DNA of 64,000 bases from Achromobacter spanius (GTDB lineage Bacteria > Pseudomonadota > Gammaproteobacteria > Burkholderiales > Burkholderiaceae_B): contig NZ_CP121261.1 in the NCBI RefSeq assembly GCF_029637605.1, positions 2,914,001 to 2,978,000 on the forward strand, read 5' to 3'. A program made the position numbers and the translations under genes. The notes under the pieces are model-generated. The model was not told the origin of the DNA and made no database searches. It worked only from the letters and a program-made list of their open reading frames with translations. This document shows positions 1 to 64,000 of this stretch, piece after piece. How positions within the stretch are numbered: position 1 is the first letter of the stretch; each line of letters opens with the position of its first letter.

Positions 1-309
1 GGCGCGCAGCACGGCCTTTTCGGCCATGGCTTCGGCGGTTTCTTCCTGCAGCAACTGGTCGTCGTCCAGGCCCAGCTTCTTGTAGTGCTCGTAGGAATAG
101 TTATCCAGCAAGAACTCGGCCGCCGCCAGGATGTGATCGTCCAGATTGTCGATGATGGCCTTGACCACCTTGGACGCGCCGCTGTCGGGCTCTTCGCCAT
201 CCGTCTGGATCATGACGTGGATGGGGGGACGGCCATCACCGACGGGCACGTTTTCGGCCGCCCACAGATCGGGTTCTTCGGGGTCTTGGTTGAAATTGAA
301 TCGTGCCAT
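1..309 (-). CDS. hypothetical protein, C-terminus cut by window edge
   Basis: A minus-strand frame opens at the ATG at 309-307 and stays open for 103 codons to the left edge, so only the N-terminal part is visible. The product starts MARFNFNQDPEEPDLWAAEN and is acidic, with a stretch around residues 45-75 (KVVKAIIDNLDDHILAAAEF) that looks alpha-helical. I see no signal peptide, membrane segment or catalytic motif. Codon usage is the same as in its neighbours. It lies about 125 bp upstream of the 3' end of the MOSC gene on the same strand, with only a weak 6-bp hairpin (336-354) between them. I do not recognise the family and assign no function. Confidence 0.6.
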   Translation of the reverse strand, partial: MARFNFNQDPEEPDLWAAENVPVGDGRPPIHVMIQTDGEEPDSGASKVVKAIIDNLDDHILAAAEFLLDNYSYEHYKKLGLDDDQLLQEETAEAMAEKAVLRA

Positions 310-434
310 CGCGCGCTCCGGAAAATTGGATGACGAGCCGGAGAAGGGCCGGCTGCGCCTTAGGCCGTTACGCCCTTCGCCATTTAACCAGATGCCGGGC
401 GACCCGTCTTTGACCCGCAACGATGTTTTTGCCC

Positions 435-977
435 CTACACCCGTTCCAGCGGAAAATGCGGCAGTGCGGGAAGCTCGGCCCGGATGGGGTCGCCGGGGCT
501 GACCGCCCCGCCCTCCACCACAATCCCCATGACGCCGGCGCGGCGTTGCAGGCTGCCATCGGGATTGCGGCCCAGCACGGCGCCCGTCAAGCCCTTCTGA
601 TACTGGTCCAACTGCACGCAGGGATTGCGCAGCCCGGTGATCTCGACCACCGCATCGGCGCCGATGCGCAGGCGCGCGCCGCGTGGCAAGGCCAGCAGAT
701 CGATACCCCGGGTGGTGATGTTTTCGCCCATCGTGCCTTCGGCGACGTTGAAACCGGCCAGTTGCAGCTCGTCATGCAGCTCGGCTTGAATCAAATGCAC
801 CTGGCGCAGGTTCGGCTGCGTAGGGTCGGCGCGCACGCGCGAGCGATGCTTGACGGTCACCCCCTGATGCGCGTCGCCATCCACCCCCAGCCCGCGCAAC
901 AGCATGATCGTGGGCACCACAGGCTTGCTGAACGTGTGCGTGGCGCTCAGCGCCACGGCAATCACGATCGGATTCAT
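435..977 (-). CDS. MOSC domain-containing protein
   Basis: A compact MOSC-domain (molybdenum cofactor sulfurase C-terminal) protein of 180 residues. The family fold is seen from the N-terminal strand (VIAVALSATHTFSK) to the motif ITGLRNPCVQLDQYQKGL; the G-x-RNPC cysteine is the conserved residue thought to carry sulfur or bind a metal-sulfur ligand in this family. The ATG at 977 is chosen over an upstream in-frame start at 998 because AGGAGAAC sits just before it. It is the last gene of the phn operon, 31 bp after phnM, and probably cotranscribed. Stand-alone MOSC proteins of the YiiM type confer resistance to N-hydroxylated base analogues; a role in phosphonate use is not established. Confidence 0.8.
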   Translation of the reverse strand: MNPIVIAVALSATHTFSKPVVPTIMLLRGLGVDGDAHQGVTVKHRSRVRADPTQPNLRQVHLIQAELHDELQLAGFNVAEGTMGENITTRGIDLLALPRGARLRIGADAVVEITGLRNPCVQLDQYQKGLTGAVLGRNPDGSLQRRAGVMGIVVEGGAVSPGDPIRAELPALPHFPLERV

Positions 978-1008
978 CGCGGTTCTCCTGGAAGACATCG
1001 CCAGCGGC

Positions 1009-2208
1009 TCAGGCCGCCACCCGTTGCGGCTGGGGTGACGCCGCCGCGAGCGCGCGCGACGGCTGATAGTGCGTGGAGAATACCAGCCGGCCGGCCGACC
1101 AGGTGTGACTGATCAATGGCAAGGCCCCCACCTGCGCCACCGCCACCAGATCGGCGCGCAGGCCCACGGCAATGCGGCCCCGGTCCGACAGGCCGCAGGC
1201 GTCCGCGGGGTTCGCCGTGACCAGCGCAATCGCCTGCGGCCAGCTCAGGTCGGTCTGCGCCGCCACCGCGTAGGCCGCGGCGATCAGCGTGGACGGCTGG
1301 TAGTCCGAACACAGGCAACTGGCCACGCCCGCGCGGATGGCGTCGATGGCTCGCATCGACCCGCTTTGGCTCTGGCCGCGCAGCACGTTCGGCGCCCCCA
1401 GAATCGTGGGCAGGCCGCAAGACACCGCCGCGCGGGCGGTATCCAGCGTGATCGGAAATTCGCTCATCGCCACGCCCAGGTTGCGCATGGTGGCAATGCG
1501 TTGAACCGAATCGTCGTCATGGCTGGCGGTGGGGATGCCTAGCGTCTTCGCGTGCGCCAACAGGGTCTTTACCCGCTCCACCGCGCCATCCTTCGCGCGC
1601 GTCTTGGCGTTGGCGGCTTCTTCGGCCTGCTCGCGGCTCATCGCATGGTTGCCCATCATGTATTGCAGGTAGGACTCCAGCGTCTTGAACTGGCCCTGCC
1701 CCGGCGAATGGTCCATGACCGACAACAGGTCCACCGCGCCCTCTTCCATCAGCGCGCGCAACACCGGCACCGAGGTGTCGTCGGTGACTTCGTAGCGGCA
1801 ATGCACACGGTTATCCACCAGGCTATGCGAGCGGAACGCACGCAGCGTGCGCACCACTTCGGCCGCCGTCTGGTTGTTGCGCACGCCCAAATCCTTGTTC
1901 GCGAACGACAGCGCATGGTAGGGCGTGGTGATGCCGGCCGCGGCGTTGCGGCGGTCGACCTGGGCCACGGCGAAGTCCAGGGGAAACAGCACGCGCGAAC
2001 GGGGTTCGGCTTCCTTCTCGATGGCGTCGCAATGCAGGTCGATCAAGCCCGGCAAGAGGGTCTGGCCCTGCAGATCAACCACGCGGTCCGCGCGCGCGCC
2101 GTCGGGTTCGATGGCGACGATGCGGCCGTCATCGATCAGCACCGCGCTGTTGTCCAGTACGCGGTCGGGCAGCACCACGCGCGCGTGGGTCAGATAGGTG
2201 CTTTGCAT
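1009..2208 (-). CDS. phnM: PhnM, alpha-D-ribose 1-methylphosphonate 5-triphosphate diphosphatase
   Basis: Amidohydrolase-superfamily enzyme of the C-P lyase pathway that removes pyrophosphate from ribose 1-phosphonate 5-triphosphate to give the 5-phosphate substrate of PhnJ. At 399 residues it is slightly longer than the E. coli enzyme. Visible landmarks are the N-terminal metal motif GLIDLHCDAIE, the canonical LSVMDHSPGQGQF segment near residue 165, the ASHDDD motif, and the C-terminal GAPNVLRGQSQSG-CSDYQP block. It overlaps the end of phnL by 19 bp, as expected inside an operon. A second, more divergent PhnM lies at 7907-9100; this copy keeps the MDHSPGQ signature and is the likelier canonical enzyme. 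Confidence 0.93.
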   Translation of the reverse strand: MQSTYLTHARVVLPDRVLDNSAVLIDDGRIVAIEPDGARADRVVDLQGQTLLPGLIDLHCDAIEKEAEPRSRVLFPLDFAVAQVDRRNAAAGITTPYHALSFANKDLGVRNNQTAAEVVRTLRAFRSHSLVDNRVHCRYEVTDDTSVPVLRALMEEGAVDLLSVMDHSPGQGQFKTLESYLQYMMGNHAMSREQAEEAANAKTRAKDGAVERVKTLLAHAKTLGIPTASHDDDSVQRIATMRNLGVAMSEFPITLDTARAAVSCGLPTILGAPNVLRGQSQSGSMRAIDAIRAGVASCLCSDYQPSTLIAAAYAVAAQTDLSWPQAIALVTANPADACGLSDRGRIAVGLRADLVAVAQVGALPLISHTWSAGRLVFSTHYQPSRALAAASPQPQRVAA

Positions 2209-2972
2209 GATTCCTCCTGTTGGGCCAGCGCGGCCGTCTTGGCGGGCTCAGCCGTCTCAGCCGGCTCGGCCCGCGCGGGCCGCAGCGCCAGGGTCTGCGT
2301 GGCGACGGCGTCGCGCACCTCGGCGTCGTGAAAAATGCCCAGCAGGCAGCGGCCAGCCGCCAGGGCTTCGTGGATCAGCTCGATCACCACGCGCCGGTTG
2401 TCGGCGTCCAGCGATGCCGTGGGTTCATCCAGCAGCAAGATGGGATGGCGCGCAATGAAGCCACGCGCGATGTTCACGCGCTGCTGCTCACCGCCCGAGA
2501 ACGTGGCGGGCGCCAGACCCCACAAGCGCGGCGGCACGTTCAAGCGTTGCAACAAGGCGCCGGCCTGATCACGCGCGGCGTCTGCGTCCACGCCCGCCAT
2601 GCGCAGCGGCTCGGCCACCACATCCAGCGCGGACACGCGCGGAATTACCCGCAGGAACTGGCTGACATAGCCGATGACGTCGCGGCGCAAGGCCAGAATG
2701 CGTTGCTCGGGCGCGCCCACCAGCTCGACCCATTCGTCGTTTGCGCGCACGCGGATGCTGCCTTCGGTGGCCAGGTAGTTGCCGTACAGGCAGCGCAGCA
2801 AGGTGCTTTTACCGGTGCCCGACGGGCCTGCCAGCACCAGGCAATCGCCGGCTGCCGCATCAAAATCCACCGCGTCCAGCACGGGCAGGCGGATGCCGCC
2901 CTGGTTATGCAGGGTGAACATCTTTCCGAGGCCCCGCACCTCGATCATGGGAGTGGTTGCGCGCATGTTCAT
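2190..2972 (-). CDS. phnL: PhnL, ATP-binding protein of the C-P lyase complex
   Basis: ABC-type nucleotide-binding protein of 260 residues needed for phosphonate breakdown; in E. coli it associates with the PhnGHIJK core and is not a transporter subunit. The Walker A motif GPSGTGKST is near residue 50, the signature FSGGEQQRVNIARGF near 165, and Walker B ILLLDEPTASLD follows. A C-terminal tail of about 35 residues is Ala/Glu/Pro-rich (EPAETAEPAKTA) and probably disordered. It starts 2 bp after phnK and overlaps phnM by 19 bp. The first ATG is used; MIEVRGLGK at residue 9 is an alternative start. Confidence 0.93.
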   Translation of the reverse strand: MNMRATTPMIEVRGLGKMFTLHNQGGIRLPVLDAVDFDAAAGDCLVLAGPSGTGKSTLLRCLYGNYLATEGSIRVRANDEWVELVGAPEQRILALRRDVIGYVSQFLRVIPRVSALDVVAEPLRMAGVDADAARDQAGALLQRLNVPPRLWGLAPATFSGGEQQRVNIARGFIARHPILLLDEPTASLDADNRRVVIELIHEALAAGRCLLGIFHDAEVRDAVATQTLALRPARAEPAETAEPAKTAALAQQEESCKAPI

Positions 2973-2974
2973 GT

Positions 2975-3763
2975 TCAGCTCTGCAAAATGGAAGACACCA
3001 GCAACTGGGTGTAGGGGTGTTGGGGATCGTCAAGAATCTGGTCGGTCAGCCCGCTTTCCACCACCACGCCGCCGCGCATCACCAGCGTGCGATGCGCCAG
3101 CAGGCGCGCCACCGCCAGGTCGTGCGTGACCACGATGGCGGCCAGGCCCAGGTCCGTGACCAACTGGCGCAGCAGGTCCAACAAGCGCGCCTGCACCGAC
3201 ACGTCCAGCGATGCGGTCGGCTCGTCCATGAACACCAGGCGCGGATGCGTCACCAGGTTGCGCGCGATCTGCAGGCGCTGCTGCATGCCGCCGGAAAACG
3301 ACACCGGCGTGTCGTCCAGGCGGCCCGCGTCGATCTCCATCTTTTGCAGCCAGTTGCCCGCCACGGCGCGCAGATCACCATAGTGCCGGTCGCCCACGGC
3401 CATCAGGCGCTCGGCAATGTTGGCGCCCGCGCTGACCTGCATGCGCAGGCCGTCGCGCGCGTTCTGCCGCACAAAGCCCCAATCGGTGCGCGACAAGAGG
3501 CGCAGCCGCGCGCCGGGCAGCGCCGCCAGGTCGATGAAGCCCTGGTCACGTGTGTCGTACCAGACGCTGCCAGCGTCCGGCTGGGTTTGGTACGACACGG
3601 CCGACAGCAAGGTGCTTTTGCCCGAGCCGGACTCACCGACCACACACAGAACTTCACCGGGAAACAGGTCAAAGCTGACGTCGCGGCAGCCATGCACGCC
3701 ATCCCAGGTGCGCGTCATGTTGCGCACGGACAGCAGGGGTTGCGGGTGGAGTTGGGGGTTCAT
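2975..3763 (-). CDS. phnK: PhnK, ATP-binding protein of the C-P lyase complex
   Basis: ABC-type ATPase of 262 residues that docks on PhnJ in the C-P lyase core complex and is required in vivo. The sequence shows Walker A GESGSGKST, the Q-loop FVRQNARDGLRM, the signature FSGGMQQRLQIARNL, and Walker B LVFMDEPTASLD followed by a switch histidine (THDLAVARL). The frame is open further upstream, but the ATG at 3763 overlaps the TGA of phnJ (ATGA), which is the natural coupled start. The closest paralogues outside phn operons are oligopeptide-transporter ATPases; operon position makes PhnK secure. Confidence 0.94.
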   Translation of the reverse strand: MNPQLHPQPLLSVRNMTRTWDGVHGCRDVSFDLFPGEVLCVVGESGSGKSTLLSAVSYQTQPDAGSVWYDTRDQGFIDLAALPGARLRLLSRTDWGFVRQNARDGLRMQVSAGANIAERLMAVGDRHYGDLRAVAGNWLQKMEIDAGRLDDTPVSFSGGMQQRLQIARNLVTHPRLVFMDEPTASLDVSVQARLLDLLRQLVTDLGLAAIVVTHDLAVARLLAHRTLVMRGGVVVESGLTDQILDDPQHPYTQLLVSSILQS

Positions 3764-4641
3764 GCCGTGGCCTCGTCGTTGCGTTGTTGCGCTTGGCGGT
3801 GGTTGCAGTATTCCGTGTCCGAACACACGAAGCGGCGCGTGCCCGCGTCGTCCAGGATGATTTCATCCAGATAGCTGTCGCGCGATCCGCACAGGTCGCA
3901 GCATTCGGTCCAGGTTTCCACGGTGAAGGGGTGATCGTCGAAGTCCAGGCTTTTGACGCGGGTGTACGGCGGCACGGCGTAGACGCGCTTTTCGCGGCCG
4001 GCGCCGAACAGCATCAGCGCCGGGTTGCCGTCCAGCTTGGGGTTGTCGAACTTCGGGATGGGCGACGGGCGCATCATGTAGCGGTCGTTCACGATGACGG
4101 GATAGTCGTAGGTGGTGGCGATGTGGCCGTGCTGCGCGATGTCTTCGTACAGCTTGACGTGCATGCCGCCGTATTCGGCCAGCGCGTGCATTGTGCGGGT
4201 TTCGGTTTCGCTGGGTTCAAGCCAGCGCAGCGGTTCTGGAATCGGCACCTGGTAAACCATCACCTGCCCTTCGCGCAGCGGCGTTTCGGGGATGCGGTGG
4301 CGCGTCTGCACGATGGTGGCGTCCGGCGTGGACTCGGTCGTGGCCACGCCCGTGACGCGGCCAAAGAAACGGCGGATATTGATGGCGTTGGTGGTGTCGT
4401 CCGATCCTTGGTCAATGACCTTCAGCACGTCGTCCTGGCCGATGATGGCCGCCGTGACCTGGATGCCGCCCGTGCCCCAGCCATAAGGCAGCGGCATCTC
4501 GCGGCTGCCGAACGGCACCTGGTAGCCGGGAATGGCCACCGCCTTGAGCAGCGCGCGGCGCAGCATGCGCTTGGTGGATTCATCGAGATACGCAAAGTTG
4601 TAGTGGTCGTCGCGTTCGACCGTGGCGTGTTGTGCGCTCAT
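3760..4641 (-). CDS. phnJ: PhnJ, alpha-D-ribose 1-methylphosphonate 5-phosphate C-P lyase
   Basis: Radical-SAM enzyme that cleaves the carbon-phosphorus bond, releasing alkane and ribose cyclic phosphate. At 293 residues it has full family length. The four conserved cysteines are intact with the spacing C-x2-C-x21-C-x5-C at residues about 248, 251, 273 and 279 (CDLCGS ... FVCSDTEYC), matching the E. coli set offset by seven residues; three ligate the 4Fe-4S cluster and the last participates in catalysis. It is translationally coupled at both ends: its ATG overlaps the TGA of phnI and its TGA overlaps the phnK ATG. An oxygen-sensitive cytoplasmic enzyme acting in the PhnGHIJ complex. Confidence 0.96.
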   Translation of the reverse strand: MSAQHATVERDDHYNFAYLDESTKRMLRRALLKAVAIPGYQVPFGSREMPLPYGWGTGGIQVTAAIIGQDDVLKVIDQGSDDTTNAINIRRFFGRVTGVATTESTPDATIVQTRHRIPETPLREGQVMVYQVPIPEPLRWLEPSETETRTMHALAEYGGMHVKLYEDIAQHGHIATTYDYPVIVNDRYMMRPSPIPKFDNPKLDGNPALMLFGAGREKRVYAVPPYTRVKSLDFDDHPFTVETWTECCDLCGSRDSYLDEIILDDAGTRRFVCSDTEYCNHRQAQQRNDEATA

Positions 4642-5813
4642 TGGGAGACAGCCTCGTCGATGAGATCGTTGGGAGCGGCTTGGGGGGTGGGCTTCGATGC
4701 AGCTTGGGGCGTGGCTTGGGTTGTGCCATGTGGCTCGGCTTTCTTCGCAGCCCCGTCCGCACGCAAGCGGCGCAGCAGTTCCAGGTTCGCCTGGAAGTCC
4801 ACGTAATGTGGCAGCTTCAAGTGCTGCACAAAACCGGACGCTTCGACGTTGTCACTGTGATACAGCACGAACTCGTGGTCGTTGGCGGGCGAATCGGCGC
4901 GTTCGCCCAGGTCCCGGGCCTTCAACGCGCGATCCACCAGCGCCATCGACATGGCTTTGCGTTCGCCGTAGCCGAAGGTCAGGCCGTAGCCGCGCGTGAA
5001 CTTCGGGCCGGCGTCAGCGTTGCCCGCGAACTGGCTCACCATCTGGCATTCGGTGATTTCGATTTCGCCCACCGTGACGGCAAAGCCCAGCTCTTCGATG
5101 TGCATCTCGACTTCCAGCGTGCCGTAGCGGATCTCGGCCGCGAACGGATGGGTGTTGCCGTAACCGCGCTGCGTGGAATAGCCCATGGACAACAGAAAGC
5201 CCTCGTCGGCGCGCGCCAGGTTCTGCAAGCGGGCCGCGCGCGAGGCCGGAAAGTCCAGCGGCTGGCGCGTCAGGTCGAAGGGTTCGGGGTCGCCTTCGGG
5301 CACGGGTTCGGCGTCGATCAAATCATCGTGCGCCAGCAGATCCGTCACGCGCGGCATGGCGCTGTCCAGCGCCTCGCCGCCGGCGGGCAACGCGTCGGCC
5401 TCGCGTTGCGCTTCCAGCGTGAAGTCCAGCAGGCGTTGGGTGTAGTCGTAGGTGGGCCCCAGAATCTGGCCGCCCGGCACGTCCTTGAAGGTGGACGAGA
5501 TGCGGCGCTGCAAGCGCATGGCGCCGGTGTCGATCGGCTGCGTGTAGCCATAGCGCGACAAGGTCGTGCGATAGGCGCGCAGCAGGAACACGGCTTCGAT
5601 CACGTCGCCCGCCGCCTGCTTGAGCGCCAGCGAGGCCAGTTGCGGATCGTAGAGCGAGCCCTCGGCCATCACGCGCGATACCGCCAGCGGCATCTGTTCG
5701 CGAATCTGGTCCAGGCTCAGTTCGGGCACCGCGCGGTCGCCGCGCCGGTAGGCGTCCAGCATGCGGTACGAATTCAGGATGGCGCGTTCGCCCCCTTTGA
5801 CGGCTACGTACAT
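4638..5813 (-). CDS. phnI: PhnI, C-P lyase core subunit (ATP:phosphonate ribosyl transfer)
   Basis: Core subunit that, with PhnG, PhnH and PhnL, displaces adenine from ATP with the phosphonate to make ribose 1-phosphonate 5-triphosphate. The N-terminus MYVAVKGGERAILNSY is the family hallmark and fixes the start at 5813, one base after the phnH stop; an upstream in-frame start would overlap phnH. Length is 391 residues against about 354 in E. coli, the difference being a C-terminal tail rich in Pro, Gln and Ala with degenerate TPQAA units (TPQAASKPTPQAAPN), probably unstructured. It overlaps phnJ by 4 bp. Confidence 0.95.
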   Translation of the reverse strand: MYVAVKGGERAILNSYRMLDAYRRGDRAVPELSLDQIREQMPLAVSRVMAEGSLYDPQLASLALKQAAGDVIEAVFLLRAYRTTLSRYGYTQPIDTGAMRLQRRISSTFKDVPGGQILGPTYDYTQRLLDFTLEAQREADALPAGGEALDSAMPRVTDLLAHDDLIDAEPVPEGDPEPFDLTRQPLDFPASRAARLQNLARADEGFLLSMGYSTQRGYGNTHPFAAEIRYGTLEVEMHIEELGFAVTVGEIEITECQMVSQFAGNADAGPKFTRGYGLTFGYGERKAMSMALVDRALKARDLGERADSPANDHEFVLYHSDNVEASGFVQHLKLPHYVDFQANLELLRRLRADGAAKKAEPHGTTQATPQAASKPTPQAAPNDLIDEAVSQ

Positions 5814-5814
5814 G

Positions 5815-6435
5815 TCAGTTCTCCACCCGCGTCGTGCGCGGCAGTCCACACATCCACCGGTCTTGCGTCAGGAACACGTCGACGCCCAGCGGAAACTGTT
5901 GATGGTTCAGACGCCAGTCGCGCCAGAAGCCGTCGGGCAGGCCCGTCACCGACAGCGCTTGCCGCGTCTGGATACCCGGGCCGGTCAGGCTGACGGCGTG
6001 GCCGTCGACAAGCGAGCCCACTTCAAGGAGCAAGGTCGTGGACAGATCGGGATAGGCCGGATCACCCGGATGGCAGGCGGACAGCGCGGGCGCATCGAAC
6101 CCCGTCGGCACGGCGGCAAAGCGCGCAAGCGACGGCGACGGCACGATGGGGCAGCCGCAATGAAACCGCAGGAAAGCCAGCGCGTCGGCGCTCACTTCCG
6201 GGGGCAGCCACAAGGGCGTATCGCCGTCCGCCAGCGTCAGCAGCAGCGCCGTCATGGCCGGCGACAAGCCGGCGGGCACGCCGCAGTGGGCGACGATTTC
6301 TTGTAAACGCCCGGGATGCGCCAAGGCCTTCAAGGCAGCGCGAAACGTGGTTTGCGCATCGTTGACCGGGTCGGCAAACCCCGGAATCAGGCCGCCGCGC
6401 GCGGCGGGCAACGTGGTGCTTGTCTGTGCTTGCAT
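5815..6435 (-). CDS. phnH: PhnH, C-P lyase core subunit
   Basis: A 206-residue subunit of the PhnGHIJ core. The characteristic N-terminal segment IPGFADPVNDAQTTFRAALKALAHPGRL is present, followed by LLTLADGDTPLWLPP and a C-terminal FPLGVDVFLTQ. The start at 6435 (MQAQTSTTL) lies one base after the phnG stop; a longer frame reaching 6519 would run well into phnG and is not needed. PhnH is a homodimer related to PLP-dependent transferases but lacks the cofactor; it takes part in forming the ribose phosphonate triphosphate. Part of the unbroken phnGHIJKLM order. Confidence 0.94.
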   Translation of the reverse strand: MQAQTSTTLPAARGGLIPGFADPVNDAQTTFRAALKALAHPGRLQEIVAHCGVPAGLSPAMTALLLTLADGDTPLWLPPEVSADALAFLRFHCGCPIVPSPSLARFAAVPTGFDAPALSACHPGDPAYPDLSTTLLLEVGSLVDGHAVSLTGPGIQTRQALSVTGLPDGFWRDWRLNHQQFPLGVDVFLTQDRWMCGLPRTTRVEN

Positions 6436-6436
6436 G

Positions 6437-6916
6437 TCAGTCCTCGCCCCGCACCATCGTGAAGAATTCAACCTTGGTCTGCGCCGCGACCCGTGCCTGG
6501 GCGTCGACCTTGTCGGCATGCTGGCGCGCCAGCGGCTGGATCAATTGCGCTTGCACGGTGTCGTGCCATTCCGGCAATTGCAGCAGCGCGTCGGCCACCG
6601 CGGCCTGCTCGGCATGGCGCAGCGAACGCCCTTGCACGTAGGCCACGCCCACCACGCCGCCTGCCTGCGTGTCCAGCGTCACCGCGCAGCGCGTCACGGT
6701 CATTTCGCCCAGATTGAAGCGCGCCCCGGTGCCACCGCTGCGCGCCCGCACCATGGCCATACCGGTCTGGGCCGGCCGCAACATCTGGTGCTGGGGCACG
6801 CTGCCCAGGCCACTGAACGCCCCTTCCAACGCGGCCGGATCGGCCAGGGACAACACGCGCATCCAGGCGGCGCGCCGGGTAACGGGCGCCTGCTGCCCCG
6901 CTTGTGAGTGATCCAT
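6437..6916 (-). CDS. phnG: PhnG, C-P lyase core subunit, first gene of operon
   Basis: First gene of the minus-strand phn operon, 159 residues. The sequence matches PhnG in length and in blocks such as RRAAWMRVLSLADPAAL, GEMTVTRCAVTL and GVAYVQGRSLRHAEQAAVADAL. PhnG belongs to the hexameric or octameric core that primes the phosphonate with ATP. An AGAGG ribosome site lies seven bases upstream of the ATG. A sigma-70-like promoter and a GntR-type operator (see separate entries) lie directly upstream, placing the operon under PhnF control. Confidence 0.93.
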   Translation of the reverse strand: MDHSQAGQQAPVTRRAAWMRVLSLADPAALEGAFSGLGSVPQHQMLRPAQTGMAMVRARSGGTGARFNLGEMTVTRCAVTLDTQAGGVVGVAYVQGRSLRHAEQAAVADALLQLPEWHDTVQAQLIQPLARQHADKVDAQARVAAQTKVEFFTMVRGED

Positions 6917-6929
6917 CTTTTCCTCTACA

Positions 6930-6939
6930 CGTCTAGACG
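6930..6939. promoter_or_regulatory. GntR/HutC-type operator upstream of phnG (candidate PhnF site)
   Basis: The perfect palindrome CGTCTAGACG contains GTCTAGAC, which fits the HutC-subfamily operator pattern GT-N-TA-N-AC. It lies 14-23 bp before the phnG ATG, just after the predicted transcription start, where a bound repressor would block the operon. The same motif followed by NNCTGG recurs at 7863-7877 in front of phnM2: 12 of 15 bases agree. PhnF, encoded next door, is the obvious ligand-responsive binder. Assignment is by motif and position only. Confidence 0.65.
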
Positions 6940-6948
6940 ACTGGATGA

Positions 6949-6977
6949 AGTATGATCGCTTGGAAAACGAAGTTCAA
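6949..6977 (-). promoter_or_regulatory. Predicted sigma-70 promoter for phnGHIJKLM
   Basis: On the minus strand a -35 box TTGAAC (6977-6972) is separated by 17 bp from a -10-like box CATACT (6954-6949). The implied start is near 6942, immediately before the palindromic operator at 6930-6939. The -10 matches only 4 of 6 consensus bases, consistent with a regulated promoter. Confidence 0.45.
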
Positions 6978-6986
6978 CAGGTTGGC

Positions 6987-7004
6987 GTGAATTTTTGATG
7001 ACAG
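6987..7004 (-). promoter_or_regulatory. Weak Pho-box-like element upstream of phnG
   Basis: On the minus strand CTGTCAT is followed after four bases (CAAA) by AATTCAC: the first heptamer matches the PhoB repeat 7/7, the second about 4/7. It lies 71-88 bp before the phnG ATG. It does not have a good -10 at the usual 10-bp spacing, so direct PhoB activation is less convincing than at phnC. Confidence 0.3.
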
Positions 7005-7079
7005 TTGCGGCGCGTGTGCAGCGCCTATCCGGCGCGCGCCGCATGGGGCACAATCACAGCCATTCTTCATGAAGCTGAT

Positions 7080-7823
7080 ATGACAGCACGAGCAGACCCC
7101 ATGGTTGAAAGAGGTTCCGGCATCGCCGTCTGGCGGCAAATTGGTGAGTCCCTGGCGGACGACATCCGCAACAAGCTCTATCTGGCGGGCGAGCAGTTGC
7201 CCTCCGAACCCGAGCTGGCCGCCAAGTTTTCGGTCAACCGCCACACCATCCGGCGCGCCATGGGCGAGCTAGAGCAAAGTGGCCTGGTCCGCATCGAACA
7301 AGGCCGTGGCACGTTCGTGCAAGAGCACGCCATTGATTACGCCATCGGCAAGCGCACGCGCTTTTCCGAAAACCTGCGCAGCCAGGGCATGCTGGGTCAC
7401 CAGGAAGTTCTGGGCAGCCAGACCTTGCGCGCGGCCGATATCGCCAAGCACCTGGGGCTGACCCGCACCGCCCCGCTGTTGCGCGTGCAAATCGTGGGCA
7501 AGGCTGAAAACCGCCCCATCAGCGCCTCTGAGCACTTCTTCGACGAAAAGCGTTTTCCGGATTTCGCCGACCGCCTGAGCGCCTTGCGCTCGGTGTCCAA
7601 GGTATACGCGCACTACGGTATTGGCGACTACACGCGCAAATGGTCACGCATTACCGCCGCGCTGCCCACGCCGGAAGTCGCGCGCCTGCTGGGCCAGCCC
7701 AAGACCCGCCCCATTCTGCAGATCGAGGCCTTGAACGTGGATCAGGACGGCGCCCCGCTGCAATACAGCATCACCCGCTTTGTGGGCGATCTGGTGCAAC
7801 TGATGGTGGCGGACGACAGTTAA
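7080..7823 (+). CDS. phnF: PhnF, GntR-family transcriptional regulator with UTRA domain
   Basis: Predicted repressor of the phosphonate genes, 247 residues. Residues about 15-85 form the GntR winged helix (GEQLPSEPELAAKFSVNRHTI-RRAMGELE ... GRGTFVQ), followed by a HutC/FarR-type UTRA ligand-binding domain (ISASEHFFDEKRFPD, ending in YSITRFVGDLVQLMV). Start: the ATG at 7080 is taken; MVERGSG at 7101 is an alternative, as upstream homology is weak. The gene diverges from phnG and heads phnF-phnM2-DUF1045-phnN. A palindrome CTTCATGAAG (7065-7074) overlaps its leader. Two GTCTAGAC-type sites suggest it governs both arms, including genes downstream of itself. Confidence 0.9.
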   Translation: MTARADPMVERGSGIAVWRQIGESLADDIRNKLYLAGEQLPSEPELAAKFSVNRHTIRRAMGELEQSGLVRIEQGRGTFVQEHAIDYAIGKRTRFSENLRSQGMLGHQEVLGSQTLRAADIAKHLGLTRTAPLLRVQIVGKAENRPISASEHFFDEKRFPDFADRLSALRSVSKVYAHYGIGDYTRKWSRITAALPTPEVARLLGQPKTRPILQIEALNVDQDGAPLQYSITRFVGDLVQLMVADDS

Positions 7824-7829
7824 GCGGCA

Positions 7830-7847
7830 CGGCCCTTCCCCGGGCCG
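7830..7847 (+). other. Small stem-loop between phnF and phnM2
   Basis: CGGCCC and GGGCCG form a 6-bp stem with a 6-base loop seven bases after the phnF stop, followed by GAAAAGCG rather than a T-run. It could reduce readthrough from phnF into phnM2; it is too short to call a terminator. Confidence 0.3.
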
Positions 7848-7862
7848 AAAAGCGATTTAACT

Positions 7863-7877
7863 CATCTAGACATCTGG
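7863..7877. promoter_or_regulatory. Second candidate PhnF operator, upstream of phnM2
   Basis: CATCTAGACATCTGG matches the phnG-side site CGTCTAGACGACTGG at 12 of 15 positions, including the core TCTAGAC. It lies 30-44 bp before the phnM2 ATG, within the 83-bp phnF-phnM2 gap. This suggests a separate PhnF-controlled promoter for phnM2-DUF1045-phnN. Confidence 0.55.
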
Positions 7878-7906
7878 TTGTCATGCAAAGTCGATAACGT
7901 CACACC

Positions 7907-9100
7907 ATGAACTCACATGCCCCTTCGCCCCTGGCCGGTGTTACAGGCCAACGCATCCTGACGCCGCGTGGCGTCGAACAAGCCAGCCTGCGCTTTCAGG
8001 GCGGACTCATCGACGACGGCGGCGGCTCGCCCACGCGCGGCGCGCCCTGGTTCGACGCCGGTCAACTGCTGGTGCTGCCCGGCATCGTGGACCTGCACGG
8101 TGACGCCTTCGAGCGCGCCATCATGCCCCGCCCCAGTGTCACCTTTCCGTATGACAGCGCCTTGTTCGACGTAGACCGCCAACTGCTGGCCAACGGCATC
8201 ACCACCGAATTCCACGGCGTGACCTTGTCCTGGGAAGGCGGGCTGCGCGGCGAGGCCTATGCCGAACGGATGTTCGATGCGCTGGAGCGCATGCAGCCGA
8301 TGATGGGCGCGCGGCACTACGTGCATCTGCGCTTTGAAACGCACCATGTTGGCGGCGTGGAGCTGGCCCAGCAGTGGATCCGCGATGGTCGTGTGCGCTT
8401 TCTGGCGCTGAACGACCACCTGCCCGGCATGGCCCGCCGCCTGGGCGACGACCGCAAGCTGATGCAGTACGCCAACCGCGCGGAATGCGATCTGGACACC
8501 TTCCAGCAACGCATACGCGCCGCGATGTCGGCGGCGGATTCCGTGGCCGACGCCATGCGCGAACTGACGCTGTGCGCGCAGGCGGCCGGCTTGAAGGTCG
8601 CCTCGCATGATGACCCCGACGCCGCCACGCGCCGCTACTACCATCAACTGGGCTGCGGCGTGGCCGAGTTTCCGCTGACCCGCGACGCCGCCTGCGTGGC
8701 GCGCGAACTGGGAAATTCCGTGGTCTTCGGCGCGCCCAATGTCGTGCGCGGCGGCAGCCACACCGGCGCGCCCAGCGCCACCGAGATGGTGCAGGCGGGC
8801 CTGTGCGACATCCTGACGTCTGACTATTACTACCCGGCGCCGCTGGCCGCCGTGATGCGCCTGGTGCAAGACGGCGTGCTGCCGCTGGCGCAGGCCTGGA
8901 ACCTGGTGTCGATGAACCCCGCCCGCGCCGCCGGCTTGAAAGACCGAGGCGCACTGGCGCCGGGGCTGATCGCCGACGCCATCGTGGTGGACGACAACGT
9001 GGCGGGCTTGCCGCGCGTGGTGGCCGCCATTGTGGGCGGCGAACTGCGCTACGCCACGCGCGTGTTCGGCGACGGCCACAGCCAACGCATGGCGGCTTGA
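7907..9100 (+). CDS. phnM: PhnM-like amidohydrolase, second copy (phnM2)
   Basis: A 397-residue paralogue of PhnM. It retains the amidohydrolase metal motif PGIVDLHGDAFERAIMPRP, the ASHDDPDA motif and the strongly conserved VVFGAPNVVRGGSHTG ... LCDILTSDYYYPAPL block. The segment that reads MDHSPGQ in classic PhnM is here NDHLPGMAR, so the two copies in this locus are not recent duplicates and may differ in substrate. Presumed activity is the same diphosphatase step on ribose alkylphosphonate triphosphate. Its TGA overlaps the next gene's ATG (TGATG), and the unit continues to phnN. The family call is firm; the division of labour with phnM is unknown. Confidence 0.85.
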   Translation: MNSHAPSPLAGVTGQRILTPRGVEQASLRFQGGLIDDGGGSPTRGAPWFDAGQLLVLPGIVDLHGDAFERAIMPRPSVTFPYDSALFDVDRQLLANGITTEFHGVTLSWEGGLRGEAYAERMFDALERMQPMMGARHYVHLRFETHHVGGVELAQQWIRDGRVRFLALNDHLPGMARRLGDDRKLMQYANRAECDLDTFQQRIRAAMSAADSVADAMRELTLCAQAAGLKVASHDDPDAATRRYYHQLGCGVAEFPLTRDAACVARELGNSVVFGAPNVVRGGSHTGAPSATEMVQAGLCDILTSDYYYPAPLAAVMRLVQDGVLPLAQAWNLVSMNPARAAGLKDRGALAPGLIADAIVVDDNVAGLPRVVAAIVGGELRYATRVFGDGHSQRMAA

Positions 9101-9861
9101 TGTCCACACTTATGCCCATGCCGCTTGCCCACCGCTACGCCTTGTACCTGTCGCCCAGTGGACCGTGGCGCGAATGCGGCAGCCGTTGGCTGGGCCGCTG
9201 CGCCGACACGGGCGCCCTGCTGCCGCCCTTGCCCGGCCAGCCCGAGGCCTCACGGGGCTGGACCGACGCGCCGCGCCATTACGGCCTGCATGCCACCCTG
9301 AAGCCGCCCTTCCGGCTGGCCTCCGGCGCCACGCCTCAGGCGTTGGACGCGGCGGTGCGCACGCTGGTCCAGGGTCTCAGCCCGTTTGCCCTGACACTGG
9401 AATGCGAAACGCTGCGCGGCTTTTTAGCCTGGCGCATTGCGGACGCGGACAAACAAGGCCAGGCCCGCATCCAGGCGCTGGCAGATGCTGCCGTACAGGC
9501 GTTGGACGCCTTTCGCGCCCCGCCCACGCCCGAGGAAATCGCGCGGCGCCAACCCCATGCGCTGACACCCGAACAACGGGAAATGCTGACGCGTTGGGGC
9601 TACCCGTATGTCTTCGACACCTACACCTTTCACATCACGCTGACCGGCAAGCTGGCGGGCGACGCCCTGGAGCAGGCGCAACGCAGCATCGCCGCCTTTG
9701 CCGACCCGCTGCGCGGCCAGGCGATGGCGGTATCCGGCGTCAGCCTCTTCGTGCAGTCGGAACCTGGCGCCGATTTTGTCGCAGCGCGCCATTACCATTT
9801 CGACGGCACGCAGTCCGACGCCCTTGGCGCGCCTGCCCTGCAAGGCCCCGCCGCGCCATGA
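9100..9861 (+). CDS. DUF1045 phosphonate-metabolism protein, 2H phosphoesterase-like
   Basis: A 253-residue member of the DUF1045 family (putative phosphonate metabolism protein), which occurs beside phnN/phnM in many proteobacteria. It shows the two H-x-T/S-x motifs of 2H phosphoesterases: HATLKPPF near residue 65 and HITLTGKL near residue 178. 2H enzymes open cyclic phosphodiesters, and C-P lyase releases ribose 1,2-cyclic phosphate 5-phosphate, which in E. coli is opened by the metallo-hydrolase PhnP. No PhnP is encoded in this window, so this protein is a plausible functional replacement; that is inference. The ATG at 9100 overlaps the phnM2 stop and the gene overlaps phnN by 4 bp. Confidence 0.82.
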   Translation: MSTLMPMPLAHRYALYLSPSGPWRECGSRWLGRCADTGALLPPLPGQPEASRGWTDAPRHYGLHATLKPPFRLASGATPQALDAAVRTLVQGLSPFALTLECETLRGFLAWRIADADKQGQARIQALADAAVQALDAFRAPPTPEEIARRQPHALTPEQREMLTRWGYPYVFDTYTFHITLTGKLAGDALEQAQRSIAAFADPLRGQAMAVSGVSLFVQSEPGADFVAARHYHFDGTQSDALGAPALQGPAAP

Positions 9862-10448
9862 CCAAGCCCGCCCCACCCTTGCCGCCCGCCGACGGTGCGC
9901 GCTTGATCTATCTGATGGGTGCATCGGGCAGCGGCAAGGACACCTTGCTGCGCTGGCTGCGCGCGCACCTGCGTGCGGAAGAACCGGTGTTGGTGGCGCA
10001 CCGCTACATCACCCGCGATAGCGGCAGCACCGAAGACGCGCTGGCATTGACGTCGGAAGAGTTTGCGCGACGCGCGGCGCTGGGTTGCTTTGCCCTGCGT
10101 TGGGCCAGCCATGGCTTGCAATACGGCATCGGCATCGAAATCGACACCTGGCTGGCCTGCGGCGCGGCGGTGATCGTGAACGGCTCGCGCGAGCATCTGC
10201 AAGCGGCGCACCAGCGCTACCCGGCATTGACTGCCGTAGAGATCACCGTAGACCCGTCCGTGCTTGCACAACGGCTGGCGGGCCGGGGCCGCGAAAGCGC
10301 GGACCAGATTCAGGAGCGGCTGGCGCGCGCGGCACAGGGCTTTGCCATTCCGCCGCACTGCGCCTACACGCGGATCAGCAACGACGCCGCGCATGACGTC
10401 GCGGCGGCGGCCTTATTGGGCATCGCGCGCCGGGCGTTGGCGGGCTGA
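9858..10448 (+). CDS. phnN: PhnN, ribose 1,5-bisphosphate phosphokinase
   Basis: Guanylate-kinase-like enzyme of 196 residues that phosphorylates ribose 1,5-bisphosphate to PRPP, returning the ribose of the C-P lyase pathway to nucleotide metabolism. Walker A is GASGSGKDT near residue 22; the acceptor-site region HRYITRDSGSTEDALALT and the lid region with RLAGRGRESADQIQERLARA are intact. The start at 9858 gives an ATGA overlap with DUF1045; the frame is open far upstream, but that part is antisense-free read-in from the overlapping gene. Last gene of the phnF-led unit. Confidence 0.92.
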   Translation: MTKPAPPLPPADGARLIYLMGASGSGKDTLLRWLRAHLRAEEPVLVAHRYITRDSGSTEDALALTSEEFARRAALGCFALRWASHGLQYGIGIEIDTWLACGAAVIVNGSREHLQAAHQRYPALTAVEITVDPSVLAQRLAGRGRESADQIQERLARAAQGFAIPPHCAYTRISNDAAHDVAAAALLGIARRALAG

Positions 10449-10535
10449 AGCGGCTGGCTGCTGAAGCTCCTGGCTGAACGGCGTGCTTGCAGACTGGCTG
10501 GCGCGGCGGGCCCAGCAAAAGCCGCTGTCCAAAGA

Positions 10536-11513
10536 TCAAGCCGCCGCCGGCGCCCCGAAGCCCGCGCCCTCGGGCAGCCCGGCATCCACGCACAAGTCCA
10601 GCAGGATTTCCGAAAACCGCTCTTCCGCCGCCAGCACCTGTTCGCGCTTGCGGCGGATCAGGTTGATGGGCGGCAGTTCCCAACCGAAATCCCAAGGCAG
10701 CATGCCCAGCTTGCCGCGCTGGCAAAGCTCGCGCGCGATGTCTTCCGGCACTACGGAAATCAGCGTCTCGTTCATGGTCAGCATGCCTTCGATGACATCC
10801 GTGGAATAGGCTTCGAGCACGGGCGACGGCGGACGCAGCCCCGCGCGGATGAAGTGTTCAACGATCAATTGCCGCGTGGGCGTGTTGGCGGCCGGCAGCA
10901 CCCAGTCCATGGCGGCCACGGCCGCCCAATCGGGCCGGCGCCGCGCCAGGCGTTGGGCCAGGCGGCTATGCGCGATCAAGCGCGGCCGCTGACGGTACAG
11001 CACGCGGTGGATCAGGTCGTCCAGCGTCACCGTGGACGTGGCGCGGCTGATGATGCAGTCCAGTTCATGGCGGCGCAACATGGGCACCAGGTGGTCCGTG
11101 GTGGCGCGGTGCAGCGTCAGCGTGACGCCATAGCGCTGGTGCAGGCGGCTGATGGCGGTGGTCAGCAAGGCGCTGGACACATAGGGCACCACGCCCACGT
11201 TCAGATGCGCCGAATGGCCCGCGTGCAGGGCTTCGACTTCGCGCGCCCACAGGTCCAGATCGCTCTGCATATGCCGCGCGCGGACCAGCGCCAGATTGCC
11301 CAGCGCCGTGGGCAGCAGCCCGCGCCCGCTGCGCAGGAACAAGGGCCCGCCGAAAATATCCTCAAGCTCGGCCAGCGCCTTGGTCACGGCGGGCTGGCTG
11401 ATGCCGGTGGCCGCCGCCACGCGCGTCAGCGAACCGTGCTTGGCGATGTTGGTCAGCAAGGCCAGGTGGCGGTGTTTCAGGCGGTTGGACAGGCGGGCTG
11501 CATCCCAGCTCAT
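10536..11513 (-). CDS. LysR-family transcriptional regulator
   Basis: A 325-residue LysR-type regulator. The N-terminal winged helix spans about residues 12-70 (HRHLALLTNIAKHGSLTRVAAATGISQPAVTKALAELEDIFG, shown here by its key residues SQPAVTKALAELE), followed by a periplasmic-binding-protein-like effector domain. The layout resembles the GbpR/CbbR group. The start at MSWDAARL is preferred to one six codons earlier. It is divergent from the GGT-like gene with 109 bp between the starts, the classic LysR arrangement, so it probably controls the GGT-Bug-GAF operon. Effector unknown. Confidence 0.85.
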   Translation of the reverse strand: MSWDAARLSNRLKHRHLALLTNIAKHGSLTRVAAATGISQPAVTKALAELEDIFGGPLFLRSGRGLLPTALGNLALVRARHMQSDLDLWAREVEALHAGHSAHLNVGVVPYVSSALLTTAISRLHQRYGVTLTLHRATTDHLVPMLRRHELDCIISRATSTVTLDDLIHRVLYRQRPRLIAHSRLAQRLARRRPDWAAVAAMDWVLPAANTPTRQLIVEHFIRAGLRPPSPVLEAYSTDVIEGMLTMNETLISVVPEDIARELCQRGKLGMLPWDFGWELPPINLIRRKREQVLAAEERFSEILLDLCVDAGLPEGAGFGAPAAA

Positions 11514-11622
11514 GGCTTTCTCTATAACCAAACAGTTATTGAATTATGCCAACAAAGATGATTCCAGTTATTTCACAACCCTATACTTCTTCTCGTCCCT
11601 TACCCACAGCCGCCCCGCCATC

Positions 11623-13458
11623 ATGAGCGCCTCCTTCACCACCCGTCCTGAAATACGCGGCACCTTCGGTGTCGTGTCGTCCACGCATTGGCTGGCGTCG
11701 CAGGTGGCCATGGGGGTGCTGGAACGCGGCGGCAACGCCTATGACGCGGCCGTGGCCGGGGGCTTCACGCTGCAGATCGTGGAGCCGCACCTGAACGGCC
11801 CCGGCGGCGAAGTGCCCATTCTGTTCTGGAGCGAAAACGAACAACGCATGCGCGCGCTGTGCGGTCAAGGCCCGGCGCCCGCGCTGGCCACGCCCGCCGC
11901 GTTCCGCGCGCTGGGCGTGGAAATGGTGCCCGGCATTGGACTGTTGCCCGCGACGGTTCCCGGCGCGTTCGGCGCCTGGCTGACGCTGCTGCGCGACTAC
12001 GGCACGTGGGAACTGGCCGACGTGCTGCGCCCCGCCATCGACTATGCCCGCCACGGCTTCCCACTGGTGCCGCGCGTGTCGCAGGCGGTGCTGGCCGTGC
12101 AGGCGCTGTTTCGGGATGAGTGGACCACGTCGCGCGATGTCTGGATGCCCGATGGCCGCGTGCCCGCGCCGGAATCCCTGTTTCGCACGCCCGCAATCGC
12201 CGACACGTACACGCGCATCCTGGATCAGGCGCATGCCGCCAGCAGTGATCGGATCGGCCGCATCGACGCCGCCTTGAACTGCTGGTATCGCGGCTTCGTC
12301 GCCGATGCCATCGACGCTTACTACACCGAAGCCGAGGTGCGCGACACCACCGGCCAGCGCAATCGCGGACTGCTGCGCAAGGCCGACATGGCCGACTGGC
12401 GCGCCACCTACGATGACCCCGTCACCACGCAGTACGGCCGCTATACCGTGGCCAAGTGCGGCGTGTGGTCGCAAGGGCCGGTGCATTTGCAGCAGTTGGC
12501 GATGCTGCGTCATCTGGGCATGGAAGGCCTGGACCCCACATCGCCAGAATTCGTACACCGCATTGCCGAAGCGGCCAAGCTGGCGTTCGCGGACCGCGCC
12601 GCCTGGTATGGCGACCCCGACTTCACGCCCGTGCCCTTGGCCGCGCTGCTCAGCGACGCCTATGCGCGCGAACGCGCTGCCCTCATCAAAGCCACCGCAT
12701 CCACCGTGCTTCGGCCCGGCAGCCCCGACGGGCTTGCCCCCCGCCTGCCCGACCTGGCCGCCGCCGACCGCACGCTGGCCGCTTCCGACACGCGCTTTGG
12801 CGTGGGCGAGCCTACGTTCGCCGCCTTGCCGCCGGTGGCCGAATGGGCCGCGCGCGAAATCTTCGTGGGCGATACCTGCCAGATCGACGTGATCGACCGC
12901 GACGGCAACATGGTGGCCGCCACGCCCTCGGGCGGCTGGCTGTCGTCAAGCCCCGTCGTGCCCGGACTGGGCTTCCCACTGACGACCCGCCTGCAAATGA
13001 CCTGGCTGGACGACGGCGTGCCCGGCCAACTGCAAGCCGGCAAGCGCCCGTGCACCACGCTGTCGCCCGGCCTGGTGTTGCGCGATGGGCAACCCTATAT
13101 GGCGTTCGGCACGCCGGGCGGCGACCAGCAGGATCAATGGACCGTGGCGTTCTTCCTGCGGCACGCCATGGGCATGAATCTGCAAGAAGCCATCGACGCG
13201 CCGTCGTGGCATATCGATCATTTCCCGGGCTCATTCTGGCCGCGCACGCAAACGCTGAACCGGCTGACGGTGGAATCGCGCTTGCCCGAGGCCACCCTCG
13301 ACGCGCTGCGCGCCGCCGGCCACAACGTCAAGGTCGGACCGGCCTGGTCCGAAGGCCGCATCAGCGCCTGCACGCGCGAACCCATCGCGGGCGGCGGCCT
13401 GCTGCTGCGCGCGGGGGCCAATCCACGCGGCATGCAGGGCTACGCGGTGGGGCGCTAG
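11623..13458 (+). CDS. Gamma-glutamyltransferase-family (Ntn hydrolase) protein
   Basis: A 611-residue member of the GGT family, of the branch whose small subunit carries ATPSGGWLSSSPVVPGLGF and GTPGGDQQDQW. These enzymes autocleave before a threonine that becomes the nucleophile. In classic GGT the site reads TTHYSVVD; here the aligned residues are TCQIDVID, so the nucleophile (about Thr418) is kept but the next two residues differ. No signal peptide is visible, so it is probably cytoplasmic, unlike E. coli Ggt. Substrate is unknown and may not be glutathione. It heads an operon with a Bug-type binding protein and a GAF protein, which suggests catabolism of an imported amide or gamma-glutamyl-like compound. 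Confidence 0.83.
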   Translation: MSASFTTRPEIRGTFGVVSSTHWLASQVAMGVLERGGNAYDAAVAGGFTLQIVEPHLNGPGGEVPILFWSENEQRMRALCGQGPAPALATPAAFRALGVEMVPGIGLLPATVPGAFGAWLTLLRDYGTWELADVLRPAIDYARHGFPLVPRVSQAVLAVQALFRDEWTTSRDVWMPDGRVPAPESLFRTPAIADTYTRILDQAHAASSDRIGRIDAALNCWYRGFVADAIDAYYTEAEVRDTTGQRNRGLLRKADMADWRATYDDPVTTQYGRYTVAKCGVWSQGPVHLQQLAMLRHLGMEGLDPTSPEFVHRIAEAAKLAFADRAAWYGDPDFTPVPLAALLSDAYARERAALIKATASTVLRPGSPDGLAPRLPDLAAADRTLAASDTRFGVGEPTFAALPPVAEWAAREIFVGDTCQIDVIDRDGNMVAATPSGGWLSSSPVVPGLGFPLTTRLQMTWLDDGVPGQLQAGKRPCTTLSPGLVLRDGQPYMAFGTPGGDQQDQWTVAFFLRHAMGMNLQEAIDAPSWHIDHFPGSFWPRTQTLNRLTVESRLPEATLDALRAAGHNVKVGPAWSEGRISACTREPIAGGGLLLRAGANPRGMQGYAVGR

Positions 13459-13521
13459 TTGCTTATCAACCATTTCCATCCAGCCGGCGTCCAGACCGGC
13501 ACTTTCACAGGGGTAAACACC

Positions 13522-14496
13522 ATGAAGCTGAACTTCCAACGATTGCTGCGCGTGTGCGCGCTGGGCCTGGCCCTGGCCACGCCCGCCTTGTCCCAGGCCG
13601 CCTGGCCTGAAAAACCCATCACGTTGATCGTGCCGTGGGCCGCGGGCGGGTCCACCGACATCCTGGCGCGCGTGCTGTCGGAAGGGCTGACCCAATCGCT
13701 CGGCCAGCCGGTCATTGTGGAAAACCGCTCGGGCGCGTCCGGCAACATCGGCACCACCTTCGTGGCGCGCGCCAAGCCCGACGGCTACACGCTGCTGGTG
13801 GGCTCGATGAGCACGCACACGATGAACCAGGCGCTGTATTCCAATATGCCCTTCGATGGCGTCAAGGACTTCACGCCCATTGCCGAACTGGCCTTGGTGA
13901 CCAACACGATGGTGGTACACCCCTCGGTGCCCGCCAAGAACGTGAAGGAATTCATCGCCTACGTGAAAGAGCGCCCGGACACCGTGGCCTATGCCTCGGC
14001 GGGACAAGGCTCGACCAACCACCTGAGCGCCGCGCTGTTTGAAAAGGCCGCGGGCGTGAAGATGATGCACATCCCCTACCGTGGTGGCGCGCCCGCCGTG
14101 CTGGATACGGTGGCCGGCCGCACGCAGGTGCTGTTCAGCGCCGGCACGCAGACCCTGCCGCACGTGCGCACCGGCAAGCTGACGCTGCTGGGCGTCACCG
14201 AAGAGCAGCGTTCGCCGCTTTTGCCTGAGGTGCCCACGGTGGGCGAAACGCTGCCGGGCTATGAATTGTCGGTCTGGTACGGCGCCTTCGGCCCCGCCGG
14301 CATGCCGCCTGAACTTACCGCCCGCCTGAACCGCGAGATCAACCTGATCTTGAAGCGTCCCGACGTCATCAAGAAAATGGGCGACATGGGCGTGCTGCTG
14401 ACGGAAACCACGCCGGAGCAGTTCGGGCAGATCCTGGCGCGCGATGCCGACAAGTACGGCAAGCTGATCAAGGAACTGGGAATTACCGCTGAATGA
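13522..14496 (+). CDS. Bug-family (TctC-like) periplasmic solute-binding protein
   Basis: Extracytoplasmic binding protein of 324 residues of the Bug/TctC family, hugely expanded in Bordetella and Achromobacter. A signal peptide (MKLNFQRLLRVCALGLALATPALSQA, shown by its LLRVCALGLALA core) precedes the mature start AWPEKPITLIVPWAAGGSTD, the hallmark ligand-loop motif. VPYRGGAP-type and PEVPTVGE motifs follow. AGGGG before the ATG at 13522 supports the start over an upstream in-frame option. No TctA/TctB membrane genes are adjacent, so it would use a transporter encoded elsewhere or act as a sensor. It overlaps the GAF gene by 4 bp. Confidence 0.9.
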   Translation: MKLNFQRLLRVCALGLALATPALSQAAWPEKPITLIVPWAAGGSTDILARVLSEGLTQSLGQPVIVENRSGASGNIGTTFVARAKPDGYTLLVGSMSTHTMNQALYSNMPFDGVKDFTPIAELALVTNTMVVHPSVPAKNVKEFIAYVKERPDTVAYASAGQGSTNHLSAALFEKAAGVKMMHIPYRGGAPAVLDTVAGRTQVLFSAGTQTLPHVRTGKLTLLGVTEEQRSPLLPEVPTVGETLPGYELSVWYGAFGPAGMPPELTARLNREINLILKRPDVIKKMGDMGVLLTETTPEQFGQILARDADKYGKLIKELGITAE

Positions 14497-15005
14497 ACGG
14501 CAAGCCGACTTCCGTGACGCCGGCGCTGGCCGGCGTGCAAGCGATCGCCCTGGCCTATGCCGCCGCCGACTCGGCGGCGGCCTTGCAGGCCATCGACGCC
14601 TACGCCCACGCCTCGCTGGAACACACCCTGTGCACCGTCAACCGCTTTGATGCCGCCACCATGCGCGTGGTGCGCCTGTACAGCTCCAACCCGCAGGCCT
14701 ACCCACCGGGCGGCAGCAAGGACAAGCGTGACACGCCCTGGGGCCGCCACGTGTTGCTGGAACAGCGCGTGTTCGTAGGCGAAGGGGAAGCGGCCATCCG
14801 CGAATTCTTCAACGACCACGACGCCATCCGCAAGCTGGGCCTGCAATCGGTGATCAACGTGCCCGTCGTGTACGACGACGTCTGCCTGGGCACGGTGAAT
14901 TTCCTGATGCCGCGCCCCACCGTGTCGGACGCCGACGTCGACAACGCCCGCCTGGCGGGCTTGCTGGCGCTGCCGGCGCTGTTGGCGGGACAGCAGGCCA
15001 GCTAG
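14493..15005 (+). CDS. GAF domain-containing protein
   Basis: A 170-residue single-domain GAF protein. The pattern LEHTLCTVNRFDAATMRVVRL, then a central VLLEQRVFVGEG and the terminal GLQSVINVPVVYDDVCLGTVNFLM are typical of GAF domains that bind small molecules. No catalytic or DNA-binding domain is attached. It is translationally coupled to the Bug protein by an ATGA overlap, so the two products are probably made in step; a ligand-sensing or ligand-modifying role for the same substrate is a guess. Ends 4 bp before the convergent phnE stop. Confidence 0.75.
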   Translation: MNGKPTSVTPALAGVQAIALAYAAADSAAALQAIDAYAHASLEHTLCTVNRFDAATMRVVRLYSSNPQAYPPGGSKDKRDTPWGRHVLLEQRVFVGEGEAAIREFFNDHDAIRKLGLQSVINVPVVYDDVCLGTVNFLMPRPTVSDADVDNARLAGLLALPALLAGQQAS

Positions 15006-15009
15006 ATCA

Positions 15010-15804
15010 CTAGATCAACGCCCGCCGGATCCGCGAGGACAGCATGTCGATGACCACCACGAAGGCCACGATGATGATCATCACCGCGCAGGTTTCGGCG
15101 TAGCGGAAGCTGCGGATGATTTCCCACAGCACGGTGCCGATGCCGCCGGCACCCACAATGCCCACCACCGACGCCGACCGCACGTTGGATTCAAAGCGGT
15201 AGAGCGAATACGAAATCCACAGCGGCAGCACTTGCGGAATGACGCCGTAGACGATTTCTTCCAGCGCATTGGCGCCGGTGGCGCGCACGCCTTCGACGGG
15301 GCGCGGGTCGATGGCTTCAACGGCTTCCGAAAACAGCTTCGCCAGCACCCCGGTCGTGTGCACCCACAGCGCCAGCACGCCGGCGAACGGCCCCAAGCCC
15401 ACGGCCACGATGAACAGCATCGCGAACACCATTTCATTGATGGCGCGGCACGCATCCATCAGGCGTCGCATCGGCTGGTAAACCCAGGCCGGCACCATGT
15501 TCGACGAGCACAGCAGCCCCAGCGGCACGGCCACGACGATGGCCAGGAACGTGCCCCATACCGCGATCTGCACCGTGACGATCATCTCGTCCAGATACAT
15601 GCGCCAGTCGCGGAAATTGGGCGGAAAGAAGTCGGCGGCAAACTGGGCCATGTTGCCCGAATCACGCAGCAGGTCCATGGGCCGCATGTCCGCGCCCTGC
15701 CATGACATGACCAGTAGCGCAAGAACGACGGCCCACACAAGCAGCACGGGCAGCGATGAGCGCGGCGCGGTAGGCAGGCGGGGTGAATGAGTGGCAAGGT
15801 TCAT
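15010..15804 (-). CDS. phnE: PhnE, phosphonate ABC transporter permease
   Basis: Inner-membrane permease of 264 residues for phosphonate uptake. Predicted membrane segments include [60 protein letters not shown] and a C-terminal [17 protein letters not shown]. The EAA-loop region [32 protein letters not shown] contacts the ATPase PhnC. A TTG start ten codons earlier is possible, but the ATG at 15804 is preferred. Last gene of the minus-strand phnC-phnD-phnE operon. Confidence 0.93.
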
Positions 15805-15842
15805 GGAATGGGCGGTCCGCTTGAAGGCGTTCAAAAAGGCAG

Positions 15843-15870
15843 GGCCGGCGCACCAGGCGATGCGCCGGCC
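15843..15870 (-). other. Strong stem-loop between phnD and phnE
   Basis: GGCCGGCGCA and TGCGCCGGCC form a perfect 10-bp stem with an 8-base loop in the 77-bp phnD-phnE gap. There is no T-run. Such hairpins behind binding-protein genes commonly protect the upstream mRNA and lower permease expression relative to the binding protein. Confidence 0.55.
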
Positions 15871-15881
15871 ATACGCCGCGC

Positions 15882-16865
15882 TTATTGCTTGGCGGTGGCA
15901 GGTTGGCCCAGGCTGGCCAGCTTCTTGTCCAGGTCAGCCAGCTGCTGTTGCTTTTCAGCCTGGCCCAGCGTGGTGTCGGATTCGACCTTGGCCTTTTCAC
16001 GCGCCAGTTCGATTTGACGGATGGGCACCAGTTGCTGGTTGTCGGACGCGCGGAAGCCCTGATAGGTCAGCGCCTTCAGGTTGGCCATCTCACGCTGCGC
16101 GTCCTTGCCCTTGCCGTAGTTGACGAAGAAGTCGCGGATGCGGCCCTTCAGGTCGGCGGGCAGGTCGGAACGCATGACCAGCGGATCCGCCGGAATCAAC
16201 GGCGACTTCCACAGCACGCGGACGCTGTCGTTGGCGTCCTTGCCCGTGTTCAGGCGGTAGCGCTCCAGCGCTTCGGTGTTATTGATGGCCACATCCACCT
16301 GCTTGTTGATGACCGACAGCAGGTTGGACTCATGGTTGCTGGAACGCATGGTCTTGAAGAAGGTCTTGGGTTCGATCTTGTTGGCGCCCCACAGGTAGTA
16401 GCCGGGCACAGCGGTGCCGGACGTGGAGTTGGGGTCGCCCGCGCCGTAGCTCAGCTTGCCAGGGCTCTTCAACACGTCATCCAGCGTCTTCAGGTTGCTG
16501 TCCTTGTTGACGATCAAGAGCGACCAATAGCCGGGGTTGCCGTCCTTGTCGATGACCGAGGCGAACACTTCGCCCTTGGCGCGGTCCACGGCTTCGATGG
16601 CCGACTTGTTGCCGAACCAGCCCAACTGCACCTTGTTGAAGCGCATGCCTTCGATGATGCCGGCGTAATCGGATGCGAAGAAGGGCTTGACCGGCACGCC
16701 GACGGCGCGGCTCAGGTCATCAATGACGGGCTGCCAGACGGACTTCAGGTTGGTCGACGACTCGGTCGAGATGATGCCGAAGTTCAAGGTCTTGGTATCT
16801 TCCGCGTGGGCTTGCGTGGACAAGGCCGCGGCGGCGATCAGGGTAACGAAGGTTCTGCGTAGCAT
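15882..16865 (-). CDS. phnD: PhnD, periplasmic phosphonate-binding protein
   Basis: Periplasmic substrate-binding protein of 327 residues that delivers phosphonates to PhnE/PhnC. The signal peptide [21 protein letters not shown] is followed by [21 protein letters not shown]. Typical PhnD features include [29 protein letters not shown] and a [16 protein letters not shown] segment that forms the phosphonate pocket with S/T side chains. The C-terminal 35 residues are a charged coil ([20 protein letters not shown]). It lies between phnC and phnE with 57 and 77 bp gaps. Confidence 0.95.
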
Positions 16866-16922
16866 GGGTGGCTCCGGGGTAGGAAGGGCAGAGAGGCCGC
16901 GAAGAGCGGAATCAGAAAAAGA

Positions 16923-17774
16923 TCAGGCGGCTTGCGCCAAGGTGCTCAGGGGCGCCAGGGCCGGCATGGCTGGCGCCGGTTGCGTGTACTCGGGCAGCAG
17001 TTCGCTCAGTTCCGAGCCATACAGGTCGCGCAGCATTTCGGGGGTCAGGTCGGTGGCGGGGCCGTCGTACACGACCTTGCCGTGGCGCAGCGCCACCACG
17101 CGCGGGCAATAGCGCAGGGCCACGTCCACCTGGTGCAGCGACACCACCACCGCCACCTTGCGACTGCGGTTGATCTGGGCCAGCGTGTCCATCACGCGGC
17201 GCGACGACTCGGGGTCCAAGGACGCGATGGGCTCGTCGGCCAGGATCACGCGCGCGTTCTGCACCAGCGTGCGCGCGATGGCGGCGCGCTGCTGCTGGCC
17301 GCCGGACAGCGTCGAGGCGCGCTGAAATGCATAGTCGTCTATACCAACCTGGGCAAGCGCTTCCAGGCCCTGGCGCACTTCGTCGCGCAGGAACCAGCGC
17401 GTCAGGCTGCGCCACAGCGGTATGCGCGGCAACATGCCGGTCAAGACGTTGGTGATGACCGGCAGGCGGCCCACCAGGTTGAATTGCTGGAACACGAAGC
17501 CGATGCCGGCGCGCGCCGCGCGCACGTCACGGCTAAGGCGGCCGTTGCGCTGGATAAGCTGGCCATTGACCGTTACGCTGCCCGCGCCCGAATTGTCCGC
17601 ATCACCGGCAACAAAACCCGCCAGATGGCGCAGCAGCGTGGACTTGCCCGAACCCGACGCGCCCAGCAGCGCCACCATTTCGCCGTCGGCCACTTGCAGG
17701 CTGACGTTGTCCAGCGCCTTGGACCCGGCGTGGAACGTTTTGCTCAAGGCATGTACTTCGATGGCGGTTGTCAT
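16923..17774 (-). CDS. phnC: PhnC, phosphonate ABC transporter ATP-binding protein
   Basis: ATPase subunit, 283 residues, of the PhnCDE uptake system. Walker [10 protein letters not shown] is near residue 38, the Q-loop [12 protein letters not shown] near 95, the signature [15 protein letters not shown] near 155 and Walker [15 protein letters not shown] follows, with the switch histidine in [11 protein letters not shown]. The upstream open frame to 17879 is ignored; AAGGGG lies before the ATG at 17774. First gene of the transporter operon, with a good Pho box upstream. Its C-terminal tail ([12 protein letters not shown]) is low-complexity. Confidence 0.94.
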
Positions 17775-17806
17775 CGCTTGATCCCCTTGGATGTGGTCAT
17801 TGCGGC

Positions 17807-17840
17807 ATTCTGTTTTCGCGGCATGACAGCGCGATGACCC
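17807..17840 (-). promoter_or_regulatory. Pho-box promoter upstream of phnCDE
   Basis: On the minus strand the heptamers GGGTCAT (17840-17834) and CTGTCAT (17829-17823) are separated by CGCG, giving the 11-bp PhoB repeat period; they match CTGTCAT at 5/7 and 7/7. Ten bases further downstream lies a -10-like CAGAAT (17812-17807), the usual spacing at PhoB-activated promoters that lack a -35. The expected start is near 17800, 26 bp before the phnC ATG. This predicts induction by phosphate starvation. Confidence 0.62.
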
Positions 17841-18007
17841 GCCAACACTATCGCCAGGGATAAAAATCGGGGCCAGCAATCAACTGAAAGATTGCCGTCA
17901 TAAACACGCTTGCGGACAGCTTGCGGCGACCGGCGACGGGCGACGGGCAACCGGCGACCGGCGGCGCAGGTATATTCGAGGTGTTATCCCAATGCCTGGC
18001 GCTCATC

Positions 18008-18451
18008 ATGATCAAAGGTTCCTGCCTGTGCGGCCGCGTGGCTTACGAGATCGACGGCCCCCTCACCGACGCCCTGAACTGCCACTGCGTCATGTGCCGC
18101 AAGTCGCACGGCGCGGCTTTTCGAAGCCGCGCCTCGGTGCAAGCCGTTGATTTCAAATGGACCAAGGGCGAAAACCACGTCACGTGGTATGCCTCGTCAC
18201 CAGGCAACTACCGGGGGTTCTGCGAAGCCTGCGGCACGCCCTTGCTAAGCCGCTTCGATCAGGCGCCCGACGCCTACGGCCTGCCCCTGGGTGCACTGGA
18301 TGACGACCCTGGCGTGAAGCCCGCCGCGCATTGCCACGTGGCCAGCAAGGCCCCGTGGTTCGACATCTCGGATGATTTGCCCCAATACCCGACGACTTCC
18401 CCGCCGAGATCGGATCCCGTCAGCAAACCGTTACATAAGCCTGCACCCTGA
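18008..18451 (+). CDS. GFA (CENP-V) domain protein, zinc-binding
   Basis: A 147-residue protein of the glutathione-dependent formaldehyde-activating fold. The zinc ligands appear in order: GSCLCGRVAYEI at the N-terminus, NCHCVMCRKSHGAAF near residue 28, and GFCEACGTPLLSRF near residue 75. The short form is common in proteobacteria and usually of unknown substrate; the name overstates what is known. The start at 18008 is chosen because upstream residues show no homology and are repetitive. It is monocistronic, 130 bp from the divergent phnC promoter. Confidence 0.85.
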   Translation: MIKGSCLCGRVAYEIDGPLTDALNCHCVMCRKSHGAAFRSRASVQAVDFKWTKGENHVTWYASSPGNYRGFCEACGTPLLSRFDQAPDAYGLPLGALDDDPGVKPAAHCHVASKAPWFDISDDLPQYPTTSPPRSDPVSKPLHKPAP

Positions 18452-19094
18452 AGCCGTAACGCGCCGCCCCGCGCCATCCGGGGGCCTCAGCCCACGCCCC
18501 GCGCGCGGCGAGTCGTTCAGCAGCAACTATCACGGCGCTGCGGCGGATAAATACTGGCTAAGCGTCGCGCTTTGCAGTAACATCAGTCCGTGATTTTTCC
18601 GCAAAAACCGGGCTTCGGTCACTCTGCGTGCCAACCTGTACTCCTTCGGGCAACCCCCCAAGATACCCAGGCTGCTCCCGGTTTGGTTGAGATAAGCCAC
18701 TGGATTACCCCCACGGGATGGCCCGGGTGGACATCACTGGGGAACCTCACGGATCAACCCACCGAGCAACCCACCGAGCGACCTCACCCCTGCCCCAGGC
18801 GCCGCAACATTTTGCGCCGCAGGGCATTGCAGCAAACGCTCCAACCCGCTTCTTCCGGAGCCATGCATTTGCATGGCGTCGCGACCAAGCCGCGCCCCGC
18901 GCGCACATTGCCCACGCTGCGCGAGTATCCGTCATTTCAGACATCCGCTTCGGATGCCGTGGCCGTTACCCGCGCTTGCCCGAACGTTTTACGTTCAACC
19001 GCTGGACCTGGTTATCTGTGTCCAACGCGCATGCCGCTTCGTGCGGCGCGTCATGCCGCCGGCCTGGCTGCGCGTATTGATCAAGGAGTAGAGA
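18452..19094 (+). other. 643-bp gene-free leader upstream of infA with serial hairpins
   Basis: No convincing gene lies here: the open frames are Pro/Arg/Ser-rich shadows with no family signature. The 3' part holds four perfect short stem-loops in a row: GCCATGCA-TT-TGCATGGC (18860-18877), CATCCG-CTT-CGGATG (18942-18956), GAACG-TTTTA-CGTTC (18982-18996) and GCCGC-TTCGT-GCGGC (19033-19047). A further ACCG-CGGT hairpin is at 18607-18619. The infA ribosome site (GGAG) follows the last hairpin by about 40 bases. This reads as a structured 5' leader of infA or a small RNA gene; neither is proven. Confidence 0.5.
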
Positions 19095-19358
19095 ATGGCT
19101 AAAGAAGAACTCATCGAATTGGATGGCATTGTTGACGAAGTGCTGCCCGATAGCCGCTACCGCGTCAAACTGGACAACGGCATCGAAGTCGGCGCTTACG
19201 CCTCCGGCCGTATCCGCAAGCACCGCATCCGCATCCTGGCGGGTGACCGTGTCACCCTGGAAATGTCGCCCTATGACCTGACCAAGGGCCGCATCAATTT
19301 CCGCCACAAGGACGAACGCGCCCCCGCGCCCCATCGTCCCCAGCAATACCGCCGTTAA
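19095..19358 (+). CDS. infA: Translation initiation factor IF-1
   Basis: IF-1 of 87 residues, an S1-like OB-fold protein that binds the ribosomal A site during initiation. The sequence [20 protein letters not shown], the [16 protein letters not shown] block and [14 protein letters not shown] are diagnostic. It is about 15 residues longer than E. coli IF-1 through a basic, Pro/Gln-rich tail ([12 protein letters not shown]), as in the second infA copies of betaproteobacteria, so another infA in a ribosomal cluster is likely elsewhere. GGAG precedes the ATG. A strong terminator follows directly, so it is transcribed alone. Confidence 0.95.
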
Positions 19359-19404
19359 GCCAGGGCCTCAGGGCCGGCCTGTTGGCCGGCTCCCCTGGCT
19401 TTTC
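19359..19404 (+). terminator. Intrinsic terminator of infA
   Basis: GCCAGGG (after the stop codon) pairs with CCCTGGC (19393-19399), with a nested GCCGGCC/GGCCGGC stem inside, and the hairpin ends in TTTT. It begins at the base after the infA stop codon. Confidence 0.8.
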
Positions 19405-19532
19405 GTCGCCCGCCCCAGGGCTCACCGCCCTTAAGGCCACGGCGCGACATGCCGTAATGCGTGGAACGTCCGTTCGTGAAAAAATGGCAACCCGGTCAGG
19501 CGCAATGTCTGGCGGGAAACGCATGAAGCAAG

Positions 19533-19820
19533 ATGGATTTCACAGAAGAGTTGCAAGCCGCTGCTGACCAGCTTTCCCTGGCGCGAAGAAAATTCGCGAA
19601 GGGGGAGGAAGGCCTGCGCCTGCTGCATCAGTCGCGCGAGGCGTTCATCAACAGCCTGCGTAATACCGGCCTGACCTACGCCGAAGCCAAGATCAAGTAC
19701 GACAACTGCCTGGACGAGCAAGAGGCCGCGCAGCGTCATGTACGCCAGCAGATGGATTATGCCGAGCGCATGCACCAGTTCGTGCTGAACAAGATCGCGC
19801 AGCAGACCGCCACGGCCTGA
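19533..19820 (+). CDS. small hypothetical coiled-coil protein
   Basis: A 95-residue, highly charged, probably all-helical cytoplasmic protein (EELQAAADQLSLARRKFAKG ... CLDEQEAAQRHVRQQMDYAE). It contains no known motif, signal or membrane segment. Codon choice and GC at third positions match the neighbours, supporting a real gene. The ribosome site is weak (AAGCAAG). It is flanked by infA on the same strand and by the convergent M23 peptidase gene. Function unknown. Confidence 0.6.
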   Translation: MDFTEELQAAADQLSLARRKFAKGEEGLRLLHQSREAFINSLRNTGLTYAEAKIKYDNCLDEQEAAQRHVRQQMDYAERMHQFVLNKIAQQTATA

Positions 19821-19861
19821 TGCGTGCGCCGGGCACGCTGGCCCGGCATTCAAGCATGGAA

Positions 19862-20746
19862 TCAGGGCTTGAAGGCCCCGATGAAAATGGCCGGGTCAAC
19901 CCGCGCATCGTTCAGGCTGATGTTCCAGTGCAGATGCGGACCGGTCGCGCGCCCCGTGGCGCCCACCTTGCCCACCACCCCACCACGCGGCACCTCGTCG
20001 CCCACCTTCACGTCAACCGCTGACATGTGGCAGAACATGCTGATGAAGCCTTGGCCATGGTCGATGAACACGGTCTTGCCGTTGAAGAAATAATCCCCCA
20101 CCAGCACCACCACGCCCGCTGCCGGCGCCTTGATCGGCGTGCCCGCGGGCACGGCGAAGTCCAGACCCGAATGCGGATTGCGTTCCTGTCCGTTGAAAAA
20201 CCGACGCAACCCGAACGGGCTGGACAGCCGCCCGCCGTTGACCGGGCGGTCCAGCAGCACGTTGCTGGGCGTGACGCCAGCGCGATACGTCCGGTAGGCC
20301 GCGATCTGCTCGGCCAGCTCGCGTTCGATGCGCTTCAGGTCGTCTGGGTTGGGGTCCACCTGGCGCCGATTCTTCAGGGTGATGTGCTGCGCCACGTAGT
20401 CCTTGGCGCCCACCTTGAACGGCAGTTTGCGTTCGCCGTTGGCGTCGCGCACCACGGCGTACTGCTCGCCCGGCTTCACGCTCAGCGGAATGCCCACCAT
20501 GGCGATCCACTGCTTGCCTTCTTCGCGCAGGACCATCACGCGCCGGTCCTGGTACGTGACTTCGGGCGCATTGTCGGTATCGCCCAGCGACAAGACGGCC
20601 ACGCCACCCGGCACGGGGGCATTCAGCTTGCGCGAAATAAAGCCTTGCTGGGCGGCGGCACGGCCAGGCAGGCCCAAGGCCAGGGCGGCCGCTGCCAGGC
20701 CCAGGCCCAGAACGGCGCGACGCGGGTACAGGGTGCTTACAGACAC
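19862..20746 (-). CDS. M23-family metallopeptidase, exported
   Basis: A 294-residue exported peptidoglycan peptidase of the LytM/M23 type. The N-terminus YPRRAVLGLGLAAAALALGL has a twin-arginine-like signal ending in RAAAQQ. An Ig-like N-terminal domain precedes the catalytic domain, which keeps the zinc ligands: HSGLDFAVPAGTPI near residue 195 (H-x3-D) and GPHLHW near residue 272 (H-x-H). Both metal-site motifs are intact, so it is probably an active endopeptidase rather than an EnvC-like activator. It overlaps the upstream lipoprotein gene by 10 bp on the same strand. Confidence 0.88.
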   Translation of the reverse strand: MSVSTLYPRRAVLGLGLAAAALALGLPGRAAAQQGFISRKLNAPVPGGVAVLSLGDTDNAPEVTYQDRRVMVLREEGKQWIAMVGIPLSVKPGEQYAVVRDANGERKLPFKVGAKDYVAQHITLKNRRQVDPNPDDLKRIERELAEQIAAYRTYRAGVTPSNVLLDRPVNGGRLSSPFGLRRFFNGQERNPHSGLDFAVPAGTPIKAPAAGVVVLVGDYFFNGKTVFIDHGQGFISMFCHMSAVDVKVGDEVPRGGVVGKVGATGRATGPHLHWNISLNDARVDPAIFIGAFKP

Positions 20747-21075
20747 AGGTTCGCGGGTTCGATGATGCTTTGGTCGCGGCGGGCGATACGCGTGGACAGG
20801 CGCGCCTCGGTCTTGCCCTTCCAGGTGGTGGTGGTCAGCACGGCTTCGACGCCCAAGCTGTCTTCCTGAATCAATTCAAACCCGTTGCGCACCGCCTTCT
20901 GCTGGAAGTTGACGCCCATGTTCTTCCAGGCGCTGGCCACGCAGGTCGTGTAGTCCTCGGCCGTACGCTGGGTGGACCCGTAGAACACCGGGTCGCGATC
21001 ACGCACGTCTTTGACGTTGGCGCAAGCCGACAGGGCAGCCAGGGCGATAAGGGACAGGGCAATGCGAACCTTCAT
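20737..21075 (-). CDS. putative lipoprotein
   Basis: A 112-residue protein with a lipoprotein signal: MKVRIALSLIALAALSAC, lipobox LSAC with Cys18. The mature part (ANVKDVRDRDPVFYGSTQRT) resembles small beta-rich envelope lipoproteins; no family is recognised. The ATG at 21075 puts the lipobox at normal distance; a start seven codons upstream is less likely. It overlaps the M23 peptidase gene by 10 bp and is probably cotranscribed with it, which suggests a shared role at the cell wall. Confidence 0.75.
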   Translation of the reverse strand: MKVRIALSLIALAALSACANVKDVRDRDPVFYGSTQRTAEDYTTCVASAWKNMGVNFQQKAVRNGFELIQEDSLGVEAVLTTTTWKGKTEARLSTRIARRDQSIIEPANLCL

Positions 21076-21148
21076 GACGGGCGGACTCTCAAGCAAAAAG
21101 TGGATGGGCGGCCAAAACTATAACGCAGCGCTATCACGCGGCAACGAC

Positions 21149-21781
21149 TCAGGGCTGCGGGGCACGGCGGGCCGATTTGGGGCGGAACGCATCAATGACT
21201 TCGGGGCGCGTCTCTGCATAGGGCCCACCGATGAGATCAATGCAATAGGGGATGGCGGCGAAAATTCCCGGCGCGATGACGGCGCCGTCGCCGCCCTTCA
21301 GCCCTTCCAGGGTTTCACGAATGGACTTCGGCTGGCCGGGCAAGTTCACGATCAGCGCGGCGTGCGAAGGCGTTTCGCGGATAACCGCCACCTGACGCGA
21401 CAGAATGGCCGTGGGCACAAAGCGCAGGCTGATCTGGCGCATCTGTTCGCCGAAACCCGGCATTTCTTTCGTGCCCACGGCCAAGGTGGCCTCGGGTGTG
21501 ACGTCGCGGCGGGCCGGGCCCGTGCCGCCGGTGGTCAGCACCAGGTCACAACCACAGACGTCGACAAGCTCGATCAAGGTTTCGGAAATGCGCGCGGGCT
21601 CGTCGGGGATCAGCCGATCCACTGCCTGCCAGGGCGACACCAGCGCCGAGCCCAGCCATTCGCGCAAGGCGGGCAGGCCCTGGTCCTGGTAGGCGCCGCT
21701 GGACGCGCGGTCAGAGACCGATACCAGGCCGATGATCAGGTCGTCGGGATGGCGGCGGGCGATTCGGGTCGTGGTGGTCAT
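21149..21781 (-). CDS. mog: Mog/MogA, molybdopterin adenylyltransferase
   Basis: A 210-residue member of the MogA/MoaB family that adenylylates molybdopterin before molybdenum insertion. The substrate-binding motif LVLTTGGTGPARRDVTPEAT is intact near residue 85, and SVSDRASSGAYQDQ at the N-terminus and NLPGQPKSIRETLEGL near the C-terminus are typical. Length and the C-terminal GGDGAVIAPGIFAAIPYCIDLIGGP fit MogA better than MoaB. It provides cofactor for molybdoenzymes such as the NasA nitrate reductase encoded at 53-56 kb. Divergent from the PiT transporter. Confidence 0.88.
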   Translation of the reverse strand: MTTTTRIARRHPDDLIIGLVSVSDRASSGAYQDQGLPALREWLGSALVSPWQAVDRLIPDEPARISETLIELVDVCGCDLVLTTGGTGPARRDVTPEATLAVGTKEMPGFGEQMRQISLRFVPTAILSRQVAVIRETPSHAALIVNLPGQPKSIRETLEGLKGGDGAVIAPGIFAAIPYCIDLIGGPYAETRPEVIDAFRPKSARRAPQP

Positions 21782-22181
21782 GGCGGAGGCGGTAAGAGAA
21801 AAAAGGGCAGTGGCGGCGGCTGGATATGGCGCACGGCGCGGTCGATCATGGCAATCCAGAAGACAGCCACGGTGTTGATGCTATCGCATTCTTTCCCTGG
21901 AGCCTGGCGGCCGAGCGGTCCTCGTGGCGGGTTCAACCCTATGGAAAAAAAGCGAATCGGTCCGTGGCCCCGTTTACCCGGCTTGTTCGCGCCCCAGGCG
22001 CTGAATAACATCCACTAACAAAAATATTCCAAGACTGTCGCCCGGCGGGGTCGACGGCGACGGCAGGATTGACGCTCCCCTTGAAAAGAACCGGGCGGGA
22101 TTTGGTTTTTCGACGCAACCAGGACCCGGTCACAAATCTGCAATAATCGGCTCCTCACGCCGGAACCTCCCCCCCGCCTCC
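21782..22181. other. 400-bp divergent intergenic region between mog and pit
   Basis: No gene is visible. The stretch must hold the divergent promoters of mog and the PiT gene. I see A-rich patches near 21950 and 22020 and a TTGACG at 22071, but no pair of boxes at good spacing, no clear Pho box and no hairpin terminator. Confidence 0.4.
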
Positions 22182-23657
22182 ATGTTCGACCTCTTCCACG
22201 GCCTTGATCTCTGGGTCGGCCTCAGTCTTGTGCTGGCCCTGACATTCGTCCTGGCCTTCGAATTCATCAATGGTTTCCACGACACGGCCAACGCCGTGGC
22301 CACGGTCATCTACACCAAGGCCATGCCACCGCATCTTGCGGTGGTGCTGTCCGGCATCTTCAACTTCCTGGGCGTGCTGCTGGGTGGCGTGGGGGTGGCC
22401 TACGCCATCGTCCACCTGTTGCCGGTGGAGCTGCTGATCAACGTGGATACCGGCCGCGGCCTGGTCATGGTGTTCGCCATGCTGGCCGCCGCCATCGCCT
22501 GGAATCTGGGCACCTGGTACTTCGGCATCCCCGCTTCCAGCTCGCATACGCTGATCGGCTCGATCCTGGGTGTGGGCCTGGCCAACGCCCTGATCACCGA
22601 CCTGCCGCTGGCCGAGGGCGTGAACTGGGGCAAGGCGATCGACATCGGCATGTCGCTGGTGGCCTCGCCCATCGCCGGCTTCCTGGTGGCGGGCGGCCTG
22701 CTGCTGCTGCTCAAGCGCTGGCTACCGCTGTCGAAAATGCACAAGACGCCCGAGCAGCGCCGCGCCATCGACAACAAAAAGCACCCGCCGTTCTGGAACC
22801 GCCTGGTGCTGGTGCTGTCGGCCATGGGCGTGAGCTTCGTGCACGGCTCCAACGACGGCCAGAAGGGCATCGGCCTGATCATGCTGGTGCTGATCGGTAT
22901 CGTGCCCGCCAACTTCGTGCTGGACACCACCAGCACCACCTACCAGATTGAACGCACGCGCGACGCGGCCAATCACCTGAACGTGTTCTACCACCGCAAC
23001 GAAGCGATGCTGGGCGACTTCCTGGCGCTCAAGCGCCCGGACGCTAGCTCGGAATTGCCGCCCACCTTCCGCTGCGACCCCAAACTGACCATACCTACCA
23101 TCGCCGCGCTGCAAACCGACCTGGCCGGCGTCAGCCACTACGCCGACCTGTCGGCCGAAAAGCGCATCGACGTGCGCCGCTACCTGCTCTGCCTGGATGA
23201 CACGGCCAAGAAGGTATCGAGCATCGAGGGGCTGCCCGCCCGCGAACGCGCCGACCTGCAACGCCTGCGGGCCGACCTGACGGCCACCACCGAATACGCC
23301 CCCTTCTGGGTCATCGTGGCGGTGGCCCTGGCGCTGGGTGCCGGCACCATGGTCGGCTGGCGCCGCGTGGTGCTGACCGTGGGCGAAAAAATTGGCAAGC
23401 AAGGCATGACGTACGCGCAGGGCATGTCGGCGCAGGTGACGGCGGTTGCCGCCATCGGGCTGGCCAACGTGTTCAGCCTGCCGGTATCCACCACCCACGT
23501 GCTGTCCTCGGGCGTGGCGGGCACGATGATCGCCAACAAGACCGGCCTGCAAGGCAATACCGTGCGCAACATCCTGCTGGCCTGGGTGCTGACCCTGCCC
23601 GCCTCGATGGCGTTGGCGGCCGCGCTGTTCTGGCTCGGCGTACAAATCTCCGGATAA
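22182..23657 (+). CDS. pit: PiT-family inorganic phosphate transporter
   Basis: Low-affinity metal-phosphate:proton symporter of 491 residues. It has the duplicated PiT signature: FINGFHDTANAVATVIYTKAMP near residue 30 and FSLPVSTTHVLSSGVAGTMIANKTG near the C-terminus, with SSSHTLIGSILG in the first repeat and VSFVHGSNDGQKGIGLIML after the central loop. About ten membrane segments flank a large hydrophilic loop (residues roughly 255-375). The family call is firm; phosphate is the expected substrate. A hairpin follows the stop. It is separate from the phn regulon and shows no Pho box. Confidence 0.92.
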   Translation: MFDLFHGLDLWVGLSLVLALTFVLAFEFINGFHDTANAVATVIYTKAMPPHLAVVLSGIFNFLGVLLGGVGVAYAIVHLLPVELLINVDTGRGLVMVFAMLAAAIAWNLGTWYFGIPASSSHTLIGSILGVGLANALITDLPLAEGVNWGKAIDIGMSLVASPIAGFLVAGGLLLLLKRWLPLSKMHKTPEQRRAIDNKKHPPFWNRLVLVLSAMGVSFVHGSNDGQKGIGLIMLVLIGIVPANFVLDTTSTTYQIERTRDAANHLNVFYHRNEAMLGDFLALKRPDASSELPPTFRCDPKLTIPTIAALQTDLAGVSHYADLSAEKRIDVRRYLLCLDDTAKKVSSIEGLPARERADLQRLRADLTATTEYAPFWVIVAVALALGAGTMVGWRRVVLTVGEKIGKQGMTYAQGMSAQVTAVAAIGLANVFSLPVSTTHVLSSGVAGTMIANKTGLQGNTVRNILLAWVLTLPASMALAAALFWLGVQISG

Positions 23658-23664
23658 GGCCAAA

Positions 23665-23691
23665 CGGCCGCGCGGGCAATCCGCGCGGCCG
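23665..23691 (+). terminator. Hairpin after pit, probable terminator
   Basis: CGGCCGCGCGG and CCGCGCGGCCG form a perfect 11-bp stem with loop GCAAT eight bases after the stop codon. There is no T-run, so it may be Rho-assisted or act as an mRNA 3' stabiliser. Confidence 0.5.
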
Positions 23692-23755
23692 CTGCAACAC
23701 AGTGGCGACCGGGTCAGGCTTTTCTTGGCACGCGGTCCGCGTCTACCATGGCGGC

Positions 23756-24436
23756 ATGGCTACCCAGACCCCCACCCCCGCTCCCACCCCCACCCCCACC
23801 CTGCATTACATTTTTGACCCGCTCTGCGGCTGGTGCTACGGCGCCGCCCCGCTGGTGGACGCCGCGCGCGGCGTTGCCGGCCTGCATGTGGCGCCCCATG
23901 GCGGCGGCATGATGACGGGCGGCAACCGCCAGCCCGTCACCGACGCGCTGCGCCGTTACGTCATGGCGCATGACGAACGCATCGCCAGCATGACAGGCCA
24001 GGTCTTCGGCAAGGACTACGTCGACGGCTTGCTGCGTGATACCGGCGCCGTCTTCGATTCCGAGCCCCCCACCACCGCCATCCTGGCCGCCGAACAACTT
24101 GCTGGCCGCGGGCTGGACCTGCTCAAGCGCCTGCAACGCGCCCACTACGAAGAAGGCCGCCGCATCGCCGAGCCGGCCGTCCTGAAGGAACTGGCCCGCG
24201 AGATCGGCCTGGACGGCGCCGCGTTTGACGCCGCCTACGCCGCGGCAGAAGGAGCGGACACCACCGCGCACATCGCGGCCAGCCGTCAACTGCTTGCGCA
24301 AGTGGGCGGCAGCGGTTTCCCCACGCTGGTGCTCGAACAGCACGGTGCCTACACCCTGCTGGAACCGGGCCGCTACCTGGGTCGCCCGGAGCAGTGGCAG
24401 GCTGACCTGCGCAGCCGCCTCCAGCCCGGCGGCTGA
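23756..24436 (+). CDS. DsbA-family (thioredoxin-fold) protein
   Basis: A 226-residue thioredoxin-fold protein with an inserted helical domain. The active site FDPLCGWCYGAAPL (CGWC) is near residue 24, and a cis-proline-type loop GGSGFPTLVLEQ lies near the C-terminus. No signal peptide is present, so it belongs with the cytoplasmic FrnE/2-hydroxychromene-isomerase-like DsbA relatives rather than periplasmic DsbA. The first residues form a TPTPAPTPTPT run from a C-rich DNA repeat. The start at 23756 is used; the longer frame runs back into the pit hairpin region. Confidence 0.8.
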   Translation: MATQTPTPAPTPTPTLHYIFDPLCGWCYGAAPLVDAARGVAGLHVAPHGGGMMTGGNRQPVTDALRRYVMAHDERIASMTGQVFGKDYVDGLLRDTGAVFDSEPPTTAILAAEQLAGRGLDLLKRLQRAHYEEGRRIAEPAVLKELAREIGLDGAAFDAAYAAAEGADTTAHIAASRQLLAQVGGSGFPTLVLEQHGAYTLLEPGRYLGRPEQWQADLRSRLQPGG

Positions 24437-24440
24437 GCGA

Positions 24441-25055
24441 TCAGGATTCTTCGATGTCGCCGTCGCGCTGCAATGCCCGGTGCATGGCCGGGCGCGCGCC
24501 CAGCCGTTCCAGATAGGCGTTGAACACGGGCGATTCAGGAATTACCTTCATCTGAATCAGGTATTGCAGGGAACCGCCCAACACGATGTCGACGGCCGAA
24601 AATGTATCGCCCAGGAAGTACGGCCGCGCCTGCAACACCCGGGTCAGCACCTGCTCGACCTCGTCGGCCGACCCCCAACCCGGCGCGCCTTCCTGGTGCG
24701 GACGCTTCAAGGCACGTTCCACCATGGCCGGCTCGAACACGCCGGTGGAATACGCCAGCCAGGTCAGGTAGGGCCCACGCTGCGCATCGCCCACCAATGG
24801 CCCCAGCCCTTTTTCGGGAAAAAGGTCCGTCAGGTATAGCGCGATGGCCGGGGTTTCGAAGATGGGCACGCCGTCGTGCACCAGGGCGGGCACCTTGCGG
24901 TGGGGATGGATGTCGATGTAATCGGCGGGCATGTGCCCCGCGCTATCGGTGCCCCGGATGGACACCATTTCGGTGTCGTAGGGCACGCCTAATTCCTCAA
25001 GCAGCCACAACACCCTGAACGACCGCGAGCGCGGCGCATGGTAAAGCGTAAGCAT
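24441..25055 (-). CDS. Glutathione S-transferase family protein
   Basis: A 204-residue cytosolic GST. The N-terminal thioredoxin fold begins MLTLYHAPRSRSFRVLWLLEELG, with the catalytic-position Ser/Arg in RSRSFR, and the glutathione-binding motif VPALV-x-IFETPAIALYL (cis-Pro then E-T/S). An all-helical C-terminal domain follows with FSAVDIVLGG matching the N-capping box. Substrate unknown. Convergent with the DsbA-like gene (4 bp apart), and upstream on the same strand of nothing closely linked. Confidence 0.87.
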   Translation of the reverse strand: MLTLYHAPRSRSFRVLWLLEELGVPYDTEMVSIRGTDSAGHMPADYIDIHPHRKVPALVHDGVPIFETPAIALYLTDLFPEKGLGPLVGDAQRGPYLTWLAYSTGVFEPAMVERALKRPHQEGAPGWGSADEVEQVLTRVLQARPYFLGDTFSAVDIVLGGSLQYLIQMKVIPESPVFNAYLERLGARPAMHRALQRDGDIEES

Positions 25056-25127
25056 GGTCGGCCTCCTCTGCCTTGCACACCGACCATTTTGCCTTGCACC
25101 GCGCGCGGGCGAAAGCCGCCGAAATGA

Positions 25128-25445
25128 CTACTGATCCGCCTCGCCCAGGGCGCGCAGTTGCGCTTTCAGGCGCCGCACCTCCTGGCTCAGGTCCAGGATC
25201 AGCGCCACCGCATCCAGGCTGGCGCCGAAATCGTGCTCCAACCTGCGCGCGTGCAGGGCGCGCTGCAGGTCCAGGCTATAGAAGCACCACTCCGACGGTT
25301 GGCGGCCATTGGCATTGACGATGCCGACCTCAACCAGTTGGGCCACCCACTCCACTTCCGCGTGGCAGGCACGGGCCAGCTCATCCGCGCTGAGCGGCTG
25401 CGCTTTGCCCACGACGGTGGCGCTGGTGATGACAAGTTTGCTCAT
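25128..25445 (-). CDS. cbpM: CbpM, modulator of CbpA
   Basis: A 105-residue MerR-like helical protein matching CbpM, the specific inhibitor of the DnaJ homologue CbpA. The segment ELARACHAEVEWVAQLVEVGIVNANG is the wHTH-like part, followed by a helix SLDLQRALHARRLEHDFGASLDAVALI. The gene lies 2 bp after cbpA on the same strand, the conserved order. It probably tunes CbpA co-chaperone and DNA-binding activity in stationary phase. Confidence 0.85.
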   Translation of the reverse strand: MSKLVITSATVVGKAQPLSADELARACHAEVEWVAQLVEVGIVNANGRQPSEWCFYSLDLQRALHARRLEHDFGASLDAVALILDLSQEVRRLKAQLRALGEADQ

Positions 25446-25447
25446 GA

Positions 25448-26398
25448 TCAGACCCCCAGATGGCGTCGTGGGTTGAACGGCGCGTCCTGTTGCAGTTTCC
25501 GGTAGGCCGCCTTGGCCGCTTCGCTATCGGCGGGCGGCAGCACCAGGTCCAACACCAGATACAGGTCGCCCGGCGGATCACCCGGGATGCCGCGCCCGCG
25601 CAGCCGCAGCTTGCGGCCATTGCCCGACCCGGCAGGAATAGATACCTCAACCGTGCCCCCCGGCGTGGGCGCATTCACCTGCGAACCCAGCGCGGCTTCC
25701 CAGGGCGCCACCGGCAACGTCATGTACAGATCGCGCCCTTCGGCGCGGTAGCGAGGGTGCGGCTTGAAGCGCACCTCAAGATAAAGGTCGCCATTTTCGC
25801 CGCCGCCGTAGCCGGGCATGCCCTGGCCAGACAGCCGGATGAACTGGCCTTCGCGCACGCCCGCCGGGATGCGCACGCTGAGCGTGCGCGTCTGCAGATG
25901 CGGGCGGCCTTGCGCGTCCGTCTCCATGGCGCGCAGGCTGATGTCGCGCGTGGCGCCATGGATGGCGTCTTCCAGGTCCACCTCGATGGCGGCGTGATGG
26001 TCATCGCCACGCGCACGGAAATCCTGCTGGCCGCCGCCGCCCCGGCCGGCGCGTTGGCCACGGCCGCCGAACAGCGACGAGAAGAACTCGCTGAACTGCG
26101 CCTCGTCGCCAGGCGCCGCGCCCCGGTGAAATTCAAAACCTTCGTCCCAACCAGGCGGCGGCTGGAAACCGCCCTCGGGCGACACGCCCACCGCCAGGTT
26201 GTCGTAGGCCACGCGCTTTTCCTGGTCTCGCAGCACGTCATAGGCTTCGTTGACGTCGCGCATACGGACTTCGGCGTCGCTTTCCTTGCTGACGTCGGGG
26301 TGGTATTTGCGGGCGAGTTTGCGGTAGGCGCGCCGGATCTCGTCTTCCGACGCGCTGCGCTCCACCCCGAGAATGCTGTAGTAGTCCTTGAACTCCAT
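25448..26398 (-). CDS. cbpA: CbpA, DnaJ-like co-chaperone
   Basis: A 316-residue DnaJ-class protein. The J domain spans residues 1-70 with YYSILGVERSASEDEIRRAY and the catalytic HPD in KYHPDVSKES. A Gly/Phe-rich linker (RGQRAGRGGGGQQDF) leads to the two-part C-terminal substrate domain (IPAGVREGQFIRLSGQGMPG ... LRLRGRGIPGDPPGDLYL). There is no zinc-finger, so it is CbpA/DjlA-like and not DnaJ. The ATG at 26398 starts at MEFKDYY as in homologues. It forms an operon with cbpM. Confidence 0.92.
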   Translation of the reverse strand: MEFKDYYSILGVERSASEDEIRRAYRKLARKYHPDVSKESDAEVRMRDVNEAYDVLRDQEKRVAYDNLAVGVSPEGGFQPPPGWDEGFEFHRGAAPGDEAQFSEFFSSLFGGRGQRAGRGGGGQQDFRARGDDHHAAIEVDLEDAIHGATRDISLRAMETDAQGRPHLQTRTLSVRIPAGVREGQFIRLSGQGMPGYGGGENGDLYLEVRFKPHPRYRAEGRDLYMTLPVAPWEAALGSQVNAPTPGGTVEVSIPAGSGNGRKLRLRGRGIPGDPPGDLYLVLDLVLPPADSEAAKAAYRKLQQDAPFNPRRHLGV

Positions 26399-26617
26399 AT
26401 GCCAGCCCACCTTAAAGGTTTCGGCCGCCTGGGGCAGTGCCGCATCCGGCCTTGAATATCAAGAAGATAGGGGTTGCGGACCGATTTTTCAATGCGCAAT
26501 ATCAGACCAAGCCGTGGATGCGACATGTCACGCGAGTGGCGTAGTATCTGTTCCGTAGTATCGAATCTTTACCGGCGGCCAACCTACGGCCGCCTCCACC
26601 CCCACGCAGGATCCACG

Positions 26618-26947
26618 ATGAAGATGAGCAACATCCCCTTCGGCACCACGGACTGGTCCGAAGTTGAACGCACCGAACACGCTGGCGACACGGGCATGGC
26701 CTATTGGCGCACGCGCCAATTCGGCGACCTGCGCGTACGCATGGTGGAATACACGGCGGGCTACCTGGCCGACCACTGGTGCACCAAGGGACACATCCTC
26801 TTCTGTCTGGAAGGCGAGCTGCACACCGAGCTAGAAGACGGCCGCCAATTCGTGTTGACGCCCGGCATGAGCTACCAGGTGGCCGACCAGGCCGAACCGC
26901 ACCGTTCGTCCACGGCCACGGGCGCGAAGCTCTTCATTGTTGACTGA
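26618..26947 (+). CDS. small single-domain cupin protein
   Basis: A 109-residue cupin. The motif ADHWCTKGHILFCLEGELHTELEDG near residue 47 matches the first cupin metal motif (H, H, E), and PGMSYQVADQAEPHRSSTATG carries the second (H near residue 97). It resembles the short DHCW-motif cupins, here written DHWC. Metal-dependent function is likely but the substrate is unknown. The start is the ATG at 26618; upstream sequence in frame is Arg-rich and unconserved. Divergent from cbpA, 219 bp apart. Confidence 0.8.
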   Translation: MKMSNIPFGTTDWSEVERTEHAGDTGMAYWRTRQFGDLRVRMVEYTAGYLADHWCTKGHILFCLEGELHTELEDGRQFVLTPGMSYQVADQAEPHRSSTATGAKLFIVD

Positions 26948-27005
26948 TCTATTGACTGATGCGCCCGCGCCACACGCAAAATTGCCGTTGCGTTACGCTT
27001 TGCAA

Positions 27006-27030
27006 GTCATGCGGCCCAGCGCCGCATGAC
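27006..27030 (+). terminator. Stem-loop after the cupin gene
   Basis: GTCATGCGGC and GCCGCATGAC form a perfect 10-bp stem with loop CCAGC, 59 bp after the cupin stop. No T-run follows. It is a probable transcript end or stabiliser before the next gene. Confidence 0.45.
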
Positions 27031-27075
27031 GAATCATTGCTGCATTGCCAGACCCCCGCCTGACCGGAGACTACA

Positions 27076-27711
27076 TTGGGCGCCCCGATTACCCTATACG
27101 TCGATTCCCAGTTCCTTAGCCCCTACGCCATGTCGGTGTATGTGGCGCTGGCCGAAAAGCAATTGCCTTTCGAAGTGCGCCCCATCGACCTGAACGCGGG
27201 CGAGCAACGGATGCAGCCCTATCAGTGCCGCGCGCTGACCGCGCGTGTGCCGGCGCTGACGCACGAGGACTTCAACCTGACGGAATCCAGCGTCATCACT
27301 GAATACCTGGAAGAAGTCTTTCCCGCCCCCCAACACGCCGCCTTGTACCCGCAAGCAATCCGCCCCCGTGCCCGTGCCCGCCAATTGCAGGCCTGGCTGC
27401 GCAGTGACCTGGCCGCGCTGCGCCAGGAACGTCCCACCGAAACCGTGTTCTACGGCGCGGCGGGCGAGCCCCTGTCCGATGCCGGGCACGCGGCCTTGGC
27501 CAAGCTGGTGCGGGTAGCCAGCTATCTGATTCCCGTGGGCCAGACCACGCTGTTCGACACATGGAGCATTGCCGACCTGGATTTGGCGGTCATGCTCAAG
27601 CGCCTGGCGCTGGACGACCTGCCCGACCCGTTGCGCGCTTATGCCGACGCCCAATGGCAACGCCCGTCCGTTCAGAAATGGCTGGAACACAACGCCGCCG
27701 CGCGCGACTGA
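27076..27711 (+). CDS. yfcF: Glutathione transferase, YfcF-like
   Basis: A 211-residue GST of the YfcF type. The N-terminal domain reads ITLYVDSQFLSPYAMSVYVALAEKQLPFEVRPIDL, with the SPYAMS active-site segment, and the glutathione contact motif VPALTHEDFNLTESSVITEYLEE. E. coli YfcF has peroxidase and GSH-conjugation activity. The start codon is TTG at 27076, supported by CCGGAGA seven bases upstream; no ATG is in a useful position. The alpha-helical C-terminal domain is complete. Confidence 0.83.
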   Translation: MGAPITLYVDSQFLSPYAMSVYVALAEKQLPFEVRPIDLNAGEQRMQPYQCRALTARVPALTHEDFNLTESSVITEYLEEVFPAPQHAALYPQAIRPRARARQLQAWLRSDLAALRQERPTETVFYGAAGEPLSDAGHAALAKLVRVASYLIPVGQTTLFDTWSIADLDLAVMLKRLALDDLPDPLRAYADAQWQRPSVQKWLEHNAAARD

Positions 27712-27905
27712 TAGCGAACCCTTGCCGGCCCATCGACAACAATAAAAAGGGACGGCTTTATTCGCTGCCGATTACCGAGTTTTAACCGTTGAAATGTTGC
27801 GGCGCAGCATTCGTTGCGGTGTAATGGTGAGGTCAACCTAGCCGGCTCCACTTGGGGCCGGTCCGACGGTCTTTCGCCGTCGGGCGCCACTAACAGGAGA
27901 TCGCC

Positions 27906-30473
27906 ATGGCCGATTCCGGCAACGATCGCGTCCCCACCCCGTCCTTCAATCCCTGGACGGCCGCCTACGAATATGCCGTGGATGCCTGGCAACGTGGCGT
28001 GCTCTACGCCGACGTGCTGCGCCAGCGCGGCAACCAGTATCACGAACACATGGCCAAGCGCGCCCCCAACGTGCTGAGCATGGAGTTCGAACTGGTGATG
28101 GATGGCCGCGAGCTGCCCCGCCCCGTCAACTACGGGCTGTTGCGCATCCAGCCGCCCGAAGGCGTGGAAACCGACCCGATCAAGCGCCCCTTCCTGGTGG
28201 TGGACCCGCGCGCCGGGCACGGCCCGGGCATCGGCGGCTTCAAGCCGGAAAGCGAAATCGGCGTGGCGGTCCGCGCGGGGCATCCCTGCTACTTCGCCAC
28301 CTTCCTGCCGCAGCCCATGCCGGAACAGACCGTCGAAGACGTGATGATGGCCGAAGCGCGCTTCCTGGAAGAGATCATCGCGCTGCACCCCGACGCGGAA
28401 GGCAAGCCCGTGGTGGTGGCCAATTGCCAGGCCGGCTGGCAGATCATGATGACAGCCGCCGTCCGCCCCGAATTGTTCGGCCCCATCATCGTGGCCGGCG
28501 CCCCGCTGTCGTACTGGGCAGGCTGGCGCGGCATGAATCCCATGCGCTATTCCGGCGGTTTGTTGGGCGGAAGCTGGTTGACGGCAATGACCAGCGACCT
28601 GGGCAACGGCAAATTCGACGGCGCCTGGCTGGTGCAGAACTTCGAGAACCTGAATCCGGCCAACACCTTGTGGTCCAAGCAGTACAACCTGTATTCCAAG
28701 GTGGACACCGAAGCCGACCGCTACCTGAGCTTTGAAAAATGGTGGGGCGGCCACGTTTTCCTGAACGGCCCCGAAATCCAGTACATCGTCGACAACCTGT
28801 TCGTGGGCAACCGCCTGGCGACCGCGGGCCTGGTCACGTCGGACGGCATCCGTATCGACTTGCGCAATATCCGCTCGCCCATCGTGGTGTTCTGCTCTAA
28901 GGGCGACAACATCACGCCCCCGCCGCAGGCGCTGGGCTGGATTCCCGACCTTTACCAGAACGAGGCCGAAGTGCTGGCGCACGGGCAGACCATCGTCTAT
29001 GCCGTGCACGAGAGCATCGGCCACCTGGGCATCTTCGTGTCGGGCAGCGTGGCCCGCAAGGAGCACCAGGAGTTCACGTCGAACATCGACATGATCGACG
29101 TGTTGCCGCCCGGCATCTACGAGGCTGAAATCGCCGACAAGACGCCCGACACGCCCAATGCCGACCTGGCGTTTGGCAACTACGTACTGTCGTTCGAGCA
29201 GCGCACCCTGGACGATGTGCGCACCATTGTCGACCGCAAGGAAGAAGACGATAAGCGCTTTGCCGCCGTGGCCCGCATCTCGGACATCAACCTGGGCATG
29301 TACCGCAGCTTCATGCAGCCGTGGCTGCGCGCGCTGGTCACGCCGCAATCGGCGGAATGGTCGCAGCGCCTGCATCCGTTGCGCTTGCCGTATGAGTTGA
29401 TCTCGGATCGAAACCCCGCCATTGCCCCCATCGCGAAGGTTGCCGAACAGGTGCGCGAACACCGCCAGCAGGTGTCCGAATCCAACCCCTTCCTGATGGC
29501 GCAGGAAATGTTCTCGAACTGGGTCGAGACCAGCCTGAACATCTGGCAGGAAATGCGCGATTCGGCGGACGAACGCACCTTCATGGGTGTCTACGGTTCG
29601 CCGCTGGTGCAGGACCTGGCCGGCCTGGGCGCGCGCTCCGGCCCGCCGCGCAAGCACCCTGGCGTGTCGCCCGAACACCGCCGCTTCATGGAAGAACGCA
29701 CCGCTGACCTGCGTTCGCTGCTGCAGGAAGGCGGCTTGCGCGTGGCGGCCATCCGCATGCTGCTGTACGTGTCCGGCGCCGAAGGTGGTTTGGACGAACG
29801 CAGCTTTGCGCTGATCCGCAAGGTGCGTGCCGAATCCGACAACGCCATGACGCTGCAGGAGTTCAAGGACACCATCCGCGACCAGGCCTTGATTCTGACG
29901 CTGGATTCCGACGCCGCTATCCAGGCCATGCCGCGCCTGCTGGAGAAGTCGCCCGCCGACGCCATCCGCAGCGCGTTGAAAACCATGAAGCACGTGTTGG
30001 AAGCCGCCGAGCCGCTTAGCCCGGCGGCTCGCGACAGCCTGACCGAAATGGAGCGCATCTTCGAAGCTGCCGAACGCCGTGCGCAGAAGCGCGCCCAGGC
30101 GCCCGCGCCCGCCAGGCTTGAAGCCACACCCGCGCCCACGGCCCCCGCGCTGAGCCTGATCGACGCGGCCGCGCAAGTGCCGTCCAAGGTCGCCAAGCCC
30201 CACCCGGCGGCAGCAAAATCGGCAGCCGCGGAGGCGCCTGAAAAGACCGCCAAGGCGGCGACCAAGGCGGCGCCGAAAGCAGCGTCCAAATCGGCAGCGG
30301 CCAAGCCGGCAGCCAAGCCGGCAGCGAAATCCGCAGCAAAGTCGGCAACCAAGTCGGTGAGCCCATCCGCGACCAAGCCCGCCACGAAGCGCGGCTCGAA
30401 GTCCACCGCTGCTTCCGCTCCCTCCGCCAACACCCCCGGCGCCCGTCAACCCGCCAAGGCCAAGCGCGCATGA
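27906..30473 (+). CDS. DUF3141 protein: PhaC-like alpha/beta hydrolase with lysine-alanine tail
   Basis: An 855-residue DUF3141 protein related to polyhydroxyalkanoate synthases. The core (residues about 60-390) shows a PhaC-like triad: Cys174 in VVANCQAGWQ, an Asp near 333 in SKGDNITPPPQALGW, and a His near 372 in SIGHLGIF. A long helical region follows, then from about residue 735 a tail of repeated AAKSAAKPA-like units, reminiscent of PhaF and histone-H1-like proteins and likely to bind DNA or another polyanion. GGAGA precedes the ATG. It is translationally coupled (4-bp overlap) to an acyl-phosphate transferase, then ackA and fabI. Real activity is unknown; it may act on acyl-CoA or hydroxyacyl thioesters. 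Confidence 0.88.
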   Translation: MADSGNDRVPTPSFNPWTAAYEYAVDAWQRGVLYADVLRQRGNQYHEHMAKRAPNVLSMEFELVMDGRELPRPVNYGLLRIQPPEGVETDPIKRPFLVVDPRAGHGPGIGGFKPESEIGVAVRAGHPCYFATFLPQPMPEQTVEDVMMAEARFLEEIIALHPDAEGKPVVVANCQAGWQIMMTAAVRPELFGPIIVAGAPLSYWAGWRGMNPMRYSGGLLGGSWLTAMTSDLGNGKFDGAWLVQNFENLNPANTLWSKQYNLYSKVDTEADRYLSFEKWWGGHVFLNGPEIQYIVDNLFVGNRLATAGLVTSDGIRIDLRNIRSPIVVFCSKGDNITPPPQALGWIPDLYQNEAEVLAHGQTIVYAVHESIGHLGIFVSGSVARKEHQEFTSNIDMIDVLPPGIYEAEIADKTPDTPNADLAFGNYVLSFEQRTLDDVRTIVDRKEEDDKRFAAVARISDINLGMYRSFMQPWLRALVTPQSAEWSQRLHPLRLPYELISDRNPAIAPIAKVAEQVREHRQQVSESNPFLMAQEMFSNWVETSLNIWQEMRDSADERTFMGVYGSPLVQDLAGLGARSGPPRKHPGVSPEHRRFMEERTADLRSLLQEGGLRVAAIRMLLYVSGAEGGLDERSFALIRKVRAESDNAMTLQEFKDTIRDQALILTLDSDAAIQAMPRLLEKSPADAIRSALKTMKHVLEAAEPLSPAARDSLTEMERIFEAAERRAQKRAQAPAPARLEATPAPTAPALSLIDAAAQVPSKVAKPHPAAAKSAAAEAPEKTAKAATKAAPKAASKSAAAKPAAKPAAKSAAKSATKSVSPSATKPATKRGSKSTAASAPSANTPGARQPAKAKRA

Positions 30474-31414
30474 CACTGCCCACGTCCACGCATTACGACA
30501 CGCTGATCGCACGCGCGCAAACGCTGGAACCGGCCTTCTGCGCCATTGCCCACCCCTGCGACGAACCGTCCTTGTCCGCCGCGCTGGAAGCCCGCGACCT
30601 GGGCCTGTTGCACCCCATTCTGGTGGGTCCGGAAAAGAAGATCCGCGACACGGCCGCCCAGTTCAAGCTGAACCTGGGCGACGCGCGCATTGTTGACGCG
30701 CCCCACAGCCACGCCGCCGCTGAAACGGCCGTGGCGCTGGTACGCAACGGCGAAGCCACGCTGCTGATGAAGGGCAGCCTGCACACCGATGAACTGATGC
30801 ATGAAGTGGTGGCGCGCACCACCGGTTTGCGCACCAGCCGGCGCATCAGCCATGTGTTCATCATGGAAGTGCCCACCTATGCGGGCCCGCTGTTCATCAC
30901 GGACGCGGCCATCAACATCTTCCCCGATCTGGAAACCAAGGCCGACATCATCCGCAACGTGATCGACCTGCATCACGGGCTGGGCTTGGGCGAGCCGCGC
31001 GTGGCCATCCTGTCGGCGGTGGAACAGGTCACGCCCAGCATTCCCAGCACCATCGAAGCGGCCGCCCTGTGCAAGATGGCCGACCGTGGCCAGATCACCG
31101 GCGGCCTGCTGGACGGCCCGCTGGCGCTGGACAACGCCATCAGCCCGGACGCGGCGCGCATCAAGGGCATCCGCTCGCCCGTCGCGGGCGTGGCGCAAGT
31201 GCTGGTGGTGCCCGACCTGGAAGCGGGCAACATGCTGGCCAAGAACCTGACGTTCCTGGCCAACGCTGAAGCGGCCGGCATCGTGCTGGGCGCGCGCGTG
31301 CCCATCATCCTGACCAGCCGCGCCGACAGCCCGCGTTCGCGCCTGGCCTCGTGCGCGGTGGCGGCCATCTACGCGCACCACCTCAGCCAGTTGGCGGCCC
31401 GCCCCCTGGTCTGA
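30470..31414 (+). CDS. Phosphate acetyl/butyryltransferase family protein
   Basis: A 314-residue Pta/Ptb-type enzyme that swaps acyl groups between CoA and phosphate. It carries LHPILVGPEKKIRDTAAQF near residue 45, the phosphate/acyl site region LLMKGSLHTDELMHEVV and SHVFIMEVPTY, and the C-terminal LVVPDLEAGNMLAKNLTFLANAEAAGIVLGARVPI block. Size fits the short bacterial form often annotated as a bifunctional enoyl-CoA hydratase/phosphate acetyltransferase, though no hydratase domain is seen here. It sits between DUF3141 (4-bp overlap) and acetate kinase, so acyl-CoA to acyl-phosphate to acid plus ATP is the likely flow. Confidence 0.9.
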   Translation: MTLPTSTHYDTLIARAQTLEPAFCAIAHPCDEPSLSAALEARDLGLLHPILVGPEKKIRDTAAQFKLNLGDARIVDAPHSHAAAETAVALVRNGEATLLMKGSLHTDELMHEVVARTTGLRTSRRISHVFIMEVPTYAGPLFITDAAINIFPDLETKADIIRNVIDLHHGLGLGEPRVAILSAVEQVTPSIPSTIEAAALCKMADRGQITGGLLDGPLALDNAISPDAARIKGIRSPVAGVAQVLVVPDLEAGNMLAKNLTFLANAEAAGIVLGARVPIILTSRADSPRSRLASCAVAAIYAHHLSQLAARPLV

Positions 31415-31447
31415 CCCGCGTCCCCACCGCTACCGGATCCCAGAGCC

Positions 31448-32659
31448 ATGAGCGAACCTCGCGACACCCGAGATACCAGCGATACCATCCTTGTCATCAA
31501 CGCCGGCAGTTCCAGCATCAAGTTCTACCTGTACGACATCGACGGCAATCACGAACTGGCGCCGCGCCTGGGTGGCCAGTTGGAAGGCATCGGCACCTCG
31601 CACCCGAAGCTGCGGGTACGCGACGCGGCGGGCCAAACCTTGCTGGAACGCGATATTGCGCCCAGCCACGCGCCCGACGTGCCCAACGCCCAGGAAGTGG
31701 TCGGCACCTGGTTAAGCGGCCACCTGGGCGGCGCGCCGCTGGCGGTGGGGCACCGCGTGGTGCATGGCGGGCCGGATCTGTCCGAACCGGTGCTGGTGGA
31801 TGATGCCGTGCTGGCCAAGCTGGATACGTTCACGCCGTTGGCGCCGCTGCATCAACCCAACAACCTGGCGCCCATTCGCGTGATCCGTGAACGCCGCCCG
31901 TGGATACCGCAGGTGGCCTGCTTCGACACGGCGTTTCACCGCAGCCATTCAGACGTGGCCGACCGCTACGCGCTGCCTGAATCGCTGTACCAGGAAGGCG
32001 TGCGCCGCTACGGCTTTCATGGGCTGTCCTACGAGTACATCGCGCAGCGTCTCGGCCAGGCCTTGCCAGACATCGCGCACGGCAAGATCATCGCCGCGCA
32101 CCTGGGCTCGGGCGTGTCCGCCTGCGCCATGCACGAAGGCAAGAGCGTGGACAGCACAATGGGCTTCACCGCGCTGGAAGGGCTGCCCATGGGCACGCGC
32201 CCCGGCCGGCTGGATGCGGGCGTGGTGCTGTGGATGATGGAACGCGGCATGGACCACGACCAGATCGAGCACATGCTCTATCACGACTGCGGCATGAAGG
32301 GCCTGTCGGGCATCAGCAACGACATGCGCGAACTGCTGGCCAGCGATGCGCCATCGGCCCAGCTGGCGCTGAAGTATTTCGCGTGGCGCGTGGCCGAAGG
32401 CATGATCGGCCTGGGCTGCGCCATGAACGGCATCGACGGCATTGTGTTCACCGCCGGCGTGGGCGAGAACTCGCCCCAGATCCGCCAGATGATCGCTGAC
32501 CATTGGGGCTGGCTGGGCATCAAGCTGGACCCGGAACGCAACGCCCACCAAGGGCCGCGCATCTCCAGCGACGACAGCCGCATCGGCGTGTATGTAATCC
32601 GCACGAACGAAGAGCTGGTCATCGCCCAACACACGCTGGCCCTGGTTCGCCAACAATGA
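31448..32659 (+). CDS. ackA: Acetate kinase family protein
   Basis: A 403-residue ASKHA-fold kinase converting acyl-phosphate plus ADP to carboxylate plus ATP. The family start ILVINAGSSSIKFYLYDI, the first signature ACFDTAFHRSHSDVADRYALP, the phosphate-binding IIAAHLGSGVSACAM and FTALEGLPMGTRPGRLDAG motifs, and GIVFTAGVGENSPQIR near the end are all intact. Substrate range (acetate, propionate or longer) cannot be read from the sequence. It follows the acyltransferase by 33 bp. Confidence 0.94.
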   Translation: MSEPRDTRDTSDTILVINAGSSSIKFYLYDIDGNHELAPRLGGQLEGIGTSHPKLRVRDAAGQTLLERDIAPSHAPDVPNAQEVVGTWLSGHLGGAPLAVGHRVVHGGPDLSEPVLVDDAVLAKLDTFTPLAPLHQPNNLAPIRVIRERRPWIPQVACFDTAFHRSHSDVADRYALPESLYQEGVRRYGFHGLSYEYIAQRLGQALPDIAHGKIIAAHLGSGVSACAMHEGKSVDSTMGFTALEGLPMGTRPGRLDAGVVLWMMERGMDHDQIEHMLYHDCGMKGLSGISNDMRELLASDAPSAQLALKYFAWRVAEGMIGLGCAMNGIDGIVFTAGVGENSPQIRQMIADHWGWLGIKLDPERNAHQGPRISSDDSRIGVYVIRTNEELVIAQHTLALVRQQ

Positions 32660-32696
32660 ATGCGCCAAGAATGTGCCAACCGCGAGTGAGCCCACG

Positions 32697-33485
32697 ATGA
32701 ACGCCCCTACCTCGAACGCGGCGTTGCCGCTGGCCGGCAAGCGCGGCCTGGTGACCGGCATCGCCAACGCCGATTCCATTGCCTGGGGCTGCGCCAAGGC
32801 GTTTCGCGCCATGGGCGCCGAACTGGCCGTGACCTATCTGAACGACAAGGCCCTGCCCCACGTCGCGCCGCTGGCCAAGCAGGTGGACGCGCCGCTGCTG
32901 ATGCCGCTGAACCTGCTGAACGAGGGTGAACTGGAAGCGGTGTTCGACCGCGTCACGGCCGAATGGGGCCACCTGGACTTCGTGCTGCACTCCATCGCCT
33001 TCGCCCCGCGCGACGACCTGCATGGCCGCGTGACGGACTGCTCGCGCGAAGGCTTCCTGCAAGCGATGGATGTGTCGTGCTGGTCGTTCATCCGCATGGC
33101 GAAACTGGCCGAACCGCTGATGGCCAAGGGCGGCGCCCTGTTCTGCATGAGCTATTACGGCTCGCAGATGGTGGTGGAGCACTACAACATGATGGGGCCG
33201 GTGAAGGCGGCGCTGGAATCCGCCACGCGCTATCTGGCCGCCGAACTCGGCCCGCAAGGCATCCGCGTACATGCCATTTCGCCCGGGCCGCTGAAGACGC
33301 GCGCCGCCTCCGGCATTGCGGAATTCGACGCGCTGCTGGACCGCGCGCAAGCCAAGGCACCCGCGCGCAGCCTGGTGTCGATTGACGATGTGGGCGAAGC
33401 CACCGCGTGGCTGGCCACCGACGCCGCGCGGCTCATGACAGGGCAGACGCTGTACATCGACGGCGGCTATCACATCATCGATTAG
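32697..33485 (+). CDS. fabI: FabI, enoyl-[acyl-carrier-protein] reductase
   Basis: A 262-residue short-chain dehydrogenase for the last step of fatty acid elongation. The FabI-type cofactor segment GKRGLVTGIANADSIAWGCA is present, as is the FabI active site SYYGSQMVVEHYNMMGPVKAALES with Tyr (about 163) and Lys seven residues later. The start is the ATG at 32697; an upstream frame start would lie only a few bases after the ackA stop. Placement after ackA rather than in a fab cluster suggests a role in the same acyl pathway as the DUF3141 protein, possibly as a secondary FabI. Confidence 0.92.
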   Translation: MNAPTSNAALPLAGKRGLVTGIANADSIAWGCAKAFRAMGAELAVTYLNDKALPHVAPLAKQVDAPLLMPLNLLNEGELEAVFDRVTAEWGHLDFVLHSIAFAPRDDLHGRVTDCSREGFLQAMDVSCWSFIRMAKLAEPLMAKGGALFCMSYYGSQMVVEHYNMMGPVKAALESATRYLAAELGPQGIRVHAISPGPLKTRAASGIAEFDALLDRAQAKAPARSLVSIDDVGEATAWLATDAARLMTGQTLYIDGGYHIID

Positions 33486-33487
33486 GC

Positions 33488-35176
33488 TCAGGCAAGCGTG
33501 GCTGGCGCCCCCTGGCGCCACCGCTCTATCGCTTCGACCGCTTGTTCGGCGCTGCCGAAGATCTTGTCGCGGCCAATTTTCTTGACCAGCCCCGAGCGTT
33601 CAAGCGCCATGCGGAACTGCCCATGGCCGCCCGCCACCAGCAAGCTGATCTGGCGCGCATCCAGTTCGCGCTTCAGCTCATACAGCGCTTCGACCGCATC
33701 GGCATCGGCCTGCGTCATGGCTTCGGCGTCCAGCACGAACCAGGTGGCGTCACCCGCGTGCTCCATGACCTCACGCGCGCGGCGCCGGAAAGCATCGGCG
33801 TTGAAGAACCAGACCGATGATTCAAACAGCCAGATCACCACGCCCGGCACGGGCTGCGCGTCGGGGTTCAGATGCAGCTTGCCCAGCACATATTCGCCGG
33901 GCAGCCGGCCCAGCAGCGCGTCGCGCGGGTTGCCCGACACATACATGGCGTACAGCAAGGTCGCGCCCACCGACACCGCCACGCCTTGCAGCACGCCAAA
34001 GCCCACCACGCCCACCGCCGCCAAAATGCCAAAAGCCAGTTCAATGCGTGAAATGCGCGCCAGGCGCATGAAGGCCTTGGCATCGAAAAGGCTGGCCGCC
34101 GCCAGCAGCAAGATGGCCGACAGCACGGCTTGCGGCAGCCAGTACAGCGGCGCGCTCAACAAGCCCACAACGATCGCCAGCGCAACGGCCGCGCTGACGC
34201 TGACCAGCGGCGACGAGCCCCCGGCCACCAGCCCCACCGCTGTACGCGAATCCGCGCCCGTCACGACAAACCCCTGAAACAGACCCGCCGCCACATTGGC
34301 CGCGCCAAAGCCCACCAGTTCGCGGTTGGGGTCCACATGTTCACCGGTGCGGGCGGCAAAGCTGCGCGCCGTGACGATGCCGCTGGAAAAACTGACCACC
34401 AGCACCCCCGCCGCGCCCAACAGCATGCTGTCCACGCCTTCCAGCCGCATGGGCAGGCTGATGCCCGGCAAGCCGGCCGGCACGTCGCCCACGACCGCGA
34501 TGCCCAGGCTGGGAAAATCAAACAGCCACGACAACAGGCAGCCCCCCACCACCAGCAGGATCGGGCCGGGCCAGGCCGGCCGCCAGCGCTTGACCCCAAT
34601 CAGCAACGCACACGAGGCCAGCCCCAGGATCAGGGTTGGAATCTGGATTTCCTGCACCCGCCGGGACAGCTCCAGAAACGGATGCACCAGGCCGCTGTTG
34701 CGCAGTCCCACGCCCGTCAACCCGCTCATTTGCGACACCGCCAAGGTAATCGCCACGCCGGCCATGTAGCCGATCAGGACGGGACGCGACAGCAGGTTGG
34801 CCAGCACGCCCAGCCGCAGCACGCGGGCGATCAGGCAGCCCACGCCCACGGTCAGCGCAATGCCGGTGGCGGCCACGAGCCGGTCTTCGGGGGATGTCAG
34901 CGCCATGCCCGTGAGGGTGGCGGCGATGAGCGTGCAGGTGGCGGTGTCCGGCCCCACGATCAGGGTGCGTGACGAACCAAACAGCGCATAGCCCAGCATG
35001 CCCGCAATGGCGGCCCACAGGCCGGCGACGGGGGGAACGCCCATCATGGCGGCATAGGCCAGGCCCACCGGCAAGGCCACCGCCGCCACGCTTAGCCCGG
35101 CCATGACGTCGCGCCGCGCCGAATCTCGGGTCATGCCACGGAAATTGTTCAGGCCAGGGAAGAAGCGTAGGTTCAT
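33488..35176 (-). CDS. SulP-family anion transporter with STAS domain
   Basis: A 562-residue membrane transporter of the SLC26/SulP family. About ten to twelve membrane segments occupy residues 20-420 (AALPVGLAYAAMMGVPPVAGLW, VGPDTATCTLIAATLTGMAL, ISLPMRLEGVDSMLL). The cytosolic C-terminal STAS domain (VIWLFESSVWFFNADAFRRRAREVMEHAG) follows. The start at MNLRFFPGLNNFRG is preferred. Substrate may be sulfate, bicarbonate or another anion. Convergent with fabI, two bases between stops; divergent from the second Bug gene across a 285-bp gap. Confidence 0.9.
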   Translation of the reverse strand: MNLRFFPGLNNFRGMTRDSARRDVMAGLSVAAVALPVGLAYAAMMGVPPVAGLWAAIAGMLGYALFGSSRTLIVGPDTATCTLIAATLTGMALTSPEDRLVAATGIALTVGVGCLIARVLRLGVLANLLSRPVLIGYMAGVAITLAVSQMSGLTGVGLRNSGLVHPFLELSRRVQEIQIPTLILGLASCALLIGVKRWRPAWPGPILLVVGGCLLSWLFDFPSLGIAVVGDVPAGLPGISLPMRLEGVDSMLLGAAGVLVVSFSSGIVTARSFAARTGEHVDPNRELVGFGAANVAAGLFQGFVVTGADSRTAVGLVAGGSSPLVSVSAAVALAIVVGLLSAPLYWLPQAVLSAILLLAAASLFDAKAFMRLARISRIELAFGILAAVGVVGFGVLQGVAVSVGATLLYAMYVSGNPRDALLGRLPGEYVLGKLHLNPDAQPVPGVVIWLFESSVWFFNADAFRRRAREVMEHAGDATWFVLDAEAMTQADADAVEALYELKRELDARQISLLVAGGHGQFRMALERSGLVKKIGRDKIFGSAEQAVEAIERWRQGAPATLA

Positions 35177-35461
35177 GATGCTGCGAGACGACCGATGGAT
35201 GATGATGCGCGACGGGCACATAGACCGCAAAGGCTACACCAGGCGGCGCACACTGAACCCGATCCACATCAACAAGCTGTCACTTTTCATTCCTTTTTAG
35301 AATGAAGATCGTTGCGTATTTATCTCTTTTATCGAAAAGCCGGATTGCGTAGAGTCCCCCGCATAAGAACAGCGGCCCCGCGCCGCGACTTGCACACCGA
35401 CATGGCCCGCCCGCATCGACCACCCGACGCGAAGGACAGGGCCGGCACTTCTGGAGACTTG

Positions 35462-36445
35462 ATGTCCTACGCCTTCCTGCGCCGCGCCAGCCGCGCGCTT
35501 ATCCTGGCCACCTTTGCCGCGGGCGTTGCCCCGGCCGTGCACGCACAAACCTATCCCGACCGCCCGATCAAGCTGGTGGTGCCCTGGCCGCCAGGAGGCG
35601 CCACGGATTCATTGGGCCGCTTGTTGGCGCAACGCCTGTCAGAACGATTGGGGCAGACGGTGATCGTGGACAACAAGGCCGGCGCGGGCGGCAACATCGG
35701 CACCGCGTCCTTCGTGCGTGAAAAGGCCGACGGCTACACACTCTTGATGGCCACCAGTTCCACCAACGCGGCCAATCCGCACCTGTATTCGCGCCTGGGC
35801 TTCGATGCGGCCAAGGATTTCGCACCGGTCGCTTTCGTGGCCGAGATTCCCAACATTCTTGAAGTGCCGAAGCAGTCGCCCTTTCAATCGGTCGCGGACG
35901 TGGTCGCGGCCGCCAAGGCAGAACCCGGCAAGTTGAACTACGGCTCGGGCGGCGTGGGCTCGTCGCAGCATCTGGCGGGTTCGATGTTCAAGCACCTGAC
36001 GGGCGCGGACGTGATGCACATTCCGTACAAGGGCAGCGGCCCTGCGGTGTCGGACCTGCTGGCTGGACAAGTCGACATGATGCTGGACACGGGCTCGCTG
36101 GCCCAGGTTCAGGCCGGCGCCCTGCGCGCACTGGCCGTGGCCTCGCATCAACGCCTGCCGGCCCTGCCGAACGTGCCCACCTTCGAGGAAGCAGGCGTGC
36201 CGAAGATGTTTGCGTCGGCCTGGTACGGCATCGTGGCCCCCGCCGGCACCCCGTCGGAGGTGGTGCAACGCCTGAACAAGGAAGTCAACGCCGTCGTGGC
36301 CAGCCCGGACGTGAAGCAGCGCATGGAAAACATGGGCGCGCTGGTGCCAGCCGGCCAATCGCCGGAAGAATTCGGCGCGTTCATCCAATCGGAAATCCAG
36401 CGCTACGCAGAGATCGTGAAAATCTCCGGCGCCAAAATGGAATAA
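35462..36445 (+). CDS. Bug-family (TctC-like) periplasmic solute-binding protein
   Basis: A 327-residue Bug protein. The signal peptide AFLRRASRALILATFAAG ends near VHAQ, and the mature protein begins TYPDRPIKLVVPWPPGGATD, with the PWPPGG ligand loop. NYGSGGVGSSQHLAGSMFK and IPYKGSGPAVSDLLAGQVD are standard. The start at 35462 has GGAG six bases upstream and removes an Arg-rich unconserved extension. Monocistronic, with no partner transporter genes beside it, and followed by the hairpin TCGGTT-AAA-AACCGA. Confidence 0.9.
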   Translation: MSYAFLRRASRALILATFAAGVAPAVHAQTYPDRPIKLVVPWPPGGATDSLGRLLAQRLSERLGQTVIVDNKAGAGGNIGTASFVREKADGYTLLMATSSTNAANPHLYSRLGFDAAKDFAPVAFVAEIPNILEVPKQSPFQSVADVVAAAKAEPGKLNYGSGGVGSSQHLAGSMFKHLTGADVMHIPYKGSGPAVSDLLAGQVDMMLDTGSLAQVQAGALRALAVASHQRLPALPNVPTFEEAGVPKMFASAWYGIVAPAGTPSEVVQRLNKEVNAVVASPDVKQRMENMGALVPAGQSPEEFGAFIQSEIQRYAEIVKISGAKME

Positions 36446-36451
36446 GGATGG

Positions 36452-36466
36452 TCGGTTAAAAACCGA
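36452..36466 (+). terminator. Small hairpin after the second Bug gene
   Basis: TCGGTT-AAA-AACCGA forms a perfect 6-bp stem with a 3-base loop six bases after the stop codon. No T-run follows, so it is only a weak terminator candidate. Confidence 0.35.
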
Positions 36467-36478
36467 TGTCCAATGGCA

Positions 36479-36658
36479 CGTAGGATGGGTGCAGCGCGAG
36501 CCCAATCCAAAGAAGAACACCAGCCCCAAACGCGCGAAACCCATCAAGCAGCACAGGCGCAATGGCTGAATCAGCCACATGCGAATGCCGCTTGATGGGT
36601 TCGCGCGATAAATTGCAGCGCCCTTGCAGAGACCATCTCGCGCCACACCCATCCTACG
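36479..36658. repeat. Nested palindromic extragenic element (180 bp)
   Basis: The outer arms CGTAGGATGGGTG (36479-36491) and CACCCATCCTACG (36646-36658) are a perfect 13-bp inverted repeat. Inside lie CGCGCGAAACCCATCAAGC (36531-36549) and its inverse GCTTGATGGGTTCGCGCG (36590-36607), one base shorter, and at the centre the palindrome TGGCTGA-A-TCAGCCA (36563-36577). The three pairs are concentric, so the whole can fold into one long interrupted hairpin. The GTAGGATGGGT and ACCCATC words resemble a dispersed repeat known in many proteobacteria. It has no coding capacity and resembles a non-autonomous palindromic element. Downstream is another hairpin TTCGCGC-GTA-GCGCGAA (36687-36703). Confidence 0.75.
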
Positions 36659-36711
36659 ATGGGACATTGCGCGAACGATCCATCATTTCGCGCGTAGCGC
36701 GAACCATCCCT

Positions 36712-37905
<1,194 letters not shown>

Positions 37906-37932
37906 AATTGAATTCCTACGATAGGCGAACAA

Positions 37933-37980
37933 AGGGGACGAACCCATTTTCCGCATTGGCGGAAAACAAATCCGTCCCCT
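37933..37980. repeat. Palindromic element between gap and pgk
   Basis: Outer arms AGGGGACG (37933-37940) and CGTCCCCT (37973-37980), inner arms TTTTCCGC (37947-37954) and GCGGAAAA (37959-37966), loop ATTG, and a symmetric 6/6 internal loop (AACCCA opposite CAAATC). The words GGGGACG and GATTTGTTTTCC resemble a dispersed proteobacterial repeat. It fills half of the gap-pgk intergenic region and could attenuate or stabilise the operon mRNA. Confidence 0.65.
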
Positions 37981-37998
37981 CTGGACTGACCGTGTTGC

Positions 37999-39024
<1,026 letters not shown>

Positions 39025-41061
39025 TTACAAAACCTGTTTGACGGTCTCGGCCACCTTGTCGGCGGTCAGCCCGAAGAACTTGAACAATGCGCCGGCCGGG
39101 GCGGATTCACCGTAGCGGTCGATGCCGACCACGGCGCCTTCCAGGCCCACGTACTTGTGCCAGAAGGCGGTCACGCCGGCTTCGACAGCCACGCGCGGCA
39201 GGCCCTTGGGCAGCACGGATTGTTTCCAGGCGGCGTCCTGCTTGTCGAACACGTCGGTGCTGGGCATTGAGACCACGCGCACGGCGATGCCGTCCTTGGC
39301 CAGTTGGGCCTGCGCCTCCAGCGCAATGGCCACTTCCGAGCCGGTGGCGATGATGACGGCGCGGGCGCCTTCGGCATCACGCAGCACGTAGCCGCCGCGC
39401 GCAATCGCGTCCACGGTGGCGGCATCGCGCGGCACGAACGGCAGGTTCTGGCGCGACAGCAACAGGGCCGTCGGGCCACCGTCATGCACGTCCATGCCGA
39501 TGCTGGTCGGGCGCGTCACGGCAGCGTTCCAGGCCACGGCGGTTTCGGCCGTATCGCAAGGACGCCACAAGGACAGGTTGGGGATCAGGCGCAGGCTGGC
39601 GGCGTGTTCGATCGACTGGTGGGTCGGGCCGTCTTCGCCCAGGCCGATGGAATCGTGCGTGAACACGTGCACGACGCGCTGCTTCATCAGCGCGGCCATG
39701 CGGATGGCGTTGCGCGAGTAGTCCGAGAACGTCAGGAAGGTGCCGCCGAAAGGCAGGTAACCGCCATGCAGGGCCACGCCGTTCATGATGGCGGCCATGC
39801 CGAATTCGCGCACGCCGTAGTTGATGTGGCGGCCGAACTGGATGCCCTTGTCGCCGGCCCGAACGGCGCCAACGCCCTTCCAGTCGGTGAAGTTGGAACC
39901 GGTCAGGTCGGCCGAGCCGCCCAGCATTTCAGGCAGCAGCGGCGCCAGCGCGGCGATCGCGAATTGCGAGGCCTTGCGGGTGGCGACGGTTTCGGCCTTT
40001 TCCAGGGTCGAGGCCAGGAAGGCCTTGAACTGGTCGGCGTAGCCCTCGGGCATTTCGCCCTTCATGCGGCGCGTGAATTCAGCGGCTTCGGCGGGAAATG
40101 CGGCGGCGTAGGCATCAAACGCGGTCTGCCATTCGGCTTGGGCCGCGGCGCCCGACTTGCGGCCATCCCAGCCGTCGTACACGTCTTGCGGAATCTGGAA
40201 CGGTTCCGACGACCAGCCCAGCGCGGCGCGCGTGGCGGCGATTTCGTCCTTGCCCAGCGGCGCGCCGTGCACGTTGTGCGTGCCGGCCATGTTGGGCGAA
40301 CCCTTGCCGATGACGGTGCGGCAGATGACCAGCGTGGGCTTTTCCGATTGCGAACGCGCGGCCTTGATGGCGGCGTCCACGGCAGCGACGTCATGGCCGT
40401 CAACGCCACGGATCACGTTCCAGCCGTAGCCTTCGAAGCGCTTGGCGGTGTCGTCGGCGAACCAATGTTCGACGTGGCCGTCGATGGAGATGCCGTTGTC
40501 GTCATACAGCACGACCAGCTTGGAAAGCTTGAGCGTGCCGGCCAGCGAGCACACTTCGTGCGAGATGCCTTCCATCAGGCAGCCGTCGCCCGTGAAGGCG
40601 TAGGTGTGGTGGTCGACGATGGTGTGGCCGGGCTTGTTGAATTCAGCGGCCAGCAGCGCTTCGGCCAGCGCCATGCCCACGGCGTTGCCCAGGCCCTGGC
40701 CCAGCGGGCCGGTGGTGGTTTCCACGCCCGGGGTGATACCCACTTCGGGGTGGCCCGGCGTCTTGGAATGCAACTGGCGGAAATTCTTGAGCTCGTCGAT
40801 CGACAGGTCGTAACCCGTCAGGTGCAAGAGCGCGTAGATCAGCATCGAGCCGTGGCCGTTGGACAGCACGAAACGGTCGCGGTTGGCCCAGGCGGGATCT
40901 TTGGGGTTGTGGCGCAGGTTGCCCGTCCACAAGGCTTGGGCGATTTCCGCCATGCCCATGGGAGCACCCGGATGCCCGGAGTTCGCTTGTTGCACAGCAT
41001 CCATCGCGAGGGCGCGGATGGCATCCGCCAAGGCAAGTTTAGGGGCGGTCGGATTGCTCAT
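39025..41061 (-). CDS. tkt: Transketolase
   Basis: A 678-residue thiamin-diphosphate enzyme linking the pentose phosphate pathway with glycolysis. Landmarks are [13 protein letters not shown] near residue 22, the TPP motif [20 protein letters not shown] near 150 through [12 protein letters not shown], and the transketolase signature in [22 protein letters not shown] near 465. Its tandem with gap and pgk matches the betaproteobacterial central-carbon cluster and resembles cbb operons, but no Calvin-cycle genes accompany it here. Confidence 0.96.
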
Positions 41062-41290
41062 TCGGAAGGCTCTTTGAAGCTGGCGCGCCTAAGGGGAATA
41101 TAGGGGCCAGTTGAGTGGGTTGCGAAGCAGACGATTTTAGCATCAGGGGATTTCCCTCACGCCATCGCTCTTAAGCCCGATGTAATGAAGCGTATCTCCG
41201 GGGGGAATATCAGCGTAGCTCCCACAATTGCGGGAAAGGAGTCCGACATTCAGCTTGGAGCCCTGTATCTCTCTGATGGAGTCCCCTACC

Positions 41291-41713
41291 ATGGGCCTCA
41301 TGCTGAATCTGACCATCCCCATCGAAGGCTTCATGGCCCTGCGAAATGCCGTGGGCGAAGAACGTGCCGTAGCCTTGGCGCGGGCACTGGAGCACGCCCA
41401 GATCAAGGGCGAAGCCGATCTGGCCGCCAAGCTTCGGCAAGACTGGCGCAACGAAATGGCCACCATGATCGCCCCCTTCGCGCGCCGCGAAGAACTGGCC
41501 GAAATCCGCAATCAGATCGCGCAGTTGCCCACCCGCGAAGAACTCAAGCGTTTCGCCACGCACGAAGACCTGGCTGACCTGCGCGCCCTGTTCATGCGGC
41601 TGGACAAGAAAATGACGGTGGGGTTTCTGACGCTGCTGGGCCTGAACCTGGCGTCCAGCGCCCCGACCTTCCTGGAATGGGGGGTCAAGGTGGTAGGCTA
41701 CGCGCTCAAATAA
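41291..41713 (+). CDS. small coiled-coil protein with C-terminal membrane anchor
   Basis: A 140-residue protein with a helical, charged N-terminal part (EERAVALARALEHAQIKGEADL), a heptad-like stretch (FARREELAEIRNQIAQLPTREELKRFATHEDLADL) and one C-terminal hydrophobic segment (MTVGFLTLLGLNLASSAPTFL). The layout resembles DUF1640/CCDC90-type proteins. GGAG precedes the ATG at 41291; an ATG three codons later (41300) is also possible. It lies 32 bp upstream of rsmE on the same strand. Function unknown. Confidence 0.6.
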   Translation: MGLMLNLTIPIEGFMALRNAVGEERAVALARALEHAQIKGEADLAAKLRQDWRNEMATMIAPFARREELAEIRNQIAQLPTREELKRFATHEDLADLRALFMRLDKKMTVGFLTLLGLNLASSAPTFLEWGVKVVGYALK

Positions 41714-41745
41714 CCTGATCGCCCGCCCCCCGCGCCCGAACGCCC

Positions 41746-42477
41746 ATGTCCGCCCCCCGATTTTTCTGCGACATTCCCCTTGTTGCCGGCACCCGTGTCG
41801 CCTTGCCGGACGCCCTGGCACACCATGCGTTGCGCGTGCTGCGGCTGAAAGCAGGCGAAACCGTTGTGCTGTTCAATGGCCAGGGTGGCGAGTACGACGC
41901 CGTGCTTGAGGTCGATGGCAAGGCAGGCTTCGCCACGCTCGGCGATTTCAAGCCCCGCGAAGCCGAGCTTGCCGGGCGCATCACCCTGGTTCAGGGCTTG
42001 CCGTCGGGCGACAAGATGGATTGGGTGGTGGAAAAAGCGGTGGAACTGGGGGCAGTCCGCGTCAGCCCTATTGCCGCGCAACGCAGCGTGTTGCAGTTAT
42101 CGGGGCCTCGGCTGGACAAGCGCGTTGCGCATTGGCAGCGCATTGCACAATCCGCCAGTGAGCAGTGCGGCCGCAACCGCCTGATGACGGTGGACGCGCC
42201 GCAAACGTTGGCTGAATGGCTGGCACAGCCCGCCGACGGGTTGCGCCTCTTGTGTCATCCAGAGGCCGCCGACGATCTGGCCGGCAAGCTGCGAGCCACG
42301 CCCGACTTATCGGCGCTGACCTTGCTGGTCGGGCCGGAAGGCGGATGGTCGGACAAGGAACTGGATCTGGCCCGCCACGCGGGCGTACAGGCCGTGCGGT
42401 TCGGTCCGCGCGTGCTGCGCACGGAGACGGCCGGGCTGGCCTTGCTGGCGGCCGTCAGCGCGTTGATGGGCTGGTAG
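41746..42477 (+). CDS. rsmE: 16S rRNA (uracil-1498-N3)-methyltransferase
   Basis: A 243-residue SPOUT-family methyltransferase. The N-terminal PUA-like start MSAPRFFCDIPLVAGTRVALPD, the central GLPSGDKMDWVVEKAVELGAVRVSPI, and the C-terminal trefoil-knot motif LLVGPEGGWSDKELDLARHAGVQAV-RFGPRVLRTETA are diagnostic. It modifies one base of 16S rRNA near the decoding centre. Probably transcribed with the small upstream gene. Confidence 0.95.
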   Translation: MSAPRFFCDIPLVAGTRVALPDALAHHALRVLRLKAGETVVLFNGQGGEYDAVLEVDGKAGFATLGDFKPREAELAGRITLVQGLPSGDKMDWVVEKAVELGAVRVSPIAAQRSVLQLSGPRLDKRVAHWQRIAQSASEQCGRNRLMTVDAPQTLAEWLAQPADGLRLLCHPEAADDLAGKLRATPDLSALTLLVGPEGGWSDKELDLARHAGVQAVRFGPRVLRTETAGLALLAAVSALMGW

Positions 42478-42503
42478 CAGTTAGAACCCCGGGCGGCCAC
42501 CAA

Positions 42504-42532
42504 GTGGTGACCAACCCTGTGGTGACAAACCC
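42504..42532 (+). repeat. Short tandem repeat after rsmE
   Basis: GTGGTGACCAACCC (42504-42517) and GTGGTGACAAACCC (42519-42532) are near-identical 14-mers (13/14) in direct order between the convergent rsmE and barstar genes. No hairpin terminator is seen in the 119-bp gap. Confidence 0.5.
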
Positions 42533-42596
42533 GCGACAAAGCAGCAACCCAGCGGCAACCCCCGCCGATCCGTCAAAGGCTTAGGCGGGTGCGCCT

Positions 42597-43064
42597 TCAG
42601 TCGTTTTCACCATAGGGCGCCGCCGCGACGCCGGGTTCCGGATCGGGGTGCTTGCCAGCGTGCTCAATGACGAACGCAAAAATGCGACCGTTCTCGCGGG
42701 CAAAATCGGCCGCGTCAGAACATACGGTTTCAATGCGGGCGGCGTCTTCTTCCAATACCGGGTCGCCCGAGTGCAACCGGTACAGCCACAACACGACACC
42801 AGTCTTGTGGTCCAGGACCGTATCGCACAGGCAGTCGTACAGGGCATCCAGGTTGCCGCCGAAGTATTCGGGAAAGTCCACCGCCTTGACAATGGCGCGC
42901 AGCACCGCGGAACGGCTGCGGGCGGGGTCGCAGTTGGCAACGAACAAGGCCAGGCCCAGCTCGTGGGAGGCATCCACGACGGCCTTCTTGTCCAGCCCCT
43001 CATGAGGCAGCGCTCCCCCGCGCAGAAGCTGCTTCTGCAACGTAGATTGGCCATTGCGCGTCAT
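42597..43064 (-). CDS. Barstar-family ribonuclease inhibitor
   Basis: A 155-residue protein with a C-terminal barstar domain: DFPEYFGGNLDALYDCLCDTVL is the barnase-binding helix-loop region including the conserved FGGNLDALYDCL and acidic residues. The N-terminal 45 residues are an extension unusual for plasmid barstar. No barnase-type RNase is encoded nearby, so it is an orphan antitoxin-like protein, as is common in betaproteobacterial genomes. It overlaps the upstream patatin gene by 4 bp (ATGA) and is translated with it. Its partner is unknown. Confidence 0.85.
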   Translation of the reverse strand: MTRNGQSTLQKQLLRGGALPHEGLDKKAVVDASHELGLALFVANCDPARSRSAVLRAIVKAVDFPEYFGGNLDALYDCLCDTVLDHKTGVVLWLYRLHSGDPVLEEDAARIETVCSDAADFARENGRIFAFVIEHAGKHPDPEPGVAAAPYGEND

Positions 43065-44270
43065 GCCTGAGCCTCCTTGAAAAAGGCGATCACTTCTTCG
43101 TTACGCTGCATCGTATCGGCATAACCCAGTTCAATCAATCGCTTGGTGTAGCTGGATTCGAACAGCAGATACGACATCAGCGCACCGCCCCCGGGACGGC
43201 CTGGATCGGACGATACACCGAGTACGCGGAAAAGGGCACGCGCTTGTGCGGGCATGTCTTGCAGGTGCTCAAGCGCCATCGTGTCCAGCGACTGGCTGGG
43301 CGTGATGGTCAGCACCTGAATGCGGCGCACATTGACCTGGACGCCGTCCGGCGTGGCGTGCTCCATCAGGGCATTGATGCGCTCCAACCGTTCCACGTCC
43401 ACCGACAGGCCATCCAGGAAGATGCTGGACAGCGCATGCCCGCCCACCTGGGCCAAGGACGGATACGGTGGGGAATCTTCGCGGTTCTCGGGATGGGTAT
43501 CGTCGCGAAAGCCCGTGCCTATCACCAGGACGCGGTGCGCGCCCAGATGAATGGCCGGGCTGATCGGCGCCAACTGGCGCATGGACCCGTCGCCGCACCA
43601 TTCGCCCTTGCCATGCACCTGCACCTGCCGCGCGGGGAACACAAAAGGGATCGATGACGACGCCATCAGATGGTCGATGCTGATGGGCGTGGGGATGGCC
43701 AGCCGCAAATAGCGGTGCCAGGGTTCGATGGGCGCGTGCGCCTGGTAGAAGGTCAGGTGTTCGCCGCTGGTGTAGCCCGACGCCGTGATGGCCAGCGCCG
43801 ACAGTGCGCCGCCTTCCAGGTTGGCGCGCAGATGATCGAAGTTCAGCACCCGTCCCAGCAGCGCCTCCATGGGGCCGTTGTCCAAGAGCGACTGCGGCCG
43901 CTTGCGCGTCAGCCCCGAATACATCCACCCCAGCGACAGCAGCCCCAGCCAGCGCACGCCCGTGCGTATCAGCCCGGGCGCGTCGGCGCGGTAGATCATG
44001 TCGGTATTCAGCGACGACCACAGCCGACGAATGCGGCGCACGCCCAGGTGCGGGCGATCGGCGCGGCAGGCCAGCGCGGCGGCGTTGATCGCGCCCGCGG
44101 ACGTGCCGCAGATGATGTCAAAAGGGTTACGGAAGCGGGACTGCCAGTCGGGGTCCAGCAGCTCCATGATGGCGCTGAGCACGCCGACCTGATAGGCGGC
44201 GCGCGCGCCGCCCCCCGTCAGGACCAGGCCGATCGGCGTGCGCGGGCACGCCGGACCGGCGGGACTCACT

Positions 44271-44290
<20 letters not shown>
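43061..44290 (-). CDS. Patatin-like phospholipase
   Basis: A 409-residue serine lipid hydrolase of the patatin family. The oxyanion motif LTGGGARAAYQVG is near residue 25, the nucleophile GTSAGAINA has Ser64, and the catalytic Asp lies in the DGS context of GEWCGDGSMRQLAPISPA. No signal peptide is apparent. Its ATG lies 20 bp inside the 3' end of maeB and its stop overlaps the barstar start, so maeB, patatin and barstar form one unit. Substrate is probably phospholipid acyl esters. Confidence 0.9.
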
Positions 44291-46559
<2,269 letters not shown>

Positions 46560-46692
46560 ATGGGCGGCTACAGGCTGGTAAGTGAAACAGAGGGTGGAAT
46601 TCTATTCCCATGACGGCCGTCGCGGTATGCCCGCGCGGCCTCTCCCTTCGGTCGGGACAGGCGGCCGAATCTTACATTAAGCTGAACGATTG

Positions 46693-47619
46693 TCAGGTTT
46701 CATTGGACAGAAATAGGGGAAAACGACCATGCGGGTCGAACAGCGCCTTGACCCGCGCGTCGAGCCGGAACGTGGCAAGCCCGGGCGTTTGTGGTTCAGA
46801 TGGGGGGAAGAAAGGCGCTGCCGGCGCCTCGGTCAGCGTGACGCTTTGCACCCACGCCAGCGTCCCGCCGTGACCCAGCAGCAGATGGGCCAGATTGACG
46901 GTGGCCGGGGCCTCGGGTTTAAGCGCGTCCAGCCGATAACGTCCCAGCCAGTGATCGCCGTCCCGCGTGGCAAAGGCGTCGCCGCCCGAAGCCAACTGGA
47001 ACAGCGAGGGCACCAGGCTTTGCACGGTGGCTGAGCGCAGCGGCTGGACATCGGCCTCGCCAAACGGTCCCAGCGTTTCCTCGACGCCGTCGGCCAACAT
47101 GACATCCACCGTCAGCACGCCCGAGGCGGCGCAGCGGCCAGCAGGCCAGGGCGCTGGCGCGGCCAGCCATTCGGCCAGGGTCATGGCATCCGGAAAACCC
47201 GCGAACTGCCTCAAGCCGGCCTGGACCAAGGCCGCCATGGGCACGCCAGGCTGCGCCCGCCAACGCGGAGGGTTGGCCGCCGGGTAACTGCCTGGGGCAC
47301 TGCCCGACTCGCCAACCAAGCGGGCCAGGCCGGCCAGGCGCGACGGATCAATCCGCAGGCGCGGCTCGGGGGACGGCGCATAAGGCCCCGTCGCCCCCTC
47401 CAACGTCATCACCACGCCATACTCGGCACACAGCGTGCGCGCATGGGCCACGTCGGCATCGCGCGTGGGCGTCAGGATGGCCTGCGCACCGCCCGGACCG
47501 TTCTCGCCCAAATCATTGACTTGCCCCTGGCACAGCAGCTTCAAGCGCTGCATAAAAGCGGCCCACGGCGTTTGCGCGGGCCGCCTACCAAGCAGGAAGG
47601 CGCGCCGGGATGGCTGCAT
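46693..47619 (-). CDS. Tat-signal protein related to FAD-linked oxidase C-terminus
   Basis: A 308-residue protein with a twin-arginine-like start (MQPSRRAFLLGRRPAQ). The last residues LDARVKALFDPHGRFPLF resemble the C-terminal end of FAD-linked oxidases such as glycolate oxidase GlcE, and ATFRLDARVKALFDP fits that family. However, the classic PCMH FAD-binding motif (a Gly-rich loop) is not evident, so FAD binding is doubtful. It is divergent from an aminotransferase gene, with 44 bp between starts. Function is uncertain; annotate as exported FAD-oxidase-like protein. Confidence 0.6.
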   Translation of the reverse strand: MQPSRRAFLLGRRPAQTPWAAFMQRLKLLCQGQVNDLGENGPGGAQAILTPTRDADVAHARTLCAEYGVVMTLEGATGPYAPSPEPRLRIDPSRLAGLARLVGESGSAPGSYPAANPPRWRAQPGVPMAALVQAGLRQFAGFPDAMTLAEWLAAPAPWPAGRCAASGVLTVDVMLADGVEETLGPFGEADVQPLRSATVQSLVPSLFQLASGGDAFATRDGDHWLGRYRLDALKPEAPATVNLAHLLLGHGGTLAWVQSVTLTEAPAAPFFPPSEPQTPGLATFRLDARVKALFDPHGRFPLFLSNET

Positions 47620-47663
47620 GACTACAATTCCTTTTTGCTTCAAAGACGCTTTTCGAGAATCCA

Positions 47664-48824
47664 ATGCCCCGCCTTGCTACTCGCACCCATGACTTTCTGA
47701 CCTTCCAGGTAGTGGAACTTTTCAAGCAGGCGCAAGCGCTACAGGCGACGGGCAAGGACATTATCAGCCTGGGCATCGGCGAACCGGACTTTACCGCGCC
47801 GCCCCAGGTGGTGGAAGCGCTGGAACGCGCCGCGCGCGCCGGCCTGAGCGGCTACGGCCCACCCGCCGGCCTGATGCCGCTGCGCGAGGCCATTGCGCAG
47901 TTCTACCACGACCGGTTCGGCGCCAGGATCAATCCGGCGCGCGTCATTGTCACGGCGGGGGCGTCCGGTGCGCTCACGTTGGCCTGCGCGGCGCTGGTCA
48001 ACCACGGCGGCGAAGTCCTGATGCCGGACCCGTCCTACCCCGCCAACAGCAACTTCGTGCTGGCGGCCGGCGGCGTGCCGCGCCTGATCCCGAGTTCGGC
48101 CGAAAAGCGGTTCCAGCTTTCGGCGGCTGACGTGGCCCAGCACTGGACGCCCGCCACCCAGGGCGTGCTGGTGGCGTCCCCAAGCAACCCCACCGGCACC
48201 TCCATTGCCCATGCCGAATTGGCGGAACTGCTGGCGCAGGTTCGCGCACGCGACGGCTTTGCCATCGTCGACGAAATCTACCTGGGACTGTCATATGAAG
48301 GCCAGCCGAAGTCGGCCCTGACCCTGGACGATGACATCATCGTCATCAACAGTTTTTCGAAGTACTTCCATATGACGGGCTGGCGACTGGGCTGGATGAT
48401 CGTTCCCGAAGACATGGTGGCGCCGGTTGAGAAAATTGCCGCCAGCCTGGCGATCTGCGCGCCCACCCTGGCCCAGCACGCCGCGCTGGCCTGCTTCACC
48501 GAGCAGGCGATGAAAACCTTCGAACACCGCCGCGAAGCGTTCAAGCAGCGCCGCGACTACCTGTTGCCCGAATTCGAGCGCTTGGGCATCCATGTGCCCG
48601 TCAAACCGGACGGCGCGTTCTATATCTACGCCGACATCAGCAACCTGGGCATGGACAGCGCCGCATTTTCGCAGCGCCTGCTGCTGGAAGCCGGGGTTGC
48701 CGCCGTGCCGGGCCTGGACTTCGGACCGGCCCATGGCAGCCACACCATGCGCTTTTCCTACGCCACCGGCCTGGACCGGCTGGAAGAGGCCGTGGCGCGC
48801 ATCGGCAAACTGCTGCAACGCTGA
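47664..48824 (+). CDS. PLP-dependent aminotransferase (class I/II)
   Basis: A 386-residue fold-type I aminotransferase. The substrate lid SLGIGEPDFTAPPQVVEAL near residue 33, VTAGASGALTLAC near 95, the SNPTGTSI loop near 170 and the PLP-lysine in VINSFSKYFHMTGWRLGW near residue 235 are intact. It belongs to the aspartate/aromatic aminotransferase clade; exact substrate cannot be fixed. The final codons lie just before a bidirectional hairpin that serves the convergent SLT gene. Confidence 0.92.
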   Translation: MPRLATRTHDFLTFQVVELFKQAQALQATGKDIISLGIGEPDFTAPPQVVEALERAARAGLSGYGPPAGLMPLREAIAQFYHDRFGARINPARVIVTAGASGALTLACAALVNHGGEVLMPDPSYPANSNFVLAAGGVPRLIPSSAEKRFQLSAADVAQHWTPATQGVLVASPSNPTGTSIAHAELAELLAQVRARDGFAIVDEIYLGLSYEGQPKSALTLDDDIIVINSFSKYFHMTGWRLGWMIVPEDMVAPVEKIAASLAICAPTLAQHAALACFTEQAMKTFEHRREAFKQRRDYLLPEFERLGIHVPVKPDGAFYIYADISNLGMDSAAFSQRLLLEAGVAAVPGLDFGPAHGSHTMRFSYATGLDRLEEAVARIGKLLQR

Positions 48825-48832
48825 CCAAAAAA

Positions 48833-48859
48833 AAGCGCGCTTCGGAAAGAAGCGCGCTT
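48833..48859 (-). terminator. Intrinsic terminator between convergent genes
   Basis: AAGCGCGCTTC and GAAGCGCGCTT form an 11-bp stem with a 5-base loop. On the minus strand the stem is followed by a run of eight T residues, so it terminates the SLT gene; on the plus strand no T-run follows, but the hairpin could end the aminotransferase transcript. Confidence 0.85.
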
Positions 48860-48881
48860 GGGGTCCGAGCGGCCGGCAGCG

Positions 48882-49694
48882 TCAGTCGCGCGCCAGCGCA
48901 ATGCCCGAGGCCAGCGCCAGGCGCCGGCGTTCCGCCTGCACTTTGGCGCCGTAGCCATTGTCATTCGGTCCGGTGGCGCCCACGTAGCAGGCAAGCCCGG
49001 CGTCGACGGATCCGCGACGGTTGATGCAATCGCGCAGAATCGTGGCGCCCACGCCGATGTTGGCGGAGGGGTCCAGCGGGTCCTTGCCCACGGCGTCGAA
49101 CTTTTCCTGATGCACGCTGGTCATGACCTGCATCAGGCCCTGCGCGCCCACGTGGCTTTCGGCCAAGGGGTTGTAGCGGGATTCGATGGCGATGACGGCC
49201 AGCACCAGCAGGGGGTCAAGCTTCTTTTCGCGGCTGACCTTGTACACGGTGTTCAACAGCGGACCGGTGGCGTCATAGGCCACCTTGTATTTGCGCGAAA
49301 TATAGTTGCGCAAGGCCTCCGCCTGGGGTCCCGTTGCCGACACGGCAGGCTTTTTGGGCGGCGCGACGCGCGCAGGCCCCAGCATGCCGGTGGCGTTGCT
49401 GGCGGGAGCGGTTGGTACGGCCATGGCAATTGCCGACGCAGTGTCGGAACCCAATTCGGAACCGGCATCGGAATCGGTGCCGGATTGCATGGATGAAGGC
49501 GCTAGGGCGGTCAACAAGGCTTTGTGCACTTGCAATGCCTGGTCGCGCAAACCGGGCAGGGCAAATCCCATACTTACCGTCACAATCACCGCGATGCCCA
49601 GATAGACTGAACAGATTCGCAAGCACTCGGCAAGATACTGGTGCACTCCTTGGGCCATATTCCTGAACAGGCTGGCCACTGACGCATCGGGCAT
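48882..49694 (-). CDS. Membrane-anchored lytic transglycosylase (SLT domain)
   Basis: A 270-residue protein with an N-terminal membrane segment (ICSVYLGIAVIVTVSMGFAL), a Ser/Pro/Ala-rich linker, and an SLT domain from about residue 145. The catalytic Glu lies in LAVIAIESRYNPLAES, and VGAQGLMQVMTSVH plus DAGLACYVGA complete the fold. It cleaves peptidoglycan glycosidic bonds non-hydrolytically. AGGAGG at ideal spacing fixes the start at 49694. Divergent from ubiD with 83 bp between GTG and ATG starts. The strong terminator at 48833 follows it. Confidence 0.9.
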   Translation of the reverse strand: MPDASVASLFRNMAQGVHQYLAECLRICSVYLGIAVIVTVSMGFALPGLRDQALQVHKALLTALAPSSMQSGTDSDAGSELGSDTASAIAMAVPTAPASNATGMLGPARVAPPKKPAVSATGPQAEALRNYISRKYKVAYDATGPLLNTVYKVSREKKLDPLLVLAVIAIESRYNPLAESHVGAQGLMQVMTSVHQEKFDAVGKDPLDPSANIGVGATILRDCINRRGSVDAGLACYVGATGPNDNGYGAKVQAERRRLALASGIALARD

Positions 49695-49777
49695 GAAAAC
49701 CTCCTGCGTGGAAAAAGAGGGAGTCAATGTTAACCTCTCTTTCGACCTCAAATGTAACCAAATCGCTGGGATCTGTA

Positions 49778-51322
49778 GTGAAATACCGCGACCTTAGAGA
49801 CTTCCTCGCCCAACTTGAACGCATGGGCGAGCTCAAACGCATTGCCGCGCCCGTGTCCACGCGCCTGGAAATGACCGAAATTTCCGACCGCGTGCTGCGC
49901 GCCGAAGGCCCCGCCCTGCTGTTTGAAAAAGCCCTCCACGACGGCCAACCGGCGCAGATGCCGGTGCTGACCAATCTGTTCGGCACCCCTTCCCGGGTGG
50001 CGCGCGGCATGGGCGCCAACAACGTCAGCGCACTGCGCGACATCGGCGAGCTGCTGGCGTCGCTGCGCGAACCCGAGGCGCCCAAGGGCCTGCGCGATGC
50101 ATTGGCCAAAGTGTCGATGCTGAAGGCCGCGCTGTGGGACATGAGCCCCAAGAACGTGAAAAGCCCGGCTTGCCAGGAAGTGGTCTGGGAAGGCAAGGAC
50201 GTGGATCTGACCCGCCTGCCGATCCAGACCTGCTGGCCGGGCGATGTGGCGCCGCTGCTGACCTGGGGCCTGGTGATCACACGCGGCCCCAATGCCAAGC
50301 GGCAAAACCTGGGCATCTACCGCCAGCAGTTGCTGGGGCCGAACAAGCTGATCATGCGCTGGCTGTCGCATCGCGGGGGCGCGCTGGATTTTCGCGACCA
50401 CGCCCTGGCCAACCCCGGCACGCCCTTCCCCATCGCCGTGGCGTTGGGCGCCGACCCGGCCACCACGCTGGGCGCCGTCACCCCCGTGCCCGACAGCCTG
50501 TCTGAATACCAGTTTGCCGGCCTGCTGCGCGGTTCGCGCACCGAAGTCGCGCAGGCCTTGGGCAGCAACCTGTCGGTGCCGGCCTGGGCCGAGATCGTGC
50601 TGGAAGGGCATCTGCTGCCGTCCTCCGACCCGCGCGCCGTCAAGCCCGTGGTGCCCGAAGGCGTCAATCCGCCGCCCAACAGCGATTATGAAATGGCGCT
50701 GGAAGGCCCCTACGGCGACCACACCGGTTACTACAACGAGCAGGACTGGTTCCCCGTCTTCACGGTCGAGCGGATCACGATGCGGCGCAACCCCCTGTAT
50801 CACTCCACCTACACCGGCAAACCGCCCGACGAACCCGCCGTGCTGGGCGTTGCGCTGAACGAAGTCTTCGTGCCGCTCTTGCGCCGCCAACTGCCGGAAA
50901 TCGTCGACTTCTATCTGCCCCCCGAAGGTTGCAGCTACCGGCTGGCCGTGGTGTCGATCCGCAAGCAGTACGCGGGCCACGCCAAGCGCGTCATGTTCGG
51001 GCTGTGGAGCATTCTGCGCCAGTTCATGTACACCAAGTTCATCGTGGTGGTGGACGAAGACATCAACCCGCGCGACTGGAAAGAAGTGGTGTGGGCCATG
51101 ACAACCCGCATGGACCCCGTGCGCGACACGCTGCTGGTGGAAAACACGCCTATCGACTACCTGGACTTCGCCTCGCCGGTGTCCGGACTGGGCGGCAAGA
51201 TGGGGCTGGACGCCACCAACAAATGGCCCGGCGAAACCCAGCGCGAATGGGGCACGCCCATCACGATGGATGCCGAAGTCAAGAAACGCGTGGACGATAT
51301 CTGGGGCCAGTTGGGCCTGTAG
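49778..51322 (+). CDS. ubiD: UbiD-family decarboxylase
   Basis: A prenylated-FMN-dependent decarboxylase of 514 residues. UbiD removes the carboxyl group of polyprenyl-4-hydroxybenzoate in ubiquinone synthesis. The family start [42 protein letters not shown], the cofactor-binding [30 protein letters not shown], and [20 protein letters not shown] are present. Homologues start at MKYRDL, so the GTG at 49778 is chosen; an ATG at 49727 with GAGGGAG just upstream would add 17 residues and remains possible. A strong terminator follows. Confidence 0.9.
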
Positions 51323-51351
51323 CGCCTCAGCACAAGCTATCCGCACTATGT

Positions 51352-51389
51352 AAAAACCCCCGCTTTTTTTCAAAAGGCGGGGGTTTTTT
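51352..51389. terminator. Bidirectional intrinsic terminator
   Basis: AAAAACCCCCGC pairs with GCGGGGGTTTTTT with a T/A-rich loop. The T-run on either strand fits termination of both ubiD (plus) and the YqjK-like gene (minus). Confidence 0.88.
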
Positions 51390-51409
51390 CCGAGGCACAA
51401 CGCGGGACC

Positions 51410-51760
51410 CTATTGATCGTCCTCGCGGGAACTGCGCCACATCTTGAACAATTGCCAGCCGACCAACGCGCCGCCAGCGATTTTCAGCAGCTTGAACCGT
51501 TTGCCGCCCCGCATCAGCAGCGTCGACAAGGACGAACTGACCAGCGGATAGCGGCGCGCCATGGTGATGGCCTGCAGGGCCCAACGCGAGGCGCCGCCCG
51601 AGGCCAGCCGGGGCAAGAGCCCCCGGATGATCGAGGCGGGTTCCAGCCTCTGGCCGGTTGTCACGATGTCATGCACCAACGATTCACGTTCGATGGCGGC
51701 GCGGGCGCGCAGCAGCTCGATACGCACGGCGCGATCCACGACGGGAGACCTTTTCGACAT
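51410..51760 (-). CDS. YqjK-like protein
   Basis: A 116-residue basic protein with a helical N-terminus (AVRIELLRARAAIERESLVHDI) and a short hydrophobic C-terminal segment (LKIAGGALVGWQLFKMW). Position as third gene after yqjD- and yqjE-like genes on the same strand matches the E. coli yqjCDEK order. Sequence similarity to YqjK is only by size and layout, so the name is tentative. It starts 3 bp after the yqjE-like stop. Confidence 0.65.
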   Translation of the reverse strand: MSKRSPVVDRAVRIELLRARAAIERESLVHDIVTTGQRLEPASIIRGLLPRLASGGASRWALQAITMARRYPLVSSSLSTLLMRGGKRFKLLKIAGGALVGWQLFKMWRSSREDDQ

Positions 51761-51763
51761 GGT

Positions 51764-52177
51764 TCAGTCCTCCTCGCGCCGACGCGCCGGGGGATCGTCG
51801 TCTTGCGCATCACGCACCCGTTCCAGCAGTTCCGCATCGCGGCTCAGCTCATCCAGGGTGGCCGCGAAAGGCGGCGCGCCATAGACCAGTCCGTGGCGCA
51901 CAACCAGCAGCAACACAATGCCGACAATGCCGTAGAACGCCGCCAACAGGCCCAAGGCCATGTAGCGGTCTTCGGTGGGCCAGAACAGCACCGCCACCGT
52001 CACCGTGAACACCAGCACCGCAAGCGTCAAAAACAGCAACGCCGCAAATGCCATGCCCAGCAGTTTGAGCAGGCGCGCCTTTTCATCGGCGGCTTCCAGT
52101 GCCAGAAGCTCCAAGCGCGTTCGCAACAGTCCGACCAGACTGGAGGCAACGCCGAAAACAGATTTTCGTAGACCCAT
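51764..52177 (-). CDS. yqjE: YqjE-like phage-holin-family membrane protein
   Basis: A 137-residue protein with an N-terminal helix (VASSLVGLLRTRLELLALEAADEKARLLKLL) and two membrane segments (FAALLFLTLAVLVFTVTVAVLFW and ALGLLAAFYGIVGIVLLLVV). It belongs to the holin-superfamily 6/YqjE group, not a phage lysis holin. The acidic C-terminal tail (LERVRDAQDDDPPARRREED) is cytoplasmic. Middle of the YqjD-YqjE-YqjK-like set, which in E. coli is linked to membrane association of ribosomes in stationary phase through YqjD. Confidence 0.85.
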   Translation of the reverse strand: MGLRKSVFGVASSLVGLLRTRLELLALEAADEKARLLKLLGMAFAALLFLTLAVLVFTVTVAVLFWPTEDRYMALGLLAAFYGIVGIVLLLVVRHGLVYGAPPFAATLDELSRDAELLERVRDAQDDDPPARRREED

Positions 52178-52228
52178 GGCGTCTGGAACGTCAAAGGCGG
52201 GCAGTGCCCGCCTTTGACGCTCAAGCCC

Positions 52229-52546
52229 TTAGCGGCGGCTGATCAGCAAGCCGAGCAGCAGGCCGGTCACGCCTGCGATGCCGATGGCTTGCCAGGGATT
52301 GTCATGCACGTAGTCGTCGGTGGCGCGTGCGGCTTTGCGGCCACGCTCCAACACGGCGTCTTGTGCTTCGTAGAGGGCTTCGCGCGTGCGCTTGAGCGAG
52401 GTCATGGCGCGTTCACGCAATTCGTTGGCCTTGTCGCCGGTGGTGCCGGCTGCTTCGCGCAGCAGGTTTTCGGCGTCGGTCAGGCTGGTCTTGACACTGT
52501 CGATGAGTTTTTCTTTTGCGACTTCTTCGGATTTTCTCGTGGCCAT
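52229..52546 (-). CDS. yqjD: DUF883 (ElaB/YqjD) family protein
   Basis: A 105-residue membrane-anchored protein. A long amphipathic helix (EKLIDSVKTSLTDAENLLREAA) leads to DDYVHDNPWQAIGIAGVTGLLLGLLISRR, the DUF883 signature: DNPW motif plus C-terminal tail anchor with GxxxG. In E. coli YqjD binds ribosomes at the membrane under stationary-phase control. GGAG lies before the ATG. First gene of the three-gene set. Confidence 0.92.
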   Translation of the reverse strand: MATRKSEEVAKEKLIDSVKTSLTDAENLLREAAGTTGDKANELRERAMTSLKRTREALYEAQDAVLERGRKAARATDDYVHDNPWQAIGIAGVTGLLLGLLISRR

Positions 52547-52630
52547 TTTATTGAGCTCCTGTTGTGTGTCTATGACGAAAACATCATACCAGCCGCCTTG
52601 CCCGCGACAAGGCGTGCTTGATACCGTGTG

Positions 52631-53362
52631 CTACTTGATCTGCGTAATTTCAACGGCCGATTTGACGCCGCCCTGATCGATGTCTTGCTTCATCACCAGA
52701 TTCACCGCCGGGCAATACCAATCGGTGACCGTGGTGTTCATGCCGGGGATGGGAATGGTCAGGCCTTGGAAGGTGGCCATGGTGGGATCCGAGTTGCGCG
52801 TGTACTTGACGGGATGGCACGACTGGTTGCCCAAAGCCGTGTTCAACGAGGTCTTTTGGCCCACGCTTTTTTCGCCGATGCGAACCGTGGTGCTGGGCTG
52901 ACCACCCACCGGCGCTTCCTTGCCGATCTTCAAACGAAACGACGAACCCGGCAGCTTCTGGCCTGCGTTCAGATTGCCGTCGTAAGCGAACAGGCCCAGC
53001 ATGCGCAGGTCGAACTGGCCTTCGGACGGCTTCGGCGCTTCGCCCGCGGTGGCATAGCGCACGAAGGTGGCCTGGCCGCCCTTCACCGTCATCAGGTAGT
53101 CAAGCTTGGACTTGCCCGGTGGCAGGCCGGCGTAGCCGAAGGTGGCCACGCCTTGCACGCGCGCCCGGCAGTTATCGCCATTGCTTTTTGTAACCTCGGT
53201 GAAGCTCAGGTCCGCGCCCAGGGCCAGGTTGCCCGAGCCGGTCAACTGCACCGCACCGCCGTCATGCATGAACTGGGCGTCGCACACGCCCGCCTGCACC
53301 GACGCGGCCGCGCCCAGCGCGCCCACGCAAAACACCAAGGATGCGATTTTTTGCATCGTCAC
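52631..53362 (-). CDS. secreted hypothetical protein
   Basis: A 243-residue protein with a signal peptide (MQKIASLVFCVGALGAAASVQA, cleavage before GVCDAQ). The mature protein has cysteines at the start (VCDAQF), NCRARVQG, NQSCHPVKY and DWYCPAVN that could form disulfides in the periplasm. No known domain is recognised. Start: GGAG six bases before a GTG at 53362 favours that codon; the ATG at 53356 would give the same mature protein. Flanked by the yqj set and nasA on the same strand, but with 56 bp to nasA. Confidence 0.65.
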   Translation of the reverse strand: MTMQKIASLVFCVGALGAAASVQAGVCDAQFMHDGGAVQLTGSGNLALGADLSFTEVTKSNGDNCRARVQGVATFGYAGLPPGKSKLDYLMTVKGGQATFVRYATAGEAPKPSEGQFDLRMLGLFAYDGNLNAGQKLPGSSFRLKIGKEAPVGGQPSTTVRIGEKSVGQKTSLNTALGNQSCHPVKYTRNSDPTMATFQGLTIPIPGMNTTVTDWYCPAVNLVMKQDIDQGGVKSAVEITQIK

Positions 53363-53418
53363 TAGCCACTCCAGAATTCAGGACAGGCCGCCCACGGCTG
53401 GCGGCGGCTGGCTTGATA

Positions 53419-56172
53419 CTACACCGGTTGCCGTGCCTGACATATGTCCACTCGTGTCGAGGCGCGGGCGATCAACGCGCGCACTTCGGGCACGCAGGAA
53501 CCGCAACCCGTGCCGCATCCCAAGGTGGACTTCAGCCCGTCCAGATCGCATCCGCGCGCAATGCCCGCCAGGATCGCGGACTCGCTGACGCCGATGCATG
53601 CGCAAACCGTACGCGATCGCGCCGGCCCGCTGATGCGCCCCGCCAGCAAGGCGGACACGCTGGCGGGCGCCTTGCCGCCAGCGGCCCAGGACAGCAAGGC
53701 GTCCTGCGCCCGCAGGTCCCCCGCCAGCAGGAAAGCGCGCAGGCCGCCCTCGGCCACCGCCACCCGGCGCAGCTTGCCTTGCGCCAGGTCATCGAACACC
53801 ACGTCGGCCTGGCAAAGATCCAGCGACTGCGCCAATTCGGCGAGCACGTCGTTGTCTGGCGCCTGCGCCGCGGCCACGCGAATGCGCACGCCGCCCGCGC
53901 TGGATGGCAACACCACCGCGTAGTCAAAGCGGCGCAGCCAGGGCGCCAGGCGCGCGCGCAAGGCCACCGAGTCGCCTTGTAGCCAGCCTGACGCCTGCCA
54001 GGGCAGCGCGGCGGGTTCAACGGCAACGGCGCTGAATTTCAATTCGGGCTGGCGCGAAAAGGGATCCGTGGCCGGACTGGCCAGCGCGTTCACGCCCAGG
54101 CCCGCCATGTAGGCGCTGCCCCAATGCATGGGCAAGAAGGCGTGACCGCGTTGCAGCCCTTCGTCCGCCTGCACGGGTAGCACCACACTGCCCCGCCGCG
54201 AACGCAGCCGAGCCAGGGCGCCCGACGCCAGACCCAGCCGCTGCAAAGTATCAGGATGCAGAGACAGCCACGGCTCTTCAACATGCTGCGTCAATACGCG
54301 CGCTAACGACGTGCGCGCCATCGTGTGCCAGTGGTCGCGCAAACGGCCGGTCGTCAGCGGCATGGGGAAGTCTGGCGTGAGCGCGTCGGCGGGCGGTAGA
54401 TAGCGCACATCGCAAAATCGCGCGCGGCCGTTGGGGGTGGGAAACGCGCCGTCGGCGTAGAGGCGCGCCGTGCCCTGCCCCGCCCGATAGGGCCACTGCT
54501 GCGGGCCATCCCGATCCAGGATGCCGTAGTCCAGCGCGCTGTAATCCAGATCGCGTCCGGCCGTCGTGCGGACGTGTTCCGCGAAGACTTCGCTTTCGTC
54601 GCGGTACGCAAACGCCGCTGCCTTGTCCGGCGCGATGCGGGCCGCCAGACGCTGCGCCACCGCCTGCGCCAGCCGCCAATCCGGCTGCGCATCGCCGGGC
54701 GGCGATACAGCGGCATGCACGCGGCTGACGCGGCGTTCGGAATTGGTGACCGTGCCCGATTTCTCGGGCCAGGTGGCGGCGGGCAGCACCAGGTCGGCGT
54801 AGGGCAGCGTCTCCGTGCCGGCAAAGGCCTCTTGCACGATCACGAACTCGGCTTGCTCCAAGGCCGCCCGCACGCGGGCCTGATCCGGCAGCGACTGCGC
54901 CGGGTTGGTTGCCGCAATCCACAGCACTTTCACGCGGCCCTCCAGCACGGCGTCGAAGAGCTCCAGTGCGGTGGCGCCCGGCGTGTCGGGCAGTCGGTCC
55001 ACGCCCCACAGCGCCGCGACCTCGGCGCGGTCCTGGGCCACAGCCGGGTCGCGGTGGCCCGGCAGTAATGTCGCCATGCCGCCAGCTTCGCGCCCGCCCA
55101 TGGCGTTGGGCTGGCCGGTCAGCGAAAACGGCCCCGCGCCCGGCTTGCCGATCTGACCGGTGGCCAGATGCAGGTGGATCAGCGCGGTGTTCTTGTCGGT
55201 GCCCTGGGTCGATTGGTTCAGGCCCATCGTGTAGAGCGACAGCGCCGCGCCGCCGCTTCCGAACCAGCGCGCGGCCTGGATGATGTCGGCGGCCGGCACG
55301 CCGCAAATGTCCTGCACCACGGTCGGGGGATACGCTTCCACGGTATGCATCAGCGTGTCAAAGCCGTCGGTATGGCGGTCGATGTAGGCCCGGTTGATCC
55401 GTCCTTCGCGCACCATCACGTGCAACATGGCATGAAAAAGCGCCACGTCCGTGCCCGGTGCGATGGGCAGGTGCAAGTCAGCGAACGCGGCGGTATCCGT
55501 GCGGCGGGGGTCCACCACGATCACCTTCATGCCGGGCCGGCGCGCGCGGGCCGCTTCCAGGCGGCGAAACAGCACGGGGTGGGCGTACGCCATGTTGGAA
55601 CCGGCGATCAGCACGGTGTCGGCCAGGTCCAGGTCGTCGTAGCAGGCGGGCGGCGCATCCGCGCCCAGGGTGCGCTTGTAGCCGGACACCGCGCTGGACA
55701 TGCACAGCCTGGAATTGGTGTCGATATTGTTGGTGCCGGCCAGCGCGCGCGCCAGCTTGTTGAAGACGGCGTAGTCTTCGGTCAGCAACTGGCCCGACAG
55801 GTAAAACCCTAAGGCGTCCGGCCCGTGCGTCAGTATCGTATCGGCCAGCTTTTGCGCCGCGATGTCCAGTGCTTGATCCAGGGCAATGTCCTGATGCGCC
55901 GCGCCGCGTGACTCGCGCCATTGCGCCGACAGCACGCGCGCGCCGTCTCGCCGCACCGTGTCGGCCAGGGCCAGGCCCTTGCTGCACAGCTTGCCGTGAT
56001 TGGCGGGATGATCTTCATCGCCACGCACCCGCAGCACCGCGCCGTCGCGCACCTGCACGCGCACGCCGCATCCCGTGCCGCAATAGCAGCAGACCGAACG
56101 CAGCTCGCGATCGCCCTCATGCGCGCCGCCCTCATTCGACAGCGGCACGATCCTGCGCAACGGCATGTCCAT
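53419..56172 (-). CDS. nasA: NasA, assimilatory nitrate reductase catalytic subunit
   Basis: A 917-residue molybdopterin enzyme reducing nitrate to nitrite in the cytoplasm. The N-terminal 4Fe-4S motif is C-x2-C-x3-C with the fourth Cys in HGKLCSKG (Cys28, 31, 35, 63). Mo-bis-MGD domains fill residues about 60-790, e.g. STQGTDKNTALIHLHLATGQIGKPGAGPF and QPNAMGGREAGGMATLLPG. The C-terminus is a BFD-like 2Fe-2S domain with CACIG and GCGTGCGSCVPEVRALI, typical of NADH-linked NasA. It is last in the nrt-FAD-nasA operon. It needs Mo cofactor (mog at 21 kb). Confidence 0.94.
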   Translation of the reverse strand: MDMPLRRIVPLSNEGGAHEGDRELRSVCCYCGTGCGVRVQVRDGAVLRVRGDEDHPANHGKLCSKGLALADTVRRDGARVLSAQWRESRGAAHQDIALDQALDIAAQKLADTILTHGPDALGFYLSGQLLTEDYAVFNKLARALAGTNNIDTNSRLCMSSAVSGYKRTLGADAPPACYDDLDLADTVLIAGSNMAYAHPVLFRRLEAARARRPGMKVIVVDPRRTDTAAFADLHLPIAPGTDVALFHAMLHVMVREGRINRAYIDRHTDGFDTLMHTVEAYPPTVVQDICGVPAADIIQAARWFGSGGAALSLYTMGLNQSTQGTDKNTALIHLHLATGQIGKPGAGPFSLTGQPNAMGGREAGGMATLLPGHRDPAVAQDRAEVAALWGVDRLPDTPGATALELFDAVLEGRVKVLWIAATNPAQSLPDQARVRAALEQAEFVIVQEAFAGTETLPYADLVLPAATWPEKSGTVTNSERRVSRVHAAVSPPGDAQPDWRLAQAVAQRLAARIAPDKAAAFAYRDESEVFAEHVRTTAGRDLDYSALDYGILDRDGPQQWPYRAGQGTARLYADGAFPTPNGRARFCDVRYLPPADALTPDFPMPLTTGRLRDHWHTMARTSLARVLTQHVEEPWLSLHPDTLQRLGLASGALARLRSRRGSVVLPVQADEGLQRGHAFLPMHWGSAYMAGLGVNALASPATDPFSRQPELKFSAVAVEPAALPWQASGWLQGDSVALRARLAPWLRRFDYAVVLPSSAGGVRIRVAAAQAPDNDVLAELAQSLDLCQADVVFDDLAQGKLRRVAVAEGGLRAFLLAGDLRAQDALLSWAAGGKAPASVSALLAGRISGPARSRTVCACIGVSESAILAGIARGCDLDGLKSTLGCGTGCGSCVPEVRALIARASTRVDICQARQPV

Positions 56173-56175
56173 GGT

Positions 56176-57441
56176 TTATCCGCCCGCCGCCGCGTTCTCA
56201 AGCCCATCACCGGCGAACTCACCCGCCATCAACTGATCGCGCAGCGCGCCAATGCCCTGCCCTTCGCGCATCAAGCGCACATACCAACTGCTGTCGGCCG
56301 TGTCGCCATACAGGCACGCGCCCACCAGCTTGTCGTCGCTGATCACCAGCTTCTTGTAGACACCGTCCAGCGCATCAGCCAGCACGATCGTCTCGGTGTG
56401 CGCGCCGCCCGTGAAGTCCCCGGCTGAAAACAGGTCGATGCCCGTCACCTTCAGTTTCGTGGACGTGATGCTGCCTTCGTATCGGCCTATGCCATGCATG
56501 GCCAGATGATTGGCGGCCACCTTCGCCTGCTCGAACAAGGGCGCGACCAGGCCATAGGCCGTGCCACGATGGCTGACGCATTCGCCCACCGCGTAGATGC
56601 GCGGGTCATAGGTCTGCAAGGTATCGGTCACCACGATGCCGCGATCCACCCGCAAGCCGCAGCTTTCCGCCAGCGCCGTATTCGGCCGCACGCCCACCGC
56701 CATCACCACCAGGTCCGCTGGCACTTCCGCGCCATCCGCAAACCGCAGCGCGCGCACGCGTCCATCGTCGCCCGCGACGATCTCGCGGGTCTGGCGTTGC
56801 AGCAGGAAAGTCAGGCCGCGCGCCTCCAGGCTGCGCCGCAACAGCGCGGCCGCTTCAAGATCCAACTGGCGGTCCAGCAATGCCGCGCCCAGATGCACCA
56901 CCGATACGTTCATGCCTCGGGCGGCCAGGCCATTGGCGGCTTCCAGGCCCAGCAACCCGCCGCCGATCACCACCGCGTTGCGGTAGCGCGACGACGCCTC
57001 GATCATCCGGTTCACATCGTCGATATCGCGAAACGCGACCACGCCGTCCAGGTCGTGGCCCGGCACCGGCAGGATGGTCGGGTTCGACCCCGTGGCCAGC
57101 AGCAGGCGGTCATAGGCGGCTTCGGTGCCATCGTCGCAATGCACTCGGCGGCGCCCCCGATCCACCCGCGTGACCTTGCGGTTGCACAGCAGCCGGATGC
57201 CGTGCCGCGCATACCAGGCTTCATCGTTCAGCATGATGTCCTGCAAGGTCTGCTCCCCGGTCAGCACCGGGGACAGCAGGATGCGGTTGTAGTTGGTGTA
57301 GGGCTCGGCGCCGATCACCGTGATGTCGTAGAGCTCGGGCGCCTGCGCCAGCAGCTCTTCCACCGTGCGGATACCGGCCATGCCGTTGCCCACCACCACC
57401 AGCCTGGGCTTGGCGCCCGTGTTGGGTGTCGTCGCGCCCAT
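56176..57441 (-). CDS. FAD/NAD(P)-dependent oxidoreductase, NirB N-terminal-like (nitrate reductase electron donor)
   Basis: A 421-residue FAD protein aligned with the N-terminal part of NirB: RLVVVGNGMAGIRTVEELL at the FAD site, TVIGAEPYTNYNRILLSPVLTG, the NAD site RNAVVIGGGLLGLEAANGL, and TDTLQTYDPRIYAVGECVSHRG. It ends before the Fe-S and siroheme domains of NirB, so it cannot reduce nitrite itself. It most likely passes electrons from NAD(P)H to the 2Fe-2S domain of NasA, 3 bp downstream. The gene name varies between organisms, so none is given. Confidence 0.87.
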   Translation of the reverse strand: MGATTPNTGAKPRLVVVGNGMAGIRTVEELLAQAPELYDITVIGAEPYTNYNRILLSPVLTGEQTLQDIMLNDEAWYARHGIRLLCNRKVTRVDRGRRRVHCDDGTEAAYDRLLLATGSNPTILPVPGHDLDGVVAFRDIDDVNRMIEASSRYRNAVVIGGGLLGLEAANGLAARGMNVSVVHLGAALLDRQLDLEAAALLRRSLEARGLTFLLQRQTREIVAGDDGRVRALRFADGAEVPADLVVMAVGVRPNTALAESCGLRVDRGIVVTDTLQTYDPRIYAVGECVSHRGTAYGLVAPLFEQAKVAANHLAMHGIGRYEGSITSTKLKVTGIDLFSAGDFTGGAHTETIVLADALDGVYKKLVISDDKLVGACLYGDTADSSWYVRLMREGQGIGALRDQLMAGEFAGDGLENAAAGG

Positions 57442-57461
57442 GTGCTCTCCTGTGCCGCCGT

Positions 57462-58340
57462 TCAGGCGACGGCGCGAACGGCGTCGTCGCGGGATTCCAA
57501 GGCCTCGGCTTCGCGTTCCAGTTCGGCGTTGATATCAGCGGCGGCTTGCGAACGTTCCGGGTTGCCATGGCGGCGATGCAGGAAGTCCACGACCGACGCG
57601 CGGCAGGCCAGATACATGGCGTCGTTGGCCAGCCGCACGCGGTCACGCGGGCGCGGCAAAGGCACGGACAGGATGTCGCCAATGGTGGCGGCCGGGCCGT
57701 TGGTCAGCATGACGATGCGGTCGGACAGCAGCACGGCCTCGTCCACGTCGTGCGTGACCATGATGGTGGTGGTGCGCGTCTTGGCCACGATCTTCAGCAG
57801 CTCGTCCTGCAGATGCGCGCGCGTCAACGCATCCAACGCGCCAAAGGGTTCGTCCATGAGCAGCACGCCGGGCTCAATGGCCAAGGCGCGCGCGATGCCC
57901 ACGCGCTGCTTCATGCCGCCTGAAATTTCACGCGGCAGTTTGTTTTGCGCTGGCAGCAGCCCCACCAGTTCAAGCGCCGCCCGCGTGCGCTGCTCCAGTT
58001 GCGGGCGCTTTTCCGTGGAACCGAACACGCGCTCCACCGCCAGGTAAACGTTCTGGAAGCACGTGAGCCAAGGCAGCAACGAATGGTTCTGGAACACCAC
58101 AGCGCGGTCGGGACCGGGCCCGGTGATCTCGCGCTCGGCGCACAGCAGCACGCCACGGCTTGGCCGGGTCAAGCCCGCGATCAAATTCAACAAGGTCGAT
58201 TTGCCGCAGCCGGAATGGCCGATCAGGGTAATGAACTCCCCCTGCTCGACCGTCAGGTCGATATCGCGCAGCGCCACGAAGTCGCCCTTGCGGGTGTGGA
58301 AGGTCTGGCCCACGTTTTCGATGCGAACGAATTTCTTCAT
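57462..58340 (-). CDS. nrtD: Nitrate ABC transporter ATP-binding protein
   Basis: A 292-residue ATPase for nitrate/nitrite uptake, the NrtD/NasD type. Walker A GHSGCGKST near residue 42, Q-loop VFQNHSLLPWLT, signature ISGGMKQRVGIARAL and Walker B VLLMDEPFGALD are present. The start at 58340 (MKKFVRIENVG) leaves 4 bp after the permease stop and discards an out-of-place upstream stretch. Cytoplasmic face of the NrtABD transporter. Confidence 0.9.
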   Translation of the reverse strand: MKKFVRIENVGQTFHTRKGDFVALRDIDLTVEQGEFITLIGHSGCGKSTLLNLIAGLTRPSRGVLLCAEREITGPGPDRAVVFQNHSLLPWLTCFQNVYLAVERVFGSTEKRPQLEQRTRAALELVGLLPAQNKLPREISGGMKQRVGIARALAIEPGVLLMDEPFGALDALTRAHLQDELLKIVAKTRTTTIMVTHDVDEAVLLSDRIVMLTNGPAATIGDILSVPLPRPRDRVRLANDAMYLACRASVVDFLHRRHGNPERSQAAADINAELEREAEALESRDDAVRAVA

Positions 58341-58344
58341 GGCG

Positions 58345-59178
58345 CTATTCCTCGGTGTAGGTGAAGCGGCGGGCCAGGGCCACCAACAGGGTTTCCAACA
58401 GCAAGCCCACAATGCCGATTAGAAAAATGGCAATGACGATGTGCTCGACCTTCAGGTTGTTCCATTCATCCCACAGCCAGAAGCCGATACCCGTGCCCCC
58501 GGTCAGCATTTCGGCTGCCACGATCACCAGCCAGGCGGTGCCGATGGACAGGCGCACGCCCGTCAGCACATAGGGCAGCACGGCGGGCAGCAGCACTTTC
58601 GTGGTCAGCTTCCATTCGGACAGGTTCAGCACCCGCGCCACGTTCAGGTAGTCCTGCGGCACGCGCGACACGCCCACCGCGGTATTGATGATCATCGGCC
58701 AGATCGAACAGATGAAAATCGCCCAGATCGCGGCAGGGTCCGCGGCCTTGAACAGCAGCAGCCCCAGCGGCAGCCAGGCCAGCGGCGACACCGGCCGCAA
58801 CAGGCTGACGATGGGGGAGAACATGGCGTTGATGGCGGCATAGCGCCCGATGGCGAAGCCCGCGGGAATACCGATCACCGCCGCCAGGCCAAAGCCGATG
58901 GCCACGCGCTCCAGCGAGGCCACAAGGTTCCAGCCTATGCCCTTGTCGTTGGGGCCGTTGTCGTAGAACGGGTCGGAAAACAGCGTCACGGCGGCATGCC
59001 AGGTCACCCCCGGCGTGGGGATCTCTGGAATCTGCATCGCGATCACCTGCCACATCAGCACAAACAACGCGAAGCCGGCCACCGGTCCGGCCACGGCTTT
59101 CAGCGCGGATTCCAGTTTCTCGCGGCCAGCGGCAACCAGTGCTTCGCCGCGGCCCACAGTCGTTACGGTAGAAGTCAT
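58345..59178 (-). CDS. nrtB: Nitrate ABC transporter permease
   Basis: A 277-residue permease of the NrtB/SsuC type. Membrane segments include VAGFALFVLMWQVIAMQI, VAIGFGLAAVIGIPAGFAIG, AIWAIFICSIWPMIINTAVG and VIAIFLIGIVGLLLETLLVAL. The EAA loop VPQDYLNVARVLNLSEWKLTTKVLLPAVLPYVLTG lies between. The ATG at 59178 is chosen because the upstream frame overlaps the binding-protein gene. Confidence 0.9.
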   Translation of the reverse strand: MTSTVTTVGRGEALVAAGREKLESALKAVAGPVAGFALFVLMWQVIAMQIPEIPTPGVTWHAAVTLFSDPFYDNGPNDKGIGWNLVASLERVAIGFGLAAVIGIPAGFAIGRYAAINAMFSPIVSLLRPVSPLAWLPLGLLLFKAADPAAIWAIFICSIWPMIINTAVGVSRVPQDYLNVARVLNLSEWKLTTKVLLPAVLPYVLTGVRLSIGTAWLVIVAAEMLTGGTGIGFWLWDEWNNLKVEHIVIAIFLIGIVGLLLETLLVALARRFTYTEE

Positions 59179-59203
59179 AGCAAGCCCTCTTGTGGTTTTC
59201 CGG

Positions 59204-60505
59204 TCAGACCTTGACCTTGAATCCGTCGGCATAGGCCGCCGGGTTGCTGCCGTCCCACTTCACCCCGTCGATCAGCGTTGACGTGCGCGTTTCGCTGGTG
59301 GGCAGCGCCACGCCCGCGGCTTGCGCGGCCTGCTTGTAGAGGTCGATGCGGTTGATCTGCTTGGCCACCGCCAGGTAGTCCGGGTGCTCTTTCAAGAGGC
59401 CCCAGCGCTTGTGCTGCGTCAGGAACCACATGCCGTCGCTCAGGTACGGAAAGTTGGCCGATCCGTCGGCGTAAAAGCGCATGGCGTGCTCGTCCGTCCA
59501 GGTCTTGCCCAGGCCGTCCTGGTACTTGCCCAGCATGCGGTCCACGATGCCACTGGCGTCCGTGTTCACGTAGGACTTGGCGGCGATGGTTTCGGCCGTC
59601 TTCTGACGGTTGGCGGGCGAGGCGTCGATCCACTTGCCGGCCTCGAGGATGGCCGCGGTGACGGCGCGCGCCGTGTTCGGATTGCGCGCCACGAAATCCG
59701 CGCTGGTACCCAGCACCTTTTCGGGATGGTCCTGCCAGATGTCCTGCGAGGTCACGGCGGTAAAGCCGATCTTGTCCATGATGGTGCGCGCGCCCCAGGG
59801 CTCGCCCACGCAGAAGCCGTCCATATTGCCCACGCGCATGTTCGCCACCATCTGGGGCGGCGGCACGGTGATGACCTTGGCGTCTTTCATCGGGTTGATG
59901 CCATAGGCGGCCAGCCAGTAATACAGCCACATGGCGTGCGTGCCGGTCGGGAAGGTCTGCGCGAAGGTGTATTCGCGCTTGTCCGACGCCATCAGCTTGG
60001 CCAGCGATTCGCCGTCGCGCGCCCCACCTTCCAACACCTTGTTCGATAGCGAGATCGCCTGGCCGTTCTGATTCAGGCTCATCAAGACCGCCATGTCCTT
60101 CTTGGGGCCGCCGATGCCCAGGTGCACGCCGTACACCAGCCCATACAGCACGTGCGCCATATCGAGCTCGCCGTTCAGCAGCTTGTCGCGCACGGCCGCC
60201 CACGAGGCTTCCTTGGAAGGCGTGATGGTCACGCCGTATTTCTTGTCGATGCCCAGCACCGACGCCATCACCACCGATGCGCAATCGGTCAGTGGAATAA
60301 AGCCGATCTTCACCTCGGTCTTTTCCGGCGCGTCCGTGCCGGCCGCCCAGGCGCCGGCGCGCACCAGCGGATCAACCAGAGACAGCAGGCCGGCGCCCGC
60401 CACCGCGCGCGCCGTACCGCTCAACCACTTGCGGCGGCTGGCATTGGCACCCGCGTCCGCATGGGGGGCAAGGTCGGATGAGGGGCTACGTTGTACTGGC
60501 GTCAT
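59204..60505 (-). CDS. nrtA: NrtA-like nitrate-binding protein with Tat signal
   Basis: A 433-residue binding protein of the CmpA/NrtA family. A twin-arginine signal (NASRRKWLSGTARAVAGAGLLS) is followed by EKTEVKIGFIPLTDCASVVMASVLGIDKKYGV, the binding-lobe motif of this group, and VNTDASGIVDRMLGKYQDGLGKTW. It delivers nitrate to NrtBD. First gene of the operon, directly downstream of a terminator-containing leader. Tat export instead of a lipoprotein signal is usual in proteobacterial members. Confidence 0.92.
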   Translation of the reverse strand: MTPVQRSPSSDLAPHADAGANASRRKWLSGTARAVAGAGLLSLVDPLVRAGAWAAGTDAPEKTEVKIGFIPLTDCASVVMASVLGIDKKYGVTITPSKEASWAAVRDKLLNGELDMAHVLYGLVYGVHLGIGGPKKDMAVLMSLNQNGQAISLSNKVLEGGARDGESLAKLMASDKREYTFAQTFPTGTHAMWLYYWLAAYGINPMKDAKVITVPPPQMVANMRVGNMDGFCVGEPWGARTIMDKIGFTAVTSQDIWQDHPEKVLGTSADFVARNPNTARAVTAAILEAGKWIDASPANRQKTAETIAAKSYVNTDASGIVDRMLGKYQDGLGKTWTDEHAMRFYADGSANFPYLSDGMWFLTQHKRWGLLKEHPDYLAVAKQINRIDLYKQAAQAAGVALPTSETRTSTLIDGVKWDGSNPAAYADGFKVKV

Positions 60506-60520
60506 GCATGGCTCCTGGCA

Positions 60521-60573
60521 AAAAAAAACGTCCCGCGCGCCATGGAACCCAGTCCATTGGCGCAGCGGAACGT
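60521..60573 (-). terminator. Leader terminator of nrtABD-FAD-nasA (NasT antitermination candidate)
   Basis: On the minus strand ACGTTCCGCTGCGCCAATGG pairs with CCATGGCGCGCGGGACGT (two single-base bulges), followed by at least eight T residues, 15 bases before the nrtA ATG. A terminator inside the leader would block the operon unless relieved. An upstream hairpin GCCGC-ACTAC-GCGGC (60586-60600) could be part of an antiterminator. The upper stem can also close as ATGGA-hexaloop-TCCAT, resembling ANTAR-target hexaloops in size, but its first base is C rather than the conserved A. Confidence 0.72.
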
Positions 60574-60641
60574 CGTTGTCCCTTGCCGCGTAGTGCGGCG
60601 CGTTGCGTCGGCGACCGCCGTTGGCCGCCCGATATCACTCA

Positions 60642-60658
60642 AGCAAACGCTGTGCCAG
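60642..60658 (-). promoter_or_regulatory. Sigma-54 promoter of the nrtABD-FAD-nasA operon
   Basis: On the minus strand CTGGCACAGCGTTTGCT matches the RpoN consensus YTGGCACGRNNNTTGCW at 16 of 17 positions, with the invariant GG and GC exactly ten bases apart. The predicted start is near 60631, giving a leader of about 125 nt that includes the terminator. Confidence 0.8.
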
Positions 60659-60755
60659 GCGCGTGGAAAATGCCCCTGAACACCCGGCAGGCCGCGCCGG
60701 CATTGGCGTTGCGATGAATCACGCATCACCGCGGCGTTGCCACCGTGTGCGCGGC

Positions 60756-60772
60756 GGAACCAAGTTGGTGCG
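60756..60772. promoter_or_regulatory. NtrC-binding site 1 (candidate)
   Basis: The 17-mer with half-sites ACCAA and TTGGTGC matches the NtrC consensus TGCACYAAAWTGGTGCA at about 13 positions. It lies about 130 bp upstream of the sigma-54 start of the nrt operon and about 120 bp from that of nasT, suitable for activation by looping in either direction. Confidence 0.6.
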
Positions 60773-60788
60773 CAATGCGTTGCGGCGG

Positions 60789-60805
60789 CGCACCAACGCT
60801 GTGCC
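60789..60805. promoter_or_regulatory. NtrC-binding site 2 (candidate)
   Basis: GCAC-N7-GTGC core (GCACCAACGCTGTGC, 60790-60804), about 11 of 17 consensus bases. Its centre is 33 bp from that of site 1, three helical turns, so two NtrC dimers would lie on the same face of the DNA, as at glnA enhancers. Confidence 0.5.
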
Positions 60806-60857
60806 GTCCACGCCCTGCCGCTGTGCGCGGCAAACTCGCCGCGCGTGCAATCCGGGA

Positions 60858-60873
60858 TGGCATGGAACTTGCA
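60858..60873 (+). promoter_or_regulatory. Sigma-54 promoter of nasT
   Basis: TGGCATGGAACTTGCA matches the RpoN pattern TGGCAC-N5-TTGCW with one mismatch (T for C) and the required GG-N10-GC spacing. The start would be near 60884, 15 bases before the nasT ATG, which has GGGGGGA as ribosome site. Confidence 0.65.
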
Positions 60874-60898
60874 TGCACGACAGCATCGGGGGGATCAC

Positions 60899-61480
60899 AT
60901 GCTGAAGGTCATGCTGCTGAATGATGGCGAGGGACGCGCGGCGTCGCTGCGGCAAACGCTTGCCGCGGCCGGCGTACACGTGGTCTCGGAAGTGGCCCCC
61001 GGCACCGACCTGGCCACCGCCATCGCCCAGGCCGCCCCGGACGTGGTGCTGATCGACAGCGACGCCCCCGGGCGCGACACCCTGGAAAACGTCTGTGTGG
61101 CCAGCGCGCACAGTGATCGGCCAGTGGTGATGTTCACCGATGACGGCAACCGCGACACCATCCGCACCGCGTTGCGCGCGGGCGTGGCCGCATATGTGGT
61201 GGGCGACGTGTCGGCCGCCCGCATCGAACCCCTGCTGACCGTGGCGATTGAACGCTTCGCCATGGAAAAGTCGCGGCGCGAGGAACTGCGCGACGCGCAA
61301 CTGCGGCTGGCCGAGCGCCAGTGGGTGGAAAAGGCCAAGGGCATCTTGATGAAGACGCGCTCGATTCCGGAAGAGGAAGCGCACCGGCTATTGCGTGACC
61401 GCGCCATGCAAAGCCAGAAGCGGTTGGGCGAGGTGGCCCGCGAAGTCGTCGAAATGAGCCAATGGTTGGGCAGCGCCTGA
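60899..61480 (+). CDS. nasT: NasT, ANTAR-domain antitermination response regulator
   Basis: A 193-residue protein with an N-terminal receiver-like domain (MLKVMLLNDGEGRAASLRQTL; VVLIDSDAPGRDTLENV holds the Asp-containing region) and a C-terminal ANTAR domain (ERQWVEKAKGILMKTRSIPEEEAHRLLRDRAMQSQKRLGEVAREV). ANTAR proteins bind paired hairpins in leader RNA and prevent termination. NasT normally acts with the nitrate sensor NasS; no NasS is adjacent, though the NrtA-like protein is of the same fold and might act in that role. Divergent from the nrt-nasA operon. Start chosen at MLKVMLLND. Confidence 0.9.
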   Translation: MLKVMLLNDGEGRAASLRQTLAAAGVHVVSEVAPGTDLATAIAQAAPDVVLIDSDAPGRDTLENVCVASAHSDRPVVMFTDDGNRDTIRTALRAGVAAYVVGDVSAARIEPLLTVAIERFAMEKSRREELRDAQLRLAERQWVEKAKGILMKTRSIPEEEAHRLLRDRAMQSQKRLGEVAREVVEMSQWLGSA

Positions 61481-61484
61481 CCAG

Positions 61485-61523
61485 ATAAGTTCTGAATATA
61501 AGTTCTAGATATAAGGATTCAAG
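61485..61523 (+). repeat. Three 13-bp direct repeats before cysG
   Basis: ATAAGTTCTGAAT (61485-61497), ATAAGTTCTAGAT (61498-61510) and ATAAGGATTCAAG (61511-61523) follow each other without a gap between nasT and cysG. The first two are 11/13 identical, and all share ATAAG. Uniform spacing and AT-richness suggest an iteron-like operator for a helix-turn-helix regulator such as CysB. It is a candidate control region of cysG. Confidence 0.5.
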
Positions 61524-61602
61524 AAATCAAAAGTTGTGGGGATGTAAGCCCGTCCCTATCATCGGCTGATATTTTGCCGGGTACGCCCGAGGCGGGCACA
61601 AG

Positions 61603-63009
61603 ATGAAGCTTTTCCCGATTTTTGCTGATCTGAAGGGTCGGCGGGTGCTGGTGGTGGGCGGTGGCGCGGTGGCCGAGCGCAAGACGCTCGCGCTATTGGA
61701 AGCCATGGCCGACGTGGTGGTGGGCGCGCCGGAACTGACCCCGGCACTGACCGAGCTGGCGGCGCAGGGCCGCATCCGCCACCTGGCCGGCCGGTTCAAC
61801 CCCGACTGGCTGAACGATGTGTGGCTGGTGGTGGCCGCCACGGACGACCGCGGCGCCAATGCCGAGGTCTCCGACGCCGCCAGCGCGCGACGCATTTTTG
61901 CCAATGTGGTGGACGACCCTGAACTGTCCTCGTTCCAGGTGCCCTCCATTGTTGACCGCTCGCCCGTCATCGTGGCGATCTCGTCGTCGGGCGTGGCGCC
62001 CGTGCTGGCGCGCCGCGTGCGCGAGCGCATCGAATCCCTGTTCGACCATACGCTGGGCCAACTGGCCGCGCTGGCCGCGACCTACCGCAAGCGCATCCGC
62101 GCCAGCCATCCCGACCTGGGCGCGCGCCGCCGCTTCTACGACTGGTTGCTGGACGGCCCCGTGGCGGGCCTGCTGCGCCAGCAGCAAGCCGCGCAGGCCG
62201 AAGCCGCGCTGACCCAGGCGCTGGACACGCCGCTGGCCCCGGCCGAGGGCAGCGTGGTGCTGGTGGGTGCGGGGCCGGGCGATCCCGGCCTGCTGACCCT
62301 GAAAGCGCTGCGCGCCTTGAACGAAGCCGACGTCATACTGTACGACCGCCTGGTCAGCGACGACGTGATGTCGCTGGCGCGCCGCGACGCCGAACGCATT
62401 GCCGTGGGCAAGCTGCCCGGTGAAAACCACCACGCCACCCAAGCCCGCATCCATGCCCTGCTGGTGGAACACGCGCAGGCGGGCCGCCGGGTGGTGCGCT
62501 TGAAAGGTGGCGACGCGTTCATCTTTGGCCGGGGCGGCGAAGAACTGGAGTATCTGCGTGCGCACCGGGTGCGCTTCGAGGTGGTGCCAGGCATCACGGC
62601 CGCGCTGGCCTGTGCCGCCTATGCCGGCATTCCGCTGACGCACCGCGAGCATGCACAGTCGGTGCGGCTGATCACGGCGCACTGCCGGGAAGACGAAGAC
62701 AACCTGGATTGGCCCGCGCTGGCGCGTGAAAAGCAGACGCTGGCGTTCTATATGGGCGTGGGACAGCTAGACCTGCTGACCCGCCGCCTGCTGGCTCATG
62801 GCCGTGCGGCCGACACGCCGTTCGCGCTGATTGAAAACGGCAGCCGGCCGGAACAGCGCGTGCTGTCGGGCACGCTGGAAGCGCTGCCACGCCTGGCGGC
62901 CGAACACACCATCCGGTCCCCCGCCCTGTTGATCGTGGGTGAAGTGGCGGGGTTGGCGTCGCGCTTGCAATGGTTTGGCCAGCATATCGAGGGCGCGAGC
63001 GGCGCGTAG
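61603..63009 (+). CDS. cysG: CysG, siroheme synthase
   Basis: A 468-residue trifunctional enzyme making siroheme from uroporphyrinogen III. The N-terminal precorrin-2 dehydrogenase/ferrochelatase domain starts [22 protein letters not shown]; the C-terminal SAM methyltransferase domain starts near residue 215 ([41 protein letters not shown]) and includes [22 protein letters not shown] and [22 protein letters not shown]. Siroheme serves nitrite and sulfite reductases, which fits its place beside nitrate assimilation genes. 122 bp after nasT on the same strand; may have its own promoter. Confidence 0.95.
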
Positions 63010-63035
63010 CCGCTTGCATCGCCCCCGCGCTTGCC

Positions 63036-63674
63036 TTAGATCGCCTTCTGGTTCGTGCCGAAAATGCGGTCGCCCGCATCGCCCAGGCCGGGCATGATGT
63101 AGCCGTGTTCGTTCAGGCCGTCATCGATGGACGCCGTATAGATGTGCACGTCGGGGTGCTTGGCCAGCACGGTATCGATGCCCACGGGCGCGGCCACCAA
63201 CACCAGCGCGCGGATTTCCTTGCAGCCAGCGCGCTTGAGCAGATCAATGGCGGCAACCATCGAGCCGCCGGTCGCCAGCATGGGGTCCACGATCAGCGCC
63301 AAGCGTTGGTCCAGTTCACCGACCAGGCGTTCCAGGTACGTATGGGCTTCCAGTGTTTCTTCGTTGCGGGCCACGCCCACCACGCTGACCTTGGCGCCGG
63401 GGATCAAGCTGAGCACCCCGTCCAACATACCGATGCCGGCGCGCAAGATGGGCACCACGGTGACCTTCTTGCCGGCGATTTTCTCAACCTGGACCTCACC
63501 ACACCAGCCCTGGACGGTGGCAGGTTCCAAGGGCAGGTCCTTGGACGCTTCGTACGTCAGCAGCGCGCCCACTTCCTGCGACAACTCCCGAAAGCTCTTG
63601 GTGCTGAGGTCGGCGCGACGCATGATTCCGAGCTTGTGGCGGATCAGCGGATGGCGGATTTCGTGCACGGGCAT
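63036..63674 (-). CDS. upp: Uracil phosphoribosyltransferase
   Basis: A 212-residue enzyme converting uracil and PRPP to UMP. The N-terminus [29 protein letters not shown], the PRPP-binding motif [24 protein letters not shown] near residue 130, and the C-terminal [30 protein letters not shown] are diagnostic. GGAG lies nine bases before the ATG. It is convergent with cysG, with 26 bp between stops. It is a consumer of PRPP that phnN can also feed. Confidence 0.96.
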
Positions 63675-63771
63675 GTGCGTAATTCTCCAGAATATTGAAA
63701 TACAGGGGGTGTCGCCTCAGGCCATTTTCGAGCCATAGCTGAGGATCGTAATCGGTTTGGAAAAAAAAGCC

Positions 63772-64000
63772 CTATTGTTCTGCAAGCCAGGCGATGAGGG
63801 CGTCGTCAAAGGCGCGAACGGCGCCCGCCTGCTCGTGGTTCACGATGCTGACCACCACGTAGCGCTTGCCGCTGGCGCCCAGCACGTACCCGGCGATGGC
63901 GCGCACGTCGCGCAGCGAGCCGGTCTTCAGGTGGGCCATGCCCTGCGTGCCGTCACCCTTCAGGCGGCGGCGCACCGTGCCGTCGACCCCGGCAATGGCG
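63772..64000 (-). CDS. dacB: D-alanyl-D-alanine carboxypeptidase DacB, C-terminal end only
   Basis: The frame is open from the right window edge (first full codon at 63999) to the stop at 63772, so only the C-terminal 75 residues are seen. The sequence contains VRRRLKGDGTQGMAHLKTGSLRDVRAIAGYVLG, whose KTGS motif is the third active-site motif of the PBP4/DacB family. It then ends FDDALIAWLAEQ. PBP4 is a periplasmic DD-carboxypeptidase/endopeptidase. The N-terminal part with SxxK lies outside the window. Confidence 0.85.
   Translation of the reverse strand, partial: AIAGVDGTVRRRLKGDGTQGMAHLKTGSLRDVRAIAGYVLGASGKRYVVVSIVNHEQAGAVRAFDDALIAWLAEQ

Follow-up and report, generated by a model that had tools for sequence, protein, structure and literature searches.

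The 393-bp gap between nrtA and nasT in the window, by which we mean the whole 64,000-nucleotide stretch of Achromobacter spanius DNA that was analysed, probably serves as a shared nitrogen-limitation switch (we put the probability at roughly 0.8), in which NtrC would drive two divergent sigma-54 promoters and NasT would antiterminate the nrtA transcript. The gap runs from the ATG of nrtA (60505, minus strand) to that of nasT (60899, plus strand). On the minus strand, nrtA (59204–60505) encodes a nitrate ABC transporter binding protein (PF13379, 352 bits) with an N terminus of the twin-arginine type (RRKWL), and the rest of its operon comprises nrtB, nrtC, a gene for a nirB-like flavoprotein and nasA (53419–59232). 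The nirB-like gene (56176–57441; 421 aa) corresponds to the FAD/NAD half of NirB only, covering positions 1–389 of a 794-position model. On the plus strand, nasT (60899–61480) encodes a 193-aa protein whose receiver and ANTAR domains (PF00072 and PF03861) both score over their cut-offs; no second close copy exists in the genome, where the next match stands at E 3e-6; nasT has a siroheme synthase gene on its 3' side, and its product is 82–93% identical to named relatives from Achromobacter and 70–77% identical to those from Bordetella and Verticiella. The genome also contains ntrC (TIGR01818, 668.6 bits in all including the neighbouring stretch, against a cut-off of 558.6) and two rpoN genes (G000:C1:1278609 and 4584693).

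We propose that nitrogen limitation would lead to phosphorylation of NtrC, which, bound at two phased sites, would activate both divergent sigma-54 promoters by looping either way. The minus promoter would yield an mRNA whose first bases fold as two hairpins, P1 and P2; left without a partner, this leader would end at a terminator (60520–60574). The plus promoter would supply NasT, which on P1–P2 would block the terminator and allow RNA polymerase into nrtABC, the nirB-like gene and nasA. NtrC would in this way have two effects on the operon, one at initiation and one via the antiterminator, in a coherent feed-forward loop. The sequence elements, their conservation, the covariation of the leader and the gene content are direct observations on this wiring; the use of NtrC and sigma-54 at the gap and the binding of NasT to the leader are what we infer from them.

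The sigma-54 -24/-12 promoter of the nrtA operon, CTGGCACAGCGTTTGCT (60642–60658, minus strand), agrees with the consensus YTGGCACGNNNNTTGCW at 12 of 13 specified bases; the 16/17 match given for it in the initial annotation holds when the N positions are counted. The promoter of nasT, ATGGCATGGAACTTGCA (60857–60873, plus strand), agrees at 11 of 13, and its conserved part, TGGCACGNNNNTTGCW, does carry the single mismatch that had been claimed, a C to T change. Between the two promoters lie NtrC-like site 1 (GAACC-N5-GGTGC; 60757–60771, centre 60764) and site 2 (GCACC-N5-TGTGC; 60790–60804, centre 60797), each scoring 9/10 and with centres 33 bp apart, again as first described. Sigma-54 scores refer to this consensus, and every NtrC-site score depends on the consensus GCACC-N5-GGTGC. 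The promoter positions predict transcription starts near 60631 for the nrtA operon and near 60884 for nasT; the predicted nasT leader, at only ~15 nt, is too short to hold a terminator.

To gauge chance, the 393-bp gap was subjected to 10,000 dinucleotide-preserving shuffles. A lone promoter score of at least 11, on either strand, appeared in 638 of these and is therefore not rare; such a score on each strand, in any order, appeared in 10, and an NtrC pair (both sites at least 9/10, 30–34 bp apart) in 2. None of the 10,000 held all four elements, so a chance origin of the set was ruled out, and the earlier judgement that their co-occurrence is unlikely to be accidental is borne out. The entire 64-kb window has five sigma-54 sites scoring at least 11 and eight NtrC sites scoring at least 9, two of each being the elements of the gap.

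These elements are retained throughout the genus. NasT is present in 24 of the 43 genus genomes searched, and the comparison comprises 23 of these loci, whose upstream region was found where expected, the 24th being cut by a contig end (its plus promoter is present). Both promoters (score at least 10) occur in all 23 loci, with GG-N10-GC kept in every minus promoter, and both NtrC sites (at least 8/10), 32 or 33 bp apart, occur in 22; site 1 is absent only in L049, while site 2 scores 9/10 in all 23. The plus promoter starts at -42 to -44 from the nasT ATG in 22 loci and at -55 in L049. Averaged over the 23 loci, the base found in the window has a share of 0.90 in the minus promoter, 0.91 in site 1, 0.82 in site 2, 0.88 in the nrtA leader and 0.96 in the plus promoter, the best conserved of the gap elements measured. 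The spacers have drifted, with mean shares of 0.45 between the minus promoter and site 1, 0.70 between the two sites and 0.60 between site 2 and the plus promoter. One part of the test set by the initial annotation, that the GG/GC and half-site bases be kept in close relatives, thus gave a positive result. Conserved promoters and NtrC sites, together with the ntrC and rpoN genes, make joint control of nasT and its target the best reading, and at the level of sequence they support the original proposal that nitrogen limitation would induce both operons and place NasT under the same control as its target. A third, weaker NtrC-like dyad (8/10) lies ~22 bp to the nasT side of site 2 in L033, L036, L037, L039–L041 and other genus loci; the window's own version scores below the cut-off of 8. 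One genus locus (L147, genome G035) has an in-frame TAG within its nrtA match.

The minus promoter appears to feed an ANTAR-type antitermination leader, to which NasT is predicted to bind. As described in PMC3369931 and PMC7496416, ANTAR proteins bind two hexaloop hairpins (A at position 1, G at position 4) upstream of a terminator. The minus-strand leader in the window has P1 (60610–60629, loop AACGGC) and P2 (60567–60582, loop AACGAC), both with A1 and G4 and both based on folding and covariation, followed by an intrinsic terminator hairpin and U run (60520–60574; -32.6 kcal/mol for the hairpin) that overlaps P2, which together are the features expected of an ANTAR leader. P1 starts two bases past the predicted +1, and a small extra hairpin (60585–60599) lies between P1 and P2 in the fold of the leader up to P2. 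Because the 5' arm of the terminator takes in the 3' arm of P2, the two structures are mutually exclusive. The leader fold has a z score of -2.82, and none of 200 shuffles was as stable.

The promoter and P1 together (60595–60656, minus strand) align over the full length of Rfam model RF03032, the narK RNA (39.1 bits, E 6.8e-6); the score lies below the gathering score of 43.2, so that the window leader is a near match and is not filed as a member of the family. The narK RNA was reportedly described in Weinberg 2017, and we know of no function for it. We read RF03032 as a sigma-54 promoter plus an ANTAR target. Model positions 1–15, GGCaCAgcucUUGCU, have the GG-N10-GC pattern of a sigma-54 -24/-12 element and would thus be promoter DNA, not RNA. 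The model's one annotated hairpin has the loop AACGGC, an A1/G4 hexaloop, and the consensus CGAC-AAAGAC-GUCG near the model end (~57–71), corresponding to P2 here, could form a second A1/G4 hexaloop that is absent from the Rfam structure line.

Matches to the narK RNA were found in 16 of 61 genomes, with the gathering cut-off reached in 4 of the 61, and in 46 of the 399 genomes of the order. We examined 44 of the 59 distinct match places, 29 outside the genus and 15 within it. Outside the genus, GG-N10-GC stands at the model start in 24 of 29 loci, including L089 and L091, which fit the promoter consensus poorly, with a better site further upstream for G513; the remaining 5 have a sigma-54-like string 12–45 nt upstream of the model start. 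Two A1/G4 hexaloop hairpins are present in 27 of these 29 loci (0.14 loci expected from shuffles) and in 14 of the 15 genus loci; the genus match at L027, which has no hexaloops, was taken as false.

Because the narK model itself selects for part of this pattern, leaders were also collected from nasT loci alone. A minus promoter was found by rule in 37 of 44 such loci and in none of the other 7. The resulting 37 leaders, chosen without the RNA model, contain both P1 and P2 in 34 cases (the by-rule search did not find P1 in L043 and L045 or P2 in L065), and 34 have a run of five T in range (none in L052, L065 and L070). The locus L065, in genome G117, keeps nasT, both promoters and P1 but lacks a second hexaloop by rule as well as an NrtA homologue at E <= 1e-40, and is perhaps a decaying locus. 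In the order we surveyed 73 nasT loci, hand-picked from 147 NasT-bearing genomes (a single locus per genus, or two or three in a few cases; the genus itself, g46 and fragmentary or weak matches were left out). The full unit of promoter, two hexaloops and U run occurs in 37 of the 73, although some of these carry unusual loops and could represent a different element, and in none of five shuffles per locus; the same rule did not detect it in 36.

An alignment of 17 leaders shows covariation in the pairing: 93.5% of pair cells are standard, and 8 of 11 pairs have changed on both sides. Its covariation score of 0.505 compares with 0.206 for shuffles, while slid versions do not exceed 0.148. Cells changed on both sides number 29 against a shuffle mean of 9.5, and 0 of 500 shuffles reached as many. 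Scanned with a model built from the 17 leaders, 10 genus genomes each gave a single strong leader (58–65 bits) and no further NasT targets, the next best hit scoring 23.1 bits; NasT would seem to have just this target in those genomes.

In the NasS–NasT system of Paracoccus, the cytoplasmic, NrtA-like NasS holds NasT until nitrate binds, and loss of nasS makes expression of the genes constitutive (PMC3795266); Bradyrhizobium loses nitrate control when NasS is missing (PMC4724949). The window's genome has the receiver-ANTAR NasT of such a system, and a cytoplasmic NasS was not found in it. We searched 68 genomes (E <= 1e-40), which define the scope of the genome-wide NasS search, with P0001, a NasS encoded beside nasT in the family member L081. 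No separate NasS homologue at this threshold was found in any of the 24 NasT-bearing genus genomes; the matches there are to NrtA at ~52% and, in 13 of the 24, to a second homologue at ~33%. In the window's genome this second homologue (L057) starts with an N terminus of the twin-arginine type, and the ORFs after it read by eye as permease and ATPase. PF13379 has 11 matches in the same genome, two of them above 91 bits (three NasS controls score 249–302 bits), and both of these proteins carry twin-arginine N termini; the eight N termini inspected all look exported, the three weakest matches (<=40.6 bits) lying outside the eight, and no cytoplasmic NrtA-like protein was seen in this genome by the PF13379 search. 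The RR motif is present in the NrtA beside nasT at all 23 readable genus loci.

L057 (G000:C1:2598000-2612000) also shows that the window's genome has a second nrtABC-like cluster (L057 1777–6726), upstream of which lie ORFs that by eye encode a histidine kinase and a NarL-type response regulator. There is no sigma-54 site of at least 11 before this cluster, the single one, at L057 7769, sitting inside another gene.

The 13 loci from other genera of the family that have a sigma-54 promoter before nasT come with no separate NasS homologue, and the 7 family loci without a plus promoter all belong to two genera with NasS-like genes in some members. The 73 order-level nasT neighbourhoods divide into 9 with an adjacent NasS, 47 with only an RR/KR-type NrtA, 5 with a signal-less NrtA-like gene elsewhere and 12 with none, a rough sorting by regular expression on ~60 residues before and around the match, within ~4 kb, in which L225 and possibly L198 are misplaced on reading by eye. 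A sigma-54 promoter before nasT was considered as a marker of NasS-free lineages and rejected, as it occurs in 5 of the 9 NasS-adjacent and 23 of the 47 NrtA-only loci. On the minus strand of L082 (G212), an NrtA-like domain and the transporter ATPase NrtC share one open frame, and this locus has no plus-strand sigma-54 site near nasT; fusion of an NrtA-like domain to NrtC is the layout of cyanobacterial NrtC.

Since NasS was not found, NasT would not be held back when nitrate is absent, and we suggest tentatively, at a little under even odds, that nitrogen limitation and not nitrate is the main input. We hold with the same reserve that the genus, and perhaps many Burkholderiales, use a NasS-free NasT in an NtrC feed-forward loop without nitrate input, of which the narK RNA would be the cis half. 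The wiring could also stay unchanged with NasT still gated by nitrate, if a different protein stood in for NasS (for instance NrtA awaiting export, the ATPase of the transporter or some unrelated sensor), so that the logic would remain nitrogen limitation AND nitrate. This alternative competes only with the no-nitrate-input step, and we consider it a serious one, if somewhat further from an even chance: it draws strength from the homology of NasS and NrtA (52% between P0001 and the window's NrtA), from the receiver domain retained in NasT and from nitrate gating being the rule in the studied systems (PMC3795266 and PMC4724949), and it is weakened by the lack of any visible cytoplasmic NrtA-like protein, as each of the two PF13379 matches that exceed 91 bits is of the twin-arginine type.

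The shared switch itself, with NtrC acting on both promoters, can be followed outside the genus with declining clarity. Of 20 loci read in the family's other genera, 13 have both promoters and 7 show no plus promoter near the nasT start; NtrC sites 31–33 bp apart accompany the promoters in 6 of the 13, with 7 lacking the pair. Both promoters are also present in 18 of 18 named loci of NasT relatives, a set that probably overlaps with the other genomes surveyed. Among 28 order-level narK loci (L109, at a contig end, was left out), a 9/10 NtrC site lies within 300 bp in 7 (0.7 expected) and a pair in 1; clear NtrC sites are thus scarce outside the genus and its nearest kin. That distant relatives retain the promoters and seldom have clear NtrC pairs, and that eight matches in the window's genome cover the AAA+ part of the NtrC model, would suit an arrangement with genuine sigma-54 promoters whose phased sites belong to a different enhancer-binding protein, such as NtrX or a relative of NifA; we judge this improbable, because half-sites that fit GCACC-N5-GGTGC and stand 31–33 bp apart are present at 22 of 23 genus loci and 6 of the 13 other-genus loci. 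Far less credible is a functional minus promoter alone, with the plus promoter a chance match and nasT transcribed from a sigma-70 promoter: a lone score of 11/13 is indeed not rare in shuffles, and a site of at least 11 at -80 to -20 is missing from 36 of the 73 order-level nasT loci, but the plus promoter is the most conserved of the gap elements measured and nearly fixed in position, and such sites do occur in the other 37 loci versus 12 of 1460 random windows.

The proposed joint control by NtrC and sigma-54 resembles several known arrangements. In the E. coli glnAp2 enhancer, two NtrC sites ~three helical turns apart lie upstream of a sigma-54 promoter; paired NtrC sites are common to both systems, whereas in the gap the pair sits between two divergent sigma-54 promoters. 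The Klebsiella oxytoca nasF promoter is under Ntr control; unlike nasF, the gap has two divergent promoters sharing one enhancer pair, and whereas NasR has its own nitrate-sensing NIT domain, the regulator here is a receiver-ANTAR protein. As proposed for the nrtA operon, nasF is governed by ANTAR antitermination, through NasR, at a two-hexaloop nitrate-operon leader (PMC3369931, PMC7496416), and nasR is induced by NtrBC, as cited in PMC5424462, which parallels the Ntr control of the regulator gene proposed here. The nasTS-nasABGHC system of Paracoccus denitrificans likewise has a NasT antiterminator and an NtrC-type site before nasT, mutation of which demonstrated NtrC control of nasT (PMC5424462). 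There, NasS adjoins and inhibits NasT, whereas here no NasS was found and the genes are divergent. Both layers of regulation, NtrC acting on nasT and ANTAR proteins acting on nitrate assimilation, are already published.

For narK itself, PMC4724949 reports that a Bradyrhizobium narK-lacZ fusion required NasT, and PMC6759348 predicts NasT-type hairpins in the Bradyrhizobium narK leader and finds the narK operon up, not down, in a nasT mutant under denitrifying conditions; NasT hairpins therefore do not always mean activation. Surveys predict 66 sigma-54 promoters before ANTAR genes, chiefly in beta- and gamma-proteobacteria (PMC12316311), and ANTAR targets in a set of genera that includes Burkholderia (PMC3369931). 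Our literature search, in a limited collection, did not find the shared-enhancer layout, the present reading of the narK RNA, any link between that RNA and ANTAR or a natural NasS-free NasT, and it returned nothing useful on nasT of Achromobacter and its kin.

With this reading, the narK RNA family gains a likely function, as a target of NasT and ANTAR proteins, and part of the Rfam model would appear to be promoter DNA. A NasT without a NasS partner is the situation that makes the nitrate genes nitrate-independent in nasS mutants of Paracoccus and Bradyrhizobium (PMC3795266, PMC4724949). If the same holds here, nitrate assimilation would be expressed on nitrogen limitation alone in bacteria of this genus.
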